Source: Anaerolineae bacterium (GTDB lineage: Bacteria; Chloroflexota; Anaerolineae; Anaerolineales; Anaerolineaceae). From it: a stretch of 64,000 nucleotides of DNA. The translations under genes and the position numbers were made by a program. The notes beneath the pieces were generated by a model. The model saw nothing but the letters and a program-made list of their open reading frames with translations, was not told the DNA's origin and ran no database searches. This document shows positions 1 through 64,000 of this stretch, one piece after another. The DNA is taken from the NCBI GenBank assembly GCA_013178295.1, contig JABLWW010000004.1, positions 62,001-126,000 on the forward strand, in the 5' to 3' direction. How positions within the stretch are numbered: position 1 is the stretch's first letter; each line of letters starts with the position of its first letter.

Positions 1-728
1 TCGGACATCTTTCCATTGATACCCAGATACTGAACATTATCATAACCCGCAAAACCAAAGTTTCGATTCCATCGTACCTTCTGATCAATACTTGCGTCAT
101 TGGTCAAAATAGCCCCGCCCTCAAAGGTGCTGAAGAACTTTGTGGCATGGAAACTCAAAAACTCCAGATCGCCAAAGCCACCGATCGGACGATCCCCATA
201 ACTGCACCCGAAGGCATGTGAGGCATCAAAGAGAAGGCGCAGACCATATTTTTGGCACACAGCTTCCAGCTTTTCCACCTGACAGGGATTACCAAACAGA
301 TGCACGCCAATCACAGCACTGGTGCGGGGCGTGATAAGTGTCTCGATCTGGTCAGGGTCAATGGTCAGCGTATCTTCGGTAATATCACAAAAAACCGGCG
401 TCAGGTTCTGCCACAGACAGGCATGCGCGGTGGCAATAAACGTAAATGAGGGTAAAATAACTTCTCCATCCAACCCTAAAGCCTGGAGCGAGAGCATCTG
501 GGCAATGGTGGCATTGCACACAATAGCACAGTGTGCGGTGTCATGCAGGCGAGCGATCTCGCGTTCCAGCTGCTGCAGAAAAGGCCCATCATTCGTCAGA
601 TAATTTCGGTCAAAAGCCTCATCCATCAGCCCATGAAAACGCTGGCGCGTATCGGCTTCAACAATAGGAAACCCGACAGGAATGGGCTTGACAAAGGCTG
701 GTTTTCCCGAAAAAATGGCAAGTTCCAT
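1..728 (-). CDS. DegT/DnrJ/EryC1 sugar aminotransferase (C-terminus cut by window edge)
   Basis: This is a PLP-dependent nucleotide-sugar aminotransferase of the DegT/StrS family. About 242 codons are visible before the left edge. The ATG at 728 follows a good ribosome site (AAGGA). The family's PLP lysine is expected in FHATKFFSTFEGG (Lys197), and the PLP-ring aspartate in LLFDASHAFG (Asp168). Such enzymes aminate keto-sugars, often 4-keto-6-deoxy hexoses, for surface glycans. It lies 141 nt downstream of a run of glycosyltransferase genes on the same strand, so it probably belongs to the same locus and may also have its own promoter. The exact sugar cannot be read from the sequence. Confidence 0.9.
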   Translation of the reverse strand, partial: MELAIFSGKPAFVKPIPVGFPIVEADTRQRFHGLMDEAFDRNYLTNDGPFLQQLEREIARLHDTAHCAIVCNATIAQMLSLQALGLDGEVILPSFTFIATAHACLWQNLTPVFCDITEDTLTIDPDQIETLITPRTSAVIGVHLFGNPCQVEKLEAVCQKYGLRLLFDASHAFGCSYGDRPIGGFGDLEFLSFHATKFFSTFEGGAILTNDASIDQKVRWNRNFGFAGYDNVQYLGINGKMS

Positions 729-869
729 GAAACGTTCCTTCTAAGATGAGATTTTACGGCGCAATCGCTTGAGCAAGGCACAAACTGGGTGGATCTGGAT
801 TGTTTTGTCTTTTATCAAGCCATTACCCATGTGCTGGACGCATAGATTGTACTACAATAACAGGGGGTA

Positions 870-3554
870 TCACCTGCAAATGTGGTTATTGTCGCAAACG
901 GGCTTTTGAGGCGGGCATTGCAGGGTTGTCTGTGGTGTGCGAGAATAGGCAACATACTCGGGCGACAGCAAGACAACCAAAAAGGCACTGACATAGCCCT
1001 CCTCTGTCATACACCCAAACACCAAAACATCACTGCCATTGGGAAACTCACTTGGCGGAGTTTCTATAGGCAGAACGACACTGGTTGTTCCGACCAGGCG
1101 CGGTCCGATGACCTGAAACACCAGACGGGGGTAGTCCATCGTCTGATATGCTGTACTACGGTAGGGGATACCTTCATTCATGGGGAAGTATCTGGGATAC
1201 AACGCCCGTCCGGAATAGATATATGGATACACCCAGTTGTTAATCAGCTGTGGAGGTGAATGCAACCACTCCAGCATCTCATCTTGACCAAACCCGGCTT
1301 GTTGCAGGATGTTACTGTGAAAGACATCTTCCACGGCCTTTGCATAGGGAATACGTTTTTCATAGGGCGGGAAGAACTTTTCATTCAGAGGAACAAGAAC
1401 AGCAAACAGTGCGATCAACAGAGCAGCAAAAGCAGGCCCCCAGACGCTTGCCTTTTTCTCATCAGGGGACATCCGCGTCTGACTGGCAGTAGTTTCTCCT
1501 TCTATGCTAAACAGACTAAACACCCAGAAGCCACACTCCACAATGCCTATGCCATAATACACCAACAACCCCCAGTCAGCCGGTACCAAATAGCGCCCGC
1601 CAGACGTGCGCGCCAGAGCGGTGGAAAGATGATACCCCATACAGATAGCCAGCGGCGCCAGCCCGCCTGCTCGTTCTCTCCCCCACCCCAAACCAATACC
1701 AAGAGCAATAAGCAAAAGATTGACAAACAGCAAAAATCCCGTCTCTGCGTCCAGACCGCCCTGCCAGGGGTTAAGCGTATTCCAGAACCCGCCAGGGGTT
1801 TTGAGCCGATGATACAGGTCATCGTGTGTCATCCTTGTGGGGAGCATCAGGACGTTGGCAACCAGATTATGCACAAAATGCGCTGGAAAAAAGCCCAGCA
1901 CTTTATCCTCAGCACCACCCCCCTTAAACACACGGGGTATCTGCCCGTTCTCGGGCTGTCGCTGAGGAATTTGGACAGGTAACTCAACCAGGCGTATGGA
2001 AGCTGTTTTGTATCCAACAGGGGGAAACGACATGCTGCTGCTTGTTGGCGTGGGTTTGGTTTCGCGGTAGCGCTGCTGAAAGAGAATCCCCTTGACCGGC
2101 GCAGTGATAAAAGAAAAAACGGATGTATTGCACAAAACGGCAGTACGCCACATCCAGGGAAGCATGGCAAAAACCAGCATTGCAGTTAGCAAAAACCCCG
2201 ATTTGAACCAGACCTTCCATGCCTTTACATCAACAAGCACAAAGAAACCTATCAGGATGGGCAGCAGCACCAATGTGTTCAGGCGCATCAGGGCAGACAA
2301 CCCCAAAACACCGCCAGCTAGAATAGCATAAAGAGGTTTTCTGCCAGGACGTTTGATCCACAGAATTAAGAACAACGTGAGCAATCCCAACATTAGGGCA
2401 GTTGGCATTTCACTGAGCATCAACTTTGTATGCGAGGTGCGAATGTACAGTGAAGCGCTGATCGCATTTGCTTCTTTGACAATTATGAGATAGGCAATGA
2501 GAAACCCAGCCGTCTGGCTGTGAAGATGTTTTCCGATCAGGTAAAGAATTACAGGCAATAAGGCGATCAACACCACCTGCCAGAAAATCACCGCATTGTA
2601 ACGCTGACCACCCAGCAGGTGAAACCAGGTCAGCAGGGTAATGTAGAAAGGTTTGTCAGGGCATTCAGGTGTGTTGTAGCCCATGCCAATCAGGGCACGC
2701 TGAGCGCTGATATCATAGCCCGCCGCATCCGAAAAGGGGTAGAGTTCGTTGTTGGGTGAATAGGGACCCGGCGCAAAGAAAGTGCCCGGTTGAGGCTGCA
2801 GAAACCAGATGGCTGTGGCTGCTAGCCAGATCAGGGCACAAACCAGCCATTCGGTTCTTTGGGCAAAGATGCTCTGCAATCGTCTTGCAATACCTGGGCT
2901 GATAAAAGCCATTGCGGCTGCAACACCCAGCTGTAACATAAGGATCGGCACACCAATGTCGTTCCAGTGCATTGAATCAGGGACAATGCCGACCTTTGTC
3001 AAAGCAATCAGCACCCACAGCAGTATAAACACGATTAGGGCAAGGAAACCAACTCGCAAGGCAACACGCTGCAACTTCAGCCTGACTGCCAAGTTTTGAG
3101 GATGCCAGCCAAACCGCACCACCATGAGGGGGATGAGCGTCTGAAAGCTGAACAATGTCACCCAAACCACCAGCGGCTTCAGCCGCTGGTAGTATGCCTG
3201 AAATTCGTAAAAGCGATAGCCTGGCACAAAGACAAGCACACTACCAGCAAGAAACAACAGTCCAGAGATTATCAAAAGCACCGGTTGCAGCGATGCGCGC
3301 AGAAACAAAACCCCAAACATCTTTTCCGCCCTCTGTCCGGACTTCCACGATACAATGGCTATCATCATCGCTATCAAAAGAATAATCAGGAGTACCCCCA
3401 TCATGGCAAGGCGCTGTGCTGAGAAACCCAGCAGGACGCTGTTTTTTGGATCAGTGGGGATGCTCAACGTATAGGCAAAACAAATACCAGCTTCCAGGGC
3501 AGCAAGTAAAGCATAAATGGCAAGAAATATCTGGGATTTGGAATGTTGTTGCAT
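870..3554 (-). CDS. large multi-pass membrane glycosyltransferase, GT-C type
   Basis: A protein of about 894 residues with roughly fifteen hydrophobic segments, resembling the PMT/ArnT class of lipid-phosphate-sugar-dependent glycosyltransferases. The loop after the early membrane segments carries NELYPFSDAAGYD, whose acidic residues fit the catalytic loop of GT-C enzymes. GGRYLVPADW lies near the C-terminal third and is shared in form with the upstream gene. I chose the ATG at 3554, 31 nt after the upstream stop; a GTG at 3599 would overlap that gene and has no better ribosome site. It is a paralog of the next gene in the same operon. Donor and acceptor are unknown. Confidence 0.8.
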   Translation of the reverse strand: MQQHSKSQIFLAIYALLAALEAGICFAYTLSIPTDPKNSVLLGFSAQRLAMMGVLLIILLIAMMIAIVSWKSGQRAEKMFGVLFLRASLQPVLLIISGLLFLAGSVLVFVPGYRFYEFQAYYQRLKPLVVWVTLFSFQTLIPLMVVRFGWHPQNLAVRLKLQRVALRVGFLALIVFILLWVLIALTKVGIVPDSMHWNDIGVPILMLQLGVAAAMAFISPGIARRLQSIFAQRTEWLVCALIWLAATAIWFLQPQPGTFFAPGPYSPNNELYPFSDAAGYDISAQRALIGMGYNTPECPDKPFYITLLTWFHLLGGQRYNAVIFWQVVLIALLPVILYLIGKHLHSQTAGFLIAYLIIVKEANAISASLYIRTSHTKLMLSEMPTALMLGLLTLFLILWIKRPGRKPLYAILAGGVLGLSALMRLNTLVLLPILIGFFVLVDVKAWKVWFKSGFLLTAMLVFAMLPWMWRTAVLCNTSVFSFITAPVKGILFQQRYRETKPTPTSSSMSFPPVGYKTASIRLVELPVQIPQRQPENGQIPRVFKGGGAEDKVLGFFPAHFVHNLVANVLMLPTRMTHDDLYHRLKTPGGFWNTLNPWQGGLDAETGFLLFVNLLLIALGIGLGWGRERAGGLAPLAICMGYHLSTALARTSGGRYLVPADWGLLVYYGIGIVECGFWVFSLFSIEGETTASQTRMSPDEKKASVWGPAFAALLIALFAVLVPLNEKFFPPYEKRIPYAKAVEDVFHSNILQQAGFGQDEMLEWLHSPPQLINNWVYPYIYSGRALYPRYFPMNEGIPYRSTAYQTMDYPRLVFQVIGPRLVGTTSVVLPIETPPSEFPNGSDVLVFGCMTEEGYVSAFLVVLLSPEYVAYSRTPQTTLQCPPQKPVCDNNHICR

Positions 3555-3585
3555 AAGGTGTTTACAAACGCTTCCCTTATATCGG

Positions 3586-5808
3586 TTACGGCAGATCACA
3601 CATCAGCAAGTCTGCCCTTGGCGAGGCATATATCTGCGGCGGGTTTGTATGAACAACAACCGCCAGCGCATTTATTTGAGAGGTGAGATGGTCAAAGCAG
3701 CCAATCACCGAAGCATCCACTGCATGTGGAAACACCGCCGGAGGATGCTCCAGGGGCATATTCACATTGACCAACACAGGGGCGATCTCAGGATGCTTGA
3801 AACCCGGGTTAACCTCGCTCAAATCGGGCGCCACCAGTGCAAAAGACAAACGCGAATACGGTTTGGTTGCCAATACGCCGCTTTCCTCTGTGTTATCCCC
3901 TTGTTCAGGGGTGTAGTAACGTGGAAAAAGCGCTCGAGAGCGAAGCGCTACTGCGGTCGTCTGCTGGCTGACAAAAGGATACAGTTCTTTTTCTGGCGGT
4001 AGAAACGGAGCAACCGAGGGCTGCGCTTGCAAATTGGCGATCACCTTTAACTCATCCGCTGGCGGGTATACAGCCGGGGAGGCAAACATCACCAAAAGCG
4101 GAAGGGCACCAGCTGTTACAAACACCAAGTAAATAGAAATCGTGGTACGCAGGCACAAACGCCTTGCTTGATCGCTTTGCTCTTGTTCGCCAGAAGGTTT
4201 GCTGGTTACACTCTGCCTGTTGAAGATAGCCTGTAGAATAACAGCCACCCCAACAGCAAAGTACAGGCTGGCGCTCCAATCTACCGGAACGACACTGCGA
4301 AAGCCAGCTGCCGCAAGGGTCAGAGCATTACCAAAATTGTACCCAAGATTCAGCCCGAGCGGTAACAAGCCAATGATCTTCTTTTGCAGCCAGGCAGCAA
4401 CAATGCCTGTTGCAATAACCACAAAATTGACAATTAAGCTGACAGCAGATTCAATATCAGAAACCGCGTGAAAGGTGTACCGCCAGTAATAATGCTCGAA
4501 GACACTGGACAAGGTGTCGCTAAACGCTCTGGGAGGCAGCACAAATAAATTGGTCAGACTGTTAATCACAAACCGGTCGAGAATATAGGCAGCCAGCGTG
4601 ACATAACGCTTGAACGGAAGGTCAGACAACCCTGTGGGCGCAGTTGCTTTTGGAACAGCGGGGGACACAGCCTGCAAAGTGGGCACGGGAGACTGAGTTT
4701 CCTGCGGCACCGCAGTACTCTCTGGGATTGTTTGTTGCTCTTCAACATATTCGCTGTAACGTTTCTCCACCACCACACTAACCGTTTTGCGGTGAATAAA
4801 CGTGAACGGGTTATCAAAAATCACCAGGTTGTATACCATCCAAGGCGTCAACGTGATGATCATGATAGAGACAAAAAGTATTGCCGGGCGCAAAAGCGGA
4901 CGCAACCGCCACCCCAGAACTGCCCAGATCGCAAACAACGTCAAAGGCACCAGAACCAGGGGAACCATGCGTATCAGCGAGGCTGCCGCCAGCAGCCCGC
5001 CAGCAATAAGAAGCGACACAAGGCTCTTCTCTGGGTGCTTGAACCATCGCAGTAAAAAAAGAAGAAAGAGAGCCAGAATCAGTCCGGTCAGTGGCTCAGT
5101 GGTCATCACTTTGCAAGTGGCAACATGGAAAACAAAAGGCGTGGTTGCCATGACATTGAGCTGTTTGAAAATAGTCAACAAGGCAAGGATCAAGCCCGCA
5201 GAGCGGCTGTGCAAAGTTTTGCCAATCAGATAAAGCGTAACCGGCAACATAGCCAATAGCAGCACCTGAAGATTAACAACACGGTTGAAGGATTGACCGC
5301 CCAACAGGTTCAACAGGGCTAAATACCCCAAATAGAGCGGCTTATCAATCATTTGTCGCGGGTAATCCTTGCCAAGCAAAAGAGCATGTGCACCAGCAGT
5401 GTAGTTGGCGGCATCCGAGTAAGGGTAATTCTCATAGTTAGGCGCTACCGGCTGACGGATGCTGTAAGTGTTCTGCACTGGCGCGCTGATCCAAAGCAAA
5501 GCAGCAACGCTCCATATCAACAGACAGATGCCAATCTCAAGCCAGTATGGCTTAAGAGAGAAAAACTGTGCAGAAGGAGGTTTTCTACATAGAAGCAAGA
5601 CCGCCAGCCCCACGATAATTGCCAGCAGGATTTGCCAGCCGAGCAAGGGCGTCCCAATGCGGGCAATAAAAGACTGTGCGGATATAAAGTTCAGGCGCGT
5701 AAAGCAAAAAATACCCCAAAACAAAAGCATTCCAATTAGTAGCAGAGCAGTATAAAGAAGAAATTTTTGCTCTGACGAGGCCGCTATTTGTTTTTTGGTC
5801 ATGCGCAT
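3586..5808 (-). CDS. multi-pass membrane glycosyltransferase, GT-C type (paralog of neighbour)
   Basis: A 740-residue polytopic membrane protein that shares landmarks with the gene downstream: YPYSDAANYTAGAHALL after the early membrane segments, the stretch LLAMLPVTLYLIGKTLHS, and RSVVPVDW near the end. These fit a PMT/ArnT-like glycosyltransferase that moves a sugar from a polyprenyl-phosphate carrier outside the membrane. A Pro/Thr/Glu-rich external linker lies around residues 350-400. It starts 7 nt after the phosphoglycosyltransferase gene stop, so the two are probably cotranscribed. A second ATG at 5802 is an equally possible start. It could also be a ligase-like or hypothetical GT-C protein. 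Confidence 0.8.
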   Translation of the reverse strand: MRMTKKQIAASSEQKFLLYTALLLIGMLLFWGIFCFTRLNFISAQSFIARIGTPLLGWQILLAIIVGLAVLLLCRKPPSAQFFSLKPYWLEIGICLLIWSVAALLWISAPVQNTYSIRQPVAPNYENYPYSDAANYTAGAHALLLGKDYPRQMIDKPLYLGYLALLNLLGGQSFNRVVNLQVLLLAMLPVTLYLIGKTLHSRSAGLILALLTIFKQLNVMATTPFVFHVATCKVMTTEPLTGLILALFLLFLLRWFKHPEKSLVSLLIAGGLLAAASLIRMVPLVLVPLTLFAIWAVLGWRLRPLLRPAILFVSIMIITLTPWMVYNLVIFDNPFTFIHRKTVSVVVEKRYSEYVEEQQTIPESTAVPQETQSPVPTLQAVSPAVPKATAPTGLSDLPFKRYVTLAAYILDRFVINSLTNLFVLPPRAFSDTLSSVFEHYYWRYTFHAVSDIESAVSLIVNFVVIATGIVAAWLQKKIIGLLPLGLNLGYNFGNALTLAAAGFRSVVPVDWSASLYFAVGVAVILQAIFNRQSVTSKPSGEQEQSDQARRLCLRTTISIYLVFVTAGALPLLVMFASPAVYPPADELKVIANLQAQPSVAPFLPPEKELYPFVSQQTTAVALRSRALFPRYYTPEQGDNTEESGVLATKPYSRLSFALVAPDLSEVNPGFKHPEIAPVLVNVNMPLEHPPAVFPHAVDASVIGCFDHLTSQINALAVVVHTNPPQIYASPRADLLMCDLP

Positions 5809-5815
5809 CTGAGGG

Positions 5816-6871
5816 TCACTGTATCAGGGTTGCCCTGTCCAGAAACAGAAGGGCTGCAAAACCCACAATCAGGCAGGAAACAAAAGCAATATTGGCATAA
5901 AGAGGCTCAAGCGAAATGGCAACAAACGCCAGGCAGTCAAGTGCAAGCGCGGCAAAGTGTAGGATCATCACAGCGCGGTTGGAATCCCAGCCCATTCTAA
6001 CCAGGCGATGATAGGTGTGGTCGCGCCCTGCCTTGTAAAAAGGCAGTCTGCGCCGCAAGCGCGAGAAAGTTACCAGACAGGTATCAAAAATCGGAACACC
6101 TACCAACATAATGGGGACAAACCAGGATGAGGACTGGTCTTTGTCCAGTGGCGTGTAAAGAATTGCCAGCACCGCAATGATAAATCCAATGGTCTGTGCG
6201 CCTGAGTCGCCGAGAAATACTTTTGCGGGCGGGGCATTATAGTAAAGCAACCCAATGCTAATTCCCAACAGAATGGCAAACAAAAAAGAAAGACCCAACT
6301 GGTGCGAATCATAGGTGGCAAGCATAAAAAATGCAAATGCGTAATTGCTCAAACCAACAGCAAGACCATCCATGCTATCTACCAGGTTAAAAGCATTTGT
6401 GATACCAACAATCCACAAAATAGTCAACGCCCGGTCAGGCCAGATAAAGATATTGGCGTCTGGGCGGCTGAATATGAAGCCGGGGGTTTCAAATATCTGG
6501 ATGAAGATACCAGAAGCAATCACCACCAGCGATGCCAGAAGCTGTCCCAGCAGTTTTAAGGAGGGGGAAATATTCTTTTTGTCATCCCATATCCCAAAGG
6601 CAAAAATAATCAACGCGCCGCCCAAAACAGGCAGAATTTGCTTTTCTTTCCACGAGCCAGTGAGAAGAACAACGATGATGAGAGAAAGCATCAATGTAAT
6701 TCCGCCAGCCAAGGGGGTGGGCATGGTATGTTGTTTGTGAGGGGTGCTACCGGGAATATCCATCAGCTTGCTCAGTCTGGCGATTCGTATACCGGCTTGT
6801 CCTATCACCATGCAAACCAGCAAGCCAAACAACAGCCCTTTGAACATGAAGGAGATATTATCAATATCCAT
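5816..6871 (-). CDS. polyprenyl-phosphate N-acetylhexosamine-1-phosphate transferase, WecA/TagO/MraY family
   Basis: An integral membrane enzyme of 351 residues, about the family's usual length. Members transfer a HexNAc-1-phosphate from a UDP-sugar to undecaprenyl phosphate, the first lipid-linked step of teichoic-acid-like or O-antigen-like glycans. The family motifs are present in order: NAFNLVDSMDGLA (metal and catalytic Asp region), VFLGDSGAQTIGF, and HTYHRLVRMGW, the cytoplasmic His-rich loop typical of WecA/TagO rather than MraY. It starts 14 nt after the GT4 gene and precedes two GT-C genes, which suggests it primes the glycan assembled by this operon. Confidence 0.93.
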   Translation of the reverse strand: MDIDNISFMFKGLLFGLLVCMVIGQAGIRIARLSKLMDIPGSTPHKQHTMPTPLAGGITLMLSLIIVVLLTGSWKEKQILPVLGGALIIFAFGIWDDKKNISPSLKLLGQLLASLVVIASGIFIQIFETPGFIFSRPDANIFIWPDRALTILWIVGITNAFNLVDSMDGLAVGLSNYAFAFFMLATYDSHQLGLSFLFAILLGISIGLLYYNAPPAKVFLGDSGAQTIGFIIAVLAILYTPLDKDQSSSWFVPIMLVGVPIFDTCLVTFSRLRRRLPFYKAGRDHTYHRLVRMGWDSNRAVMILHFAALALDCLAFVAISLEPLYANIAFVSCLIVGFAALLFLDRATLIQ

Positions 6872-6885
6872 GGATTGCTTCCGGG

Positions 6886-8016
6886 TCAGACAACGCGCAA
6901 AGAGACAGCGTTATTATATACGGATATGGTTTGGCTGACCACCTGTTGCGTAGAAAAGCGCTGTTCGGCAATCTCTCTCCCGCGCCTTCCCATACGCAGA
7001 CGCAATTCCGTATCATCAAGCAGCCGCCGGATTGCACCCGCCAGAGCTTGCGCATCCTGTGCAGGGACAAGCAAGCCGCTTTCGCCATCTTGAACCACCT
7101 CGCGGCAGCCGGGCACATCACTGGCGACAACCGCCCGCCCGCAGGCAGCAGCTTCGATCAGAGCGCGCGGTAGCCCCTCCCGATACGATGGCAGACAGAT
7201 AACATGCGCTGAGGCATATATGGAAGTCATATCCTCCTGCCACCCCAGCCATTCCACATGACCCTCCCGCTGCCAGGCTTGCAGCTGCTGCAGAGGAACC
7301 GCATCTGGGCTAGACTCCAGGTCGCAATTGCCAACCAGCGCAAATCGAGCTTTGATACCCTCGCCATGCAATATGCGCGCAGCCTCGACAAATTCTGCCA
7401 CGCCTTTGGCATATAACATGCGCCCCGGCAGAATAATCAACGGGGTGCCCTGAGCTTCTACAGTGGGGACAAAGCGCTCGATATCCACGCCCGACCCTTG
7501 AATCAGAGCAGTGGACAGAGAAGATTGCACCAGGCCATATTTCTGAAACAGAGCCATGTCGTCCGGATTTTGAAAAATGATGTGGGTGCCGCGCAACGCC
7601 AAGCGGTATAACTGCCGGGCAGCCAGACGTAGCAGACGGGCTTGCGCTGTATTTTGAATAAAGACATACCCCAATCCAGTAATGGAATTGACAATTGTTT
7701 TGACGCCCGCCAGACGTGCCGCCAGGGAGCCATAAATGACACATTTGATGGTAAAGTGATGCACAATATCAGGTTTTTGCTTTTTGTAGAATCTAAAAAG
7801 CGCCCAAATGGTTGCCAGTTCTGTCAATGGGTTTGTACCGCGCCGCGAGAGTGGAAAGGCTACCCAGCGGAAACCTTGCGCTTCCAGCCGCTGCCCATGC
7901 GCACCAGGCGGGGACAGGAAGATGACTTCATGCCCCCTGCTGCGCAGGGTTTCCCCTAAAGGCAGACGGAAGTTGTAAAGATACCAGTCAGTATTGGCAA
8001 AAAGGATGATTTTCAA
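6886..8016 (-). CDS. glycosyltransferase family 4, PglA/CapM-like
   Basis: A GT-B fold glycosyltransferase of 376 residues. The N-terminus (MKIILFANTDWYLYNFRLPL) resembles PglA-type enzymes that add the second sugar to a lipid-linked amino sugar. The C-terminal donor site is seen in LPSYREGLPRALIEAAACG with its E-x7-E spacing. It is the first gene of the minus-strand operon, with a TATAAT box 60 nt upstream, and is followed by the priming phosphoglycosyltransferase. This order fits early cytoplasmic steps of lipid-linked glycan assembly. The sugar specificity is an inference from family resemblance. Confidence 0.92.
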   Translation of the reverse strand: MKIILFANTDWYLYNFRLPLGETLRSRGHEVIFLSPPGAHGQRLEAQGFRWVAFPLSRRGTNPLTELATIWALFRFYKKQKPDIVHHFTIKCVIYGSLAARLAGVKTIVNSITGLGYVFIQNTAQARLLRLAARQLYRLALRGTHIIFQNPDDMALFQKYGLVQSSLSTALIQGSGVDIERFVPTVEAQGTPLIILPGRMLYAKGVAEFVEAARILHGEGIKARFALVGNCDLESSPDAVPLQQLQAWQREGHVEWLGWQEDMTSIYASAHVICLPSYREGLPRALIEAAACGRAVVASDVPGCREVVQDGESGLLVPAQDAQALAGAIRRLLDDTELRLRMGRRGREIAEQRFSTQQVVSQTISVYNNAVSLRVV

Positions 8017-8076
8017 GGCTCGTTAGAGGAATATGTCGCACGGTTATCTGTTACCGCGCAATCCAGCGTTTCCGTT

Positions 8077-8082
8077 ATTATA
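8077..8082 (-). promoter_or_regulatory. -10 box for the glycosyltransferase operon
   Basis: TATAAT on the minus strand, with about 60 nt to the ATG at 8016. No clear -35 hexamer is visible at 16-18 bp. The divergent gene at 8127 has its own TAAAAT at 8111-8116, only 10 nt before its ATG. Confidence 0.5.
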
Positions 8083-8126
8083 CTTTACTTGCTCACATCC
8101 CATCTTGGAGTAAAATATAGCCCACA

Positions 8127-9143
8127 ATGACTTCAAAAAAGCTTCCCATCGGCAAGTTGCCACCCGATATCCTGTCCAAACTGCTGAAAGCCGCGCCCCT
8201 GTTAGACCAGCGTGTTATTCTCGGCCCAGGAATTGGAATTGACTGCGCGGTTGTGGATATGGGGGACCGATTGCTGGTATTTAAGTCCGACCCGATTACC
8301 TTTGCCACCAACGAAATTGGGTGGTATGCCGTTCAAGTGAGCAGTAATGATATTGCCACAACAGGAGCAACACCTTGCTGGTATCTGGTAACAGCGCTAT
8401 TGCCGGAAAACACCACCGACGAGTCGCTTGTGCAGACAATCAGCAATCAGATTTATAACGCATGCCGCGAAAAAGGAATCTCGGTTATTGGGGGACATAC
8501 GGAGATCACATACGGCATTCACCGCCCGATTGTAGTAGGCACGCTGATTGGCGAGGTAACACGCGAACGTTTGATAATGCCATGCGGCGCCACACCTGGG
8601 GATCGCCTGTTGCTGACAAAAGGGGTGCCCATTGAAGCCGCCGCTATCCTGGCACGCGAATTCCCCCAGCGTCTGCTGCCCAAACTGGGCGCTGCCGAAA
8701 TCCAGGAGGCGGCTGATTATCTGTATCAGCCGGGTATCAGCATCCTGCGTGATGCTCAAATTGCGCTGGCAGCAGGCAGGGTAACCGCGATGCACGACCC
8801 AACAGAGGGCGGGCTGGCATCTGCCCTGTGGGAAATGGCGGAAGCCAGCGGCAGGACACTGGTTTTCCATCCCAATCAGGTGCCTGTTCCACCGCTGGCA
8901 AGCCGCATCTGCCGGGTTTTTGGGCTTGACCCCCTAGCCTGTATTGCTTCTGGTGCGCTGCTCATGAGTGTGGTTGATCACGATGCCGATGCCATTTGCA
9001 GTGCGCTCAATGCAGCGGGCATTGCGTGCCGCGAAATCGGCCGGGTGGAAGAAGGAGCAGCGCAGGTCTTGCAGGAGAACCCTTCGGGGCGCTACCGATA
9101 CCCCCGCCCGGAGCGGGATGAGATCACCAAAGTTTACGAATAA
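8127..9143 (+). CDS. AIR synthase-related protein (HypE/ThiL-like fold)
   Basis: A protein of 338 residues with the PurM/HypE/ThiL/SelD fold: an N-terminal ATP-binding half (GIGIDCAVVDMGDRLLVFKSDP, SSNDIATTGATPCWYLV) and a C-terminal half (MHDPTEGGLASALWEMAE). The nearest well-known relative is HypE, but the protein ends in DEITKVYE and lacks the PRIC-type C-terminal cysteine HypE needs to carry the cyano group. It is therefore probably an uncharacterised AIR-synthase-like ATP-dependent enzyme. No hydrogenase genes are nearby. It converges with galK, with only 4 nt between the stops. Confidence 0.85.
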   Translation: MTSKKLPIGKLPPDILSKLLKAAPLLDQRVILGPGIGIDCAVVDMGDRLLVFKSDPITFATNEIGWYAVQVSSNDIATTGATPCWYLVTALLPENTTDESLVQTISNQIYNACREKGISVIGGHTEITYGIHRPIVVGTLIGEVTRERLIMPCGATPGDRLLLTKGVPIEAAAILAREFPQRLLPKLGAAEIQEAADYLYQPGISILRDAQIALAAGRVTAMHDPTEGGLASALWEMAEASGRTLVFHPNQVPVPPLASRICRVFGLDPLACIASGALLMSVVDHDADAICSALNAAGIACREIGRVEEGAAQVLQENPSGRYRYPRPERDEITKVYE

Positions 9144-9147
9144 CCCT

Positions 9148-10296
9148 TCAAGATATCTGTCCAGATAGCTGGTCATCTGCTAACACCCTGGCGCCCTCGC
9201 TGGCGCGGCAGAGATACACTTCGCTATGGATGCCAGTCGCCTGAAAGTATTTGTCTCTCAACTGGCTAGTGAACTGATACACATGCTCCTCTCGTACCAG
9301 CGCCACACTGCAACCGCCAAACCCACCGCCAGTCTGGCGCATGCCCAAACAGCCGGGTAAACTTGCGCCAATTTCAACCAGAATATCAGACTCGCGGCAG
9401 CTGACTTCGTAAAAATCGCGCTGTGAAGCATGACCTTCAAACATCAGCTGCCCAAATGCCACCGCATCGCCTTTAATAAGACATTCCAGCGCTTGTTGAA
9501 CACGAACGCACTCCTCGACAACATGCCTGGCACGCCGATAGATGCTCTCTGTCAGCAAGTGGCGGTGTTTTGACAAATCTGCAGGCGACACATCGCGCAG
9601 CGCGTGTATCTCAGGCATCTCTTGTTGCAGCAGGCGCACTGCTTGCTCACAGACAGCGCGCCTCTCGTTATATGCTGAACCAACCAGTTCATGCCGCACA
9701 CCGGAATCAGCAACAACTATCGCGATGTCTGCGGGCAAAGCCACCGCTTTCCACTCCAGCGATCGCGTATCAAAGTACAGGGCACAGCCCTGCACGCCAT
9801 GCAAACAAACAAACTGGTCCATCAAACCGCATTTCATCCCCACATACTGACTTTCTGCTTCCTGGCAAATGCGCGCCAGGGTCATGCGGTCAACAGACCA
9901 GCCGCCCAGCATCTGCCACAGAACGGCAAAAGATACCTCAAGGGCTGCCGATGAACTCAAACCGGCGCCGATGGGAATATCCGAGAGAATTTTTGCACGG
10001 ATGCCTCTCACTGTCAGTCCATGCTCCTGCAATGCCCAGGCAACACCCGCCGGGTAAAGCGCCCAGGGGGGCAGGGGGTTTCCAGCCGCGTCGCGCTTTT
10101 CTTGCAGTTGACAGAGATCAAAGACAACTTCCTGATTGAAGGCAGGCGCTTCCACAATGACCTGGTGATGCAAGAGCGGTTCTGCCGTCAGGCGCACCGC
10201 GCGGTCAATTGCCACCGGAAGCACCGCCCCCTCATTGTAATCCACATGCTCGCCAAGCAGGTTTACCCGCCCGGGGGCAATGGAAAGACAGGACAT
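9148..10296 (-). CDS. galK: galactokinase
   Basis: A GHMP-family kinase of 382 residues that phosphorylates alpha-D-galactose at C1, first step of the Leloir pathway. The galactokinase signature PGRVNLLGEHVDYNEG is at residues 8-23, the ATP loop IGAGLSSSAALE near residue 113, and MRQTGGGFGGCSVAL near residue 345. The ATG at 10296 is preceded by TGGAGAAATAC, a good ribosome site. It begins inside the preceding GIY-YIG gene (34 bp overlap) and is last in an operon with an M50 protease and a prephenate-dehydrogenase-like gene. No galT or galE is next to it. Confidence 0.97.
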   Translation of the reverse strand: MSCLSIAPGRVNLLGEHVDYNEGAVLPVAIDRAVRLTAEPLLHHQVIVEAPAFNQEVVFDLCQLQEKRDAAGNPLPPWALYPAGVAWALQEHGLTVRGIRAKILSDIPIGAGLSSSAALEVSFAVLWQMLGGWSVDRMTLARICQEAESQYVGMKCGLMDQFVCLHGVQGCALYFDTRSLEWKAVALPADIAIVVADSGVRHELVGSAYNERRAVCEQAVRLLQQEMPEIHALRDVSPADLSKHRHLLTESIYRRARHVVEECVRVQQALECLIKGDAVAFGQLMFEGHASQRDFYEVSCRESDILVEIGASLPGCLGMRQTGGGFGGCSVALVREEHVYQFTSQLRDKYFQATGIHSEVYLCRASEGARVLADDQLSGQIS

Positions 10297-10547
10297 GTAT
10301 TTCTCCAGGCTTCAATCAAGCTTGCTTTTTGCCCGCGTGAGAGTGCCTTGATAGCGCGTTCACGACGCATGGCAGCCGACCTGTCAGGTAAACTTTCGGT
10401 GTATACCAGCTTGACCGGTCGACGCGTCCGGGTGTAGTGTGCCCCTTTTCCCTGGTTGTGTTGACGCTCGCGGCGCAGGGGGTCAGTTGTCCATCCAGTA
10501 TAAAAGGTGTTATCGACGCACAGGAGAATATAGCAATAAAAGCCCAT
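10263..10547 (-). CDS. GIY-YIG domain protein, YhbQ/UPF0213 type
   Basis: A single GIY-YIG domain of 94 residues, the usual size of the small UPF0213 family. The core is CYILLCVDNTFYTGWTTDP, followed by RRERQHNQGKGAHYTRTRRP, with the catalytic-type Tyr, Arg and downstream Glu (MRRERAIK) in the expected order. The family is nuclease-like and its cellular role is not settled. It starts 6 nt after the stop of the gene upstream and overlaps the galK start by 34 bp, so the two are probably translated from one mRNA. Confidence 0.93.
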   Translation of the reverse strand: MGFYCYILLCVDNTFYTGWTTDPLRRERQHNQGKGAHYTRTRRPVKLVYTESLPDRSAAMRRERAIKALSRGQKASLIEAWRNTCPVFPLPPGG

Positions 10548-10553
10548 ACAGTG

Positions 10554-11540
10554 CTATTTCTTCTCTTTTTGTCTGGGACGGATGCCCAGTAACCGCCCCA
10601 GCGCCTCGCCAGAGCGAGGCATTTCAGGAGATGGAATGAGACTGCCATAATCGTTCGATACGCGCTGGTTAAGCCAGGTACGCCGGTGTTGGTGAGCCTG
10701 TCGCAGAAGAGCATCCAGCTGGCTGGCGTCCTGAGCGGCAACCGCATCGCGCAGCTCTGTCAGCGCATTGTGCAGATTATCAAGGACGCGCAAAACATGC
10801 TCGCGGTTGAGCAGAAAGGTCTGAGATGGCGAAACTGCCGCGTTAAAGTCTTCTACCGCCTGCGTCCCCCATGCATAAGCCCGTCCAGCGAGTTTTCGTC
10901 CTTCCTGCCAGCCCGGCTGATCGCAAGTAGCATTGATCAGCGCCGCCGAACACAGGCAGGGCAGCAGCCTGGTTGCAGCCGTCATCCCGTCAAATTCGCG
11001 GGCATCAGCAAAAAGGGGCGCAGCGCCCAGCAATGCTGTCAGGTCAGCCGCCAACTTCAGGGCTGATTGATCTGTTCCGGGCGGACAAGTAATGACCATC
11101 AGGCTCTTCTGAAACAGATCAGCACGCGCGGCATCAATGCCCCGCTGCATTTCAAAGAGATGGTCAGGATTCAAACTGGGCGCCAGAGTAACAAAGAAGC
11201 GTTTTGGCGGCAAAATCGCTGTTGCCCAAGCGCTGACTGCCTCCATGCAGGATGAGGTATCCAAGACGACAGCCTCTTCCTTAAGGTCTTGGGCAACCTG
11301 TTCTAACACACTGCGAATCTCATCTACCGGGAGGGCAAGAAGGACAATATCAGCGTCTTCGACAGCGCGGTGCAGATTGAGCGCCACTTTGTCCACTGCG
11401 CCAATCCTCTCTGCCTTGCGCGCAGTTTCGACCTGCCGGTCATGTCCAACACGGATAATTTCCCCCTTGTGGTCAGAAAGCGCCAGACCAACCGAAGCGC
11501 CGATTTGACCAAGACCGATAATCGTAATCTGCATAGCCAT
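10554..11540 (-). CDS. prephenate dehydrogenase-like NAD(P)-binding protein, catalytic residues not conserved
   Basis: A protein of 328 residues with an N-terminal Rossmann fold (ITIIGLGQIGASVGLAL) and the helical dimer domain of the TyrA family. The usual catalytic signatures are altered. The HPMAG region reads APSLNPDHL, the HD pair before the last domain reads FD, and the SHLPH-like stretch reads TRLLPC. It is therefore probably not a working prephenate dehydrogenase, and no aromatic amino acid genes are nearby. I chose the ATG at 11540: it lies 2 nt after the M50 protease stop and has GGGAG 7 nt upstream. A longer reading from 11597 would lie inside the protease gene. Confidence 0.8.
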   Translation of the reverse strand: MAMQITIIGLGQIGASVGLALSDHKGEIIRVGHDRQVETARKAERIGAVDKVALNLHRAVEDADIVLLALPVDEIRSVLEQVAQDLKEEAVVLDTSSCMEAVSAWATAILPPKRFFVTLAPSLNPDHLFEMQRGIDAARADLFQKSLMVITCPPGTDQSALKLAADLTALLGAAPLFADAREFDGMTAATRLLPCLCSAALINATCDQPGWQEGRKLAGRAYAWGTQAVEDFNAAVSPSQTFLLNREHVLRVLDNLHNALTELRDAVAAQDASQLDALLRQAHQHRRTWLNQRVSNDYGSLIPSPEMPRSGEALGRLLGIRPRQKEKK

Positions 11541-11542
11541 AT

Positions 11543-12187
11543 TTACACTCCCAGAAGCAGCCTTGCAATGGCAGTAATCACGGGTCTGATCACCCAACCC
11601 ACAATGTCAATGCCAAGATAAGGCAGAAGGAAAAGGAGCGCAAGCAGGATAAGCGGACTATAGGGACGAATGCGCTCAAGAAAGCGAGCAAACGGAGGGG
11701 GAAAGAGAAACTCAGCCACCTTGTCGCCATCCAGAGGCGCCAGCGGTATCAGGTTAAAGAGCGCCAGTGCCAGATTGACAAAGATGAATTCGAGCAGAAA
11801 ACCCGACGGCGTCGGGAATAATCTGCCGCTTGATGCAGAGTATGGAACCAACCCCAGCCGTAGCGGGATGGCAGCTATAACTGCCAGTAGCAAGTTAGAA
11901 AGAGGTCCTGCGAGCGAGACCCACATCATGGCAGACGGTGAGCGCCGCCTGAGCGTGTACGGGTTAACTGGCACCGGTTTTGCCCATCCAAAACCGACAA
12001 AAAGCAACATTAGCGTGCCCATCAGGTCAAGATGAACCGCCGGGTTGAGCGTCAAACGCCCATTGTAACGCGGGGTATCGTCACCAAAACGGTCTGCCGT
12101 CCAGGCATGCGAGAACTCATGCACGCTAAAAGCAATCGTCAGGGTGATGATACGTGAAATAATCGTCGCAGGGGTCAGGTTGAGCAT
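11543..12187 (-). CDS. site-2 protease-like M50 family membrane metallopeptidase
   Basis: An intramembrane zinc protease-like protein of 214 residues. The zinc site HEFSH is in the first membrane segment and the second motif NPAVHLDLMGT follows in the usual place. Later hydrophobic segments match the compact M50B group. The start is the ATG at 12187, giving MLNLTPATIISRIITL; upstream codons run into the divergent promoter. A TGATATAAT box ends 7 nt before this ATG, so the transcript may have almost no leader. It heads a minus-strand operon ending in galK. The substrate is unknown. Confidence 0.92.
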   Translation of the reverse strand: MLNLTPATIISRIITLTIAFSVHEFSHAWTADRFGDDTPRYNGRLTLNPAVHLDLMGTLMLLFVGFGWAKPVPVNPYTLRRRSPSAMMWVSLAGPLSNLLLAVIAAIPLRLGLVPYSASSGRLFPTPSGFLLEFIFVNLALALFNLIPLAPLDGDKVAEFLFPPPFARFLERIRPYSPLILLALLFLLPYLGIDIVGWVIRPVITAIARLLLGV

Positions 12188-12194
12188 CAGCCAG

Positions 12195-12215
12195 ATTATA
12201 TCATAATGGTATAAT
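12195..12215. promoter_or_regulatory. divergent pair of extended -10 promoters 34 bp between two start codons
   Basis: On the plus strand TGGTATAAT (12207-12215) ends 6 nt before the GTG at 12222. On the minus strand TGATATAAT (12203-12195) ends 7 nt before the ATG at 12187. Both are perfect TATAAT boxes with a TGn extension. Each would place the transcription start at or beside the start codon, and each polymerase would sit over the other promoter. No good -35 box is visible for either. Confidence 0.7.
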
Positions 12216-12221
12216 TTTCCT

Positions 12222-12431
12222 GTGCTACCCGATTTGCAATTAGAGGACACGCTTCGCTTGCGCAAGCCACACCCCTGTGGTGGAACGGAATGGAAGGTGT
12301 ATCGTTTAGGAGCCGACATTGGCTTGGAATGTTGCCGCTGCCATAGACGGGTGATGATACCCCGTCGTGAACTGGCGCGCCGCCTGAAAAGCATCCTGCC
12401 GCGAGGAGTCAATGATCCATCTTCAACCTGA
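12222..12431 (+). CDS. DUF951 family protein
   Basis: A 69-residue protein matching the small DUF951 family, recognised from LRLRKPHPCGGTEWKVYRLG, ADIGLECCRCHRRVMIPR and a basic C-terminal tail. The cysteines (CGG and CCRC) suggest a metal or RNA/DNA-binding fold, but the family has no established function. The start is a GTG placed 6 nt after a TATAAT box, so it may be read from a leaderless mRNA. It overlaps the next gene by 20 bp and is first in an operon that continues to tsaE, tsaB and rimI. Confidence 0.88.
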   Translation: MLPDLQLEDTLRLRKPHPCGGTEWKVYRLGADIGLECCRCHRRVMIPRRELARRLKSILPRGVNDPSST

Positions 12432-13575
12432 TCTGCCGCGTATCCTGTTTATCTTTTCCGATACAGGGGGAGGACACCGCAGCGCGGCGCAGGCAATTAT
12501 CGAAGCCATTCAGCTGGAATTTCCAGATCGCTTCGACTGCCAGATGGTGGACATCTTCCGCAGTTATATGCCGACGCCATTAAAATATGCGCCCGAGATA
12601 TACCCGCCGCTGTCGCGTATGCCAGAGCTTTGGGAACTTGGCTACCGTGCCAGCGACGGTCCGCGTCGCAAACGGTTGATTGATAGTGCTACATATCCAT
12701 ATATCAGCCGCGCCCTCAAGCGCTTTATTCGCGAGAATCCCTGTGAATTGTTTGTCTCTGTGCACCAGATGGTCAACACACCCATGCTTAAGGCACTGGC
12801 GGGCAGCGCAACGCCATTTGTGACAGTGGTCACAGACATGGTTTCGACACATGCGTTCTGGTACGATACCCGTGCCACCAAGGTGATTGTTCCCACGCAA
12901 GCCGCCTATCAACGGGGTTTGTGCATGGGGCTGAGACCAGAGCAAATGGAAGTGGTAGGCATGCCGGTTGCAGAACGCTTTTGTCAACCCCTTGCCGAAA
13001 AGAAGGAACTGCGCCGGCATTTGAACTGGGATACCAACATGCCCATTGTCCTGCTGGTCGGCGGCGGCGAGGGGATGGGGCCTTTAGCAAAAACTGCACG
13101 GGCAATCAACGAAGCACAGCTTCCCATTTCGCTGGTCGTTGTAACAGGACGCAACCGTCAGATAAAAGCCGAGCTTGAAAACCTTTCATGGAACATACCT
13201 GCGTATGTCTATGGTTTTGTTACCCAGATGCCGGAGTTTATGCGCGCTGCCGACATTCTGGTTACCAAAGCCGGCCCCGGAACGATCAGCGAGGCATTTA
13301 TTGCGCAGCTTCCCATGATTCTCTATAGCAAGATGCCAGGACAGGAAGACGGCAACGTGGATTTTGTGGTAAAAGAAGAAGCAGGGATTTGGGCGCCTAC
13401 ACCAGGTCGGGTGGTAGCAGCGTTACGCTACTGGCTGGAACACCCTGACGCGCGGGAGAAAGCCGTTGAATCCTGCCGCAGGCTGGCGCGCCCACAGGCT
13501 TCGCGTCAGATTGCACGCATCCTCGCCGCACAGGTCAATGTTCGCTATCAGGAGAAGGTGTATGCCGATTCTTGA
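12412..13575 (+). CDS. processive glycolipid glycosyltransferase, GT28 (MGDG synthase/UgtP-like)
   Basis: A 387-residue GT-B enzyme resembling monogalactosyldiacylglycerol synthases and the processive diacylglycerol glucosyltransferase UgtP. The N-terminal motif SDTGGGHRSAAQAI is characteristic of this group. The C-terminal donor site is seen in VTKAGPGTISEAFIAQLP and PGQEDGN. Members add sugars to diacylglycerol at the inner face of the membrane, giving membrane lipids or lipid anchors. It overlaps DUF951 upstream (20 bp) and tsaE downstream (14 bp), so translation is likely coupled along the operon. Confidence 0.88.
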   Translation: MIHLQPDLPRILFIFSDTGGGHRSAAQAIIEAIQLEFPDRFDCQMVDIFRSYMPTPLKYAPEIYPPLSRMPELWELGYRASDGPRRKRLIDSATYPYISRALKRFIRENPCELFVSVHQMVNTPMLKALAGSATPFVTVVTDMVSTHAFWYDTRATKVIVPTQAAYQRGLCMGLRPEQMEVVGMPVAERFCQPLAEKKELRRHLNWDTNMPIVLLVGGGEGMGPLAKTARAINEAQLPISLVVVTGRNRQIKAELENLSWNIPAYVYGFVTQMPEFMRAADILVTKAGPGTISEAFIAQLPMILYSKMPGQEDGNVDFVVKEEAGIWAPTPGRVVAALRYWLEHPDAREKAVESCRRLARPQASRQIARILAAQVNVRYQEKVYADS

Positions 13576-14056
13576 CTCAAGCGCACTGGATTTTGTCAGC
13601 CGCAGCCCGGAACAAACCCGCCGAATGGGGATTCGTCTGGGGGCTCTGATGCAGCCTGGCGACCTGATTTGCCTACAGGGAGACTTGGGTTCGGGTAAAA
13701 CAACACTGGTGCAGGGTATCGCACAGGGCTGGGGTTCGCTCGACCCGGTGACCAGCCCGACCTTTGTGCTGGTCAACGTTTATCAACGCCCTGACGGTCA
13801 TAGTCTGTTCCACCTGGATGCCTTTCGCCTTAACAGCGCAACCGAGGCAGAAGACTTAGACCTGGATGCGCTCAATGAAAGCGGGGCGCTGGTGGTTGAG
13901 TGGGCAGAAAAAATTAAAGCCGCTTTGCAACCAGAAAGTCTTTGGATTCACATGCGTTATGTGGACGAGGTCCAGCGAGGGATGATCATTACACCGCACG
14001 GCGACAGGTATATACACCTGCTCAAAGAATTCCGCCGTCAGGCTTTTGGAGGTTGA
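13562..14056 (+). CDS. tsaE: tRNA threonylcarbamoyladenosine biosynthesis ATPase TsaE
   Basis: A 164-residue P-loop ATPase of the TsaE/YjeE family, which supports t6A modification of ANN-decoding tRNAs together with TsaB and TsaD. The Walker A motif GDLGSGKTTL is at residues 40-49, followed by TSPTFVLVNVY and the HLDAFRL region typical of the family. The ATG at 13562 lies inside the upstream gene (14 bp overlap). tsaB follows after 2 nt. tsaD is not in the window. Confidence 0.95.
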   Translation: MPILDSSALDFVSRSPEQTRRMGIRLGALMQPGDLICLQGDLGSGKTTLVQGIAQGWGSLDPVTSPTFVLVNVYQRPDGHSLFHLDAFRLNSATEAEDLDLDALNESGALVVEWAEKIKAALQPESLWIHMRYVDEVQRGMIITPHGDRYIHLLKEFRRQAFGG

Positions 14057-14058
14057 AC

Positions 14059-14724
14059 ATGCTGCTCGCTGTGGATACTTCTACCCGCTGGATCGGTTTG
14101 GCAATTTACGATGGGGCTGAGGTGCTTGCTGAGATGACCTGGCAAACCAGCGATCACCACACTGTCGAACTGGCACCAGCAGTTGATGAGCTGCTCAAAC
14201 GCTGCGGCATTTCACAGAAAATATTACAGGCGCTGGCGGTGGCGCTGGGTCCAGGTTCCTTCACCAGCCTGCGGATTGGGTTGGCGTTGGTTAAGGCAAT
14301 GGCGCTTGGCTTACACGTGCCGCTGATCGGGGTGCCCTCACTGGATATTCTGGCAGCCGCCCAGCCAGCACGTGATCTACCGCTGGTAGCAGCGCTGGCT
14401 GCCGGGCGCGGACGTCTGGCAACACGACAATATGCAGTTAAAAAGGGAGGATGGCTGCCGCAGGGCGAAATCGAGGTCGCCACACCGCAGATGCTGGTCG
14501 AGCGTATCACTCGTCCAACGCTGGTCTGCGGCGAGTTGTCTGCTGAAACACGGCAGATTTTATCCAATTCGTCTAACCTGCGTCTGTGCACGCCAGCGCA
14601 GTCGTTGCGCCGCCCTTCCTATCTGGCAGAGATTGCATGGAAACGCTGGCAGGCGAAGCAGGTGGATGATCCTGTCTCATTGGCACCTATATATTTACAC
14701 GTCGGGGAACCAGTACCGGAATGA
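14059..14724 (+). CDS. tsaB: tRNA threonylcarbamoyladenosine biosynthesis protein TsaB
   Basis: A 221-residue member of the ASKHA fold family, the non-catalytic partner that binds TsaD and TsaE in t6A synthesis. Recognised from MLLAVDTSTRWIGLAIYDG, the HTVELAPAVDELL stretch and GPGSFTSLRIGLALVKAMA, the TsaB signature. The ATG at 14059 has GGAGG seven nucleotides upstream. The stop overlaps the rimI start (ATGA). The next-door tsaE and rimI are classical partners. Confidence 0.96.
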   Translation: MLLAVDTSTRWIGLAIYDGAEVLAEMTWQTSDHHTVELAPAVDELLKRCGISQKILQALAVALGPGSFTSLRIGLALVKAMALGLHVPLIGVPSLDILAAAQPARDLPLVAALAAGRGRLATRQYAVKKGGWLPQGEIEVATPQMLVERITRPTLVCGELSAETRQILSNSSNLRLCTPAQSLRRPSYLAEIAWKRWQAKQVDDPVSLAPIYLHVGEPVPE

Positions 14725-15251
14725 CAGCAGAGTTTGCACAAGAGGGTTTTTACATCCGCCCAATGACACACGCCGATTTGCCACAAGTGGAGCAAATTGA
14801 CAGGCTTTCGTTTTCAATGCCATGGCCTGAAAATGCCTTTCAAATAGAACTTTCGCACACTACCCTTTCGCGCTTATGGGTGGTTGAAACAGATAGAGAA
14901 GGGGAAAAACAAATCGTTGGCATCATTGTTGTCTGGTTGGTGATGGATGAGGCTCATGTCGGCACCATTGCGGTACATCCAAACTATCGGCGGCGGGGGA
15001 TTGGGCGCATGTTGCTTGCACATGCTCTGCTGGAATGTTTGCAAGGTGGGGCGCGTAAGGCTTTTCTGGAAGTCCGAAGCAGCAATCATGCCGCGCAGGA
15101 ATTGTATCGGCTCTTTGGTTTTGAAACAACCAATATCCGTCGTCAGTATTATCAGGATAACCACGAAGATGCTTTGTTGATGACACTCGAACCGCTACGC
15201 GCTGAGACTCTGCACGCCCTGAGGCATGTTGCTGCCACCCATCATGGGTGA
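14721..15251 (+). CDS. rimI: ribosomal-protein-alanine N-acetyltransferase-like GNAT protein
   Basis: A GNAT acetyltransferase of 176 residues. The acetyl-CoA loop is seen in VHPNYRRRGIGRMLLAHAL, with EVRSSNHAAQELYRLFGF following as in RimI. RimI acetylates the N-terminal alanine of ribosomal protein S18 in Escherichia coli; homologues next to tsaB often have broader N-terminal acetylase activity. The C-terminus is slightly longer than usual. It overlaps tsaB by 4 bp and is last in the operon. Confidence 0.92.
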   Translation: MTAEFAQEGFYIRPMTHADLPQVEQIDRLSFSMPWPENAFQIELSHTTLSRLWVVETDREGEKQIVGIIVVWLVMDEAHVGTIAVHPNYRRRGIGRMLLAHALLECLQGGARKAFLEVRSSNHAAQELYRLFGFETTNIRRQYYQDNHEDALLMTLEPLRAETLHALRHVAATHHG

Positions 15252-15281
15252 TAGGCAGGGCAAACTTGACAAGCAAGTATA

Positions 15282-15308
15282 TTGACAGGTTATTACAGGT
15301 GATAAAAT
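15282..15308 (+). promoter_or_regulatory. promoter of the uracil-DNA glycosylase gene
   Basis: TTGACA at 15282-15287 and TGATAAAAT (extended -10) at 15300-15308, with 15 bp between the hexamers. The start codon is about 50 nt downstream, with GGAGG at 15351-15355. Confidence 0.5.
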
Positions 15309-15359
15309 CATTGTGATACAAGACAAACAACCGTTTCGGCAATCATATCAGGAGGTTTG

Positions 15360-16001
15360 ATGGGCGCTGCTGAGATGCTAAAAGAGATTGCGCTACAGGT
15401 ATCAAGCTGCCAGAGGTGCGTGCTTAAGAACACACGTAAACATGCCGTACCCGGCGAGGGGCCAGCCGATGCACAAGTGATGTTGATTGGTGAGGGTCCT
15501 GGTTTTCATGAAAACGAGCAGGGACGCCCATTTGTCGGCGCCGCGGGAAAATACCTGGATGAACTGCTGCAGAAAGGTGGGCTGAGCCGCTCTGCAGTGT
15601 TTATTACCAACGTGGTCAAGTGCCGTCCGCCCGGCAACCGCGACCCCCTGCCAGATGAATTGACGGCTTGCAGTTTTTACCTTGACCGGCAAATCGAAAT
15701 TATCAATCCGCTGGTCATTGTAACCCTTGGGCGGTTTTCGATGGCACGCTACCTGCCAAACGCAAAAATCAGCGCGGTGCATGGCAAGCCCTCATGGGTA
15801 AAAGGGCGTCTGATTATCCCAATGTACCACCCGGCTGCCGCATTGCATCAGCCAATGCTCAAAACGGATTTGGAAAAGGACTTCGCCCGTCTCTCCGAGT
15901 GGATCAACGAAGCCCGTCAATCGGCTATGGTTGCCGCCACACCCGCCGAGCCTCCACAGAATTCTGGGGAAACGCCCACCCAATTAAGCTTGTTCGGCTA
16001 A
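15360..16001 (+). CDS. family 4 uracil-DNA glycosylase (iron-sulfur type)
   Basis: A 213-residue type-4 uracil-DNA glycosylase that removes uracil from DNA in base-excision repair; the family is common in thermophiles. Four cysteines expected to bind a 4Fe-4S cluster are visible: SCQRC near the N-terminus, VVKCRPPGN and TACSFYL. The active-site motifs are GEGPGFHENEQGRPFVG and, near the end, MYHPAAAL. I chose the ATG at 15360, four bases after GGAGG; the TTG just upstream is too close to the ribosome site. It stands alone between operons. Confidence 0.95.
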   Translation: MGAAEMLKEIALQVSSCQRCVLKNTRKHAVPGEGPADAQVMLIGEGPGFHENEQGRPFVGAAGKYLDELLQKGGLSRSAVFITNVVKCRPPGNRDPLPDELTACSFYLDRQIEIINPLVIVTLGRFSMARYLPNAKISAVHGKPSWVKGRLIIPMYHPAAALHQPMLKTDLEKDFARLSEWINEARQSAMVAATPAEPPQNSGETPTQLSLFG

Positions 16002-16058
16002 GTAAGCTTTAGAAACAAAGCGCTATGGCGCTATCAAAACGGATAAAAATACAAAATT

Positions 16059-16823
16059 ATGGAAGAAACTTCTGAAAATATCAAAAATAAACGTCTTGCC
16101 ATGCTCATTGACGGTGATAACGCGCAGCCGTCACTGATCAAGGATATTCTGGCAGAGACCGGCAAATATGGGCTGATTACCATCCGGCGCATTTATGGTG
16201 ACTGGACAACCGCCAATATGGGCGGCTGGAAGGATGTGCTTCAGGAACACGCCGTTCAACCCATTCAGCAATTTCGCTACACGACCGGCAAAAACGCCAC
16301 CGACAGCGCCATGATTATTGACGCCATGGATATCCTGTATGAAGGTATCGTAGATGGTTTTTGCCTGGTCTCCAGCGACAGCGACTACACACGGCTCGCC
16401 ATGCGCATCCGCGAAAAGGGCTTTTTCGTGATGGGTATCGGGAAAAAGACAACTCCGCGTGCCTTTGTCAACGCCTGCGAGGTATTCGTCTTTACCGAAA
16501 ACCTAGTCGCAGTTTCTGAACCCACGCGCACAAAAGTGCAGGGATCCAAGAAAACGGCGGAAGCCGCCAAACCTTCGATGGCTCCGGCAGAACTTTTGCC
16601 ACTGCTGCGGCGCGCCTTCGAAGCCGCCATGCAGGACAACGGCTGGGCTTCGCTGGGTGTGCTGGGAAGCCATTTGCGCCAGTTAGACCCCAGCTTTGAC
16701 CCACGCACGTATGGTTACCGTCAGCTTTCCATGCTCATCCAGGCATATCCCGATGTCTTTCTTTTCAAAGAAGTGAAACGCAAGGACGGGAACTCGATCA
16801 TTTCGGTGAAGCTCAAAGAGTAG
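16059..16823 (+). CDS. NYN-domain nuclease-like protein with C-terminal LOTUS domain
   Basis: A 254-residue protein with an N-terminal NYN/PIN-like domain (DUF88, LabA type): LAMLIDGDNAQ near residue 14, RIYGDWTT, TTGKNATDSAMIIDAMD and VSSDSDYTRLAMRIRE supply the expected acidic residues. The C-terminal 75 residues (LLPLLRRAFEAAM to PDVFLF) resemble an OST-HTH/LOTUS RNA-binding domain. Such proteins are predicted RNA-targeting nucleases, but their bacterial role is poorly known. The ATG at 16059 is weakly served by a ribosome site; AT-rich sequence precedes it. Confidence 0.9.
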   Translation: MEETSENIKNKRLAMLIDGDNAQPSLIKDILAETGKYGLITIRRIYGDWTTANMGGWKDVLQEHAVQPIQQFRYTTGKNATDSAMIIDAMDILYEGIVDGFCLVSSDSDYTRLAMRIREKGFFVMGIGKKTTPRAFVNACEVFVFTENLVAVSEPTRTKVQGSKKTAEAAKPSMAPAELLPLLRRAFEAAMQDNGWASLGVLGSHLRQLDPSFDPRTYGYRQLSMLIQAYPDVFLFKEVKRKDGNSIISVKLKE

Positions 16824-16859
16824 CTTGCGTATTTAAAATTTCGGCGATTTCAAATCGGT

Positions 16860-16865
16860 TATAAT
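16860..16865 (+). promoter_or_regulatory. -10 box upstream of the second glycan operon
   Basis: TATAAT about 51 nt before the ATG at 16917. No -35 hexamer is recognisable at normal spacing. Confidence 0.45.
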
Positions 16866-16916
16866 AGTTTTTCTGACTTTCAGGAAATCTTTTATACCTT
16901 CTTAAGGATAAATTTC

Positions 16917-18236
16917 ATGTCCACAATAAAAGAACAGTTGATCGCAAAATTTCAGGACAGGTCTGCCCATGTGGCTATTCTGGGGCTGGGTTACGTCGGT
17001 CTGCCACTGGCAGTCGTTTTTGGAGAGGCCGGTTTCCACGTTACCGGGATTGACCCAATTGCCGAAAAGGTGGAAATGCTCAACAAAGGCGAAAGTTATG
17101 TCCTGGATGTCCCCTCTGCCCAGGTCACTGACTTGGTAAAAAAGGGGCGTCTCAACGCTACTACGGATTTCGCCGCCTTGCGAGAAGCGGATGCCGTCAG
17201 CATTTGCGTGCCCACGCCCCTGCGCAAGACAGGCGACCCTGACCTTTCCTTTGTAGTCTCTGCCTCAAACGAGCTGGCAAAGCATGTCCACGCGGGGATG
17301 GTGATTGTGCTCGAGTCAACCACTTATCCAGGTACAACCCGCGAGCTAATCCTGCCACAGCTGGAGCAAAACAGCGGGCTGAAATGCGGCAAGGACTTCT
17401 TCCTGGCATTCTCTCCCGAAAGGGTTGATCCCGGGCGGGAAGACTGGACAACCATCAACACGCCAAAAGTGGTAGGGGGAATCACAGCGGACTGTCTGGA
17501 TGCGGCAGTTGCCTGGTATTGCCAGGCGTTGCAAAAGGTTGTTCCGGTCTCCTCTGCCGAAGTGGCAGAAATGGCAAAACTACTGGAAAACACATTTCGC
17601 ATGATCAACATTGGGTTGGTAAACGAAATGGCGATCATGTGCGACCGTTTAGGGGTAGATGTATGGGATGTCATCGAGGCAGCCGCCACCAAGCCGTTTG
17701 GTTTTATGAAATTCACTCCCGGCCCAGGGCTGGGCGGACACTGCATTCCAATTGACCCGCTGTATTTATCGTGGAAGCTGCGGGCGCTAAATTACACCGC
17801 CAAGTTTATTGAACTGGCTTCCGAAATCAACACCAACATGCCGCGCTTTGTTGTTGGAAAGACCCAGGATGCGCTTAACGACCGTCAAAAGCCGGTGAAT
17901 GGCAGCAAGATATTGGTGCTCGGCGCTGCCTATAAGCCGGACATTGACGACCTGCGCGAGTCGCCTGCGCTGGACGTGATTGGCCTTTTGATGCGCAAAG
18001 GCGCAAATGTCTCTTACCACGACCCATACATTGCACAGATCAGTCATGAAGGCTGGCAGATGCAATCGGTATCCAACCTGGAAGCGGCAGTGCGCCAGGC
18101 GGATTGCGTAATCATTGTTACCAACCACAAGGTATATGATTATCCCGCTATATTGAAAAGCGCACAACTGATTATTGATACCCGCAACGCATTAGGAGAG
18201 ATGGGACGCGGCAACCCAAAGGTGGTAAGGCTCTAA
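16917..18236 (+). CDS. nucleotide-sugar dehydrogenase, UDP-N-acetylhexosamine 6-dehydrogenase type
   Basis: A 439-residue UDP-sugar dehydrogenase that oxidises C6 of a UDP-sugar to a uronic acid with two NAD molecules. The NAD site is VAILGLGYVGLPLAVVFGEAGF, read in two pieces near residue 20. The catalytic region is PGPGLGGHCIPIDPLYL, which carries the nucleophile cysteine. The form resembles the WbpO/TviB/WecC group (UDP-N-acetyl sugars) more than simple UDP-glucose dehydrogenases. It starts the second glycan operon and is followed 1 nt later by an epimerase, suggesting a UDP-uronic acid that is then epimerised. Confidence 0.92.
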   Translation: MSTIKEQLIAKFQDRSAHVAILGLGYVGLPLAVVFGEAGFHVTGIDPIAEKVEMLNKGESYVLDVPSAQVTDLVKKGRLNATTDFAALREADAVSICVPTPLRKTGDPDLSFVVSASNELAKHVHAGMVIVLESTTYPGTTRELILPQLEQNSGLKCGKDFFLAFSPERVDPGREDWTTINTPKVVGGITADCLDAAVAWYCQALQKVVPVSSAEVAEMAKLLENTFRMINIGLVNEMAIMCDRLGVDVWDVIEAAATKPFGFMKFTPGPGLGGHCIPIDPLYLSWKLRALNYTAKFIELASEINTNMPRFVVGKTQDALNDRQKPVNGSKILVLGAAYKPDIDDLRESPALDVIGLLMRKGANVSYHDPYIAQISHEGWQMQSVSNLEAAVRQADCVIIVTNHKVYDYPAILKSAQLIIDTRNALGEMGRGNPKVVRL

Positions 18237-18237
18237 A

Positions 18238-19215
18238 ATGGCAACCTATCTGGTTACCGGCGCAGCCGGTTTTATTGGCGCCAGGGTAAGCGAGTTTCTC
18301 CTGGCAGATGGTCATACAGTGATCGGCGTTGACAATCTCTGCGACGCGTACGACGTGCGTCTCAAGCTTTGGCGGCTGGAGCGGCTCAAAACCAATACAA
18401 ATTTCGTCTTTCACCACAAAGACCTGTGCGACCTGCAAGCGCTTGAGGCTATTTTCGCCTCGCTTCCCCGCCTGGACGCCATCATTCATCTGGCTGCCCG
18501 GGCAGGTGTGCGCTATAGCGTTGAGGACCCATGGACATTTGTCAACGCCAATGTTACCGGCACGTTAAATACCCTGGAGATGGCAAAGCGGTACAAGGTT
18601 GCAAAATATATTTTGGCTTCCACATCCAGCATCTATGGCGCCAACGCACCCATACCCACACCCGAAGAAGCCGATAGCAGCCGCCCGTTACAGCCCTATG
18701 CCGCAACCAAAAAAGCTGCCGAAGCGCTGTGCCATTCATATCATTTTCTTTACGATATTGACGTAACCATCTTCCGCTACTTTACCGTCTATGGACCGGC
18801 AGGGCGTCCGGATATGGTCATGTTTCGCTTCTGTCAGTGGATTTGCGAAGGGAGACCGGTGCGTTTGAATGGGGACGGCAATCAGTCGCGCGGTTTTACC
18901 TTTGTAGATGACATTGCACGCGGCACCATTCTCGGTTTGAAGCCAGTGGGATATGAAATTATCAATCTAGGTGGTCATGAGGTGATCACCATCAATGAGA
19001 TGATCCGTATGCTCGAACAAATGCTTGGGCGGCAGGCAGTAATTGAACACTTCCCATTCCATCAGGCAGATATGCTGACCAACCACGCCAATGTGGAAAA
19101 AGCCAGAAGTTTACTGGGGTGGAACCCACAGGTGGGGCTGCGGGAAGGAATGCAGCGTCTGGTGCAATGGTATCTCACAGAACGGGATTGGGCAAGTCAG
19201 GTATTGACCCTGTGA
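18238..19215 (+). CDS. UDP-glucuronate 4-epimerase-like NAD-dependent epimerase
   Basis: An extended short-chain dehydrogenase of 325 residues. The NAD motif is GAAGFIGARV at the N-terminus, the active-site residues are in STSSIYG and YAATKKA, and AARAGVRYSVEDPW is characteristic of UDP-glucuronate 4-epimerases (CapI/GAE). It directly follows a nucleotide-sugar dehydrogenase, so it probably epimerises that enzyme's uronic acid product, possibly from gluco to galacto form. The stop overlaps the GTG start of the flippase gene. Confidence 0.9.
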   Translation: MATYLVTGAAGFIGARVSEFLLADGHTVIGVDNLCDAYDVRLKLWRLERLKTNTNFVFHHKDLCDLQALEAIFASLPRLDAIIHLAARAGVRYSVEDPWTFVNANVTGTLNTLEMAKRYKVAKYILASTSSIYGANAPIPTPEEADSSRPLQPYAATKKAAEALCHSYHFLYDIDVTIFRYFTVYGPAGRPDMVMFRFCQWICEGRPVRLNGDGNQSRGFTFVDDIARGTILGLKPVGYEIINLGGHEVITINEMIRMLEQMLGRQAVIEHFPFHQADMLTNHANVEKARSLLGWNPQVGLREGMQRLVQWYLTERDWASQVLTL

Positions 19216-20600
19216 AGTGTATCCTGGGCTGGTGGAACCGCATTTGGCAAGGCTGGCGGCAGGATCGCCTGCTGCAAGCAGTCATGCGTAACACCGGTTA
19301 TCTGTTCAGCGGCAATACACTCAGCATGGTCATCACCTCACTGATGGGTTTGCTGACGGCGGTCATGTTAGGGGCGGCTGGCTATGGCGAACTGGGGATG
19401 ATTGTCATGTATGCTTCCAGCGTCAACCGCCTATTTTCCTTTCGCATGGGCGAAGTGGTGATCAAGTATGCAGGGCAGCACCTTGCACTTGGAGAACGAC
19501 GTCAGGCTTCGGCAGTGATCAAAACGGCTGCTGCCGTGGAAGCAGTGACCTCGCTGTTTGCCTACTTGCTACTCGTCATCACCGCTCCCGCTGCAGCGCT
19601 CTATATCATCAAAGACCCTCAGGCAGCCCCCTTGCTTGTCTTTTATGGGATTTCGCTACTTGGCGGGCTGATAGCAGAGACCTGCACAGCAACGCTGCAA
19701 CTTGGCGGGCATTATCGCACACAGGCAGCCCTCACACTGGTACAGAGCTTATTGACAGCAGTTTTGATTGCAGTTGCGTTCGTCCTTCATGGGGGGCTGG
19801 TGGCGGTACTCTTTGCCTATCTGGCAGGAAAACTGGTGCTCGGGCTGGGCAGCGCCATCATGGCGCTTCACTGGATGCGTTCACTTCTTGGGGAGGGTTG
19901 GCACCAGACGCCTTTTCATCTGATCGCTAACCGCCGTGAGATGGCACGTTTTGCTATCAGCACCAACCTGAGTGGCACCATTAACCTGGTCATTCGCGAT
20001 AGCGAGGTGCTGTGGGTAGGATTTTTCCTAAGCAAGGTAGAGGCAGGTTATTATAAATTTGCCCTCGCCTTGATGAATGTTATTTTGATGCCCATCACAC
20101 CCTTCATCACCACCACATTTCCGGAAATTACCCGCTCGGTGGCACAAAAAAGCTGGCGCCGGTTGCGTGATTTGATACAACGCACATCCATGGTTGCCGC
20201 AGCATGGACGCTGGCTTGCGGCGTGGGGATTTTGCTGCTTGGCAATTGGGTATTGACCCTGCTGAAAAATGGTGAGTACCTGCCTTCCTATCCTGCTATC
20301 CTCATTTTGCTGCTGGGGTTTGGCACAGCCAACATCTTCTTCTGGAACCGTCCGCTATTACTGGCTTTTGGCAGACCTAACTATCCTCTGGTGGTTACCG
20401 CGCTGGTGGGCGCATGCAAGACTCTGCTGATGTTTATCCTCGTTCGCCCGTATGGATTTTTGGCACAGGCGGCATTGCTGTCTTCTTATTTCATCGTTTC
20501 CGTGAGCCTGATTGTGCGCAAAGGGTGGGTGTTAATGAAAGGGGAAGAGGCATCATCCTTACGTGAAAATGAAATGGGCGTTTTGACCAACGGGGATTGA
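19212..20600 (+). CDS. polysaccharide flippase, Wzx/MOP superfamily
   Basis: A polytopic membrane protein of about 462 residues with twelve or more hydrophobic segments, typical of oligosaccharide flippases that turn lipid-linked glycans to the outer face. The first segments are NTGYLFSGNTLSMVITSLMG and LLTAVMLGAAGYGELGM. I chose the GTG at 19212, which overlaps the epimerase stop as GTGA; an ATG at 19284 is an alternative. It lies between sugar-modifying genes and a GT4 gene. Donor lipid and glycan are unknown. Confidence 0.85.
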   Translation: MKCILGWWNRIWQGWRQDRLLQAVMRNTGYLFSGNTLSMVITSLMGLLTAVMLGAAGYGELGMIVMYASSVNRLFSFRMGEVVIKYAGQHLALGERRQASAVIKTAAAVEAVTSLFAYLLLVITAPAAALYIIKDPQAAPLLVFYGISLLGGLIAETCTATLQLGGHYRTQAALTLVQSLLTAVLIAVAFVLHGGLVAVLFAYLAGKLVLGLGSAIMALHWMRSLLGEGWHQTPFHLIANRREMARFAISTNLSGTINLVIRDSEVLWVGFFLSKVEAGYYKFALALMNVILMPITPFITTTFPEITRSVAQKSWRRLRDLIQRTSMVAAAWTLACGVGILLLGNWVLTLLKNGEYLPSYPAILILLLGFGTANIFFWNRPLLLAFGRPNYPLVVTALVGACKTLLMFILVRPYGFLAQAALLSSYFIVSVSLIVRKGWVLMKGEEASSLRENEMGVLTNGD

Positions 20601-20608
20601 GGTAGCGC

Positions 20609-21763
20609 ATGAAAATTGCTGCCGTGTCAACCTCTATCGTCCCTTCTACCTATGCAAATAGCATTCAGGTCATGAAAGTATGTCATGCCCTTAGACAGGT
20701 AAATGGGGAGGTGTGCCTTTGGGTGCCAGGAGAGGGCAATGCGGACTGGCAATTGCTGGCGGCGCAGTATGGACTGGAAACGCCATTTGAAATCCGCTGG
20801 CTGCGTTCGCAGCGTTTCTGGCGGCGTTATGATTTTGCCTGGAAGGCGATTGAAGAATCCCTTGTATGGGGGGCAGATGTGGTATATACCTGGCTGCTGC
20901 AAGCGGCTGTTTTGGCGCTGTGGAGAGGACTGCCGGTTATCCTCGAGCTACACGACACGCCAGGCGGGAAAGCAGGACCGCTACTACTTCGCCTGTTTGC
21001 GCGTCATCACGGGAAAAAACGGCTTTTGGCGATTACAAATGCCTTGCGCCAGAAGCTGGAGCAGCGCTTTGGGTTACATCTGACGCCGGACGAGATAATC
21101 ATTGCACCCAATGGCGTTGACCTGGAACGTTACCAGGGGCTGCCCTCCCCGCAAGAGTCACGCTCACAATTGGGTCTGCCCAAAGCGCCCACAGCACTCT
21201 ATAGTGGGCACTTTTACCGTGGGCGGGGAATGGGAATACTCTTTGAATTGGCACAACGGTTTCCACAAATTTACTTTGTCTGGGCAGGAGGGTTGCCGGA
21301 GGACAGGGCATACTGGCAACAACGGCTGGACGCAGCCAGTATCCGCAATGTAGCCCTGGTGGGTTTTATCGAGAACAGTCGCTTACCATTATATCAGGCA
21401 GCAGCAGACATCCTGTTGATGCCCTATGAACGTGTTATCGCCGGTAGCAGCGGCGGCAATTCGGCGGAAATTTGCAGCCCAATGAAGATGTTCGACTACA
21501 TGGCGAGCGGGCGGGCAATTCTGAGCAGCGATTTACCGGTAATTCGGGAAGTTTTGAATGAGGAAAACGCTCTACTCTGCCCGCCGGAGCAGCCAGAGGC
21601 ATGGGCAACAGCTTTGCAAAGGCTGCTGGTGGACCCGGATTTCCGGTCAAAAATCGGACAGAGAGCACAAGCAGACGCGGCAAAGTACTCGTGGCGCGAG
21701 CGTGCCCGGCGGGCGCTGGAGGGGTTTTTTGAAAACCCCAGCAATGGGGAAGAAGCCGGTTAA
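20609..21763 (+). CDS. glycosyltransferase family 4
   Basis: A 384-residue GT-B glycosyltransferase. The donor site is seen in CSPMKMFDYMASGRAIL and the acceptor-side N-terminus in STSIVPSTYANSIQVMK. It lacks any obvious sugar-specific feature. The ATG at 20609 follows a weak GAGGT ribosome site 8 nt after the flippase stop. It is the last gene of the operon, converging on the DUF362 gene. Confidence 0.9.
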   Translation: MKIAAVSTSIVPSTYANSIQVMKVCHALRQVNGEVCLWVPGEGNADWQLLAAQYGLETPFEIRWLRSQRFWRRYDFAWKAIEESLVWGADVVYTWLLQAAVLALWRGLPVILELHDTPGGKAGPLLLRLFARHHGKKRLLAITNALRQKLEQRFGLHLTPDEIIIAPNGVDLERYQGLPSPQESRSQLGLPKAPTALYSGHFYRGRGMGILFELAQRFPQIYFVWAGGLPEDRAYWQQRLDAASIRNVALVGFIENSRLPLYQAAADILLMPYERVIAGSSGGNSAEICSPMKMFDYMASGRAILSSDLPVIREVLNEENALLCPPEQPEAWATALQRLLVDPDFRSKIGQRAQADAAKYSWRERARRALEGFFENPSNGEEAG

Positions 21764-21795
21764 TTTCTGCTTCAAAGCGGCTGTCTTCTCTTTTT
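21749..21795 (+). terminator. possible intrinsic terminator after the GT4 gene
   Basis: The arms GAAGAAGCCG (21749-21758) and CGGCTGTCTTC (21778-21788) can pair with one mismatch and one bulge, followed by TCTTTTT. The left arm overlaps the end of the coding region. The stem is imperfect, so this is a moderate call. Confidence 0.4.
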
Positions 21796-21805
21796 CCTTG
21801 TGGGA

Positions 21806-22954
21806 TTACTCCAACTGAAGAACCTTGCTCAGCAAAGGGGTCTTCTTATGGATGGCACGATGTGGGCACATTTCATGACAGCAATAGCAGCGGATGCAAA
21901 GGTTGTAATCGTAAACCGGAGGTTCACCCCTTTGCCCATCCCTAAATCTGATTGCCTTTTCTGGGACAGGACAAGCTTTGATGCACAAACCGCAGCGGGT
22001 ACATAATTTCCTGTCAATTACCGGACGGGAAGCAACGAATCTTTTCAGCCACCTGTAATACGTGTAAGAGGCATTATCATACACTGGTTTACGGATGATT
22101 TTAAATTCAGGTTGTATCAGCGTGTCGAGGTCATCCCCCACATACTGAATTCTGTCCACCTGGTAATTCCCCAAGCCAGCCTGATGGCCTAACGTGGTTG
22201 TCGGAACAAACTCAGGGGACATGGCAACCAGGTGGCAAAACGTTGCGTCCAATGCCACTGGGTCTTCGCTCAACACCAGAACATTCATGGCTCTGACGTC
22301 GCCGCTGCGCGGGCCATTGCCCTCCATGGCAAGAACCCCATCCAGAACGTGCAGACGCGGGCGCACCGTCTGGGTCAACTCGACAAGCAGATTACTGAAG
22401 TCGGTGATATTCTGAAACTGAATATGATACAGCGCTTTGCGCTGACCAGGCACGCAGCCAAACAAATTCTTAATTGCGCCAGTAATGCGGGTGAGGCCAT
22501 GTGTTTTCATCTTGGGCAGATTAATCATGCCATCGCAATCGTGGACAGCCTGAGCAATTGGGAAGGTTTTTACCAGCTTACCCTGCGGGCTGGTCATGGG
22601 GCCGCCATTGCTAAAATCCCCCACTTGCGCCTGGTAGCGTTCGCCTGCCGCCTGCAACCCGGATTTGCGCACCGCGCTGCGGGCACTTTCCATGCCGGGG
22701 GAATCGCCAAAGGTAACTCGCGCTCCGGCTTCGCGCAACAGGCGAGCACAACCTGCCAGTACGGATGGATGTGTTGTTACTGCTTTCTCGGGCGCATCCC
22801 CAGCCAGAATGTTCGGTTTGAGCAAAATACGCTCTCCGCTCCTGGTAAAGCGCTCCACTCCTCCAAGCAGGTTCACGCCGCGCTTGATTGCATCATATAC
22901 AGTTTCTGGCGTGTAATCATTACAGCGCACCACCGCAACGATAGATTGGCCCAT
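21806..22954 (-). CDS. DUF362 protein with C-terminal two-cluster ferredoxin domain
   Basis: A 382-residue protein. The N-terminal 270 residues are a DUF362 domain (RILLKPNILAGDAPEKAVTTH and THGLTRITGAIKNLFG mark it). The C-terminus has two 4Fe-4S sites, CTRCGLCIKACP and CIRCYCCHEMCP. Family members are assumed to be iron-sulfur redox proteins, but the function is not known. I chose the ATG at 22954, which has AGGAG at the right spacing; the longer reading to 23050 lies in the upstream gene. It follows the SDR gene by 2 nt and is probably cotranscribed with it. Confidence 0.9.
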   Translation of the reverse strand: MGQSIVAVVRCNDYTPETVYDAIKRGVNLLGGVERFTRSGERILLKPNILAGDAPEKAVTTHPSVLAGCARLLREAGARVTFGDSPGMESARSAVRKSGLQAAGERYQAQVGDFSNGGPMTSPQGKLVKTFPIAQAVHDCDGMINLPKMKTHGLTRITGAIKNLFGCVPGQRKALYHIQFQNITDFSNLLVELTQTVRPRLHVLDGVLAMEGNGPRSGDVRAMNVLVLSEDPVALDATFCHLVAMSPEFVPTTTLGHQAGLGNYQVDRIQYVGDDLDTLIQPEFKIIRKPVYDNASYTYYRWLKRFVASRPVIDRKLCTRCGLCIKACPVPEKAIRFRDGQRGEPPVYDYNLCIRCYCCHEMCPHRAIHKKTPLLSKVLQLE

Positions 22955-22956
22955 GC

Positions 22957-23841
22957 TTATTCTCCTGTAACAGAGGATAGGGGGGCTATTTTTGCTTTCC
23001 CGCCTCTGGCTGTTCTGCTGTACAACGCAGAAACGACCGCATACACCCACGCCTGCGGCGCATAGTGCCCTACCAGCCGGATAGCACGGTTGATGATGCC
23101 CGGAATGATCACAGCCTGCCCCTCTAGCATCTTTTGAATGGTGTAATCTGCTACATCATCGGCTTCCATGCTGGTCAAACGCCCAATCCAGCCAAAGGCT
23201 TTGATTTTATCTGTTGAGCGGCGGCAGGTGCGGATACCATTTGGGCATAGGACGCTCACCCGAACCGGAGTATGGTTCAATTCCTGCCGCAACGCAAGGC
23301 TGAAATTAAGAATAAATGCCTTGGTAGGGGCATAAACCGGCATATATGGCATTGGGAAAAACGCAGCCATGCTGGAAACGTTGAGGATGTAAGCCCTGTG
23401 ACACTGTTTGAGATATGGCAGCAGAAAATGAGTCATTTTCACCACAGCAAGCGTGTTGAGCAAAATACAAGCCTCATTTTCATCAATTGTAGAATCCTCA
23501 AATCTGCAATTGTATGACGTGCCCGCATTGTTGATCAGCACCGACACAGGCAGTTTTTCCTGGGTAATGATTCTGGCAACAGCCTCGACGCCACCGTCCG
23601 CGGCAAGGTCAGTCTCAATATATCTGGTCTGGACATCATACTGACGGGATAAACTCAGAGCAGCCTCTGCCAGCCCTGAAGCGGGAAGGGCTACCAGAAT
23701 AAGGTTGATTGCATGTCTGGCAAGCACTTCGGCAAATGCCCTGCCCAATCCCTGGCTGCCCCCAGTGATGAGCGCATATTCGCCCGCTCGCAGCCCAAGA
23801 TTGTCAAGATGACTCTCTTTCGCCAAATATTTTTTTGTCAC
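22957..23841 (-). CDS. short-chain dehydrogenase/reductase
   Basis: A classical SDR of 294 residues. The NADP motif is ITGGSQGLGRAFAEVLA, NNAG is present, and the active site is NVSSMAAFFPMPYMPVYAPTKAF with Ser, Tyr and Lys in the right order. It is longer than the 250-residue norm because of a C-terminal membrane-facing tail with hydrophobic patches. It is a close paralog of the next gene upstream. The substrate is unknown. Confidence 0.92.
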   Translation of the reverse strand: MTKKYLAKESHLDNLGLRAGEYALITGGSQGLGRAFAEVLARHAINLILVALPASGLAEAALSLSRQYDVQTRYIETDLAADGGVEAVARIITQEKLPVSVLINNAGTSYNCRFEDSTIDENEACILLNTLAVVKMTHFLLPYLKQCHRAYILNVSSMAAFFPMPYMPVYAPTKAFILNFSLALRQELNHTPVRVSVLCPNGIRTCRRSTDKIKAFGWIGRLTSMEADDVADYTIQKMLEGQAVIIPGIINRAIRLVGHYAPQAWVYAVVSALYSRTARGGKAKIAPLSSVTGE

Positions 23842-23902
23842 CTGATTTCCTCTGTTTTATCGAATTGCTTTTAAACACATTATAACCATGAAAAGGTCCT
23901 AT

Positions 23903-24721
23903 TTACCCAATCGCTTTTGCCCGCTGTGCAAAATGTCCCCAGAACAGAGAAATCACCGAGTATACGAGGGGAAGTGGGGCAAAGCGACCAATCACAAAAA
24001 TTGTCTGGTTGAACACACCAGGGATGATGATAGCTCTCCGCCTCAACATACCGACAATAGCTGCTTGTGCTACCTGCTCCGGGTTCATACAAGTCCATTG
24101 TGCTGCCAGCCCCCCGGCTTCAATTCTGCGAACACAATCCTCATTGGTGCGAATACCATTTGGGCAGAGAGCACTGACGCTCACCCGTGTTGCGCGCAAT
24201 TCCTCGCCCAACGCCAGGCTGAAATTGAGAATAAACGCCTTGCTGGGAGCATATACAGGCATAAAGGGCATGGGAAAAAAGGCTGCCATGCTCGAGACAT
24301 TCAGGATATAGCCGTCAGGCTGGCTTTTCAACATGGGCAGCATGAGATGCGTAAGCTTGACCAAAGCAAGATTGTTGAGAAGGATGCAGCGTTCGTTTTC
24401 CTGCAAGCTTGAGTCTTCAAAACGGCTATTGTAGCCCACGCCAGCGTTATTGACCAAAATAGAGACCGTCAGTCTGCGACTGAGGATAAACCTGTGCAAC
24501 ATCTCCGGGGCTTGCGGCTCAGTTAGATCAATCTCCATGTAATCACTACGCACACCATAGCGATGTGAAAGCTCAATGGCAGTTTGTGCAAGCCCCGAAT
24601 TGGGCAAAGCTGTCAGAATCAGGCTCATGCCACGGCGGGCGCATTGTTCGGCTATCGCTTTTCCAAGCCCCTGGCTGGCTCCGGTAATGAGCGCTTGATG
24701 ATAAGAAGCAACTTGATGCAT
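23903..24721 (-). CDS. short-chain dehydrogenase/reductase, paralog of neighbour
   Basis: A 272-residue SDR with ITGASQGLGKAIAEQCA, NNAG and NVSSMAAFFPMPFMPVYAPSKAF. It is clearly a tandem copy of the gene that follows it on the strand, with the same length and layout, and shares the rare stretch AAFFPMP. I chose the ATG at 24721 with AAGGAAAG upstream. An inverted repeat (24754-24778) sits just upstream, where a repressor might bind. The reading that starts at 24856 adds an unlikely leader. Confidence 0.92.
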   Translation of the reverse strand: MHQVASYHQALITGASQGLGKAIAEQCARRGMSLILTALPNSGLAQTAIELSHRYGVRSDYMEIDLTEPQAPEMLHRFILSRRLTVSILVNNAGVGYNSRFEDSSLQENERCILLNNLALVKLTHLMLPMLKSQPDGYILNVSSMAAFFPMPFMPVYAPSKAFILNFSLALGEELRATRVSVSALCPNGIRTNEDCVRRIEAGGLAAQWTCMNPEQVAQAAIVGMLRRRAIIIPGVFNQTIFVIGRFAPLPLVYSVISLFWGHFAQRAKAIG

Positions 24722-24753
24722 TTCTTTGCTTTCCTTTCTTTGTGCCAAATGAA

Positions 24754-24778
24754 TGTTACTCTGCCCGTCAGTGTAACA
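24754..24778. promoter_or_regulatory. 25-bp inverted repeat, candidate operator of the tandem SDR genes
   Basis: The left arm TGTTACTCTG (24754-24763) and the right arm CAGTGTAACA (24769-24778) pair at 9 of 10 positions around a 5-bp spacer. It lies 33 bp upstream of the SDR start codon, in the range where a transcription factor would act. No regulator gene is next to it. Confidence 0.5.
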
Positions 24779-24882
24779 GGCTGATAGATGGAAAGTCATC
24801 CAACAAAGGGTGGAAAAGAGGATGGAGAAAGGGGTGGAAAATGCACTTTGCCACATTTTCCCAGAGACCCACCAGGGGCGGT

Positions 24883-24888
24883 TATAAT
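24883..24888 (+). promoter_or_regulatory. -10 box upstream of the MBL hydrolase gene
   Basis: TATAAT about 75 nt before the proposed TTG start. No -35 hexamer is recognisable. The reading frame of the hydrolase stays open through most of the leader. Confidence 0.4.
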
Positions 24889-24963
24889 CTTAGACGGTAA
24901 CTAGCGGCCATCTTATGCTCTGCAAGACATGCCCAAGATCCAGGGCACGTTGGTAACTACAAT

Positions 24964-25821
24964 TTGGTCCAGAATACTGTTTCGCTTACGTTTGCGAGCA
25001 CAAATACCCTCCTGATCAGTGATGGGAAAACACATCTCATCATTGACCCGCACTTTACCCGTCCGGGGTTTGTGGGACAAAATAACCTGCTGGGCAGGAT
25101 TTCTCCAAGCCCAGAGCGTATTGCCTATGGGTTGGCATGTCTTGGCGTTAAAAGCCTCGATGCAGTTCTGTTGACACACACGCACTACGACCATGCACTT
25201 GACGCAGCCGAAGTGGCACGGATGACCGGCGCATGCCTGGTAGGGTCACCATCGGCGGAAAAGATTGCAATTGGAGCGGGGCTACCAAAGACAAACTGTC
25301 AAATTGCCGTCGAGCGTGTACCCATGAAATTTGGAGCATTCGAGGTCATTTTTCTGCGCGGCGCGCACATCAGCATCCCGCCATTATTGCCAGTCATCGG
25401 AATGGCAAGAGAAATCAAAAGACCGCTGACACCCCCTCAGTTTGCATCCGCCTATCGCGAAGGCGGCACTTACGCTATTCTTTTACAATACCCGCCTTCG
25501 ATAACCATTTTGTGTATGGGCAGCGCAGGGTATTTTCCCAACTGGCTCTCAGGGATACAGGCCCAGACAGTAATCCTGCCTGTGGGTGGACTGGATTTTA
25601 GAGGAAAGGCATACCGTCAAATGTTATTTGAGCAAAGTGTCCTTGCTGTGGACGCCAGGCGTCTCTTTTTTTCACACTGGGACGACTTCACACGCCCTTT
25701 AGATGCCCCTCCCCGCATGATGCCTGCCTGCCGCAAAGCCCTGATACAACTTGAGACACTGGCAGCCAAAGCCCAAATCAGCACAGCAAGACTGAAGCCT
25801 TGGCTAAGCATATCTCTCTAG
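24964..25821 (+). CDS. MBL-fold metal-dependent hydrolase (UlaG-like)
   Basis: A 285-residue metallo-beta-lactamase-fold protein. The metal motif is LLTHTHYDHALDAAEV, with further ligand-type residues in RGAHIS and FFSHWDD. It is a member of a large, mixed group with lactonase and phosphodiesterase activities, so no reaction can be named. No ATG is in frame near the N-terminus. The proposed start is a TTG at 24964, giving MVQNTVSLTFAST, which fits the expected N-terminal beta strand. The frame is open back to 24901. Confidence 0.8.
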   Translation: MVQNTVSLTFASTNTLLISDGKTHLIIDPHFTRPGFVGQNNLLGRISPSPERIAYGLACLGVKSLDAVLLTHTHYDHALDAAEVARMTGACLVGSPSAEKIAIGAGLPKTNCQIAVERVPMKFGAFEVIFLRGAHISIPPLLPVIGMAREIKRPLTPPQFASAYREGGTYAILLQYPPSITILCMGSAGYFPNWLSGIQAQTVILPVGGLDFRGKAYRQMLFEQSVLAVDARRLFFSHWDDFTRPLDAPPRMMPACRKALIQLETLAAKAQISTARLKPWLSISL

Positions 25822-25885
25822 CCCAGCCACAAACGACGGGGCAGTGCGAAGCTCGATATCCTTGAAAGCGGCGCAAACTTTCTGC

Positions 25886-26791
25886 TTACACCAACAGCCC
25901 AAGCAAAAGACCAATACCGGTCAGCGTGGGAGTCAGCAGGTTGATCACAACATTCTTGCCCATCAGCGGGAGTAATTTTTCAATGGTCTCCAATGCGTTT
26001 TTATGAACACCCATTGCGACCGGGATGGCAACCAGTGCCGAACCCAGCCCCAGCAAGGCAGTAACCGGTAAAAACTTGAGAGCAACACCCACAATGATAG
26101 AGATATAGGTAAGTAGGATAAAGACAACATACACCACTGCTGCAACGGGTTTGCCAGCGATGATAGGGAGCGTGCGTCTGCCAACGCTCTGATCTGCTTC
26201 CACATCCGGAAATTGGTTGAGAAGCAGCAAATTGTTCACCAGAAAGAAAGGCACCAGAGAGGCAAAAAACGACGTCCACGAGTAATGCCCGGTAAGGACA
26301 AAATCTGTGCCCATGACCATCAAGACGCCAAATCCTAAACCCGGCGCAATCAAACAAAGCGCAGGAACACGGTTAATCCAGACGGTATAGGTGAAAATCA
26401 CCAACAGCCCCAACACCCCAAGCGGCAAAATGCCAATTCCTTTTGCCCGCAAAAAGACAAGCCCAATCAACGCGGTCAGGGCGGCACTGAACAGCCCCGT
26501 CAACAGAGCATAGCGGGCTGCTTCTGGATTCGCAGGTAGAGTGCCGCTGCCCCCACTGAAGGGGGTGCGCGTCGTGCGAAAATCCAGCCCGCTTCTAAAA
26601 TCAAAATACTCATTGAGGGCATTCACACTTATATGCGCGCTGACTGCGCCTACCAACGCCAGGATGATATACCAGATATTGGCGCTCCCGCCCATCCACA
26701 GTGCACTGCTGACGCCTAAAAAGACACACACTGGCGCCAGCACCAGAAAAGGCGGACGCATTGGGCCTAAAACCAGCTTTAAGCTTTTCAT
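25886..26791 (-). CDS. UbiA-family prenyltransferase (MenA-like)
   Basis: An integral membrane aromatic prenyltransferase of 301 residues with about nine hydrophobic segments. The two Asp-rich motifs that bind Mg and the prenyl diphosphate are NEYFDFRSGLD near residue 75 and DVEADQSVGRRTLP near residue 195. MenA-like members attach a polyprenyl chain to the quinone ring; others act on tocopherol or chlorophyll precursors. I chose the ATG at 26791; GAGGAA lies about 11 nt upstream. No other quinone genes are close. Specificity is not fixed by the sequence. Confidence 0.9.
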   Translation of the reverse strand: MKSLKLVLGPMRPPFLVLAPVCVFLGVSSALWMGGSANIWYIILALVGAVSAHISVNALNEYFDFRSGLDFRTTRTPFSGGSGTLPANPEAARYALLTGLFSAALTALIGLVFLRAKGIGILPLGVLGLLVIFTYTVWINRVPALCLIAPGLGFGVLMVMGTDFVLTGHYSWTSFFASLVPFFLVNNLLLLNQFPDVEADQSVGRRTLPIIAGKPVAAVVYVVFILLTYISIIVGVALKFLPVTALLGLGSALVAIPVAMGVHKNALETIEKLLPLMGKNVVINLLTPTLTGIGLLLGLLV

Positions 26792-26827
26792 AGACAAATT
26801 CCTCGCTGTCATTGTTAAACTGAAGCG

Positions 26828-26856
26828 ATTGTACAAAAAAAAGCCCCTTCTGTAAA
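26828..26856 (-). promoter_or_regulatory. sigma-70-type promoter of the UbiA prenyltransferase
   Basis: On the minus strand TTTACA (26856-26851) and TACAAT (26833-26828) are separated by exactly 17 bp. The start codon lies 36 nt further on. This is one of the few full -35/-10 promoters in the window. Confidence 0.6.
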
Positions 26857-26973
26857 GAGAGAAAACGAAATATGTCGCCATAAAAATCAGAGCATAAAAT
26901 TAAGGGAATTAATCTGCCAACAGTATATTCAAAGCCTTTTAAATGACGTTTTATCAAAAAAACTGATTACATT

Positions 26974-27009
26974 TTGCATTTTGAATGCAATTATCTGTTA
27001 TGTTACACT
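26974..27009 (+). promoter_or_regulatory. promoter and overlapping palindrome upstream of the M28 peptidase
   Basis: TTGAAT (26981-26986), 17 bp, then TGTTACACT (27001-27009) as an extended -10. A perfect 7-bp inverted repeat, TTGCATT and AATGCAA around TTG (26974-26990), lies across the -35 box, so a repressor site is possible. Confidence 0.5.
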
Positions 27010-27062
27010 TTTCTTACCGCTTTCACCTTGCAAAAATTTTTTAACGGAGGAGAAACAGAATA

Positions 27063-29309
27063 ATGAACCGCCTTGTATATATTGTATTATCTGTAACATT
27101 GATAACTGTATTGCTGGGAGCTTGCCAGCCGCCCGCCCCAGCCCCGACAGAAGCACCCGTATCCCCTACGCAACCCCCGCCTCCGCCACCAACCTCTGCC
27201 CCCACCGTGGAACCCATCGCAACACTGCAACAGCTGCAGGGAAGATATCTTGAGGCAGCGGACGTAGGGTATGCCTATCAGGTTGCCGTAAAAACTTCGG
27301 AATTCGGAAACGGGCCACTCGGGTTTCGCAACGCCGGCAGCCAGGCAGAGCATCAGACTGCCGATTATCTATATGAGGAGATGAAGAAAATAGGTCTTCA
27401 AGATGTCCTCAAAGAGGAGTTCCCGGTGGACAGTTGGGAATTCAAAGGTGCTGAAATCAAGGTGCTTGAACCGGCTACCGAGTCAAAAGTGATTACCGCC
27501 TCCACGTATGCTGTCCAGGGTACCCCGCCCGAAGGCATCCAGGGCGAATTGGTTTATGTCAATAAAGGCACCAAGGACGACTACACAGACATTGATGTAA
27601 CCGGCAAAATTGTCCTTTTGGATGTGGACATGCGCGCCGATTGGTGGATCACATACCCGGCGCTTCAGGCGCAATACAAGGGCGCGGCGGCGGTGATCAG
27701 CACTTGCAGCGGTGGGTATGCCATGCTCAACGACGATACTCTCAATTCACAAGACTTTGTCGGTCCAGTGGCAATCCCCACACTGAACATCAGCCGCAAC
27801 GATGCAAATTATCTCAAAGGGCTATTAGAAAAAGGCAAAGTGGCGGTTGAACTCAAATCCGACAATGTCGTCAAGCCCGGCGGCATCAGCTATAACATCT
27901 CTGGCAAAATACCCGGCAAGTCCAGCGATGAATATATTATCATCGGCGATCACTATGACGCGCATTTCAAAGGCTTTCAGGATAATGCCAGTGCAGTGGG
28001 GATCACCCTGGCAATCGCTAAAGGTATGATCGACGCAGGGTATCAGCCAGAACGCACGCTCATCTTCATCCTTCATGGCGCGGAGGAGTGGGGCGCCATT
28101 GATACCCGTTATGACTGGTCTATCGGTGCCTGGTACCACGTCTTTAAATTACACCCCGAATGGTCAGGCAAGGCGCTGGCGTACTTCAATTTTGAAATGC
28201 CAGCTTACGCCGACGGCGACGCATCTTTAATCCTTTCCACACCAGAACTGGTCAACTTTGTCGAAACATATTACAGCGCCGACGCTCCAAAACCCGAAGG
28301 CATTTTCCCCGAAGGTGTCAAGGTCAACTACCCCACATTCACCTGGTCGGATGATTTCTCATATACCATCGCTGGCATTCCCGCCATGGTCACCGATTTC
28401 GGCTCTTCAGGTTTTATGGAGAAAATCTACCACTCCAACTTTGATACGGTGGACACATACAACGAGAAGGCTTTTGACTACAACCTCAAGTTCTTTGGTT
28501 CGATGGTCATTGCCCTGGACCAAAGACCAGCTGTTCCTCTTGACTTCACCCTGCAGGCAGCGCGTCTCAAAGAGGCTGTCAATATGGACGCATATAAGCT
28601 AGCTGGCGTGGATTTCGAGCCGCTGATGGATGAGATTGACAATTTCGAGAAATTAGCTACCGAAAAATATAGCCAGGTGGTCAAATTAAATCAGCTGTAT
28701 GCCGAGTTGATCGCTGCCCACAACGCAGGCAAAGGTGATCAAACAGCTTTGTTGGAAGAAGTCAGGGCAGCGGGAAAAACTGCCAACCGCGAGCTGCTGG
28801 CTGCTTATAAGGCTTTTCAAGATAATCTTATCCGCCTAAGCTGGTGGGATGAGCCTATCTTTGGCTTTGAGCATCCGCAGAAAAACATTGCTTTGCTGAA
28901 CGAAGCCATTACCAAACTTGAGGCAGGCGAAGCCGCCGACGTGGTAGATAATGTCCTCTGGCAAATTGAAGACAAATGGTATTACTATGCCTTTGATCAG
29001 CAGGTTACAGACCACTTTAGGGATCAGGTGCTTCAACAATCAGACGACCGCCTGTTCTGGGGTGCAGGCAGAATCGTGGGGTACCTGGATATCTACCCAA
29101 CGGTTGACTCCATTCTGGCAAAGAACGCCGAAGGTGCAAAAGACTACACAGAAGAAATTGCAACACTCCAGGAAGCCCTCCAAAGCCAGTATCCGCTTTT
29201 GCAACAGTTGACGCAGGAAAACACTGCCGGGTTGAAAGCTGTTCAGGAAAAGCTCGGTAAGGCAGATTTGACTGCGGTGATCCAAAAAGCAGAAGCTGCA
29301 GTTAAGTAA
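27063..29309 (+). CDS. exported M28 family aminopeptidase lipoprotein
   Basis: A 748-residue extracellular metallopeptidase. The N-terminus is a lipoprotein signal (LLGAC, Cys21), followed by a Pro/Thr-rich linker and a PA-like domain. The M28 zinc residues are in order: His297 and Asp299 (GDHYD), Asp307 (QDNAS), Glu341-Glu342 (HGAEEW) and His457 (IYHSNFD). The last 250 residues are an extra, mostly helical region with no family I recognise. GGAGGAGAA before the ATG is a strong ribosome site. It is a single-gene unit with its own promoter and a terminator after it. It probably releases N-terminal amino acids from peptides outside the cell. Confidence 0.93.
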   Translation: MNRLVYIVLSVTLITVLLGACQPPAPAPTEAPVSPTQPPPPPPTSAPTVEPIATLQQLQGRYLEAADVGYAYQVAVKTSEFGNGPLGFRNAGSQAEHQTADYLYEEMKKIGLQDVLKEEFPVDSWEFKGAEIKVLEPATESKVITASTYAVQGTPPEGIQGELVYVNKGTKDDYTDIDVTGKIVLLDVDMRADWWITYPALQAQYKGAAAVISTCSGGYAMLNDDTLNSQDFVGPVAIPTLNISRNDANYLKGLLEKGKVAVELKSDNVVKPGGISYNISGKIPGKSSDEYIIIGDHYDAHFKGFQDNASAVGITLAIAKGMIDAGYQPERTLIFILHGAEEWGAIDTRYDWSIGAWYHVFKLHPEWSGKALAYFNFEMPAYADGDASLILSTPELVNFVETYYSADAPKPEGIFPEGVKVNYPTFTWSDDFSYTIAGIPAMVTDFGSSGFMEKIYHSNFDTVDTYNEKAFDYNLKFFGSMVIALDQRPAVPLDFTLQAARLKEAVNMDAYKLAGVDFEPLMDEIDNFEKLATEKYSQVVKLNQLYAELIAAHNAGKGDQTALLEEVRAAGKTANRELLAAYKAFQDNLIRLSWWDEPIFGFEHPQKNIALLNEAITKLEAGEAADVVDNVLWQIEDKWYYYAFDQQVTDHFRDQVLQQSDDRLFWGAGRIVGYLDIYPTVDSILAKNAEGAKDYTEEIATLQEALQSQYPLLQQLTQENTAGLKAVQEKLGKADLTAVIQKAEAAVK

Positions 29310-29333
29310 AATCGTCCTTTCGTGCCCAGTTGA

Positions 29334-29374
29334 GACCTCCGTGAGCAGACCTCTCGCGGAGGTTCTTGTTTTCT
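29334..29374 (+). terminator. intrinsic terminator after the M28 peptidase
   Basis: A 12-bp stem pairs GACCTCCGTGAG (29334-29345) with CTCGCGGAGGTT (29353-29364, with G-T wobbles), a 7-nt loop, then CTTGTTTTCT. This is the clearest terminator in the window. Confidence 0.8.
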
Positions 29375-29382
29375 AAATCGGG

Positions 29383-29388
29383 TATAAT
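29383..29388 (+). promoter_or_regulatory. -10 box at the head of the large glycan cluster
   Basis: TATAAT with only 8 nt between it and the GTG start at 29397, which suggests a leaderless or very short leader transcript. It lies immediately after the peptidase terminator. Confidence 0.55.
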
Positions 29389-29396
29389 TCCAGGCG

Positions 29397-30950
29397 GTGG
29401 AATCACGATCATCTGTTTTCAAGCGCGGGCTGTTCACACTGGCAGGCGGGCTGGTTCTTGGGACAGTTGTTGCTTGGTTAAGCCCCGGCGAATGGCTCAG
29501 GGGATGGCTGGCTGCTTCATTCATCTGCTGGATTAGCCTGTTCTGTCTGGCAAGCGCATGGAAGTGGGGCGGAGGCGGAAAGACTCTGGCATGGATGATG
29601 ACGCTTGCCTTTGTGCTCCGTCTGGGAGCGGGCATCTACCTGACCCTCGCGTTGCCCACCCACGGTTATGATGACCCCCAACAGAACGCTGGTTATGTGT
29701 TTACCGATGCATATCGGCGCGATACGGAAGCCTGGGGGTTCACCCTTTCAGCGACCCCGCTGTGGGACATCTTCAAAGCCGAACTGGACACCGATCAATA
29801 TGGCGGGCTGCTCATCCTGAGCGGCATTCTGTATCGCTATCTCAGCCCGGATGCGCACCGGCCTTTGTTGATCATCCTTCTGGCGGCTTCGTTTGCCGCC
29901 TTGGGTGTTCCATTTCTTCACCGGGCTGTATGCCAGCGCTGGGAGCAGACATTGGCAGATCTAACCTGCTGGATACTTGTTTTATACCCAGATAGTATCC
30001 TGTTTGGAAGTTCACAGATGCGGGAGCCATTTCTCATCGGGCTGCTTTGTATTGCTTTCTGGGGAATAGTCAACTGGCGGCAAAACCGCTATACGGCAGC
30101 GGCGGCTTTCTTGATAGGGTGGTCAGGGATGATGGTATTCTCCACCCGCATGGGCATTGCCGCATTGGCTTTTCTGATCGTATGGCTCTGGCTGGAAGAC
30201 CTCTTGCCCAAATCGTCAGCATGGCAGTGGTTGGGCTGGGTAAGCCTCTGCCTGGCAGGGGCAGGGGTGGTGGTGCTGGGCTGGCAGTGGCTGCACACCA
30301 CCGCCGCCTGGGATATTCTACTTACGGAGCGCAATTCTGGTCGGGTGCAAACTGCCATCAGTGAACTGGCAGGCGGGCGTTTTGGACCACAGTTTATTGT
30401 CATTTATGGTCTGGCGCAGCCTGTTCTGCCCGCCGCTATTGCAGAACCAGCGCTGGCGTTGTGGAAAACCATTGCAATCATGCGTTCGCTGGGCTGGTAT
30501 GCTCTGGCGCCGTTTCTGTTGTACGGCATCTTCTCAGTATGGAAAGCACAGCCAGGCGCTGAGAAACGTATTCTCATCTGGGTAGCAATTTTCACCTTTG
30601 CCTGGTTACTTATCTCCTCAATGCGCGCTGGCGGCGACCAGTGGGATAATCCCCGCTACCGTATGGTGTTTTTACCTTTCCTTGCCCTTCTGGCAGCCTG
30701 GGCGGCGCTGCGCGCCCTGCACCTGCGTGATCTGTGGCTGGTGCGCTGGTTTGTGGTGGAAGCTGTTTTTCTGGGGTTTTTCACCGCCTGGTACTTCAGC
30801 CGCTATTTTCAGGTGGGGAAGCGTCTGCCCTTCTGGCACATGGTAGCATGGATCGCTGCACTCAGCGCCTTAGTGCTACTCAGCGGTGTGGTCTGGGATT
30901 TGGGACGCAATTTCCTTAAGCGGCGGCAAAACCGCATTCATCGTTTATAA
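29397..30950 (+). CDS. polytopic membrane protein, probable GT-C-type glycosyltransferase
   Basis: A 517-residue protein with about twelve hydrophobic segments. The first external loop contains YDDPQQNAGYVFTDAYRRD and the stretch after it is acidic, as in lipid-phosphate-sugar-dependent GT-C enzymes. MREPFLIGLL and STRMGIAALAFL lie in later segments. No precise family is recognised. The start is a GTG placed just after a TATAAT box. It heads the long plus-strand run of glycan genes and is followed by a GT2 gene whose product may supply its polyprenyl-phosphate-sugar donor. Confidence 0.7.
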   Translation: MESRSSVFKRGLFTLAGGLVLGTVVAWLSPGEWLRGWLAASFICWISLFCLASAWKWGGGGKTLAWMMTLAFVLRLGAGIYLTLALPTHGYDDPQQNAGYVFTDAYRRDTEAWGFTLSATPLWDIFKAELDTDQYGGLLILSGILYRYLSPDAHRPLLIILLAASFAALGVPFLHRAVCQRWEQTLADLTCWILVLYPDSILFGSSQMREPFLIGLLCIAFWGIVNWRQNRYTAAAAFLIGWSGMMVFSTRMGIAALAFLIVWLWLEDLLPKSSAWQWLGWVSLCLAGAGVVVLGWQWLHTTAAWDILLTERNSGRVQTAISELAGGRFGPQFIVIYGLAQPVLPAAIAEPALALWKTIAIMRSLGWYALAPFLLYGIFSVWKAQPGAEKRILIWVAIFTFAWLLISSMRAGGDQWDNPRYRMVFLPFLALLAAWAALRALHLRDLWLVRWFVVEAVFLGFFTAWYFSRYFQVGKRLPFWHMVAWIAALSALVLLSGVVWDLGRNFLKRRQNRIHRL

Positions 30951-30951
30951 T
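30946..30951 (+). promoter_or_regulatory. internal -10 box before the GT2 gene
   Basis: TATAAT overlaps the stop codon of the previous gene, 11 nt before the GTG at 30963; that spacer holds the AAGGGG ribosome site. It may provide extra transcription within the cluster. Confidence 0.35.
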
Positions 30952-30962
30952 AAGGGGTTGAA

Positions 30963-31940
30963 GTGAAACTTTCCATTGTGGTTCCTGTCTATAACGAGCG
31001 CGAGACACTGCCGCTTCTTCATCAGGCTGTTCATACTGCACTGGCTAATGTGCCTTATGAATGGGAGCTTATCCTCGTCGATGACGGCAGCAAAGACGGA
31101 AGCCTTGAGGTAATGGAAAGCCTTGCGAACAGCGACAGCGATCATGTGCGCGTGGTGGCATTGCGACGCAACTTTGGGCAGACCGCTGCGATCGCCGCTG
31201 GGATTGATCACAGTGTTGGGGAGATCATCGTCCCGATGGACGCCGATATGCAAAATGACCCAGCGGATATCCCGATGATGATTGAGAAAATCGAAGAGGG
31301 TTTTGACGTGGTCAGCGGCTGGCGTTTTAAGCGGCAGGATACGTTCTTTACCCGTACACTACCCTCCCGAATCGCCAACTGGCTGATCTCATCGGTAACG
31401 GGAGTCCATCTGCATGATTACGGCTGTACACTGAAGGCTTACCGGCGCGAGGTAATCACCGGTTTTCGTTTATATGGCGAGATGCACCGCTTTATCCCGG
31501 TGTATGCCAATTCAGTGGGCGCCAGAATTACCGAGGTAAGAGTTCAGCATCACCCGCGCCAGTTTGGCAAGGCAAAGTATGGACTGGAGCGCACCATCAA
31601 AGTAATTCTCGACCTCTTCACGGTCAAATTCCTGACCCGCTACGCCAACAAGCCCATTTACCTGTTTGGAGGCGCCGGGGTCTTGCTCATCGTTTTCAGC
31701 GCGGCGATTTTGCTCTATCTGTTTGTCCGCCGCATCTTTTTTAACGTATCCCCCTTTGATTCACCGCTCTTTCCCACAAGTTTAATGGTGGCGATTATGG
31801 GATTTCAATCCATTCTCATGGGGCTGATCGCCGAATTGCTTGCCCGAACATATCATGAGTCACAGGGAAAACCAAACTATATTGTGCGCAAATTGATCCA
31901 TCCCAACCCACCTCAGAACAATGGCAGGCGGGAGCGTTAA
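30963..31940 (+). CDS. glycosyltransferase family 2, polyprenyl-phosphate sugar synthase type
   Basis: A 325-residue GT2 enzyme like GtrB, ArnC and DPM synthases, which make polyprenyl-phosphate-sugars. The GT-A site is IVVPVYNERETLPLL and MDADMQNDPADIP (DAD metal motif). Two C-terminal membrane segments (LFGGAGVLLIVFSAAILLYL, and one near LMVAIMGFQSILMG) match this class. The start is a GTG with AAGGGG upstream. The preceding GT-C-like protein is a reasonable user of its product. The sugar is unknown. Confidence 0.9.
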   Translation: MKLSIVVPVYNERETLPLLHQAVHTALANVPYEWELILVDDGSKDGSLEVMESLANSDSDHVRVVALRRNFGQTAAIAAGIDHSVGEIIVPMDADMQNDPADIPMMIEKIEEGFDVVSGWRFKRQDTFFTRTLPSRIANWLISSVTGVHLHDYGCTLKAYRREVITGFRLYGEMHRFIPVYANSVGARITEVRVQHHPRQFGKAKYGLERTIKVILDLFTVKFLTRYANKPIYLFGGAGVLLIVFSAAILLYLFVRRIFFNVSPFDSPLFPTSLMVAIMGFQSILMGLIAELLARTYHESQGKPNYIVRKLIHPNPPQNNGRRER

Positions 31941-33085
31941 TGCGTATTCTGGTTTTGATACATGAATACCCACCAGTGGGCGGTGGGGGTGGCACAGTGG
32001 CACAAGACGTCTGCCGCATGTTGGCAGAGAAGGGACATGAAATCCAGCTATTAACGGTAAGCTGGGAAGGCGTTCCTGCGGTAGAGCAAAAAGATGGGAT
32101 TCTGATTCATCATCTGGGCAGAACACGCAGGCAGCCCTACCGGGCTGCTTTTAGCGAAATGGCACTCTACACATTCTGTGCTTTTTGGAAAGGGTTGGGT
32201 ATCATCCGCAGATGGCACCCCGATCTGATACACGTTCATTTTGCACTGCCTGGGGGGCTGGCAGCTTGGGCACTCTCATTGGTTACAGGCGTTCCTTACG
32301 TGCTGACCGCACATCTTGGGGATGTCCCTGGCGGCGTTCCCGAGAAAACGGATCACTGGTTTCGCTGGGTCTATCCTGTTACCCCCTTTATTTGGCGTAG
32401 GGCGTCCTACCGCACAGCTGTTTCGAACTATACGCGCCAGATGGCATTACGTCATTATCCCCTGCCGATTGAAGTGATTTTTAACGGCGTCAGTCTGACC
32501 GAATTAGACCCGGGAGAAATTTGTGTGCAGGACCCGCCGCGCGTGCTTTTTGTCGGGCGTTTTGTGCCGCAGAAAAACCCGCTCCAGGTGGTGCGTTCGC
32601 TGGCAAACTTGCGCCATCTACCCTGGCAATGCGTGATGCTGGGCGACGGGGCTTTGCGGCCAGAGGTAGAGAAGCTGATCGCCGAATTGGGGCTACAGGA
32701 ACGTTTCACCCTGCCCGGATGGGTCTCTCCCCAGGAAGTGCAGGAGTGGTTCAGACACAGCGATATTCTCTTCATCCCTTCTCTGTCCGAGGGATTGCCT
32801 GTAGTGGGCGTCCAGGCAATGGCAATGGGGCTGGCGCTGGTGCTCAGCCGTGTAGGCGGCTGCATTGATTTGGTTGAACCACAAACCAACGGTTTTTTAC
32901 TGGAAAAAGAAGATGCTGCCGGGTTTGAACATGCATTAGAGCTACTGCTAGAGGACCGCGAGCGTCTCCTCTCCTATCGCCGTGCCAGCCGCCGCCTGGC
33001 AGCCCGCTTTGATTTGAAGAACGTGGTAGAATCGTACCAGCATATCTTTGCCCAGGTATGCAAACGTTCAACGCCGGAGATTTAA
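31940..33085 (+). CDS. glycosyltransferase family 4
   Basis: A 381-residue GT-B enzyme. The acceptor-side motif is HEYPPVGGGGGTVAQDV, and the donor site SLSEGLPVVGVQAMAMG near residue 280 has the E-x7-type spacing. It overlaps the GT2 gene by 1 bp (TAATG) and the next gene begins 5 nt after its stop, so it is well inside the operon. It probably adds one sugar of the repeat unit. Confidence 0.92.
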   Translation: MRILVLIHEYPPVGGGGGTVAQDVCRMLAEKGHEIQLLTVSWEGVPAVEQKDGILIHHLGRTRRQPYRAAFSEMALYTFCAFWKGLGIIRRWHPDLIHVHFALPGGLAAWALSLVTGVPYVLTAHLGDVPGGVPEKTDHWFRWVYPVTPFIWRRASYRTAVSNYTRQMALRHYPLPIEVIFNGVSLTELDPGEICVQDPPRVLFVGRFVPQKNPLQVVRSLANLRHLPWQCVMLGDGALRPEVEKLIAELGLQERFTLPGWVSPQEVQEWFRHSDILFIPSLSEGLPVVGVQAMAMGLALVLSRVGGCIDLVEPQTNGFLLEKEDAAGFEHALELLLEDRERLLSYRRASRRLAARFDLKNVVESYQHIFAQVCKRSTPEI

Positions 33086-33090
33086 TAGAG

Positions 33091-33696
33091 ATGGGAATTC
33101 GTATCCACCCCACAGCAGAAGTTTCTGAACAGGCTGTTATTGGTGATGGTACCAGTATATGGCATCATGCGCAGGTTCGTCCTGGAGCAAGAATTGGCAA
33201 AAATTGTATCATTGGGAAAGGGGTGTATATTGACGCCGACGTGGCAATTGGCGACAATGTCAAGATCCAAAACTATGTCTCGGTATATCATGGCGTGACC
33301 CTGGAAGACGGCGTTTTTGTCGGTCCGCATGTGTGTTTCACCAATGATATGCGTCCGCGGGCAATTAATGTAGATGGCTCTCTAAAAAGCGCGGATGACT
33401 GGGTGCTCAGTCAAACCCTGGTCAAGCGCGGCGCTGCGCTGGGCGCCAACTCAACCATTCGCTGCGGTATCACCATTGGAGAATGGGCAATGTGTGGCTC
33501 TGGCAGTGTTTTGACCAAAGATGTGCCCGCCTATGGTTTGGTGTACGGGAATCCTGCAAGGCTGCACGGCTTTGTCTGTCCGTGTGGGGAACAGGTAGAA
33601 AAAACCACAGTTCACAGTGGAGTGGTGCAGGCACGTTGCCCCTCCTGTGGACATACCATCGAAGTTCCACAAAAAGAATGGGAGAAAATTGAATGA
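33091..33696 (+). CDS. wbpD: UDP-2-acetamido-3-amino-glucuronate N-acetyltransferase, WbpD/WlbB-like, with zinc ribbon
   Basis: A left-handed beta-helix acetyltransferase of 201 residues. Hexapeptide repeats run from about residue 15 to 135 (RPGARIGKNCIIGKGVYID). In Pseudomonas aeruginosa WbpD acetylates the 3-amino group of a UDP-glucuronate derivative. The last 40 residues form an additional zinc-ribbon-like element, CPCGEQ and CPSCGHT. I chose the ATG at 33091 with GGAGA upstream. It overlaps the aminotransferase gene (ATGA). The next three genes complete the pathway. Confidence 0.9.
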   Translation: MGIRIHPTAEVSEQAVIGDGTSIWHHAQVRPGARIGKNCIIGKGVYIDADVAIGDNVKIQNYVSVYHGVTLEDGVFVGPHVCFTNDMRPRAINVDGSLKSADDWVLSQTLVKRGAALGANSTIRCGITIGEWAMCGSGSVLTKDVPAYGLVYGNPARLHGFVCPCGEQVEKTTVHSGVVQARCPSCGHTIEVPQKEWEKIE

Positions 33697-34775
33697 TAAA
33701 TATTGCAAAGCCAATCATTGGTGATGAAGAAAAGCAGGCGGTAATGGAGGTGCTTGATTCGGGTATCATTGCGCAAGGTCCACGCGTTAAGGCATTTGAG
33801 GAAGCTTTTGCGCAGATGTGTGCCACGCGGTATGCGATCGCCACATCTTCCGGCACCACCGCTCTGCATGTGGCTTTGCTTGCCAATAAAATTGGTCCTG
33901 GAGATGAAATCATCACATCGGCGTTCACTTTTATTGCCTCTGCGAACAGCGCATTGTATGTGGGTGCCCGCCCGGTATTTGTAGATATTGATCCCAAAAC
34001 ATATAACCTTGACCCCTCAAAAATTGAAGCCGCAATCACCCCACGCACCAAAGCCATTATGCCAGTTCATTTGTTTGGCCTGTGCTGTGATATGGATGCC
34101 ATCACAGCCATTGCTAAAAAGCATAACCTGATCATCATTGAAGACGCCTGTCAAAGTCACGGCGCTGTCTGTAATGGGCGCAAGGCTGGCTCCTTTGGCA
34201 CAGGCGCTTTTTCACTATATCCAACAAAGAACATCACCTCCGGTGAAGGCGGGATGATTACCACCAACAGTGACGAAATTGATGAGAGCTGCCGGGTAAT
34301 ACGCCAGCATGGTATGCGCCGCCGCTATTATCATGATGAACTGGGGTTCAATTTCCGTATGACGGACATCCACGCCGCCATCGGGCTGGCACAGCTTGGC
34401 AAGCTGCAAACCTACAACAAAAAGCGGCAGCAGAATGCCACATTTTTGAACGCTCATCTTAAAGGGGTAACAGTCCCCTATACCCCGCCGGGGTTTGAGC
34501 ATGTATATCATCAATACACTGTGCGTGTTCCGGATGGGAGGCGGGACGCGTTGCGGGAATACCTCAAGGAGCAGGAAATTGGGTCTGAGGTATATTACCC
34601 TGTGCCGATTCATAAGCAGAGTTTTTACGTGCGGCAATTAGGATATCATGATTACCTCCCCGAAACAGAAAAAGCCGCTGCAGAAGTGCTCTCTTTGCCT
34701 GTTCATCCTTCTCTGACACAGTCTGACCTGGAAAAGATTGTACAGGCAGTTAACACATTTATGGGGAAAGGCTGA
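33693..34775 (+). CDS. wbpE: UDP-2-acetamido-2-deoxy-3-oxo-glucuronate aminotransferase, WbpE/WlbC-like
   Basis: A DegT/DnrJ-family PLP enzyme of 360 residues. Lys179 (LYPTKNITSGEGG) is the expected PLP lysine and Asp151 (IIEDACQSHGA) the PLP-nitrogen partner. WbpE/WlbC enzymes transfer an amino group from glutamate to C3 of the 3-oxo sugar made by WbpB. The gene starts 4 bp before the acetyltransferase stop and is followed by the dehydrogenase gene, which matches the known WbpB-WbpE coupling. Confidence 0.92.
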   Translation: MINIAKPIIGDEEKQAVMEVLDSGIIAQGPRVKAFEEAFAQMCATRYAIATSSGTTALHVALLANKIGPGDEIITSAFTFIASANSALYVGARPVFVDIDPKTYNLDPSKIEAAITPRTKAIMPVHLFGLCCDMDAITAIAKKHNLIIIEDACQSHGAVCNGRKAGSFGTGAFSLYPTKNITSGEGGMITTNSDEIDESCRVIRQHGMRRRYYHDELGFNFRMTDIHAAIGLAQLGKLQTYNKKRQQNATFLNAHLKGVTVPYTPPGFEHVYHQYTVRVPDGRRDALREYLKEQEIGSEVYYPVPIHKQSFYVRQLGYHDYLPETEKAAAEVLSLPVHPSLTQSDLEKIVQAVNTFMGKG

Positions 34776-34832
34776 TTCAACCTTTAGGGCGCACAAGTTG
34801 CGCAAACTTGACAAAGCCTTGAGGAGAATGAT

Positions 34833-35828
34833 ATGACCCGCGTCGCTGTCATTGGCGTTGGCTCGATGGGTAGAAACCATGCTCGTGTTTATAATGAGTT
34901 GCCTGACGCTGACTTGGTTGCTGTAGCAGACAGCTGTGAGGATATGTCTGCTGCTGTTGCCGGAAAATTTGGCGCAAAGGCTTATACAAATTACGTTGCT
35001 CTCCTGGAAAAAGAAAAACCTGAGGCTGTTTCCATTGCTGTGCCCACCGCATTGCACAAAGAAGTGGCTCTTGCCTGTTTGCAGGCAGGCGCGCACATCT
35101 TGATTGAGAAGCCAATTGCGTCCTCATTAGAGGATGGCAAGGCAATCATTCAGGCAGCCCATTACCATAACCGCTGTCTGATGGTAGGACACATCGTGCG
35201 TTTCAACCCGGCAATCCAGGTGTTGAAAAAGAAGTTGCAGGCTGGGGATCTGGGGCGTATTTTTCAGATTTTCTGCCGCCGCGCAGGCCCTTTTCCGGCG
35301 CGTATCCGCGATGTGGGAGTGGTGGTTGATCTGGCACCGCATGATGTGGATATCATGCGTTTTCTCACGGGCATGGACGCTGAACGCGTCTATGCAGAAA
35401 CGGCGCGGCGCATCCACACCGATCACGAGGACCTGCTGTTTGGTATTCTGCGTTTCCCAGATGGCATCACCGGCGCCCTGGAAATCAACTGGCTGACGCC
35501 CACCAAAGTGCGTGAAGTGATTGTGCTGGGGGAGCGCGGGTTGTTCCGTGTTGACGACCTCACGCAAGACTTGTACTTCTACGAGAATGCACAAACAGCG
35601 GGGGAATTCTGGGATACCCTGAAAACCCTAAAGGGCGTCAGCGAGGGCAGCATGGTGCGCTTTGCGCTGGAGCGATACGAACCGCTCAAGGCTGAACTGG
35701 CGGCTTTTCTCAAAGCGGTGCGCGGTGAGGCGCCTGTTGCGGTAAGCGGTGAAGATGGATTGGCAGCACTTCGTCTTGCGCTGGCACTGGTTCAATCGGG
35801 TGAAACCCATCAGGTCGTAAAGGTATAA
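34833..35828 (+). CDS. wbpB: UDP-N-acetyl-glucosaminuronate 3-dehydrogenase, WbpB/WlbA-like (Gfo/Idh/MocA)
   Basis: A 331-residue Gfo/Idh/MocA oxidoreductase: an N-terminal Rossmann fold (VAVIGVGSMGRNHARVY) and the EKP motif (HILIEKPIASS), followed by the C-terminal sheet domain with DLAPHDVDIMRFL. WbpB-type enzymes oxidise C3 of UDP-GlcNAc-uronate before amination. The ATG has GAGGAG upstream. A short hairpin, CAAGTT and AACTTG (34794-34810), lies in the 57-nt gap before it. It is one of four genes for UDP-2,3-diacetamido-glucuronate. Confidence 0.9.
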   Translation: MTRVAVIGVGSMGRNHARVYNELPDADLVAVADSCEDMSAAVAGKFGAKAYTNYVALLEKEKPEAVSIAVPTALHKEVALACLQAGAHILIEKPIASSLEDGKAIIQAAHYHNRCLMVGHIVRFNPAIQVLKKKLQAGDLGRIFQIFCRRAGPFPARIRDVGVVVDLAPHDVDIMRFLTGMDAERVYAETARRIHTDHEDLLFGILRFPDGITGALEINWLTPTKVREVIVLGERGLFRVDDLTQDLYFYENAQTAGEFWDTLKTLKGVSEGSMVRFALERYEPLKAELAAFLKAVRGEAPVAVSGEDGLAALRLALALVQSGETHQVVKV

Positions 35829-35855
35829 AATACACTCTGTTTTTTGAAAACGCAA

Positions 35856-37193
35856 ATGAAACTAGAAGAACTGAAGAAAAAAATTGATGCAAAAACAGCT
35901 CGACTGGCAGTGATTGGATTGGGATTTGTCGGTCTGCCGGTTGCAGCAATGTTCGCTGCGGAAGGTTTCGACGTAACCGGTGTGGAGATACGTCAGGAGC
36001 GCGTGGATAAAATTAACCGGGGCATTTCACCGATCGAGGGAAAAGAACCTGGTCTGGCAGAATTGCTGGCAAAAGTTGTGGCACAAAAAAAGCTGCGCGC
36101 TACTTCCAGCTATCAAGACCTTGTTGACTGCGACATTATTCTGATCGACGTGGAAACCCCAGTAGATGACCAAGACCACGCCCCGCGTTACGAAGCATTG
36201 GGGGCGGCACTGCGCAGCCTGGGGAAAGTGCTCAAAGACGGGGCGCTTGTGATTGTGGAATCAACCATCGCTCCCGGTACCATGCAGACCTTCGTCCTCC
36301 CCATCCTGGAAGAAAACAGCCAGCGCAGGCTGAATGAAGGATTTTATCTGGGCTGTTGCCCTGAGCGGGTAATGCCTGGAAAACTGCTTGCCAACCTGCG
36401 CAATCTGAGCCGCGTGGTGGGTGGGGGTTCGCCGGAGACTGCCGCGACAATGCAGGCGCTTTACCGCCATGTGGTCAATGCAGACCTGGATACCGCTGAC
36501 TGGATCACTGCTGAACTGGTCAAAACGACCGAAAACGCTTACCGCGATGTTCAGATTGCCTTTGCCAATGAAGTCGCTTTGATCTGTGAAGCCCTGGGGG
36601 GTGATGTCTGGAAGGTGCGTCAGCTGGTTAACAAATCCCCCTACCGCAACATGCACTTACCGGGTGCCGGTGTGGGTGGGCATTGTATCCCAAAAGACCC
36701 CTGGCTGCTGGCTTACAGCGTGCGCGACAGGGATGTCCCTCTTCATGTGATACCATCTGCCCGTGCGGTGAATGATAACATGCCAGTGTATCTGGCAAAC
36801 CTGACAGCAAAACTGTTGCGTGAGGCAGGCAAAAGAATTGAGGATGCCCGCATACTGGTATTGGGATACTCCTATCTGGAAGATTCAGAGGATACCCGCA
36901 ACAGCCCCAGTGAGATACTGATCCAAAAGTTGACCGGGCTGGGAGGCAAGGTAGCGGTGCACGATCCTTATGTGGCTGAATATCAAGGGGACGTTTACCA
37001 AAAAGCGGCAGGATGCGATGCCGCAATTATCATGGTAGCGCATTCTACATACAAGGAACTTGATTTTCGCCAGCTTCAAGCAGTCATGCGCACGCCGCTT
37101 CTTGTGGTTGCCCGCCCACTATTCAATGAACAGCAGCTTGAACATGCGCGGCAGTATTTTTCGCACCTGCACCAAATCGGTGTTGGCAGATAA
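35856..37193 (+). CDS. wbpA: UDP-N-acetylglucosamine 6-dehydrogenase, WbpA/WecC-like
   Basis: A 445-residue nucleotide-sugar dehydrogenase. The NAD motif is LAVIGLGFVGLPVAAMFA, and the catalytic cysteine region is GAGVGGHCIPKDPWLLAY. It belongs to the same superfamily as the dehydrogenase at 16917 but is distinct, which points to two different UDP-uronic acids. In this setting it is expected to make UDP-GlcNAc-uronate for WbpB. I chose the ATG at 35856; the TTG at 35844 adds only four residues. Confidence 0.9.
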   Translation: MKLEELKKKIDAKTARLAVIGLGFVGLPVAAMFAAEGFDVTGVEIRQERVDKINRGISPIEGKEPGLAELLAKVVAQKKLRATSSYQDLVDCDIILIDVETPVDDQDHAPRYEALGAALRSLGKVLKDGALVIVESTIAPGTMQTFVLPILEENSQRRLNEGFYLGCCPERVMPGKLLANLRNLSRVVGGGSPETAATMQALYRHVVNADLDTADWITAELVKTTENAYRDVQIAFANEVALICEALGGDVWKVRQLVNKSPYRNMHLPGAGVGGHCIPKDPWLLAYSVRDRDVPLHVIPSARAVNDNMPVYLANLTAKLLREAGKRIEDARILVLGYSYLEDSEDTRNSPSEILIQKLTGLGGKVAVHDPYVAEYQGDVYQKAAGCDAAIIMVAHSTYKELDFRQLQAVMRTPLLVVARPLFNEQQLEHARQYFSHLHQIGVGR

Positions 37194-37255
37194 AGGATCA
37201 CAACCAGGCAGAAGTATTCTGAGCGCATATTCTTTACGAAAGGTGCAAGGAATCG

Positions 37256-37876
37256 ATGATCGTCATTGTGGACTACGGAATGGGCAATCTGGGCTCCATT
37301 GTGAATATGCTTAAAAAAATTGGTGCCCGTGCAAAGGTTTCCAGCGACATTGACGAAATACGATCTGCTGAAAAGCTCATCTTGCCTGGCGTGGGCGCGT
37401 TTGATGCCGGGATGAAGCGGCTGCGCGAGCTAAACCTGATTGAGACGCTCAATGAAGAGGTCATTGGCAAGAAAAAGCCGGTCATTGGTCTGTGCCTGGG
37501 AATGCAACTTATCACCAGGAAAAGTGAAGAAGGCAGCGAAACAGGGCTGGGATGGGTAGATGCGGAGACAATCCGCTTCCGATTTGACACGCAAACCGCG
37601 AACCTGAAAATTCCCCACATGGGTTGGAATGATGTCTCTATTCAGCGCGAGGGGACACTATTTTCTGGAATGAGCGGCACAGAAAACCGTTTTTACTTTG
37701 TCCATTCCTACCATGTGGTCTGTCACCGCAGCGAGGATATTCTAGCAACGACCCATTATGGGTATGACTTTGTCTCAGCGTTGCAACACGAGAACGTGAT
37801 GGGAACGCAATTCCATCCCGAAAAGAGCCACAAGTTTGGGATGCGTCTTTTGAAAAATTTTGTCGAGCTTGCCTGA
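37256..37876 (+). CDS. hisH2: glutamine amidotransferase HisH paralog for sugar amidination
   Basis: A class-I glutaminase of 206 residues, closely like HisH: GLCLGMQLI carries the catalytic Cys, and TQFHPEKSHKFG the His-Glu pair. In histidine synthesis HisH feeds ammonia to HisF. Here it is followed 1 nt later by a HisF gene and then by a WbpG/PseA-type enzyme, and there are no histidine genes near. In Pseudomonas such pairs (HisH2/HisF2) supply ammonia to WbpG for the 3-acetamidino group. AAGGAATCG precedes the ATG. Confidence 0.9.
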   Translation: MIVIVDYGMGNLGSIVNMLKKIGARAKVSSDIDEIRSAEKLILPGVGAFDAGMKRLRELNLIETLNEEVIGKKKPVIGLCLGMQLITRKSEEGSETGLGWVDAETIRFRFDTQTANLKIPHMGWNDVSIQREGTLFSGMSGTENRFYFVHSYHVVCHRSEDILATTHYGYDFVSALQHENVMGTQFHPEKSHKFGMRLLKNFVELA

Positions 37877-37877
37877 A

Positions 37878-38639
37878 ATGCTAAAAGCGCGCGTCATGCC
37901 CTGCCTCTTGCTAAAAGGACGATCGCTGGTCAAAACAGTCAAATTCAAAGACCCGGCATACATTGGTGACCCAATTAACGCCGTCCGTATCTATAACGAA
38001 AAGGAAGTGGACGAGCTAATCTTTCTTGATATTACTGCTACAACTGCCGGGAAAGAACCGCCTTACCAGGTGTTGCACGAGATTGCCAGTGAATGTTTCA
38101 TGCCTGTAGCCTATGGCGGCGGGATTCGCAAACTGGAACAGATCAGAGACATTCTCAATTTGGGGGTGGAGAAAGTCATCATTAACAGCTACGCTTTTGA
38201 GAACCCCGATTTTATCTCACAAGCGGCTGAGCGCTTCGGGTCTCAGGCAATTGTAGTCTCCATTGACGTACGCAAACGCCTTTTTGGAAAGTATGAAGTG
38301 TATACTCACGGCGGGAGAAAAGCCACCGGGTTAGACCCTGTTGCTTGGGCGCAGAAAATGGAAGCGATGGGTGCAGGAGAAATTATGCTCACCGCCATTG
38401 ACCGCGATGGCACACAGGAAGGATATGATATTGACCTGATCAAAAAAGTGAGCACAGCGATTAATATTCCGCTGATCGCTTGCGGCGGCGCGGGAAAGGT
38501 GGAAGATTTCGGTCTGGCGGTAAAAGAGGGCGGCGCTTCGGCTTGCGCAGCGGGCAGTATGGTCGTGTATTATGGGCGCAACCGCGCTGTGTTAATCAAC
38601 TTCCCCACGCGCCAGGAACTGGACGCAGTGCTATCATAA
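37878..38639 (+). CDS. hisF2: HisF-type synthase subunit paralog for sugar amidination
   Basis: A TIM-barrel protein of 253 residues related to His[42 protein letters not shown] and [14 protein letters not shown] are family landmarks. The second residue set differs from true HisF: in histidine HisF the early motif is usually a Cys-Leu-Asp run, and here it reads PCLLLKG. This is consistent with a paralog that only channels ammonia. The ATG at 37878 follows the hisH2 stop by 1 nt. The WbpG-like gene is next. Confidence 0.9.
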
Positions 38640-38676
38640 TGCTGACAAAGCGGCGTACAGAACGCGCGAAGTGTTA

Positions 38677-38682
38677 TATAAT
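38677..38682 (+). promoter_or_regulatory. possible internal -10 box before the amidotransferase gene
   Basis: TATAAT in the 78-nt gap, 35 nt before the ATG at 38718. No clear -35 hexamer. Confidence 0.3.
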
Positions 38683-38717
38683 TCCCTCTATCCAGTTTCG
38701 AGAGCAAAGGAAACCCT

Positions 38718-39860
38718 ATGACCCGCTATTGTTCACGTTGCCTGTATGATGACACCGTTCCTCACATCACTTTCGACGAGAATGGGGTGTGTAATTACTG
38801 TCATACCCATGATCGCCTGGATCAGGAATACCCCACGGGTGAAGCCGGATGGCAAATCCTCGAAAATCTGGCAGAAAAAATCAAAAGAGATGGACGTGGC
38901 AAAAAGTATGATGTGATTGTGGGGGTAAGCGGGGGTTGCGACTCCTCTTATCTATTGTATCTTGCGGTCAAACTTGGTCTGCGACCTCTGGCAGTGCATT
39001 TTGATAATACCTGGGATTCGACCATTGCGGTGGAAAACATCCATGATGTGCTCAAAAAACTGGACGTTGATCTCTTCACCTACGTTGTGGATAATGAAGA
39101 ATACGATGACATTTATCGTTCGTTTTTAAAGGCGGGTGTGCCAGACGTCGAATCGCCTACCGATATAGGGTTGGCAGCAGTGCTGTACATGGCGGCTGAG
39201 AAATACGGCATCAAATACATCTTTGAAGGTCATTCCTTTCGGACAGAGGGCATTTCGCCTCTGGGATGGATTTACATGGACGGCAAATACATCCAGACCA
39301 TCCAAAAACAGTTTGGCACAATGCCACTCAAAACATATCCCAACATGCTTCTCTGGGATATGCTGCGCTGGATGGCGCTGCGCGGCATTCAAAAGATACG
39401 CCCGTTATACTATATCAACTATATCAAAAGCGAAGCCATGAGCCTGCTCACCCGTGAGCTGGGCTGGGAGTGGTATGGTGGTCATCACTTGGAGAACAGG
39501 TTTACAGCTTTCTGGCACACCTATTTTATGCCAGTACGTTATAACGTTGATCAGCGCCTGCTGGGTTATTCGGCTTTGGTGCGCAGCGGGCAGATGACCC
39601 GTGCGCAGGGAATGGAGTTGATGTCAACTCCCCCTCAGTACGACCCCGAGCTGGTAGAAATGGTCAAAAAGCGCTTGGGTTTTTCAGACGAAGAATTTGA
39701 TCAGCTGATGAACTTGCCCAAGAAAACCTACCGCGATTTTAAAACATACAAAACCACCTTTGAGAAACTGCGCTGGCTGTTTTACATTCTGTATCGGCTG
39801 AATCGCGTTCCCAAAAGCTTTTACATGAAATATTGTTTTCCAGACCCACTGGAAAAATGA
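38718..39860 (+). CDS. wbpG: N-acetyl sugar amidotransferase, WbpG/PseA family
   Basis: A 380-residue ATP-pyrophosphatase of the N-type family. The N-terminus has a zinc-ribbon-like element (CSRCLYDD, CNYCHTH), then the PP-loop VGVSGGCDSSYLLYL. Members (WbpG, PseA/LegA-type) activate an acetamido group with ATP and use ammonia from HisH/HisF to make an acetamidino group. In P. aeruginosa O5 this gives 2-acetamido-3-acetamidino-mannuronate. The gene order hisH-hisF-wbpG is the classical arrangement. It begins 78 nt after hisF2. Confidence 0.92.
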   Translation: MTRYCSRCLYDDTVPHITFDENGVCNYCHTHDRLDQEYPTGEAGWQILENLAEKIKRDGRGKKYDVIVGVSGGCDSSYLLYLAVKLGLRPLAVHFDNTWDSTIAVENIHDVLKKLDVDLFTYVVDNEEYDDIYRSFLKAGVPDVESPTDIGLAAVLYMAAEKYGIKYIFEGHSFRTEGISPLGWIYMDGKYIQTIQKQFGTMPLKTYPNMLLWDMLRWMALRGIQKIRPLYYINYIKSEAMSLLTRELGWEWYGGHHLENRFTAFWHTYFMPVRYNVDQRLLGYSALVRSGQMTRAQGMELMSTPPQYDPELVEMVKKRLGFSDEEFDQLMNLPKKTYRDFKTYKTTFEKLRWLFYILYRLNRVPKSFYMKYCFPDPLEK

Positions 39861-39900
39861 CGCAAGATGGCTGTATAGAAAAGGAGAGCTTAGACTTTAC

Positions 39901-40860
39901 ATGGATTTGACTGACGCAAAGATTGTTGTGATTGGCGGAGCAGGGCTGGTAGGTTCTCACATCGTTGATCAACTGACCTTAGAACCGGTTAGGGAAATTA
40001 TCGTTTACGATAATTTTGTGCGTGGCACGCGCGCCAATTTGGAACAGGCGATAAAAGACCCTCGCGTACGGGTCGTTGAGGCTTCTATGCTGGATCGGGA
40101 GACGCTGCGTCGCGAACTGCATGGCGCAGCAGGAGTCTTCCTGCTTGCTTCCCTCTGGTTGGGCGAGTGCGTCAATGACCCGCGCAGCGCTTGGGAAGTG
40201 AATGTGATGGGGTCATGGAACGTTGTTGAAGCCTGCCGCGACTTGGGCATTCAGCGTATCGTTTATTCATCTTCTGCTTCCGTATACGGCAATGCGTTAT
40301 ATACGCCCATGACCGAAGAGCATCCCTTTAACAACCGCACAACCTACGGGGCAACAAAAATTGCCATCGAGCAGATGTTCCGCGCCATATATGAACAGCA
40401 CAAACTGCCCTTCGTTGGTTACCGCTACATGAACATTTATGGTCCGCGCATGGATTACAAGGGCACCTATGTCAGCGTGATCATGAAGGTGCTCGATAAA
40501 ATCTTTGCTGGAGAGCCACCGGTGATATATGGCGATGGAACACAAGTCTACGACTTTATCTATGTTTCGGATGTAGCAGAAGCCAATATTTTAGGAATGA
40601 AATCGGACTGCGCTGATGAATTCTTTAACATTGGCAGCGGAGTGGGAACTTCCATCAATGAATTGGTAGATATTCTCCTGGAGTTGACGGGGTCAAAACT
40701 CAAACCCACCTACTTGCCGCAGGCGCAGAGCTTTGTTACCCACCGTATTGGCAGCACTGACAAAGCCAGAGATCTGCTGGGTTTTGAAGCCCGCACCCCC
40801 CTGGTGGAAGGGCTGCGCAGGCTACTTGAATGGCGACGTAGCCAGCTCAAAACTGGATGA
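39901..40860 (+). CDS. NAD-dependent nucleotide-sugar epimerase/dehydratase
   Basis: An extended SDR of 319 residues: VIGGAGLVGSHIVDQL at the N-terminus, active-site Ser in SSSASVYG and Tyr/Lys in TYGATKIAIEQ. The protein resembles UDP-glucose 4-epimerase-like enzymes, but the reaction is not clear. It starts the second half of the cluster, 40 nt after wbpG. Because no 2-epimerase (WbpI) gene is found, it is a possible, unproven source of an epimerase step here. AAAAGGAGAG precedes the ATG at some distance. Confidence 0.85.
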   Translation: MDLTDAKIVVIGGAGLVGSHIVDQLTLEPVREIIVYDNFVRGTRANLEQAIKDPRVRVVEASMLDRETLRRELHGAAGVFLLASLWLGECVNDPRSAWEVNVMGSWNVVEACRDLGIQRIVYSSSASVYGNALYTPMTEEHPFNNRTTYGATKIAIEQMFRAIYEQHKLPFVGYRYMNIYGPRMDYKGTYVSVIMKVLDKIFAGEPPVIYGDGTQVYDFIYVSDVAEANILGMKSDCADEFFNIGSGVGTSINELVDILLELTGSKLKPTYLPQAQSFVTHRIGSTDKARDLLGFEARTPLVEGLRRLLEWRRSQLKTG

Positions 40861-40861
40861 G

Positions 40862-41758
40862 ATGAAAGTACTGGTTACCGGCGCATCAGGATATTTGGGA
40901 AAGCATCTCTGCCATCGGCTGGCAGAAGATGGCTGGGATGTGCGCGGTTTGAGCCGCTCGCCAAAACCCGATTGTCTTCCGATGGTGGAGTGGTTTCAGG
41001 GGGATATATGCGATGTCGAGGTTACCCAGCGGGCAGCACAGCATGTTTGCTGTATTTTTCACCTTGCCGGTTTACCGCTGGGGCTATGCACCCAGCATCC
41101 TGAACAGGCGCTATCGGTAAACGTGCTGGGGACATTTCACATCCTCAACGCCGCACAGCGGCAGGAAGTGGAAAAATTTATCCTGGCTTCCAGCGGGCAG
41201 GTATACGGTGGCGGGCTACCCATTCCCAACAAAGAAACGCAGAACCCTATTCCCAACTCACCTTATGCCGCCAGCAAGTTGAGCGCTGAAGCCTGGTGCA
41301 TCATGGCTGCCCAGTCATACGCTCTTCCAGTAACCATTCTGCGGCTTTTCAATGTGTATGGTCCCGCGTTAGATGGGAGCCCACGCCCTACAGTAGAGTC
41401 CATCTTTCTACAACGCCTGATGCAGGGAAAAAAGCCTCAGATACTGGATCATATCCAGAGCGGGCGCGACTTTATCTATGTTGATGACGTGATCATGGCA
41501 TTTTTGCTGGCGCTGGTTTCACCTGCCCACCCTTCGCCTATCAATATTGGCAGCGGAGTCCTGACCACGTTCAAAGAACTGGCACAGATAGCGGCACGCG
41601 TCTTAGGGAGTGACTTGTCTCCGGAGATCATTGAAACCGACAGCAAGCCAGTCCGCTTTCAGGCAGATACTGCGCTGGCGCAACAAACGCTCGGATTTAA
41701 GGCTGAAGTGACACTTGAAGATGGATTGCGGAAATATGTGGAGAAGATAAACCTGTGA
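40862..41758 (+). CDS. NAD-dependent sugar epimerase/dehydratase
   Basis: An extended SDR of 298 residues with VTGASGYLGKHLCHRLA at the N-terminus, ASSGQVYGGG as active-site Ser region and YAASKLSAEAW carrying Tyr and Lys. It is somewhat shorter than usual epimerases. It starts 1 nt after the stop of the previous SDR and its stop overlaps the GTG of the aminotransferase gene, so all three are tightly coupled. Together they look like a module that makes a second, aminated sugar; the reaction order is inferred. Confidence 0.85.
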   Translation: MKVLVTGASGYLGKHLCHRLAEDGWDVRGLSRSPKPDCLPMVEWFQGDICDVEVTQRAAQHVCCIFHLAGLPLGLCTQHPEQALSVNVLGTFHILNAAQRQEVEKFILASSGQVYGGGLPIPNKETQNPIPNSPYAASKLSAEAWCIMAAQSYALPVTILRLFNVYGPALDGSPRPTVESIFLQRLMQGKKPQILDHIQSGRDFIYVDDVIMAFLLALVSPAHPSPINIGSGVLTTFKELAQIAARVLGSDLSPEIIETDSKPVRFQADTALAQQTLGFKAEVTLEDGLRKYVEKINL

Positions 41759-42921
41759 TAAAGATACCCATATCAAAACCTTTTTTTGGAGAAGAAGAAC
41801 TTCTGGCAGTGCAAGAGCCGCTCAAAACTGGCTGGGTGGTGCAGGGCCCCAAGGTTGCAGAATTTGAGCGTCTGTTTGCACAATACACGGGCGCCCGTCA
41901 TGCCATTGCAACGACCTCGTGCACCACAGCTTTGCACCTGGCACTAATGGCATTGGGGATTGGTCCTGGTGACGAGGTCATCCTCCCCTCATTTACCTGG
42001 GTTGCCACAGCCAACGTGATTGAAATCCAGCGCGCTAAGCCCGTGTTTGTGGATATCGAACTGGAAACCTTTCAGATAGATATCAACCAAATCGAGCGCG
42101 CCATCACCCCGCGCACACGCGCCATCATCCCTGTATCCCTTTTCGGTCTCAGCGCAGAAATGAACAGCATCCTGGCGCTGGCGCATCAATACAACCTGAA
42201 AGTCGTTGAAGATGATGCCTGTGCCACTGGCGCCTGGTATCATGGGCATCACGCTGGTACCCTGGCGGATATGGGCTGTTTTAGTTTTCACCCACGCAAA
42301 GCCATCACCACTGGTGAGGGCGGTATGGTTATCACTCAGGACGAGCGCATCGCCGAACAGATTCGTTCGATACGCGATCACGGTGCTTCAAAAAGCGATC
42401 TGGCGCGCCATCTGGGGGCGCGCAGCTACCTGCTGCCAGATTTCAACGTGGTAGGCTCCAATTACCGTATGAACGATTTACAGGGCGCGTTGGGTGTGGC
42501 GCAGATGTCCCGCCTGCAAACCATCCTGGAACGCCGCAGGCAGATAGCAGATGCCTACACCAAAGCGCTTTCGCCCCTTGGATGGATACGCCCGCCAGTT
42601 ACGCCGCAAGATTGTGTGCATGGCTATCAGTCTTATGTTTGCCTTTTCCGCCCCGAGCAGCCAACCATGCAAAATGTAGCCCGGCTTAACGCCCTGCGCA
42701 ACAGCCTGATGGACAGGCTGGAGGCAGCCGGTATTGCTACCCGTCCCGGTACCCATGCTGTACATGCACTGGGATATTACCGCCAAACCTATGGCATTCA
42801 GCCGGGGGATTTTCCCAATGCCTATATCGCAGATCAGCTTACCTTATCTTTGCCCCTGTATGCGCAGTTAAGCGATGAGGAACAAGGCTATATCATTGAG
42901 AATCTGACCAAAGGTTTTTAA
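41755..42921 (+). CDS. DegT/DnrJ/EryC1 sugar aminotransferase
   Basis: A PLP aminotransferase of 388 residues. Lys182 (FHPRKAITTGEGG) is the expected PLP lysine and the PLP-ring Asp is in VVEDDACATGA. It is a distinct subfamily from the WbpE-like protein and from the fragment at the left edge, so the window holds three different sugar aminotransferases. It starts with GTG overlapping the previous stop (GTGA). It ends the cluster. Confidence 0.9.
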   Translation: MIKIPISKPFFGEEELLAVQEPLKTGWVVQGPKVAEFERLFAQYTGARHAIATTSCTTALHLALMALGIGPGDEVILPSFTWVATANVIEIQRAKPVFVDIELETFQIDINQIERAITPRTRAIIPVSLFGLSAEMNSILALAHQYNLKVVEDDACATGAWYHGHHAGTLADMGCFSFHPRKAITTGEGGMVITQDERIAEQIRSIRDHGASKSDLARHLGARSYLLPDFNVVGSNYRMNDLQGALGVAQMSRLQTILERRRQIADAYTKALSPLGWIRPPVTPQDCVHGYQSYVCLFRPEQPTMQNVARLNALRNSLMDRLEAAGIATRPGTHAVHALGYYRQTYGIQPGDFPNAYIADQLTLSLPLYAQLSDEEQGYIIENLTKGF

Positions 42922-42928
42922 CCCACAT

Positions 42929-43369
42929 TTACTGAGAAAGCTGAGAGGTGCAATTCGGGCAGCGTGTGGCTTTTAGTGGAATAGCCGAAAAACAGTATGG
43001 GCAATCCTTGGTGGTAGGCTCTGCCGGGGTCTCTGCCACTTTCTGGGTCATTCGGTTGACAGCGCGTACGATGAGAAACATGACAAAAGCCACAATGATA
43101 AAATCAATCACAGTATTGATAAACAAACCGTAATTGATCGTCGGGGCACCGGCTGCCTGCGCATCCGCCAGTGAGCGGTAGGGTGTGCCGGATAGGTTGA
43201 TAAAGAGGTTGGAAAAGTCAACTCTCCCCAGCAGCAAACCAATGGGAGGCATCAGAATATCATTGACCAGTGAGGTTACAATTTTGCCAAAAGCAGCCCC
43301 CAGAATAAAAGCAACAGCCAGGTCAATCAGGTTGCCCCGCAGGGCAAAGTCCTTGAATTCTTTAATCAT
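42929..43369 (-). CDS. mscL: large-conductance mechanosensitive channel with C-terminal zinc ribbon
   Basis: MscL of 146 residues. The N-terminal amphipathic helix and first membrane segment ([21 protein letters not shown]) and the second segment ([19 protein letters not shown]) are typical. Standard MscL ends in a short helical bundle; here the tail adds a predicted zinc ribbon, DCPYCFSA and CPNCTSQ. MscL releases solutes under hypo-osmotic shock. I chose the ATG at 43369, 7 nt after AGAAGGAG; the GTG at 43375 is too close to it. It stands alone, facing the cluster end. Confidence 0.95.
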
Positions 43370-43439
43370 TTTCACACTCCTTCTAAGATGTTAATCGGAC
43401 AGACTGCTTTTAGTATAGCAACTTATTACTGAATCGATT

Positions 43440-44366
43440 ATGGAAAAACCACACTGGGATATTCTTGGGCTGGGCTGTGTGGCAGTGGATGATTTGCTGT
43501 ATGTCAAAGACTTCCCAACACCAGACACCAAGGTAATGGTAAATACCAGAGTGCGGCAGGGGGGTGGTCTGGCAGGTACCGCCATGGTCGCTGCCGCCCG
43601 TCTGGGTGCAAGCGCAGCATACTGCGGCGTGTTGGGCGATGATGAGCTTTCCCGTTACACCATTAGCGAGCTTGAGCGCGAAGGGGTGGACTGTTCTGTG
43701 GTGCTGCATCAACGCAATGCCCGCCCAGTACATTCTACGATCATTGTGGAGCAGCGCAGCGGAAGGCGAACGATTCTCTTTTCGCGGCAGGGCGTCCGAG
43801 AACCGCCGCCCAGATGGATCACCGAGAAGCTGATCTCACGCTGCAGAGTGCTCTTTGTGGACAGCTTCACCATCAATGCCAGCTTGAAAGCGGCAAAAAT
43901 AGCCCGCGGGCTTGGCATACCGGTGGTCGCTGACATTGAAGCCAGACAAAAACCGCATCTCAGAGAACTGGCTGATCTGGCTGATCATCTGATTGTGGGT
44001 ATTGCGGCTGGCAGGTTATTAACAGGCAGGCAGAGTCCCGAACAAATTTTGCAAGCCTGCGCCAGACCTGACCGCGCCTGTTGTGTAATAACCGTTGGGG
44101 AGCACGGATGCTGGTTCAGCCAAAGGGAAGGGGAAATCACCCATATTCCTGCTGTTGAGGTGGAGGCAGTAGATACCACTGGCTGCGGCGACGTCTTTCA
44201 TGGCGTTTATGCGGCAATGATCGCTCAGGGGAAAGACATTCCCAGCGCGGTTCGTCTGGCGAATCTGGTTGCTGGCATCAAAGCCACGCAACCCGGCGGG
44301 CGAAAAGGTATTCCCACATTAAACCAGTTGGAGAAACAAGGACTGATTAACAAATTTGTTAAGTGA
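43440..44366 (+). CDS. PfkB-family carbohydrate kinase
   Basis: A ribokinase-like sugar kinase of 308 residues. The family signature is DTTGCGDVFHGVYAA (residues 245-259) with the catalytic base at Asp251; the Cys at 249 replaces the usual Ala. The substrate-side motif GGLAGTAMVAAARLGA is near residue 40. The specific sugar cannot be named. It is divergent from mscL and separated from the next gene by 90 nt. Confidence 0.9.
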   Translation: MEKPHWDILGLGCVAVDDLLYVKDFPTPDTKVMVNTRVRQGGGLAGTAMVAAARLGASAAYCGVLGDDELSRYTISELEREGVDCSVVLHQRNARPVHSTIIVEQRSGRRTILFSRQGVREPPPRWITEKLISRCRVLFVDSFTINASLKAAKIARGLGIPVVADIEARQKPHLRELADLADHLIVGIAAGRLLTGRQSPEQILQACARPDRACCVITVGEHGCWFSQREGEITHIPAVEVEAVDTTGCGDVFHGVYAAMIAQGKDIPSAVRLANLVAGIKATQPGGRKGIPTLNQLEKQGLINKFVK

Positions 44367-44383
44367 AACCTTCACCAAAAGTT

Positions 44384-44412
44384 TTGGCTGCGCGGAGCGT
44401 CTAAGGTAAAAT
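44384..44412 (+). promoter_or_regulatory. promoter of the chemotaxis receptor gene
   Basis: TTGGCT (44384-44389) and TAAAAT (44407-44412) with exactly 17 bp between. The start codon is about 45 nt further on. Confidence 0.55.
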
Positions 44413-44456
44413 CTGATATGGTGGGCATTTTCTTCCAGAAAGGAACTTGAATTGCC

Positions 44457-46880
44457 TTGAATCAAACAAAAACGCAACAAACCTTAAAAATCGGTTTCTT
44501 TCAATCGCTGTGGGGAAAGCTGAGCCTGTACTTTCTCACATTATCCGTTGCGCCGGTAATTATCGTCTCGTTAATCGCCATTCTCCAGATGCGCGCGGCG
44601 ATGAACGCGCAAATCAATGACAGCGTTCTCTGCAGCGCCCAGCAACAGGTTGATTTCATTAACCAACTATTGGATGAAAATAAGAACAGCCTGAGCCTGA
44701 TTGGACGTATGCCCGAAATTGGAACAATGGATGTCGAGAAAATCTCCACGTTTATGGAAGACTATATCAGGCAACGCGGCGGATATGAAAATGTGTTTGT
44801 CGCTGACCTGGACGGTGACCTGATTTTCAGCGCTGACAATCATCTGATAAATATTGCCAGCCAAACCTACTTCCAACAAAGCAAAACGGGAAAAGTCGCC
44901 GTCTCGCAGCCATTTCTCTCCGAGTTTAGCAATCAGGTGGTCATTGCTTTCTCGGCTCCTGTGTTCCGCGAGGGACGCGTGGTCGGAGTGGTGGGCGCCA
45001 CCATGCCAACGTCCTACCTGTCAAATATTCTTCTCTCCAAAGCCAGCTTTGGCGCTACTGGGGATGCGTATTTGATCAACAGCGAAGGGTATATGATCAC
45101 CGCACCGCGCTTTGTCGAGGAACTCAAGGCAACGGGACTGGTTAAGGAACGGGCTGAACTGGAAGTCAAGGTTGCATCGCTGGGCGCACAACAAGCGCTG
45201 GAGCAGAACTCCGGGCTGTCCCGTTATCGCGATTATCGCGGGCGTGACGTGCTGGGCGCTTATGTGGTGCTTGAGCGACAAAACTGGCGTTTGCTGATTG
45301 AGCAGGAGACTTCAGAATTGTTTGCCAGGGTCAGGCAACTAACCACACTGCTAGTCACCATTTTAGCCATATCTCTGCTGATGATCATCGCTGCCACATT
45401 TGTGATAACAAAGGGAATTGCGCGATCAGCAATGATCATTGCAACCACAGCGGAACGTCTTTCGACAGGCGATCTCAAATTATTGGGGATTGACCGCAAA
45501 CTGGTTGCTCGCATCAGCGCTCGTAAGGATGAACTCGGGGTTACCAATCGGGCTTTCAGCCGCCTGATTGATTACTTGCGCGAGATGGCAAAGGCTGCGG
45601 ACCAGATTGCCCGCAACGACCTGACCGCTGAGGTAACTCCAAAATCCGAAGCGGATGCACTGGGAAACGCCTTTGCTCAAATGATCCACAACCTGCGCGC
45701 CACGGTTGCGCGGGTTGCCCAGAGCGCCACGCAGGTCGGGGATGCTTCAGCACATCTGGCAGAGACTTCGGAGCAGGCAGGACAGGTTACCACCCGCATC
45801 GCAGCCACCATGCAGCAGGTTGCCATGGCAAATGCCCGACAGACGGATGCTGTCAATGTGACAGCTGGGGCGTTTGACCGCTTGTCCCGCTCGATTGATA
45901 AAATCGCATGTGGCGCTCAGGAACAAGCAGAAGCCATTGAACGCACGCTGGCAACCGCACGCCAGATATCGGATGTCATGCAGCAAATGGTAACCGCAAT
46001 GCAAAATATGGCAAACGATTCGAGCGATTCGGCTTCTATTGCCCAGAAAGGGGTTCAGACCGTTGCCGACGTTATTCGTAGTATGGAGATCATCCGCACA
46101 AAAGTAAACGCCTCAACCCAAAAAGTCCAGGAGATGGGGGCGCGTTCAGATCAGATTGGCAAGATTGTGGAGACAATAGACGACATCGCTGCTCAGACTA
46201 ATCTGCTGGCTCTGAACGCAGCAATCGAAGCCGCACGCGCTGGTGAGCACGGCAGAAGCTTTGCGGTGGTGGCTTCAGAAGTGCGTAAGCTGGCTGAGCG
46301 GTCTTCGGCGGCTGCCAAAGAGATCAATGGGCTGATTCAGCTTATCCAGACATCAGTCGCCGAGTCGGTTGATGGAATGGTAGATGGTTACCAGGAGGTT
46401 GAAGCGGGAGTAACGCTGACGCATCAATCGGGAGAGGCTTTGCAGGAGATTCTACATGCCGCTCGATCGGTGCAGCAGCAAGCCGGACAGGCGCTTCGCG
46501 CCACCAGTGATGTACAGTCCGCCGTACAGGACTTACTGGCTTCTTCATCAGCTGTGCGCGAGGTTGTTGAGCAGAACACAACCGCCACCGAAGAGATGAC
46601 CTCCACATCGGATGAGGTATCAAACTCCATCGAAACCATTGCCAGCGTCAGCGAGGAAAACCGGGCGGCGGTGGAAGAAGTGTCCGAATCTGCCAGCGCA
46701 ATGAGCATTCAGGCAAGAGACGTGGCGGTTTCAGCGCGCACCCTGGCAGAGCTGGCAGATGCATTGCAGCAGGTAGTGCGTCAATTTGCCCTGACAGCAG
46801 AGGAAAAAAACACTGGCGAAACGCACAATCTACCTTCTGATCAAGTTACCGCAAGCCGCGTTGACCCACCCCTCAGCTAA
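44457..46880 (+). CDS. methyl-accepting chemotaxis protein with periplasmic-type sensor domain
   Basis: An 807-residue receptor. The N-terminal membrane segment ([17 protein letters not shown]) is followed by an extracellular Cache-type sensor domain (about residues 45-290), a second membrane segment near residue 300, a HAMP linker, and a long signalling domain whose hairpin tip is [19 protein letters not shown]. No CheA/CheW or motor genes are near, so it is an orphan receptor. The start is a TTG; the AAGGA site is 12 nt upstream, and an ATT six bases before it would have better spacing, so the exact start is uncertain. Confidence 0.93.
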
Positions 46881-48132
46881 AGCGTCTAGCCAGCGCCTCA
46901 AGATAGCGTGACCTGACCTGCTGGCTGGCAAGCAGCCTTTTGAGAGGCGGTAGCTTGAGAAGGGCGCCCAGAAAAGTTGCCAATGTCCGCTGGCTCCACA
47001 GGACATGGTTATCGAAGATGAGATGTTGAAGCTGCCCACGCTCCACCGCCATCAGCACAATACGGTGGATGCTGTTAACCGGGGTGATGACACGCTGCGG
47101 GCGCGGCACCAAGGTAATCCCCTGCTGAGGACAAACACGGGCGCATACACCGCACCCCAGGCAGCAATCCTCATCCACTTTGGCAATCTTGCGCTCACTG
47201 TGCTGCGAGTCATTTGCCGAGACCAACGTCATCCCTTCAACCGGGCAGACGCTGACGCATCTGCCGCAACCTTTACAGATTGTGATATTCACCTGCGGCA
47301 GAAAATTGCTGGTGTGAATGGGACGCATAAAGCCAAAGCGCCGCGCCGCAATCATCGCCTCACAGCAGCAGCCGCAGCAGTTGCAAATGAAACTGACACC
47401 CTGCTGCGTGTTTTCGCCAAACTGCACCAGATGATGTGCATAAGCCTGCTGCAAAAGGTCTAACCCCTCGCAAACATCTACTGAGCGAGCGTAATGATGC
47501 TTAATCAAAGACTGTGCTGCACCGTTGAATGTCATGCAGATATCCATAGGAGCATCACAAGCTTTATCCAGGTATGACATCTTATGTCGGCAATAACACA
47601 TTCCAACAGCCCGATGCGTGGCGTTGCGGATGACTTCACTGGCACGCTCATAATCCAGCACATACGCTGCACGCAGAACCGTTTCATTGACGAATATGCG
47701 CCCAACCTGCGTTGGGCCATCACGAAACAGGTCATTGAAAAAATCTGTTTCGACGGTCAGATACTGGTGAAACAGCTCTGCCAACAGTTTTTGATTGACA
47801 TCATCCCGCAGACGCATCATAGAAAATTCAAAGAAACCCGGCATGGGCGGCGGGAGTGCATACACAGTCTTCCCCTGTGGGCTTTCAATATCCAGAATCA
47901 AAGCCCGACTTGCAAGACAATCCAGCTCTTTCTGCGCGCTAACAACATTCATCTTCCAAATGCGGCTGGCTTGCTGCACATCGAATGGCTTAATGGGCAG
48001 CAGCGAAACCAGTTCAGCCTCGCGTTCAGTAAAAAGCACCCTCAGCAGGCGATATAACGCGGTAGAGGATGGTGCGCCTTGGGGAAAACGGTTCAGCCGT
48101 TTGATCAGGTTGTCGTAAACCGGGCTTTGCAT
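46873..48132 (-). CDS. 4Fe-4S ferredoxin-type protein with winged-helix-like N-terminus
   Basis: A 419-residue iron-sulfur protein. Residues 1-100 look like a helix-turn-helix-type domain with [20 protein letters not shown] in its middle. A cysteine cluster [13 protein letters not shown] lies near residue 250, and [10 protein letters not shown] plus ACDAPMDIC around residue 180. Two classical sites follow: [12 protein letters not shown] and [12 protein letters not shown]. The family is widely seen but uncharacterised. It shares 8 bp with the end of the MCP gene (convergent stops). The N-terminal part suggests redox sensing or regulation, which is an inference. Confidence 0.85.
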
Positions 48133-48143
48133 GACGTGGCTAC

Positions 48144-48644
48144 CTATTGTCCAAATTCAGGTATAAAAAATCTTGTCGTGAAAATCGGCGTGTCTCGATC
48201 TTTCGCGTACAGGTCTATGGTGGCATAAATCAAGATGCCCACCAGAGGGCCAGAGCAATAGAGACGATCAGGATATCTGGAAAGTACCTCACAGCGATAG
48301 GGCTTGTTTTTATCCACGATAGCATGATACTCCCCTTCTACCTTCTGAGGAAACTTAAAGGCAACAAAGTAACGGTAACCCTGCAAATGCCCCTGGGTGT
48401 AAACCTTGATCTTATCATACGCAAATGGCGGGGTAAGGCTGGCGGAAGGCGTCGGGGAAGGCAACGCTGTTAAAGTCGGGGTAAGAGTCAGGGTTGGACT
48501 GAGTGTCGGCGTGACTGTTCTGGTGGGTCGCCTGGTGACAGTTGGAGCAACAAAGGTAGCCGTGGGGGCGGGAGACTTCCCAACACAACCTGCAAAGGCA
48601 AGCGCAAGCAGGACAATTCCCAAAAGGATGATCGCTCTTTTCAT
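48144..48644 (-). CDS. small lipoprotein with Thr/Pro-rich linker
   Basis: A 166-residue exported protein with a lipobox (LAFAGC) and a long Thr/Pro-rich region of about 50 residues, then a globular C-terminus of about 80 residues (YDKIKVYTQGHLQGYRYFV). No family is recognised. I chose the ATG at 48644 with GGAGG upstream. The linker and anchor resemble those of the M28 peptidase and the phosphoesterase, so it is probably a surface protein of unknown role. It ends 11 nt before the ferredoxin gene starts (same strand). Confidence 0.8.
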   Translation of the reverse strand: MKRAIILLGIVLLALAFAGCVGKSPAPTATFVAPTVTRRPTRTVTPTLSPTLTLTPTLTALPSPTPSASLTPPFAYDKIKVYTQGHLQGYRYFVAFKFPQKVEGEYHAIVDKNKPYRCEVLSRYPDRLYCSGPLVGILIYATIDLYAKDRDTPIFTTRFFIPEFGQ

Positions 48645-48666
48645 CGTGCCCTCCGCACCCTGATGT

Positions 48667-49563
48667 TTACTTGCTACACAACCAGACACCAGAAATGACA
48701 ACCGCTCCACCAACAATCTGATACAGACTGATGGTCTCGCCAATCATGGCAGCCGATGCAATGCCGATGACAGGAATCAGGTTCATGAAAGGCGCCGCCA
48801 CGGCAGCATCCACATGGCGCAGGCCATAATTCCACAGGTAAAATGCCACCGCTGAGGGTCCAATCCCCAAATAGATCAGAGGAAGGATGATGCCTGTGGT
48901 CATACGCGGCACACCTTGAAGCAGCAATTCCAGCAAGGCAACCGGTATCAGGAACAACAACCCAGCCTGGAAGCTGGCTGTGGTAACCACCAGTGAGGAG
49001 TGTTTTTCCACAAGCACCTTGCCCTGAATGACATACACTGCCCATGCAGTGATTCCAGCGATGAGAAAAAGGTTTCCAATAAGAGATGAGGGGCTTTGCA
49101 AGCTCTCTTTGGAAAGTGTGATCATCAAGACCCCAGCGGTAGAAATCAAAACCCCCAGCAGGCGTTTGGAAGTAAGTCTTTCCTTGAGGATAACAAAGGA
49201 CAGCAACACGACCAGGGCAGCCTGCCCGGCGTCAATCAAAGCCGCGTTGGCGGCGGAACTAAAAACCATCCCCACATTTTGCAGACTGAACCCCAGAAAG
49301 ATGCCGGTGAAGCCATACAACAGGAAGTTGGGACGTACCGCAATGGAGAAACGATACCCCTCGCGCATGGCAAAAGGCGTCAGGACCATCAGGGCAATCA
49401 CAAAACGCAGGACATTGACTGTAAAGGGTCCAATTTGCCGCAACACCACTTTTAAAGCGGCAAAAGCGACCCCCCAGAGAATCATTGACACAACCAGAGC
49501 AAGGAAAGCCAGTTTTTTGTTTCTAGATTGGGCAAGCGTTAATGTTACAGTGGTATCTGTCAT
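48667..49563 (-). CDS. EamA/DMT-family transporter
   Basis: A membrane protein of 298 residues with ten hydrophobic segments in two repeated halves, the drug/metabolite transporter layout (ALKVVLRQIGPFTVNVLRF in the first half, GPSAVAFYLWNYGLRHV in the second). Substrates in the family vary widely. The start is ATG at 49563, which overlaps the TGA of a possible upstream 25-codon ORF (ATGA). A 36-bp duplication of this start region lies just upstream. Confidence 0.9.
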   Translation of the reverse strand: MTDTTVTLTLAQSRNKKLAFLALVVSMILWGVAFAALKVVLRQIGPFTVNVLRFVIALMVLTPFAMREGYRFSIAVRPNFLLYGFTGIFLGFSLQNVGMVFSSAANAALIDAGQAALVVLLSFVILKERLTSKRLLGVLISTAGVLMITLSKESLQSPSSLIGNLFLIAGITAWAVYVIQGKVLVEKHSSLVVTTASFQAGLLFLIPVALLELLLQGVPRMTTGIILPLIYLGIGPSAVAFYLWNYGLRHVDAAVAAPFMNLIPVIGIASAAMIGETISLYQIVGGAVVISGVWLCSK

Positions 49564-49587
49564 GGACAAAGCGCCTTAGTGTTGTAG
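49552..49587. repeat. 36-bp direct repeat, copy 1 (EamA start region)
   Basis: The region covering the EamA start codon and ribosome site. It matches 49626-49662 with two substitutions and a one-base indel. In this copy the ribosome site reads CTAAGG. Confidence 0.85.
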
Positions 49588-49637
49588 TGAATCTCCAGTA
49601 TCTTGTTTCTGTTCCCTCGCGCGCCGGTATCTGTCAT
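49560..49637 (-). CDS. candidate 25-residue leader peptide upstream of EamA
   Basis: An ORF of 25 codons beginning MTDTGARGNRNKIL, with a better ribosome site (GGAGG) than EamA itself. Its first four residues equal the EamA N-terminus because the start region is duplicated. Its TGA overlaps the EamA ATG as ATGA, so translation of EamA could be coupled to it. The peptide has no known family. It may be a chance product of the duplication. Confidence 0.45.
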   Translation of the reverse strand: MTDTGARGNRNKILEIHYNTKALCP

Positions 49638-49662
49638 GGGCAAAGCGCCTCCAGTGTTGTAG
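49626..49662. repeat. 37-bp direct repeat, copy 2
   Basis: Near-identical to 49552-49587. On the minus strand it carries CTGGAGG before an ATG and supplies the start of the small leader ORF. Flanking sequences of the two copies do not match. Confidence 0.85.
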
Positions 49663-49683
49663 AGTTGCCAGCAGGTTAGGGGC

Positions 49684-49707
49684 TGTTTTCGTGTAAGCCT
49701 GAAAACA
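49684..49707. promoter_or_regulatory. inverted repeat in the EamA/phosphoesterase divergent region
   Basis: TGTTTTC (49684-49690) and GAAAACA (49701-49707) are a perfect 7-bp inverted repeat with a 10-nt spacer. It could be an operator for either divergent gene. Confidence 0.35.
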
Positions 49708-49801
49708 CAATGGGGGTTCCCAGCCAATATACATTTGTAAATCTTATCACATTTTCCTCTGGAATGATTCTTGCACAACCAATAACCGGAGGCTGTTACA
49801 C

Positions 49802-50887
49802 ATGAAACGAATCATGATTTTTCTTGCCGGGATGGCGGTCATCATCCTTCTACTGACCCGCTGCGGGGTCATGCGGATTTCTTTTGGCGCTGTAGAGGAA
49901 ACGCAGCCGCCAACGGCAGCAGCGCTCCTGTCTAGCGAAACACCCTTACCCACATACACCCCATCTCCAACCAGCACACCGCTGCCTACAGAGACCCCCC
50001 TGCCTACCAGCACCCCACAGCCAACTATCACACCCACCCCAGAGATCCAGTTCGCATTTGCAGTGGCATCAGATATCCACAAATTTGCTGGTGCGGGCGA
50101 GTATGATACTCCACAATACTTTCGAGGCACCCTGGAGAAAATTGCCAGCCTTGGCGCTGGCGCGTTCATGGTCAGCCCGGGCGATTCGGACGCCATGGGC
50201 GGTGTCCGTTGGAGTATTGACCAATACATTGGCGCGGATTACCCCTGGTTCCCAGTCATTGGCAACCACGAAGCGCTTGACCCGGACAAAATGGAGTGGA
50301 TACGTGCTTTTAACCCAGATACTAACGGTATTGAGCCTCCCAATATCGTGCGCTACGGCCCACCAAGCTGCCCGCAAACCAATTATGCTTTTGACTATCT
50401 CAACGCCCATTTTGTGGTACTGAACCTGTATTGCGATAAAAACGGCGACAACACCCTCGACGGCGATGTCAGCGACACGGTGTATAACTGGCTGGTGGAT
50501 GATCTCAACGCCACCGACAAAAAGCTCATTTTTGTCTTCGGTCATGAGCCGCTTGAACCCCAGCCAGACAGCGATAACGGGCGTATACGTCACGCCGATG
50601 ACAGCCTGAATAAATATCCTCAAAATCGCGACCGGTTATGGAAATTGCTGCTGGATGCCCATGTGGTCGCTTATATTCACGGACATACCCACAACTTCAG
50701 CGTTACCAATCTGGGCGGTGTGTGGCAGTTCGACGCCGGTCATGGCCGCCGCATGGGTGACCCCGGAGCGCGCAGCACTTTTACCCTTTTCCATATTCAC
50801 GGCGATACAGTGGTATACGAAACGTACCGCGACGATGGAAAAGCGGGAGAGTATACGCTATACAAAGCGGGCAGCCTCACCCCCTAA
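49802..50887 (+). CDS. exported metallophosphoesterase with Thr/Pro-rich stalk
   Basis: A 361-residue calcineurin-like phosphoesterase. It has a hydrophobic N-terminus (IMIFLAGMAVIILLLTRCG; the Cys is preceded by Arg, so this is not a standard lipobox), a roughly 35-residue Thr/Pro-rich stalk, then the metal motifs ASDIH, PGDSDA, GNHEA, FGHEPL and HGHTHNF in order. It is presumably surface-anchored and acts on an unknown phosphoester. GGAGG lies before the ATG. It converges with the HD-domain gene. Confidence 0.9.
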   Translation: MKRIMIFLAGMAVIILLLTRCGVMRISFGAVEETQPPTAAALLSSETPLPTYTPSPTSTPLPTETPLPTSTPQPTITPTPEIQFAFAVASDIHKFAGAGEYDTPQYFRGTLEKIASLGAGAFMVSPGDSDAMGGVRWSIDQYIGADYPWFPVIGNHEALDPDKMEWIRAFNPDTNGIEPPNIVRYGPPSCPQTNYAFDYLNAHFVVLNLYCDKNGDNTLDGDVSDTVYNWLVDDLNATDKKLIFVFGHEPLEPQPDSDNGRIRHADDSLNKYPQNRDRLWKLLLDAHVVAYIHGHTHNFSVTNLGGVWQFDAGHGRRMGDPGARSTFTLFHIHGDTVVYETYRDDGKAGEYTLYKAGSLTP

Positions 50888-50921
50888 GCAAGAAAATCCA
50901 TAATTTAGTTATGGTACTGTC

Positions 50922-51497
50922 TCACACGCGCGAAAGTTCTTCAAGCTGGGTAACAATCCTATCCAGTTCATCTATCAGCGGCGATGACCAGCATTCTCTG
51001 AATGTATCCACCAGACACCGGTAGTACCACAACGACCCTTCTCTTCCCCCTGTAAAACGCTCCCAGACCGCATTGCCAATTTGGCGGTGATCTTGCAGAA
51101 TCGTGTTTGCATTGTTTACCTTGTCTGCCAGCGAGACCAGGTAACTTTCTGGGGACAGGGTAGAAATATGCTGCAAATACGCCTCCTTGCGCGCACGCCA
51201 GGGCGGCTTGGGAACAGTCCATGAATCGGTACAGTCAGCAACGATTTGGGCAACATTATCGCCAAACCGCCGACGTATTTCTTCCAACTGTGCTTTCCCT
51301 CCCTGATCTTCTGCCGCATCATGCAGCAGTGCAGCAATCGCCTGCGTCTCGCTCCCGCCATATTCCAACACAAGTGCGGATACCGCCATCAAGTGCGCGA
51401 TGTACGGGGTATCTTTGCCCTTACGCCGCTGGTTGGCATGCAGACGGGCAGCGTATACCAGCGCTTCTTCAAAGAGGGGGGATAATAGCGCTCTCAT
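50922..51497 (-). CDS. HD-domain hydrolase like RelA/SpoT hydrolase domain
   Basis: A 191-residue protein with the hydrolase-type HD motifs of Rel/SpoT proteins: HANQRRKGKDTPYIAHLMAV (His20, His35), LLHDAAED (His59, Asp60), and the downstream LADKVNNANT. It lacks a synthetase domain, so it resembles small alarmone hydrolases. Whether it acts on (p)ppGpp is inferred. I chose the ATG at 51497, directly after the stop of the nitroreductase gene; the longer reading lies inside that gene. Confidence 0.85.
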   Translation of the reverse strand: MRALLSPLFEEALVYAARLHANQRRKGKDTPYIAHLMAVSALVLEYGGSETQAIAALLHDAAEDQGGKAQLEEIRRRFGDNVAQIVADCTDSWTVPKPPWRARKEAYLQHISTLSPESYLVSLADKVNNANTILQDHRQIGNAVWERFTGGREGSLWYYRCLVDTFRECWSSPLIDELDRIVTQLEELSRV

Positions 51498-51498
51498 C

Positions 51499-52014
51499 TC
51501 AATACTTTTCCCAGTGTACCCGGGCAGGATCATATTGCGTACGGGGCTCTTTCTCCTCAGCCGGATAACCAACATAGATGGTACATAGCGGGGTAACATG
51601 TTCTGGCAGCCCCAGAATATCGCGCAGGGTCACGACCTGTTTCTCCTTTGGGTATCCTGCAATCCAGACCGTGCCCAGCCCCAGCCCAGCAGCGGCAATG
51701 AGAATGTTTTCAGTTGCCGCACTGCAATCCTGCACCCAGAAGCGCTCAGACTTGGGCGCTTTGCCCACGTGCGGGTTTTCGCAGACAATGATCGCACAAG
51801 GGGCATTGTAGTTTCCATACTCCAACCCCTCGCGTAATTGTTTCATTGTCGCCGCATCTGTTACCACCACAAATTCCCACGGCTGGTTGTTGCTGGCACT
51901 AGGAGCAGCCATGGCGGCTTTCAGCAACAACTCCAGTTTCTCTTTTTCAACCTTCTGGTCAGTATATTTGCGGATACTTCTGCGTTTGTAAATCATTTGC
52001 ATTACATCAGTCAT
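51499..52014 (-). CDS. nitroreductase-family flavoprotein
   Basis: A flavin-dependent oxidoreductase of 171 residues. The N-terminal motif YKRRSIRKYTDQ and PSASNNQPWEFVVV, the central AAATENILIAAAGLGLGTVWIAG and the conserved tail support the NAD(P)H:FMN nitroreductase fold. I chose the ATG at 52014, nine bases after AAGGAG; the ATG at 52023 directly abuts the ribosome site. The natural substrate is unknown. It shares an intergenic region with vanW. Confidence 0.93.
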   Translation of the reverse strand: MTDVMQMIYKRRSIRKYTDQKVEKEKLELLLKAAMAAPSASNNQPWEFVVVTDAATMKQLREGLEYGNYNAPCAIIVCENPHVGKAPKSERFWVQDCSAATENILIAAAGLGLGTVWIAGYPKEKQVVTLRDILGLPEHVTPLCTIYVGYPAEEKEPRTQYDPARVHWEKY

Positions 52015-52068
52015 GGTTGTCATCTCCTTATCACAGCAGAAAGACATCTGTCATTTTGCACGGGGAAA

Positions 52069-52074
52069 ATTATA
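52069..52074 (-). promoter_or_regulatory. -10 box of the nitroreductase operon
   Basis: TATAAT on the minus strand, about 55 nt before the start codon. Upstream TTGATC is only 12 bp away, so no good -35 is seen. Confidence 0.4.
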
Positions 52075-52139
52075 CAGCAGTTTTGTGATCAACCCGGACA
52101 TCAGGTTGTCCCTTGACAAAACAGCGCCCATGTCCAACA

Positions 52140-52148
52140 TGTTATAAT
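52140..52148 (+). promoter_or_regulatory. extended -10 promoter of the VanW gene, probably leaderless
   Basis: TGTTATAAT ends 7 nt before the GTG start at 52156, so transcription should begin at or next to the start codon. TTGACA at 52113-52118 is 24 bp away, too far for a normal -35. Confidence 0.6.
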
Positions 52149-52155
52149 CCCCAAC

Positions 52156-54048
52156 GTGCAGACCGTACCGCAGCGGGCAGCGCGCCGTCGTAAGCCGCAA
52201 GACTATCTCCTTTTGGAACAGGGTATGATCTCCCTGTTGCTGGGTGTGATTCTGTCATTCGTCATGACATCTGCGGTTTATGCGGGGTTCGAACTGTTAT
52301 ATCTGGGGCGCGTGTATCCCGGCATCAGTGTGCAGGGGGTGAAAGTTGGCGGGCTGACTACCATGCAGGCTGCTCAAGAGCTTGCCACGCTGGTATCTTA
52401 TCCACAGCAGGGTCAGATTCTGATTTATTATGAAGGACAAAATTGGGCTTTCAAACCACAGGAAATTGGTTTGTTTTACGACCCTGCGGCTACAGCTCGC
52501 AGCGCATACCAGACTGCCCGACAGGGCAATTGGCTACAACGTCTGGGAGATAAGGCTGGCACGCTGCTATATGGAAAATCAATAGCGCCTGTTCTTATTT
52601 TTGATCAACGTCTTGCCTCCCAGATGCTCGAAAGACTAGCGCAGACGATTGACCGCCCCGTCATCAATGCAGCCATTCTTCTTGATGGAACAAACGTATC
52701 CGTGCAAAATAGCCAAAGCGGGCGAAAGCTGGACATCCCCGCCACGTTGGCGCTTTTGCAACAGCAGATGATTACCCTGCAAAATGGTGCTGTACCATTG
52801 GTCATTCGTGAAGAGCAGCCGAAGGTGGTGGACGTCTCGCGGCAAGCCGAAATGGTAAGGGCAATCCTCAGTCAGCCCTTAACGCTCACACTGCCTGAAG
52901 GACAGCCAGACCAGAATACACTGGGGCCATGGGTTCTGGAACCATCTTCTGTGGCTGCAATGCTTTCGTTTGAAACAGTGCAGACAAGCAGCGGCTTTGA
53001 ATACCGCGTTGGCGTGCGATCAGATGCACTGGGCAGCTATCTGAACAGCCTGGCTTATTCACTGGAAAAAAGTCCCTCCAATACCCGCTTTGTGTTCAAT
53101 GATGACACCCGCCAGCTGGAGGTGATCCAGCCAGCAGTGATCGGGCGCACTCTAAATATTGGCAAAAGTATCGAGACAATTGAGCAAAGGCTGCTTGAAG
53201 GTCATCATGTTATCCCTTTAGAGTTTATATTCACCCCCCCAGCAGTAACCGATGACCAAAGCGGGGAACAATTGGGAATACGCGAGTTGATTCATACCGA
53301 AACCTCGTATTTCTACGGATCCAGCGCCACGCGCGTGCAGAACATTATCACGGCTGCGAGTAAGTTTCATGGTTTGCTGGTTGCACCGGGCGAAACGTTT
53401 TCGATGGCGCAGGCAATGGGCGAGGTCACTCTCGATAATGGTTATGCAGAAGCATTGATCATTTATGGCGGTCAGACAGTCAAAGGGGTTGGCGGCGGTG
53501 TGTGCCAGGTGAGCACCACCCTGTTTCGCGCCGCGTTCTTTAGCGGCTTCCCGATTGTGGAGCGATATCCACACGCATACCGGGTCTATTACTACGAAAA
53601 GACAGCTGGCAATACTATCAATGAACGCCTGGCGGGGCTGGATGCGACAGTGTTTGTGCCAGTGGTGGATTTCAGATTCACCAACGATACCCCCTACTGG
53701 CTGTTAATGGAAACGTACGTCAGCCCAACATACAACACGCTTACCTGGAAATTCTATTCCACCAGGGATGGGCGGACGGTAAGCTGGGAGACGACTGGGC
53801 CCACTAATATTGTTCCCGCGCCCAAGCCGGAATACCGCGAGAACCCCGATTTGCCCCAAGGGGAAGTAAAGCAAGTGGACTGGGCAGCCGATGGCGCAGA
53901 GGTAACAGTCAAACGCACCGTAATGCGCGATGGTGTAATTTTGCACCAGGACACAATATATACAAAATACGCACCATGGAAGGCAATCTACGAGTATGGG
54001 CCTGGCACAGAAGGTATGCCGCCACCGGATAGTCAGAACGCAGAATGA
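52156..54048 (+). CDS. VanW family protein with peptidoglycan-binding-like repeats
   Basis: A 630-residue exported protein: one N-terminal membrane segment (LLLGVILSFVMTSAVYAGF), two PG_binding_4-like repeats (residues about 50-330), and a C-terminal VanW domain with FSMAQAMGEVTLDNGY and GVGGGVCQVSTTLFRAAFF. VanW proteins are found with vancomycin resistance genes in some bacteria but their function is unknown. The domain order is the common one in Firmicutes and Chloroflexota. The GTG start lies 7 nt after a TATAAT box. Confidence 0.92.
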   Translation: MQTVPQRAARRRKPQDYLLLEQGMISLLLGVILSFVMTSAVYAGFELLYLGRVYPGISVQGVKVGGLTTMQAAQELATLVSYPQQGQILIYYEGQNWAFKPQEIGLFYDPAATARSAYQTARQGNWLQRLGDKAGTLLYGKSIAPVLIFDQRLASQMLERLAQTIDRPVINAAILLDGTNVSVQNSQSGRKLDIPATLALLQQQMITLQNGAVPLVIREEQPKVVDVSRQAEMVRAILSQPLTLTLPEGQPDQNTLGPWVLEPSSVAAMLSFETVQTSSGFEYRVGVRSDALGSYLNSLAYSLEKSPSNTRFVFNDDTRQLEVIQPAVIGRTLNIGKSIETIEQRLLEGHHVIPLEFIFTPPAVTDDQSGEQLGIRELIHTETSYFYGSSATRVQNIITAASKFHGLLVAPGETFSMAQAMGEVTLDNGYAEALIIYGGQTVKGVGGGVCQVSTTLFRAAFFSGFPIVERYPHAYRVYYYEKTAGNTINERLAGLDATVFVPVVDFRFTNDTPYWLLMETYVSPTYNTLTWKFYSTRDGRTVSWETTGPTNIVPAPKPEYRENPDLPQGEVKQVDWAADGAEVTVKRTVMRDGVILHQDTIYTKYAPWKAIYEYGPGTEGMPPPDSQNAE

Positions 54049-54074
54049 CAGACGCTGGTGAGATATGCTATAAT
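54045..54074 (+). promoter_or_regulatory. promoter of the Trm112-like gene
   Basis: ATGACA (54045-54050), 18 bp, then TGCTATAAT (54066-54074), an extended -10. The start codon is 58 nt downstream. Confidence 0.6.
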
Positions 54075-54132
54075 ACAGCCCTATTGAATAAAAAAGATTA
54101 CTTAACGGCAAGTTTGCTGATTTGGAGGAACC

Positions 54133-54354
54133 ATGGTAAGTCAGGAATTGTTGGACATCTTACGTTGTCCGTCCTGTGTGCGCAGCACAGAAGGGCTGCT
54201 TGACCTTTATCAGGATTGCTGGTTAATCTGCCAGGACTGTGGGCGTAAGTACCCGATTGTTGAGGATATTCCGGTGATGTTGATTGAAGAGGGGGACAAG
54301 TGGATACAAACTTCCAGGGAGCAACTGCCGGTACCGCCTCCAGAGATTAAATGA
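54133..54354 (+). CDS. Trm112-like zinc-binding protein
   Basis: A 73-residue protein with LRCPSCV and CQDCGRKYPIVEDIPVML, the pattern of Trm112/UPF0434 small zinc proteins. In eukaryotes and archaea Trm112 activates methyltransferases; bacterial members are less studied. The ATG follows GGAGG. It lies between the VanW and LCP genes. Confidence 0.92.
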   Translation: MVSQELLDILRCPSCVRSTEGLLDLYQDCWLICQDCGRKYPIVEDIPVMLIEEGDKWIQTSREQLPVPPPEIK

Positions 54355-54392
54355 TTAAGTAGGATTGTAAGGGAAGAAATTTCAGATAGATC

Positions 54393-55871
54393 ATGAAAAA
54401 TAAGATAATAACCGTAAAGAATCAACCAGATTCAAGCGGGGTGGATAAGGTATCGATTGCCATCATTGCTGTCGCGTTGGTGATCGCCGTGATCGTTGGG
54501 TTAGTAGCTTTTCAGGTGGTTTTAAATATTGTCCTGCCCATGCAGACGCTCAACCTGCCCGGTGCTCCAATTGTTAATAACGCTACCCCCGGTACGCTTG
54601 AAACGCTTTTGCCCGAAGATACTATGCCAGAGATTGTTCCCACTCCCTTTCCCTGGGACGGAGCCAGTCGGGTAACAGTTCTGGTCATGGGCTTGGACTA
54701 TCGCGATTGGTCCGAAGCACCTAACGAACCTTCGCGCACAGACTCGATGATTCTGGTAACCATGGACCCGGTAACCAGAACGGCTGGCATGCTTTCTATT
54801 CCCCGTGATCTGTGGGTGAATATTCCGGGTTACAACTACGGTAAGATCAACACAGCCTACTTTCTTGGCGATGCGTTTAAGTACCCCGGTGGCACACCTG
54901 GTCTTTCAGGCAACCCGCTACCACCAGGCGGTCCCGGTTTGGCAATGGCAACTGTAGAAGAGTTTTTAGGTGTGCCAATTCAATATTACGCCCAAATTGA
55001 CTTCAATGCCTTTGTGGCTTTTATTGACGAGATTGGCGGCGTTGACATCAATGTGCCGTATGATATGGTAGTGGACCCCGTCGGTCCTGGCAATACAGTG
55101 TTTCTCAAACCCGGCGTGGTAACGCTGGATGGCAAAACAGCCCTGGCGTATGCGCGCAATCGTTACACCGAAGATGGCGATTTTGACCGCTCTAAGCGTC
55201 AGCAGCAGGTTATCCTGGCAGTGCGTGACAATATCCTCAATTACTATTCACTACCCAAGCTGGTTGCCCGTGCGCCGACACTCTATAGCACCCTTTCCAA
55301 AGGCATCCGCACCAACATGACGCTGGACGATGCCATTAAGCTTGCCTGGGTTGTGCCTCAAATTCCCGAAAAAAACATCAAGCAGGGGATTATTACAAAG
55401 GATATGGCTATTGGCGTGCGGGTTCCCTCCCCAGACTTCCCGGACGGGCTTTCGGCACTTAAACCTCTGCCGGATCGAATCCGCCTGGTGCGTGACGAAG
55501 TGTTCGGGTACGGTGTGGACAGCCAATCTATTGTGGCACAAGCCACCCCAGACACACAGCCTAAAATGGTAGCCGAAACCGCACGTGTTTCCCTACAGAA
55601 CGGCACAAACGATCCTACGATCATCAGTTCCACATACCAGTACCTGGTTTCTAACGGGATGACGATTGTGGAGACTGCCCCGGCTGACAATGTCTACAAT
55701 GCAACTCAAATCAAGGTGTATGGAGCAAAACCATATACAATCAAGTTCTTATCCTCGGTGTTTCGCGTGAGCCCTGACCGCATCACGTACGTAGGTTACC
55801 AACCTGAAATGCCCTATGATGTCCAGCTCGTTCTGGGTAATGACTGGCTGGCACAAAACCCTCTGCAATAG
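54393..55871 (+). CDS. LytR-CpsA-Psr family glycopolymer ligase (copy 1)
   Basis: A 492-residue protein with one N-terminal membrane segment (VSIAIIAVALVIAVIVGLVAF) and an LCP domain: TVLVMGLDYRDW, the SRTDSMILVTMDP stretch and SIPRDLWVNIPGYNYGKIN contain the expected catalytic Asp and Arg residues. A C-terminal LytR_C-like domain follows (VSLQNGTNDPTI). LCP proteins attach lipid-linked glycopolymers to peptidoglycan. Start and stop are clean, and the next gene is a paralog. Confidence 0.94.
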   Translation: MKNKIITVKNQPDSSGVDKVSIAIIAVALVIAVIVGLVAFQVVLNIVLPMQTLNLPGAPIVNNATPGTLETLLPEDTMPEIVPTPFPWDGASRVTVLVMGLDYRDWSEAPNEPSRTDSMILVTMDPVTRTAGMLSIPRDLWVNIPGYNYGKINTAYFLGDAFKYPGGTPGLSGNPLPPGGPGLAMATVEEFLGVPIQYYAQIDFNAFVAFIDEIGGVDINVPYDMVVDPVGPGNTVFLKPGVVTLDGKTALAYARNRYTEDGDFDRSKRQQQVILAVRDNILNYYSLPKLVARAPTLYSTLSKGIRTNMTLDDAIKLAWVVPQIPEKNIKQGIITKDMAIGVRVPSPDFPDGLSALKPLPDRIRLVRDEVFGYGVDSQSIVAQATPDTQPKMVAETARVSLQNGTNDPTIISSTYQYLVSNGMTIVETAPADNVYNATQIKVYGAKPYTIKFLSSVFRVSPDRITYVGYQPEMPYDVQLVLGNDWLAQNPLQ

Positions 55872-56011
55872 TCTACGGCAAGAACACCACCCGCTGATCA
55901 TTTAACCTTGCCGGGGTTGCACAAATCACCATCGTCAGGGATATAACCTGGGATTGGGGCATTTTGGCATTGTTCTTGCAACCCTACGGTATTTGAATTA
56001 TCATACCCTTC

Positions 56012-57640
56012 ATGCAGCAAAACGGAAACCACCAACCGATGCGTTCTTCCCCAACTCAGATGGCGCGGCGCAGTCAAAATTTTTCCTCTCCCGGCAGAGC
56101 AGGCAACACTCGGAGAGTGGATGCTGTTTCAATGGCGAGGCGAAGCCGCCCAGCGACAAATGATTTGAGCAAATACCTGGTGATAGGGTTTATCGTTCTT
56201 GCCCTGCTGACGGGAATATTGGGTGTGATTTTGTTGGTCAATTTATTTTCGCTGGCAAAAGCTCACCCAAACACCTCCGTCCAAAAACCGAGCGACCAGA
56301 GCAATCAGGTTGTGGAAATACCAAAAATTCCTGAATATAAGCAGTCATTGCAGGGGGCAGATGGCCCTTCTCCTGTTCAGTGGAATGAAAGCGGACGGGT
56401 GACTGTTCTGGTTATGGGGCTGGACTATCGCGATTGGGCTGAGGCGCAAACCGAACCTTCACGCACAGATTCGATGATACTGGTCACCATGGACACACAG
56501 GCGAAGACCGCCGGAATGCTTTCCATTCCCCGCGACCTGTGGGTGGATATCCCCGGTTTTGGCGAAGGGAAGATTAATACCGCCTATTTCAATGGTGAAG
56601 CATACGATCTGCCTGGCGGCGGACCTGGTCTGGCAGTGGCTACGGTACAAAAGTTTCTGGGCATCCCCATTAACTATTACGCCCAAATTGACTTCGGCGC
56701 CTTTGTGCGCTTCATAGATGAAATTGGCGGGGTAGACATCCATGTAAAACAAGATATTGTAGTTGACCCTCTGGGACCAGCAAACACCATTACATTGCAC
56801 GAAGGCGTGCAAACACTGGATGGAGCCACGGCGTTGGCTTATGCGCGCGCCCGCGACACCGAGCATGGCGACTTTGACCGCGCTGAGCGTCAGCAACAGG
56901 TAATACTGGCTGTACGCGATAATATATTAAACTACTACACGCTACCCAAACTGGTCAAACAGGCGCTTCCTTTATATCAGCAACTTTCTGCAGGCGTAAA
57001 AACCAACATGGACATCTACACAGCGCTGAAGCTTGCCTGGTATGCCCAGCAGATACCGGAAAAGGAAATTCGACGAGGAATTATCACTGAGCCAGAATAC
57101 GCCACTGCCATGATGAGTTGGGATGGGCAGTATGCACTTGTCCCAATTCCAGAGCAAATTAACGCCCTCAAGGCATACGTTTTGGGAATTTCGGCGCAGC
57201 CGCCTGTTCCCACAGCAGAGACCGTATCTGAGGCAAGTCCTTCTGAAACCGTTGAGCAAGGGGCAGCTTTGGAAAACCAGGCCCAGCAACCGACGCCTGA
57301 TATTGTGATAGATAACAACCCTCAGCAAGTGCTTGCAGATGAAAACGCACGCATCGTGGTGCTGAACGGCACAACAGTTGCCGGTCTGGCAAGCCGCACA
57401 GGCGAATATCTGCGCTCAACCGGATTAAATGTGGTGGGGACAGGTGATGCAGGTGATCTATATTCAAGCACCGAGATCAGGATCAGTGCCTATAAACCTG
57501 AAACAGCCAAACATCTGGCAAGGATTTTCAATGTTCCCCCCAGCCGCGTGTTCAATCAGGGCAGCAGCAACACCGACGAAAGGTTTGATATTGTTGTTAT
57601 TGTGGGAGATGATTGGGCAAACAACAACCCAATACCCTGA
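56012..57640 (+). CDS. LytR-CpsA-Psr family glycopolymer ligase (copy 2)
   Basis: A 542-residue paralog of the previous gene, with a long basic N-terminus, one membrane segment (YLVIGFIVLALLTGILGVIL) and the same LCP motifs: TVLVMGLDYRDW, SRTDSMILVTMD, SIPRDLWVDIPGFG. A Ser/Thr/Pro/Glu-rich linker leads to a LytR_C domain (RIVVLNGTTVAGLASRTG). The exact start is uncertain because the first 40 residues are low-complexity. The stop codon abuts the convergent gene as TGATCA. Confidence 0.93.
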   Translation: MQQNGNHQPMRSSPTQMARRSQNFSSPGRAGNTRRVDAVSMARRSRPATNDLSKYLVIGFIVLALLTGILGVILLVNLFSLAKAHPNTSVQKPSDQSNQVVEIPKIPEYKQSLQGADGPSPVQWNESGRVTVLVMGLDYRDWAEAQTEPSRTDSMILVTMDTQAKTAGMLSIPRDLWVDIPGFGEGKINTAYFNGEAYDLPGGGPGLAVATVQKFLGIPINYYAQIDFGAFVRFIDEIGGVDIHVKQDIVVDPLGPANTITLHEGVQTLDGATALAYARARDTEHGDFDRAERQQQVILAVRDNILNYYTLPKLVKQALPLYQQLSAGVKTNMDIYTALKLAWYAQQIPEKEIRRGIITEPEYATAMMSWDGQYALVPIPEQINALKAYVLGISAQPPVPTAETVSEASPSETVEQGAALENQAQQPTPDIVIDNNPQQVLADENARIVVLNGTTVAGLASRTGEYLRSTGLNVVGTGDAGDLYSSTEIRISAYKPETAKHLARIFNVPPSRVFNQGSSNTDERFDIVVIVGDDWANNNPIP

Positions 57641-58528
57641 TCAAGGTTCTGAAAACTCCAACAGCCAGCCACCCAGGAAGGCTTTGCCGTCATTTGAAAT
57701 ACATTGCACCGGCGCAAGATCTTTGACTAATTCTCCCCCTACCCCAACGCGCAATTGATATGTGGTGTCTGCTTGCATCCGAAAGTCGGCATACCCCTCG
57801 TTTTGCCCGGGATGCAAGCCTGTGTAAAAAACATCCTCGCCACTCTCCCATGTAACAGTTATGCGCGCTCCTGGTAATGGCTTATCTGTGCGGCTGACTA
57901 CCTGAACTTGCAACAAGGGATAAGGAGAGTTGGAGTTGCAAACCTGAGTACGTTTCTCCAAAAGAAAGGCTATCCCTGAGGCAGGTAGCGGTGTGGATGT
58001 TGACCAGCGCGGGGTAAAGGTGGCTCTTGGGGTCTCTGTTGGCTGCGGGGAGGGAGTCAGGGGAGTGGGAGAATAAATTGCCTGCTCCGGATCAAAGGTT
58101 TCAAGCGGGGGTAAAGTGGTATTTTGGGGAAGATTGACCTGAGTCTGGTCAGTAGCATTCTGGGGGGTTGGTGTAGCTGTGCGTGGCTGCACCAGCGCTT
58201 TCGCCAGCCGATCCACCACTTGCGCCTCCTGGGGCAACTCACCATTTGAAATCATGCGATTCGCCTGAGCAGCCAGGGTAGCAGCCGGGTTTGTTTCCTG
58301 TAAAAGTCCAAGGCGGGCTTCGGCTCTGCCAATGTCCTGGTTTTGCTGGTACGAAAGGGCGACCAGACGGCGAAAGGTGTCCTTGTCCTCATCTCTAAGC
58401 GCATGCGGGGCGGTATCCACATACTGCAAGGGGAGAAAAATTAAGTCAAACAGTATCCCAGCAATGATACCAATCACCAGCCCGGTAAGCAAATAGAAAG
58501 GAGGTCTGGAAGCAGTTTTGCGCTTCAT
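57641..58528 (-). CDS. membrane-anchored protein of unknown function, paralog of neighbour
   Basis: A 295-residue protein with one N-terminal membrane segment (YLLTGLVIGIIAGILFDLI), a helical region (DKDTFRRLVALSYQQNQDIGRAEARL), a 70-residue Thr/Pro-rich linker and a C-terminal Ig-like beta domain (VQVVSRTDKPLPGARITVTW). I recognise no named family. The first two parts match the neighbouring gene, so the pair arose by duplication. Its start overlaps that gene by 4 bp, and its stop touches the LCP stop. Confidence 0.8.
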   Translation of the reverse strand: MKRKTASRPPFYLLTGLVIGIIAGILFDLIFLPLQYVDTAPHALRDEDKDTFRRLVALSYQQNQDIGRAEARLGLLQETNPAATLAAQANRMISNGELPQEAQVVDRLAKALVQPRTATPTPQNATDQTQVNLPQNTTLPPLETFDPEQAIYSPTPLTPSPQPTETPRATFTPRWSTSTPLPASGIAFLLEKRTQVCNSNSPYPLLQVQVVSRTDKPLPGARITVTWESGEDVFYTGLHPGQNEGYADFRMQADTTYQLRVGVGGELVKDLAPVQCISNDGKAFLGGWLLEFSEP

Positions 58529-58896
58529 GTTGTTCCCTGTAAGGTTGGGGTTGAAATTGGCGCAACGCTCTGCAAAGCATTGACAAGCTCAACCAGCAAC
58601 GCAATATCGCTACTGCTGTACCCCAGCTCGCGGGCTTTGATTACGGCATGCTGGGCAGATTGCAACGGCGTTTCGTACCCCAGCGCTTGCAAACGTTCGG
58701 CGGCTTTGTTGATGTCACCCTCGTGTGAGTATGTTTCCGCTACCATAAGGGTGTAATCAGTCTTGTAGTCGGAGCGCAGACTGCTTAAGGTGACATCGCG
58801 ATAAGGCAAGGGCTTGATTTGCCAGCCCAAATACAAGCCAAGCAAAAGCCCTATCAAGATGCTGACCGCAAACCAGAACAATCGAGTAAAACGCAT
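58525..58896 (-). CDS. small membrane-anchored protein of unknown function
   Basis: A 123-residue protein with an N-terminal membrane segment (FWFAVSILIGLLLGLYLGW) and a helical region (LSSLRSDYKTDYTLMVAETY, GDINKAAERLQALG) that resembles the first part of the following paralog. I recognise no family. I chose the ATG at 58896; the GTG at 58905 is an alternative. The stop overlaps the next start as ATGA, so the two products may work together near the LCP ligases. Confidence 0.8.
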   Translation of the reverse strand: MRFTRLFWFAVSILIGLLLGLYLGWQIKPLPYRDVTLSSLRSDYKTDYTLMVAETYSHEGDINKAAERLQALGYETPLQSAQHAVIKARELGYSSSDIALLVELVNALQSVAPISTPTLQGTT

Positions 58897-59091
58897 TGCA
58901 TACACCTTTTTTGTTCTTCAAGATGTGATTATACGATAAAATTGCATGGGTGCATCGATCGAACGGTTATCAAATTAATTTCTGCAGATGGGCAAAGTCC
59001 TATACAGTGTACTGATGGTCAGGGTTGCCCTTGATTGACCCTGTTTTGTGTTTTTTACAAATGTTTTCTCTTGTCTGGTAAGGAGGCTTAC

Positions 59092-59658
59092 ATGGCACAA
59101 TTAAGTGGAAAAGTGGAAGGCGTGTTTATTGCCAGTATGCCGGAGAGCATGGTTTCGGCACGCACGCCGCAGGTACAGGTAACTTTTGAAGGATTTGTGG
59201 GCGACAGACATGCCGGCATGATCATGCGCACCGGCGGGCGCAACCCGCGTTACCCGCGCGGCACAGAGATACGCAACAGCCGTCAGGTCTCAATTTGCTC
59301 ACAGGAAGAACTGGAGCAGATTGCCGCGAACCTTTCAATCCCGGTGGTGCAAAGCGAATGGTTAGGCGCCAACTTGACGCTTAGCGGCATTCCCCGCCTG
59401 ACGCTGTTGCCGCCCTCGACACGCCTGTATTTTGAAAGTGGCGTAACCCTGGTGGTAGAAGCCGAAAACCTTCCCTGCACACATGCTGGCGAGATCATTC
59501 AAGAACACTACCCTGATGTCCCCGACCTGGCAGCCAGGTTTCCCAAAGCCGCCATGCACCTTCGTGGGGTAGTAGCCTGGGTAGAAAAGCCAGGCGTGAT
59601 CCGAGAGGGTGAGACAGTACAAGTAGAGATACCCAAGCAGATACCATACGAGCTGTAA
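59092..59658 (+). CDS. MOSC domain protein
   Basis: A 188-residue protein with the MOSC (molybdenum cofactor sulfurase C-terminal) fold: VTFEGFVGDRHAGMIM, RQVSICSQEELEQI, EWLGANLTLSG and the CTHAGEII cysteine near residue 130, which fits the family's conserved Cys. Small standalone MOSC proteins are linked to sulfur carriage or molybdopterin use; the substrate is unknown. AAGGAGG lies 7 nt before the ATG. Confidence 0.9.
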   Translation: MAQLSGKVEGVFIASMPESMVSARTPQVQVTFEGFVGDRHAGMIMRTGGRNPRYPRGTEIRNSRQVSICSQEELEQIAANLSIPVVQSEWLGANLTLSGIPRLTLLPPSTRLYFESGVTLVVEAENLPCTHAGEIIQEHYPDVPDLAARFPKAAMHLRGVVAWVEKPGVIREGETVQVEIPKQIPYEL

Positions 59659-59689
59659 AAAAGGCGGGACAGCACCACACGATGGAACA

Positions 59690-60235
59690 ATGGCAAAAAC
59701 CAAAAACAACGGAAGGTGGCTTGTGATTACTCCAGAGTTAATGCGGGCTATTCTCGATCAATACCCCCTTTCTCTTCACGGGACACATGGCATCTCACAT
59801 TGGGCGCGTGTTCTGGAAAATGGACAGCGGCTGGCTTCTATCACTGGTGCCAATCTGATGGTGGTTGAACTGTTTGCCGTTTTTCATGACTCACAGAGGA
59901 GAAACGAGCATCTTGACCCTGGGCATGGGCGGCGCGGCGCCGAACTGGCTGCCTCATTGCGTTCCTCCTACTATGAACTTGGTGATGAGGACTTTGCTTT
60001 GCTTTACACGGCATGTGAGCACCATACGGATGGTCTGATCAACGCCGACATTACCGTCCAGACCTGCTGGGATTCTGACCGTCTCGATCTTGGGCGCGTC
60101 TGGATTTCGCCCAGCCCCGAACGAATGTGCACCAGGGCAGCAAAGACGGAGGAGATAATCGAATGGGCAAACCAGCGCAGCACCAAAAACACTCTGCCAG
60201 ATTGGGTGGCAACAGAATGGGGCATACGGTTGTAA
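59690..60235 (+). CDS. HD-domain protein
   Basis: A 181-residue protein with the HD metal-site pattern: HGISHWARV, LFAVFHDSQR, ACEHHTDG and a final Asp in CWDSDRLDL. These fit an HD-type phosphohydrolase, but the substrate cannot be named. Ribosome site support for the ATG is weak. It follows the MOSC gene by 31 nt on the same strand. Confidence 0.85.
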   Translation: MAKTKNNGRWLVITPELMRAILDQYPLSLHGTHGISHWARVLENGQRLASITGANLMVVELFAVFHDSQRRNEHLDPGHGRRGAELAASLRSSYYELGDEDFALLYTACEHHTDGLINADITVQTCWDSDRLDLGRVWISPSPERMCTRAAKTEEIIEWANQRSTKNTLPDWVATEWGIRL

Positions 60236-60271
60236 TATCAGGTTGATAGTGTATTTATTGATAAAGATGGA

Positions 60272-60277
60272 TATAAT
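60272..60277 (+). promoter_or_regulatory. -10 box of the PPK2 gene with overlapping palindrome
   Basis: TATAAT about 70 nt before the ATG. TATAA (60272-60276) and TTATA (60282-60286) form a small inverted repeat over it. No good -35. Confidence 0.4.
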
Positions 60278-60345
60278 TTAGTTATAGCGACAACGTTTCA
60301 TCATAACCGTCCGTATCTTTTGCTCTTTTGTTTGATGGAGGGAAG

Positions 60346-61209
60346 ATGTCGCACAAACACAAAGATAAATCGATAGAGGAAAATGATGCCCCCGCGCCCC
60401 AACTTGACTTGACCCCTCAAACTGCCAGCTCCAAACTGGATAAGAAATTCTATTACAAGGAACTACGTAAGCTTCAAATCGAACTTGAAAAGCTCCAGGA
60501 GTGGATCAAATTCAAAGGGCTGAAGGTGGTGATCATATTTGAAGGGCGCGATGCGGCTGGTAAAGGCGGCGTCATCAAAGCTATTACCGAGCGTTTGAAC
60601 CCAAGATTTACCCGTATTGTTGCGTTGGGAGTACCAACCGAGCGCGAAAAGACACAGTGGTACTTTCAACGGTATGTTGCTCATCTTCCAGCCGCTGGGG
60701 AAATGGTGCTTTTTGACCGTTCCTGGTACAACCGCGCTGGCGTCGAGCACGTGATGGGATTTTGCACCGAAGCTGAGTACGAAGAGTTTCTACGTTCGTG
60801 TCCCGAATTTGAGCGAATGTTGATTCGCTCAGGCATCATTTTGATCAAGTACTGGTTTTCTGTTAGCGACGAAGAACAAGAGCGTCGTTTTCGGGCACGG
60901 CTGGAAGACCGCACCAAGCGTTGGAAGCTCAGCCCAATGGATGTTGAATCACGCAACCGCTGGGTGCAATATTCTATGGCAAAAGATACCATGTTCAAAT
61001 ATACAGATACCAAACAATCCCCTTGGTATGTGGTAAACTCAGATGATAAGTGTAGAGCCAGACTGAACTGTATTCACCATTTGTTGAGCATGATACCGTA
61101 TGAAGACCTGACCCCGGAGCCGATCGAACTTCCCCCGCGCCCCAAGCAGGATATCGGCTATGTGCGCCCCCCCATCACAGACCAAACCTTTGTCCCTGAG
61201 ATTTACTAA
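60346..61209 (+). CDS. ppk2: polyphosphate kinase 2
   Basis: A 287-residue PPK2-family kinase, which uses polyphosphate to phosphorylate a nucleotide. The P-loop GRDAAGKGG is at residues 68-76, the Walker B/active-site FDRSWYNRAGVEHV at 123-136, and the lid region (RFRARLEDRTKRWKLSPMD) follows. Class I members prefer nucleoside diphosphates; the class cannot be told with certainty. I chose the ATG at 60346 with GGAGG upstream. It may work with the DHH phosphoesterase further along the strand. Confidence 0.95.
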   Translation: MSHKHKDKSIEENDAPAPQLDLTPQTASSKLDKKFYYKELRKLQIELEKLQEWIKFKGLKVVIIFEGRDAAGKGGVIKAITERLNPRFTRIVALGVPTEREKTQWYFQRYVAHLPAAGEMVLFDRSWYNRAGVEHVMGFCTEAEYEEFLRSCPEFERMLIRSGIILIKYWFSVSDEEQERRFRARLEDRTKRWKLSPMDVESRNRWVQYSMAKDTMFKYTDTKQSPWYVVNSDDKCRARLNCIHHLLSMIPYEDLTPEPIELPPRPKQDIGYVRPPITDQTFVPEIY

Positions 61210-61298
61210 TGTTTTTCTTAACACGTTCAAGTTTCTGTTTTCAACACAAGTTGCCCAGATTGACGTTACTTAACTGAGGAGGGTATATCCAGTAGATC

Positions 61299-61679
61299 AT
61301 GAAAGTGCCGCTTGTGCTTGTCATTGACGATGATCGAGAAATTGTACAGCTTGTGGAGGTCACTCTCAGCGGGCTGGGGTATTCTGTGCAGGTAGCTTAT
61401 GACGCGCGTCAGGGAATGGCTTCTGTGTTCAGCAATCCCCCCGATCTGATTCTCCTCGACCTGAACTTGCCTGGAAGAGATGGTTTGACACTTCTGAGAG
61501 ATTTCCGTGCCGTCCCGGAACTGGAAACCGTGCCGGTCATTATGATCACAGGCACAGGAGTAACCGATGTTGTCAGCCAGGCTATCCAAAACAAAGTCAC
61601 CGATTTTATTGTCAAGCCTTTTTCGGTTGAGTTGCTGGTTGAGCGTGTCGCAAAATGGCTACCCCCTCCACCACCTTAA
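61299..61679 (+). CDS. response regulator receiver domain (stand-alone CheY-like)
   Basis: A 126-residue receiver domain with VIDDDRE (Asp10-12), the phospho-acceptor Asp54 in LILLDLNLPGRDG, Thr85 and Lys106 (VKPF). No output domain or kinase gene is next to it. GAGGAGG lies 15 nt before the ATG, longer than usual. It might serve the orphan receptor or another two-component system. Confidence 0.93.
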   Translation: MKVPLVLVIDDDREIVQLVEVTLSGLGYSVQVAYDARQGMASVFSNPPDLILLDLNLPGRDGLTLLRDFRAVPELETVPVIMITGTGVTDVVSQAIQNKVTDFIVKPFSVELLVERVAKWLPPPPP

Positions 61680-61770
61680 TGTGTAATGCGTGATACCCCA
61701 ACACAGTGTTCGTGAGGATAGCCTCTCAAACCGGTCCCTTTTTCCAAAAAAGCTATTTCAAACCACTACC

Positions 61771-62346
61771 ATGATGCCGCCATTCCCTTATGACTTTATA
61801 GATGAAGTTATTATCCCAGAAGAAGAGATAAAGAAACGCGTTACTGAGCTGGGTCATCAGATAGCTCAAGATTACCACAGTTCACACAACCTGATTCTGA
61901 TTGGGCTGCTGAGAGGCAGTTTTGTGTTTTTAACAGACCTCAGCCGCAGCATTGGCATCCCCCTGACCGTTGACTTCATGGCTACCATGTCGTACGAAGG
62001 CGCCATGTCCACGGGGGCCGTTAAACTGATACTCGACCATAAGATCAACATTGAGGGGTGGGATGTTATTCTTGTTGATGATATTATTGATACAGGTTAC
62101 ACTGTGGATGTGGTCAGCCGCTTGTTAGCAACGCGCAACCCTCATAGCCTGAAGATTTGCGCCCTGCTGGATAAAGTGGAAAGACATAGAGTGGATATTC
62201 AGATTGATTACTGTGGGTTTGTCATTCCAGACCGTTTTGTTGTGGGCTATGGGTTGGACATTGATGAACAGGGAAGACATTTACCATACATCGCCACAGT
62301 GAATCTAGCAAAATACAACCGTCCCAATTACCGCTTGCACCATTAA
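61771..62346 (+). CDS. hpt: hypoxanthine phosphoribosyltransferase
   Basis: A purine salvage enzyme of 191 residues that joins hypoxanthine (or guanine) to PRPP. The PRPP-binding motif VILVDDIIDTGYTVD is at about residues 107-121, and GLLRGSFVFLTDL and the C-terminal PDRFVVGYGLD match the HPRT family. I chose the ATG at 61771; a GTG at 61690 would add 27 residues and is possible. No ribosome site is strong for either start. Confidence 0.94.
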   Translation: MMPPFPYDFIDEVIIPEEEIKKRVTELGHQIAQDYHSSHNLILIGLLRGSFVFLTDLSRSIGIPLTVDFMATMSYEGAMSTGAVKLILDHKINIEGWDVILVDDIIDTGYTVDVVSRLLATRNPHSLKICALLDKVERHRVDIQIDYCGFVIPDRFVVGYGLDIDEQGRHLPYIATVNLAKYNRPNYRLHH

Positions 62347-62392
62347 TTATTTGCAGAAACCGCTGCATCGGTCAACCGACACACCCAAATTT

Positions 62393-62401
62393 TGCTATAA
62401 T
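62393..62401 (+). promoter_or_regulatory. extended -10 upstream of the DHH phosphoesterase
   Basis: TGCTATAAT, about 91 nt before the ATG at 62493. No clear -35. Confidence 0.5.
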
Positions 62402-62492
62402 ATTATTAGGAACGCCGAAGTGTGTGGCGAGGGGTTTATTTGCCATTCAGGCGAATCGTAAAGCTGAATGTTGTGCTATCTGGAGGTGCTCC

Positions 62493-63431
62493 ATGACAGA
62501 AGAAGCAAAAAAATATGGGCTCGTCACGCGCAGCGACATGGATGGATTGGTCTGCGCGATTCTGCTCAAGCAATTAGGATTAATCGAGGACATCACCTTT
62601 GTTCACCCCAAAGACGTCCAGGATGGCAAGATCGAGTTGAACGAGAACCATATCACCACCAATCTTCCCTATCAGGAGAAGGTACATCTTGCCTTTGATC
62701 ATCATGCCAGCGAGGAGCTGCGTATCAAAAAACCCAGAAAGAACTACATCAATATTCCCAACGCGCCGTCAACAGCGCATGTTGTCTATGAATATTATGG
62801 CGGCAAAAAGACCTTCCCTAATATCTCCCCCGAGATGATGGAAGCGGTGGACAAATCTGATTCGGCGCGCTTTACACTGGAAGAAGTACTCAACCCACAG
62901 GGCTGGGTGTTGTTAAGCTTCCTGATGGACCCCCGCACGGGTTTGGGGCGATTCCGAACGTTCAGGGTCTCCAATTACCAGCTCATGATGGACTTGATTG
63001 ATTATTGCCAGGACCATACCATTGATGAAATCTTGCAATTGCCCGACGTTGTTGAGCGCACAAAATTGTATAAAGAACTCTATCCGCAATTCATCGAGCA
63101 AATCAAACGCTGTGCCACCGTCCACGATAAACTTGTGGTGCTTGACCTGCGCAATGAAGATCCTATCTACCCAGGCAACCGCTTTGTCATCTATGCTCTG
63201 TATCCGCAGTGCAACATCTCGATGTATGTCATTTGGGGCGTCAAAAAACAGAACACAGTCTTTGCAGTGGGGAAGTCTATCTTTAACCGCACCTCAACAA
63301 TTGATGTCGGCGAGCTGATGCTGCGATACGGAGGCGGTGGACACGAGGCGGCGGGAACCTGTCAGGTGGCAAACGAGCGCGCAGAACAGGTGAAACAAGA
63401 ATTGATACAGGCAATTACGATGTCAGCATAG
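62493..63431 (+). CDS. DHH-family phosphoesterase
   Basis: A 312-residue protein with the DHH superfamily motifs: TRSDMDGLVCAILL, FDHHASEEL and, in the C-terminal DHHA1 domain, GGGGHEAAGTCQV. Related proteins include exopolyphosphatase-like and NrnA-type enzymes; the substrate is not fixed by the sequence. I chose the ATG at 62493 with TGGAGG upstream. It lies near ppk2 and hpt, consistent with nucleotide or polyphosphate turnover. Confidence 0.92.
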   Translation: MTEEAKKYGLVTRSDMDGLVCAILLKQLGLIEDITFVHPKDVQDGKIELNENHITTNLPYQEKVHLAFDHHASEELRIKKPRKNYINIPNAPSTAHVVYEYYGGKKTFPNISPEMMEAVDKSDSARFTLEEVLNPQGWVLLSFLMDPRTGLGRFRTFRVSNYQLMMDLIDYCQDHTIDEILQLPDVVERTKLYKELYPQFIEQIKRCATVHDKLVVLDLRNEDPIYPGNRFVIYALYPQCNISMYVIWGVKKQNTVFAVGKSIFNRTSTIDVGELMLRYGGGGHEAAGTCQVANERAEQVKQELIQAITMSA

Positions 63432-63454
63432 ATAGAAAAGCGGAGAAGGGAATT

Positions 63455-63682
63455 ATGGCAATCTATCTATTGGATAACAGTCTGCGTGTCGAGATATTTT
63501 TTGAGCAAAACGATTGCGATTTTGCGGACAACATTTGCGTTTCAATCCGCGAAGATTGCCCGGATGAGGAAAAATTGTTTCGGGCAGACGAGACCAATAT
63601 TTACATTACCAGGCATGAGGCACAGCAACTGATCACCGCACTTCTGCAGGCAATTGCGGAAAGCGATGAGCAAGCGCTTTGA
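63455..63682 (+). CDS. small protein of unknown function
   Basis: A 75-residue acidic protein starting MAIYLLDNSLRVEIFF. It has a ribosome site (AAGGGA) and ordinary composition, and follows the DHH gene by 23 nt on the same strand, so it is probably real and cotranscribed. No family is recognised. The sequence has C-rich stretches (CDFADNICVS, REDCPDEE) but no clear metal motif. Confidence 0.7.
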   Translation: MAIYLLDNSLRVEIFFEQNDCDFADNICVSIREDCPDEEKLFRADETNIYITRHEAQQLITALLQAIAESDEQAL

Positions 63683-63707
63683 GAAATTATCCAGAACGGA
63701 GCTAGCA

Positions 63708-64000
63708 ATGAAGCGAGAGCAAATCCCATTCGAGCGGTTTAGCATGGAAGTTTACTCGGTCTGGGCTGACCGCTGGCTATTGCTCACATGTGGAGATTAT
63801 GCCAGCGGTCAATACAACGCCATGACCATTGGTTGGGGCAGCATAGGGCGCATGTGGCAAAAACCTTTTGTGCACGTAGTTGTACGTCCTTCACGGTACA
63901 CTTTTGAGTTTATGAACCAGTATGACACATTCACCTTGTGTGTCTTTCCGCCCCAGTATCAAAAAGCCCTTCAATTACTGGGTAGTGAGTCTGGCCGAGA
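63708..64000 (+). CDS. flavin reductase-like domain protein (C-terminus cut by window edge)
   Basis: About 97 codons of a flavin reductase-like (DIM6/NTAB) protein: LLTCGDYASGQYNAMTIGWG and VHVVVRPSRYTFEFMN match the FMN-binding fold. The ATG at 63708 has ACGGAG upstream. The right edge removes the rest. It lies 25 nt after the small protein gene and may be cotranscribed. Confidence 0.85.
   Translation, partial: MKREQIPFERFSMEVYSVWADRWLLLTCGDYASGQYNAMTIGWGSIGRMWQKPFVHVVVRPSRYTFEFMNQYDTFTLCVFPPQYQKALQLLGSESGR

Follow-up and report, generated by a model that had tools for sequence, protein, structure and literature searches.

What does a protein with the fold of prephenate dehydrogenase (TyrA) do once the residues of catalysis have been replaced? 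The question is raised by a gene in a 64,000-nucleotide stretch of DNA from an Anaerolineae bacterium, the whole of which we refer to as the window. A preliminary description of the window had reported a prephenate dehydrogenase-like protein without catalytic histidines and had suggested a sensor role or catalysis of another reaction. Our preferred reading of this TyrA-like protein, which we call TYRL, is that it is an NAD(H)-binding pseudo-dehydrogenase acting non-catalytically via partners, and we give this a probability of roughly 0.55. We found no open-access literature joining prephenate dehydrogenase with the terms pseudoenzyme, Anaerolineae or site-2 protease.

A TyrA fold with a replaced active site

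TYRL is a protein of 328 amino acids, defined by its open reading frame, Pfam matches, fold and family comparison. The frame covers exactly positions 10,554–11,540 on the minus strand; the strand was absent from the preliminary description. The protein scores 78.3 bits against Pfam PDH_N (cut-off 26.5) and 21.9 bits against PDH_C, narrowly under the cut-off of 22. It is under the cut-off of every NCBIfam TyrA model shown (best 123.6 of 290), as is the complete TyrA of the same genome (226.6 of 290). The best PDB match of an AlphaFold2 model (pLDDT 92.8, pTM 0.86) was 4wji, with Z 31.9 and 2.4 Å over 289 residues, and Foldseek matched the model to 7mqv with an E value of 8.9e-22. As modeled, TYRL is a full two-domain TyrA fold, matching TyrA structures across nearly the whole of its folded part. 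It thus resembles the prephenate and arogenate dehydrogenases (PF02153 and PF20463; PDB 4wji, 7mqv and 3ggp) in its fold from end to end, in its Rossmann motif and in homology at the Pfam level.

The active site is another matter. The key residues of H. influenzae TyrA, as given in an excerpt of PMC2954222, are Ser179, His200, the His248-Asp249 pair and Arg297. In the same excerpt, His200 (His197 in E. coli) is the catalytic histidine and is supported by the His248-Asp249 pair, Arg297 (Arg294 in E. coli) is the substrate-carboxylate arginine, and Ser179, like Ser126 of A. aeolicus, contacts NAD and the 4-OH (PMC2954222). These residues were matched to alignment columns via TyrA motifs, the Arg297 column being a motif reading. 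When TYRL is aligned to TyrA homologues, its HPM region reads A120-P-S-L-N-P-D-H-L, which places Ala120 (11,181–11,183; this and the following residues on the minus strand) at the site that the excerpt assigns to the catalytic His. Phe183-Asp184 (10,989–10,994) stand at the site of the His-Asp pair, where EHD has become E182-F183-D184; of the pair, the Asp alone survives, and the preceding Glu182 is invariant in a 42-row alignment. Leu192 (10,965–10,967) lies at the site of the SHLP His, SHLPx having become T-R-L-L-P-C, and Gln227 (10,860–10,862) lies at that of the substrate-carboxylate Arg, in a replaced GFRDTTR loop. TYRL therefore differs from catalytic TyrA in the active-site His, the His of the His-Asp pair, the SHLP His and the substrate Arg, all of which are replaced.

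The preliminary description had named the changes from HPMAG, the HD pair and SHLPH to APSLNPDHL, FD and TRLLPC, and the alignment agrees with it on all three and on the absence of the catalytic histidines (Ala120, Phe183 and Leu192); the loss of Arg at column 227 adds to them. It had also called for an alignment with TyrA proteins that might recover histidines at shifted positions. None was recovered, and H127, in NPDHL, was ruled out as a shifted histidine since this position is Tyr in the family consensus (LNPxYL). The Ser column is still occupied by Ser in TYRL (Ser97), as it is in just 3 of 62 His-less relatives.

The Rossmann loop, G9-L-G-Q-I-G14 (11,499–11,516, minus strand), is a complete GxGxxG by sequence and family column conservation (G9, G11 and G14), and together with the PDH_N match and the model it bears out the TyrA fold and Rossmann motif claimed earlier for this frame. 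The middle Gly is missing in part of the family; all three are kept in 46/62 His-less and 35/43 partial rows. Asp34 (11,439–11,441, minus strand), at the end of strand 2, is Asp in 0.96 of the rows from its own order (n = 56), and by analogy with Rossmann folds in general we take it to be the NAD ribose position. Trp211 (10,908–10,910, minus strand), in QPGWxExRKLAG, is invariant in the 42-row alignment.

The loss is widespread in Anaerolineae

We found 164 distinct homologues and aligned 161 of them, leaving out L070, L145 and L147 for their over-long frames. None of the three His is kept in 62 of the 161, so TYRL is neither a sequencing error nor a one-off. Among 103 rows of its lineage from its own class, read by residue, 62 have no His, 35 have one or two and 6 have three; living intermediates with three, two, one and no His exist in related orders. 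The Ser/His/His/Asp/Arg set, with Arg judged by alignment column or wider motif, is found in 0/56 rows of the order and 2/103 of the class, and in 10/10 TyrAs linked to AroF. Outside the class it is found in 31/48 rows. Since loci from beyond the order were hand-picked for family spread and mostly high scores, such shares of retained residues may be biased. The two rows of the class with the set are L093 and L096, in both of which the third His is Gln, and six others have all three His and no Arg; inactivity need not, then, hold for every member of the class.

At the level of the order, TYRL is present in 42 of 61 genomes (its own and 60 relatives), with TYRL and ordinary TyrA separated by score and gene place. 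The other 19 have no TYRL match, although a fragment of 28 residues occurs in G036 and several of these genomes are incomplete, and we conclude that TYRL is not essential for every lineage. In a class-level sample, 211 of 249 Anaerolineae genomes match TYRL at E ≤ 1e-50, a figure that counts the TYRL lineage rather than His-less copies. The eight AroF-linked TyrAs examined from the class score 121–161 bits and fall below this line (best L169, E 6.4e-48). From other classes, TyrAs linked to AroF or chorismate mutase can pass it (L153, 2.3e-60; L159, 1.9e-57; L163, 1.0e-53), so the 211 may contain a few ordinary TyrAs. Searches with the single TYRL protein gave no match in a viral collection and no relative among named genomes. 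With the closer alignment set as query, the best 80 of 81 relatives among named genomes were labeled Chloroflexi, Chloroflexota, Anaerolineae, Anaerolineales, Anaerolineaceae or with genera that include Thermanaerothrix (L222), Bellilinea (L243) and, once, Aquidulcis (L211).

Selection holds the NAD site and releases the pocket

Loss of the active site, and the lack of a match in 19/61 genomes, would be expected if TYRL were a decaying, functionless pseudogene. We find this scarcely credible. His-less pairs more than 60% identical have dN/dS values of 0.10–0.29 (Nei-Gojobori, 16 overlapping pairs), which indicates purifying selection on a gene that is no relic; values for three-His pairs of other classes are 0.10–0.40 (six pairs, a seventh being saturated). 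The lineage is matched in most of the class, as noted above, and among the class matches listed an internal stop occurs in just three (G201, G234 and G238).

Conservation was then compared between substrate pocket and NAD site, using column lists that we chose from motifs and from the excerpt of PMC2954222. In three-His rows (n = 40), the pocket averages 0.83 against 0.59 for all columns, a value reached by 0/5000 random sets, and the NAD site 0.79 against 0.59 (10/5000). In the 56 rows of TYRL's own order, where the mean over all columns is 0.53, the fourteen pocket columns stand at 0.47 and the eleven NAD-site columns at 0.71, with 17/5000 random sets as high as the latter. The pocket is near background in both TYRL sets (0.47 and 0.48 versus 0.53 and 0.54). 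We conclude that the pocket has been freed of constraint and the NAD site retained, although conservation of the NAD loop may have a structural cause rather than a ligand.

These data bear directly on the possibility that TYRL works as an NAD(P)-dependent dehydrogenase on a new substrate, with other catalytic residues. A conserved NAD site under purifying selection is what such an enzyme would have, and there are positions conserved in TYRL but not in three-His TyrA, of which Pro125, Gly210 and Arg215 are examples; Asn124 and Pro125 are invariant within a closer eight-row set. The pocket, however, sits at background, the replaced His columns of His-less copies contain many residue types, and the Trp211 column is already Trp in 45/46 three-His TyrAs. 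Background conservation and mixed residues at the His columns indicate that no common new catalytic residue lies there, and we consider a new-substrate enzyme unlikely, if still a serious possibility. Of the earlier suggestion of a different reaction, a shared new reaction in the pocket finds no favor in these columns; the retained NAD site fits the NAD(H)-binding protein that we prefer.

TYRL is kept where prephenate cannot be made

The preliminary description had proposed a search for a second, complete tyrA in the genome. There is one. The only other PDH_N match, L001, keeps all catalytic residues and lies in a shikimate operon, aroQ-aroKB-aroC-aroE-aroA-tyrA-aroF-CM (chorismate mutase), with pheA adjoining; these gene names are readings of translations, with aroC and pheA also identified via Pfam. 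L001 and TYRL share a superfamily and a genome. They differ in that L001, an AroF-linked TyrA of Anaerolineae, has complete catalytic residues, no C-terminal tail of the kind described below, a place in an aro operon and a separate position in the tree. For this last reason we do not favor TYRL as a recent duplicate of its genome's own TyrA.

We screened the 61 genomes for chorismate synthase (AroC), prephenate dehydratase (PheA) and another TyrA. AroC or PheA is present in 26 of the 42 genomes with TYRL, and 25 of the 26 have another TyrA match above the cut-off (the exception is G038). INDEPENDENCE from prephenate is seen in the other 16 of the 42, where AroC, PheA and any further TyrA above the cut-off are all missing; nine of these genomes have a completeness of 90% or more and a contamination of 5% or less. 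The aromatic pathway is present in 8 of the 19 genomes without TYRL, and association between TYRL and the pathway over the 61 genomes (odds ratio 2.2, Fisher p 0.17) shows neither a tie nor an exclusion. That TYRL is not tied to the aromatic pathway is a further difference from catalytic TyrA. The 16 genomes argue that the role of TYRL is independent of prephenate: retained where, judged by gene content, prephenate cannot be made, TYRL is not there for prephenate oxidation.

Could TYRL nonetheless be a slow or arogenate-specific TyrA, with the absent groups supplied otherwise? It has the fold and the homology, and the copy in the window retains the Ser column and the Asp. Set against these are the replacement of the substrate Arg and of both the catalytic His and the His that partners it, the complete TyrA elsewhere in the genome, and the 16 genomes just described. 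We judge this very improbable, and regard the readings of residual TyrA activity and of a pseudogene as nearly closed. The part of the preliminary suggestion that holds is that TYRL is not a working prephenate dehydrogenase: residues are lost, a complete tyrA is present and the gene is kept without the pathway. A pseudo-dehydrogenase that binds NAD(H) agrees with these observations.

As a separate observation, two relatives carry a partial TyrA match and a prephenate dehydratase domain in frames of equal length (G041:C295:14078-15391, 507 aa; G054:C62:4908-6074, 467 aa). By coordinate arithmetic each pair is one frame, both belong to one family of the order, and they probably represent a TyrA-PheA fusion.

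The protease neighborhood and the C-terminal tail

Gene order and Pfam confirm the operon with a site-2 protease, a GIY-YIG protein and galactokinase that had been described. The M50 (site-2 type) metalloprotease (11,543–12,187, minus strand; 214 aa) contains HEFSH and LDG, and its gene stops 2 bases short of TYRL. Its start is more likely the ATG at 12,187 than the longest-ORF start at 12,412, and a length of 214 aa resembles that of many relatives. Downstream of TYRL on the same strand are the genes for the GIY-YIG domain protein (10,263–10,547; Pfam and synteny) and galactokinase (9,148–10,296; Pfam/NCBIfam and synteny). Within the order TYRL usually lies behind M50, at some loci separated from it by a gene for an HD-domain protein (one of these scores 28.7 bits against Pfam HD, cut-off 22). 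GIY-YIG and galactokinase often follow, and a glycosyltransferase gene and tsaE/tsaB/rimI (gene names by reading) diverge from these loci. Counting linkage as lower bounds, given contig ends and 1.5 kb flanks (as also for HD), M50 adjoins the TYRL-lineage gene in at least 37/62 His-less and at least 29/43 partial rows. One wide locus, L062 (family f12), has TYRL without an adjacent M50.

Three further features of the region were recorded. The M50 start at 12,187 leaves about 224 bases to the divergent glycosyltransferase gene, with TATAAT directly before the ATG. That gene (12,412–13,575), of the MGDG synthase / diglucosyl diacylglycerol synthase type, diverges from the M50-TYRL operon and has the same place in many relatives. 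An AIR-synthase-like protein is encoded at 8,127–9,143, with matches to HypE, ThiL and SelD models that are all under their cut-offs.

TYRL also differs from catalytic TyrA by an additional hydrophobic-basic tail. Residues 297–328 (10,557–10,652, minus strand) form a linker, a short hydrophobic-Gly stretch and a Lys/Arg end; in the AlphaFold2 model confidence is low at 301–306 and a short helix spans 310–317. The median number of residues from Trp289 on is 40 in the order and 42 in the rest of the class; in other classes it is 40 with M50 and 29 without, and in AroF-linked TyrAs, those examined having no such tail, it is 5. The hydrophobic-Gly then Lys/Arg motif is found in 47/56 tails of the order, 38/47 of the rest of the class, 17/40 three-His TyrAs and 0/10 AroF-linked TyrAs. 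The tail may resemble the C-terminal membrane-targeting stretch of MinD. Compared with their own shuffles, just 8/56 tails of the order have a helix amphipathicity above 0.9, no excess over composition, and an amphipathic membrane helix was rejected. Membrane association leans on the hydrophobic-basic pattern alone, and we do not claim membrane binding. Since the tail also accompanies three-His active sites, it is probably older than the catalytic loss.

A specific form of the pseudo-dehydrogenase reading casts TYRL as an NAD(H) sensor controlling the M50 intramembrane protease encoded next to it. The frequent linkage, the 2-base spacing in the window, the conserved NAD site and the hydrophobic-basic tail all fit. 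Yet M50 also lies beside 20/40 three-His TyrAs outside the class, which are the sole TyrA in 16/16 genomes checked, and L062 keeps TYRL with no M50 beside it. Linkage to three-His TyrAs looks older than His loss, which makes it weak evidence for a sensor, and we hold this form of the reading to be doubtful. The sensor suggested earlier from the protease operon thus keeps its operon and loses the operon as evidence for a new role. Neither the M50 linkage nor the tail is specific to the new role of TYRL, as both also occur with three-His TyrA; the more general reading, of an NAD(H)-binding pseudo-dehydrogenase acting via partners, is the one we retain.

TYRL and the M50-linked TyrAs of other classes

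In the 16/16 genomes mentioned above, no PDH_N match over the cut-off exists besides the M50-linked three-His TyrA, and 10 of these 16 TyrAs carry the full Ser/His/His/Asp/Arg set. M50-linked TyrAs of this kind (for example L150, L156, L148 and L122) resemble TYRL in their M50 and often HD neighbors and in a similar tail, and by profile score those of other classes are nearer TYRL than is the TyrA of its own genome. They differ from TYRL in having the three His and in being the sole TyrA of their genomes. Directly behind the M50-linked TyrA lies aroA in L132, L148, L150, L156 and L164; in L148, L150 and L156 the cassette reads M50 - HD - TyrA - AroA, which puts aromatic biosynthesis genes next to those of a protease and an HD protein.

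A quick tree places TYRL and the AroF-linked TyrAs of its class on opposite sides, with weak deep support (67–93); the latter fall within an 11-row clade with an SH-aLRT of 98. The tree comprises 130 of the 161 rows, omits the catalytic columns and half of the His-less rows, and is midpoint-rooted, a rooting under which most of the M50-linked three-His TyrAs from other classes fall on the AroF side. Given the weak deep branches and the midpoint root, we do not claim an exact branching order, and the link between TYRL and the M50-linked TyrAs leans more on neighbors, tail and profile score.

Of the out-of-class genomes with a His-deficient copy, 4/8 also have a second TyrA, of another type, as against 0/28 of those with a three-His copy (Fisher p 0.0012, for 36 genomes of our choosing and ignoring relatedness). 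The four, G376, G508, G437 and G444, represent four families. G439, G327, G483 and G305 have a His-deficient copy and no other TyrA type over the cut-off, and take-over by a second TyrA fails to explain them. G305 also has two TyrA-like copies of near-equal score (G305:C48 and G305:C19); the one that was read, L161, has two of the three His (HHG). With an M50-linked three-His TyrA as the sole TyrA in 16/16 genomes of other classes, TYRL looks, by sequence, like the ancestral tyrA, freed once a second TyrA took over.

A proposed role for TYRL

The descent of TYRL, its catalytic loss, purifying selection, independence from prephenate and NAD-site conservation are supported by these comparisons. 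We infer from them NAD(H) binding, the dimer state, the non-catalytic nature of the protein and its action via the tail or a partner. In the mechanism that we propose, TYRL would derive from the ancestral TyrA encoded in a Chloroflexota protease cassette, which comprises M50, tyrA and often HD. A second, AroF-linked TyrA in Anaerolineae would have relieved it of tyrosine synthesis, its catalytic residues would then have been lost, and it would have been kept as a dimeric NAD(H)-binding pseudo-dehydrogenase. NAD(H) would occupy the conserved cleft of the Rossmann domain, turnover would have ceased on the emptied substrate side, and a partner would sense the domain closure caused by NAD(H) via the conserved helical domain and the hydrophobic-basic C-terminal tail, with the readout perhaps at the membrane.

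Extended to its furthest point, this would mean that a whole class has turned its ancestral tyrosine-biosynthesis dehydrogenase into a regulatory subunit that reads NAD(H) and acts together with an intramembrane protease at the membrane, retained even without the aromatic pathway; we think it improbable in that full form. More broadly, TYRL would represent a class-wide enzyme paralogue in which the substrate pocket has been released and the cofactor site and fold are still under selection. Finally, because TYRL scores above the PDH_N cut-off of 26.5 bits in genomes with no detectable AroC or PheA, pathway reconstructions in which a PDH_N match counts as TyrA would assign tyrosine synthesis to organisms that are likely Phe/Tyr auxotrophs.
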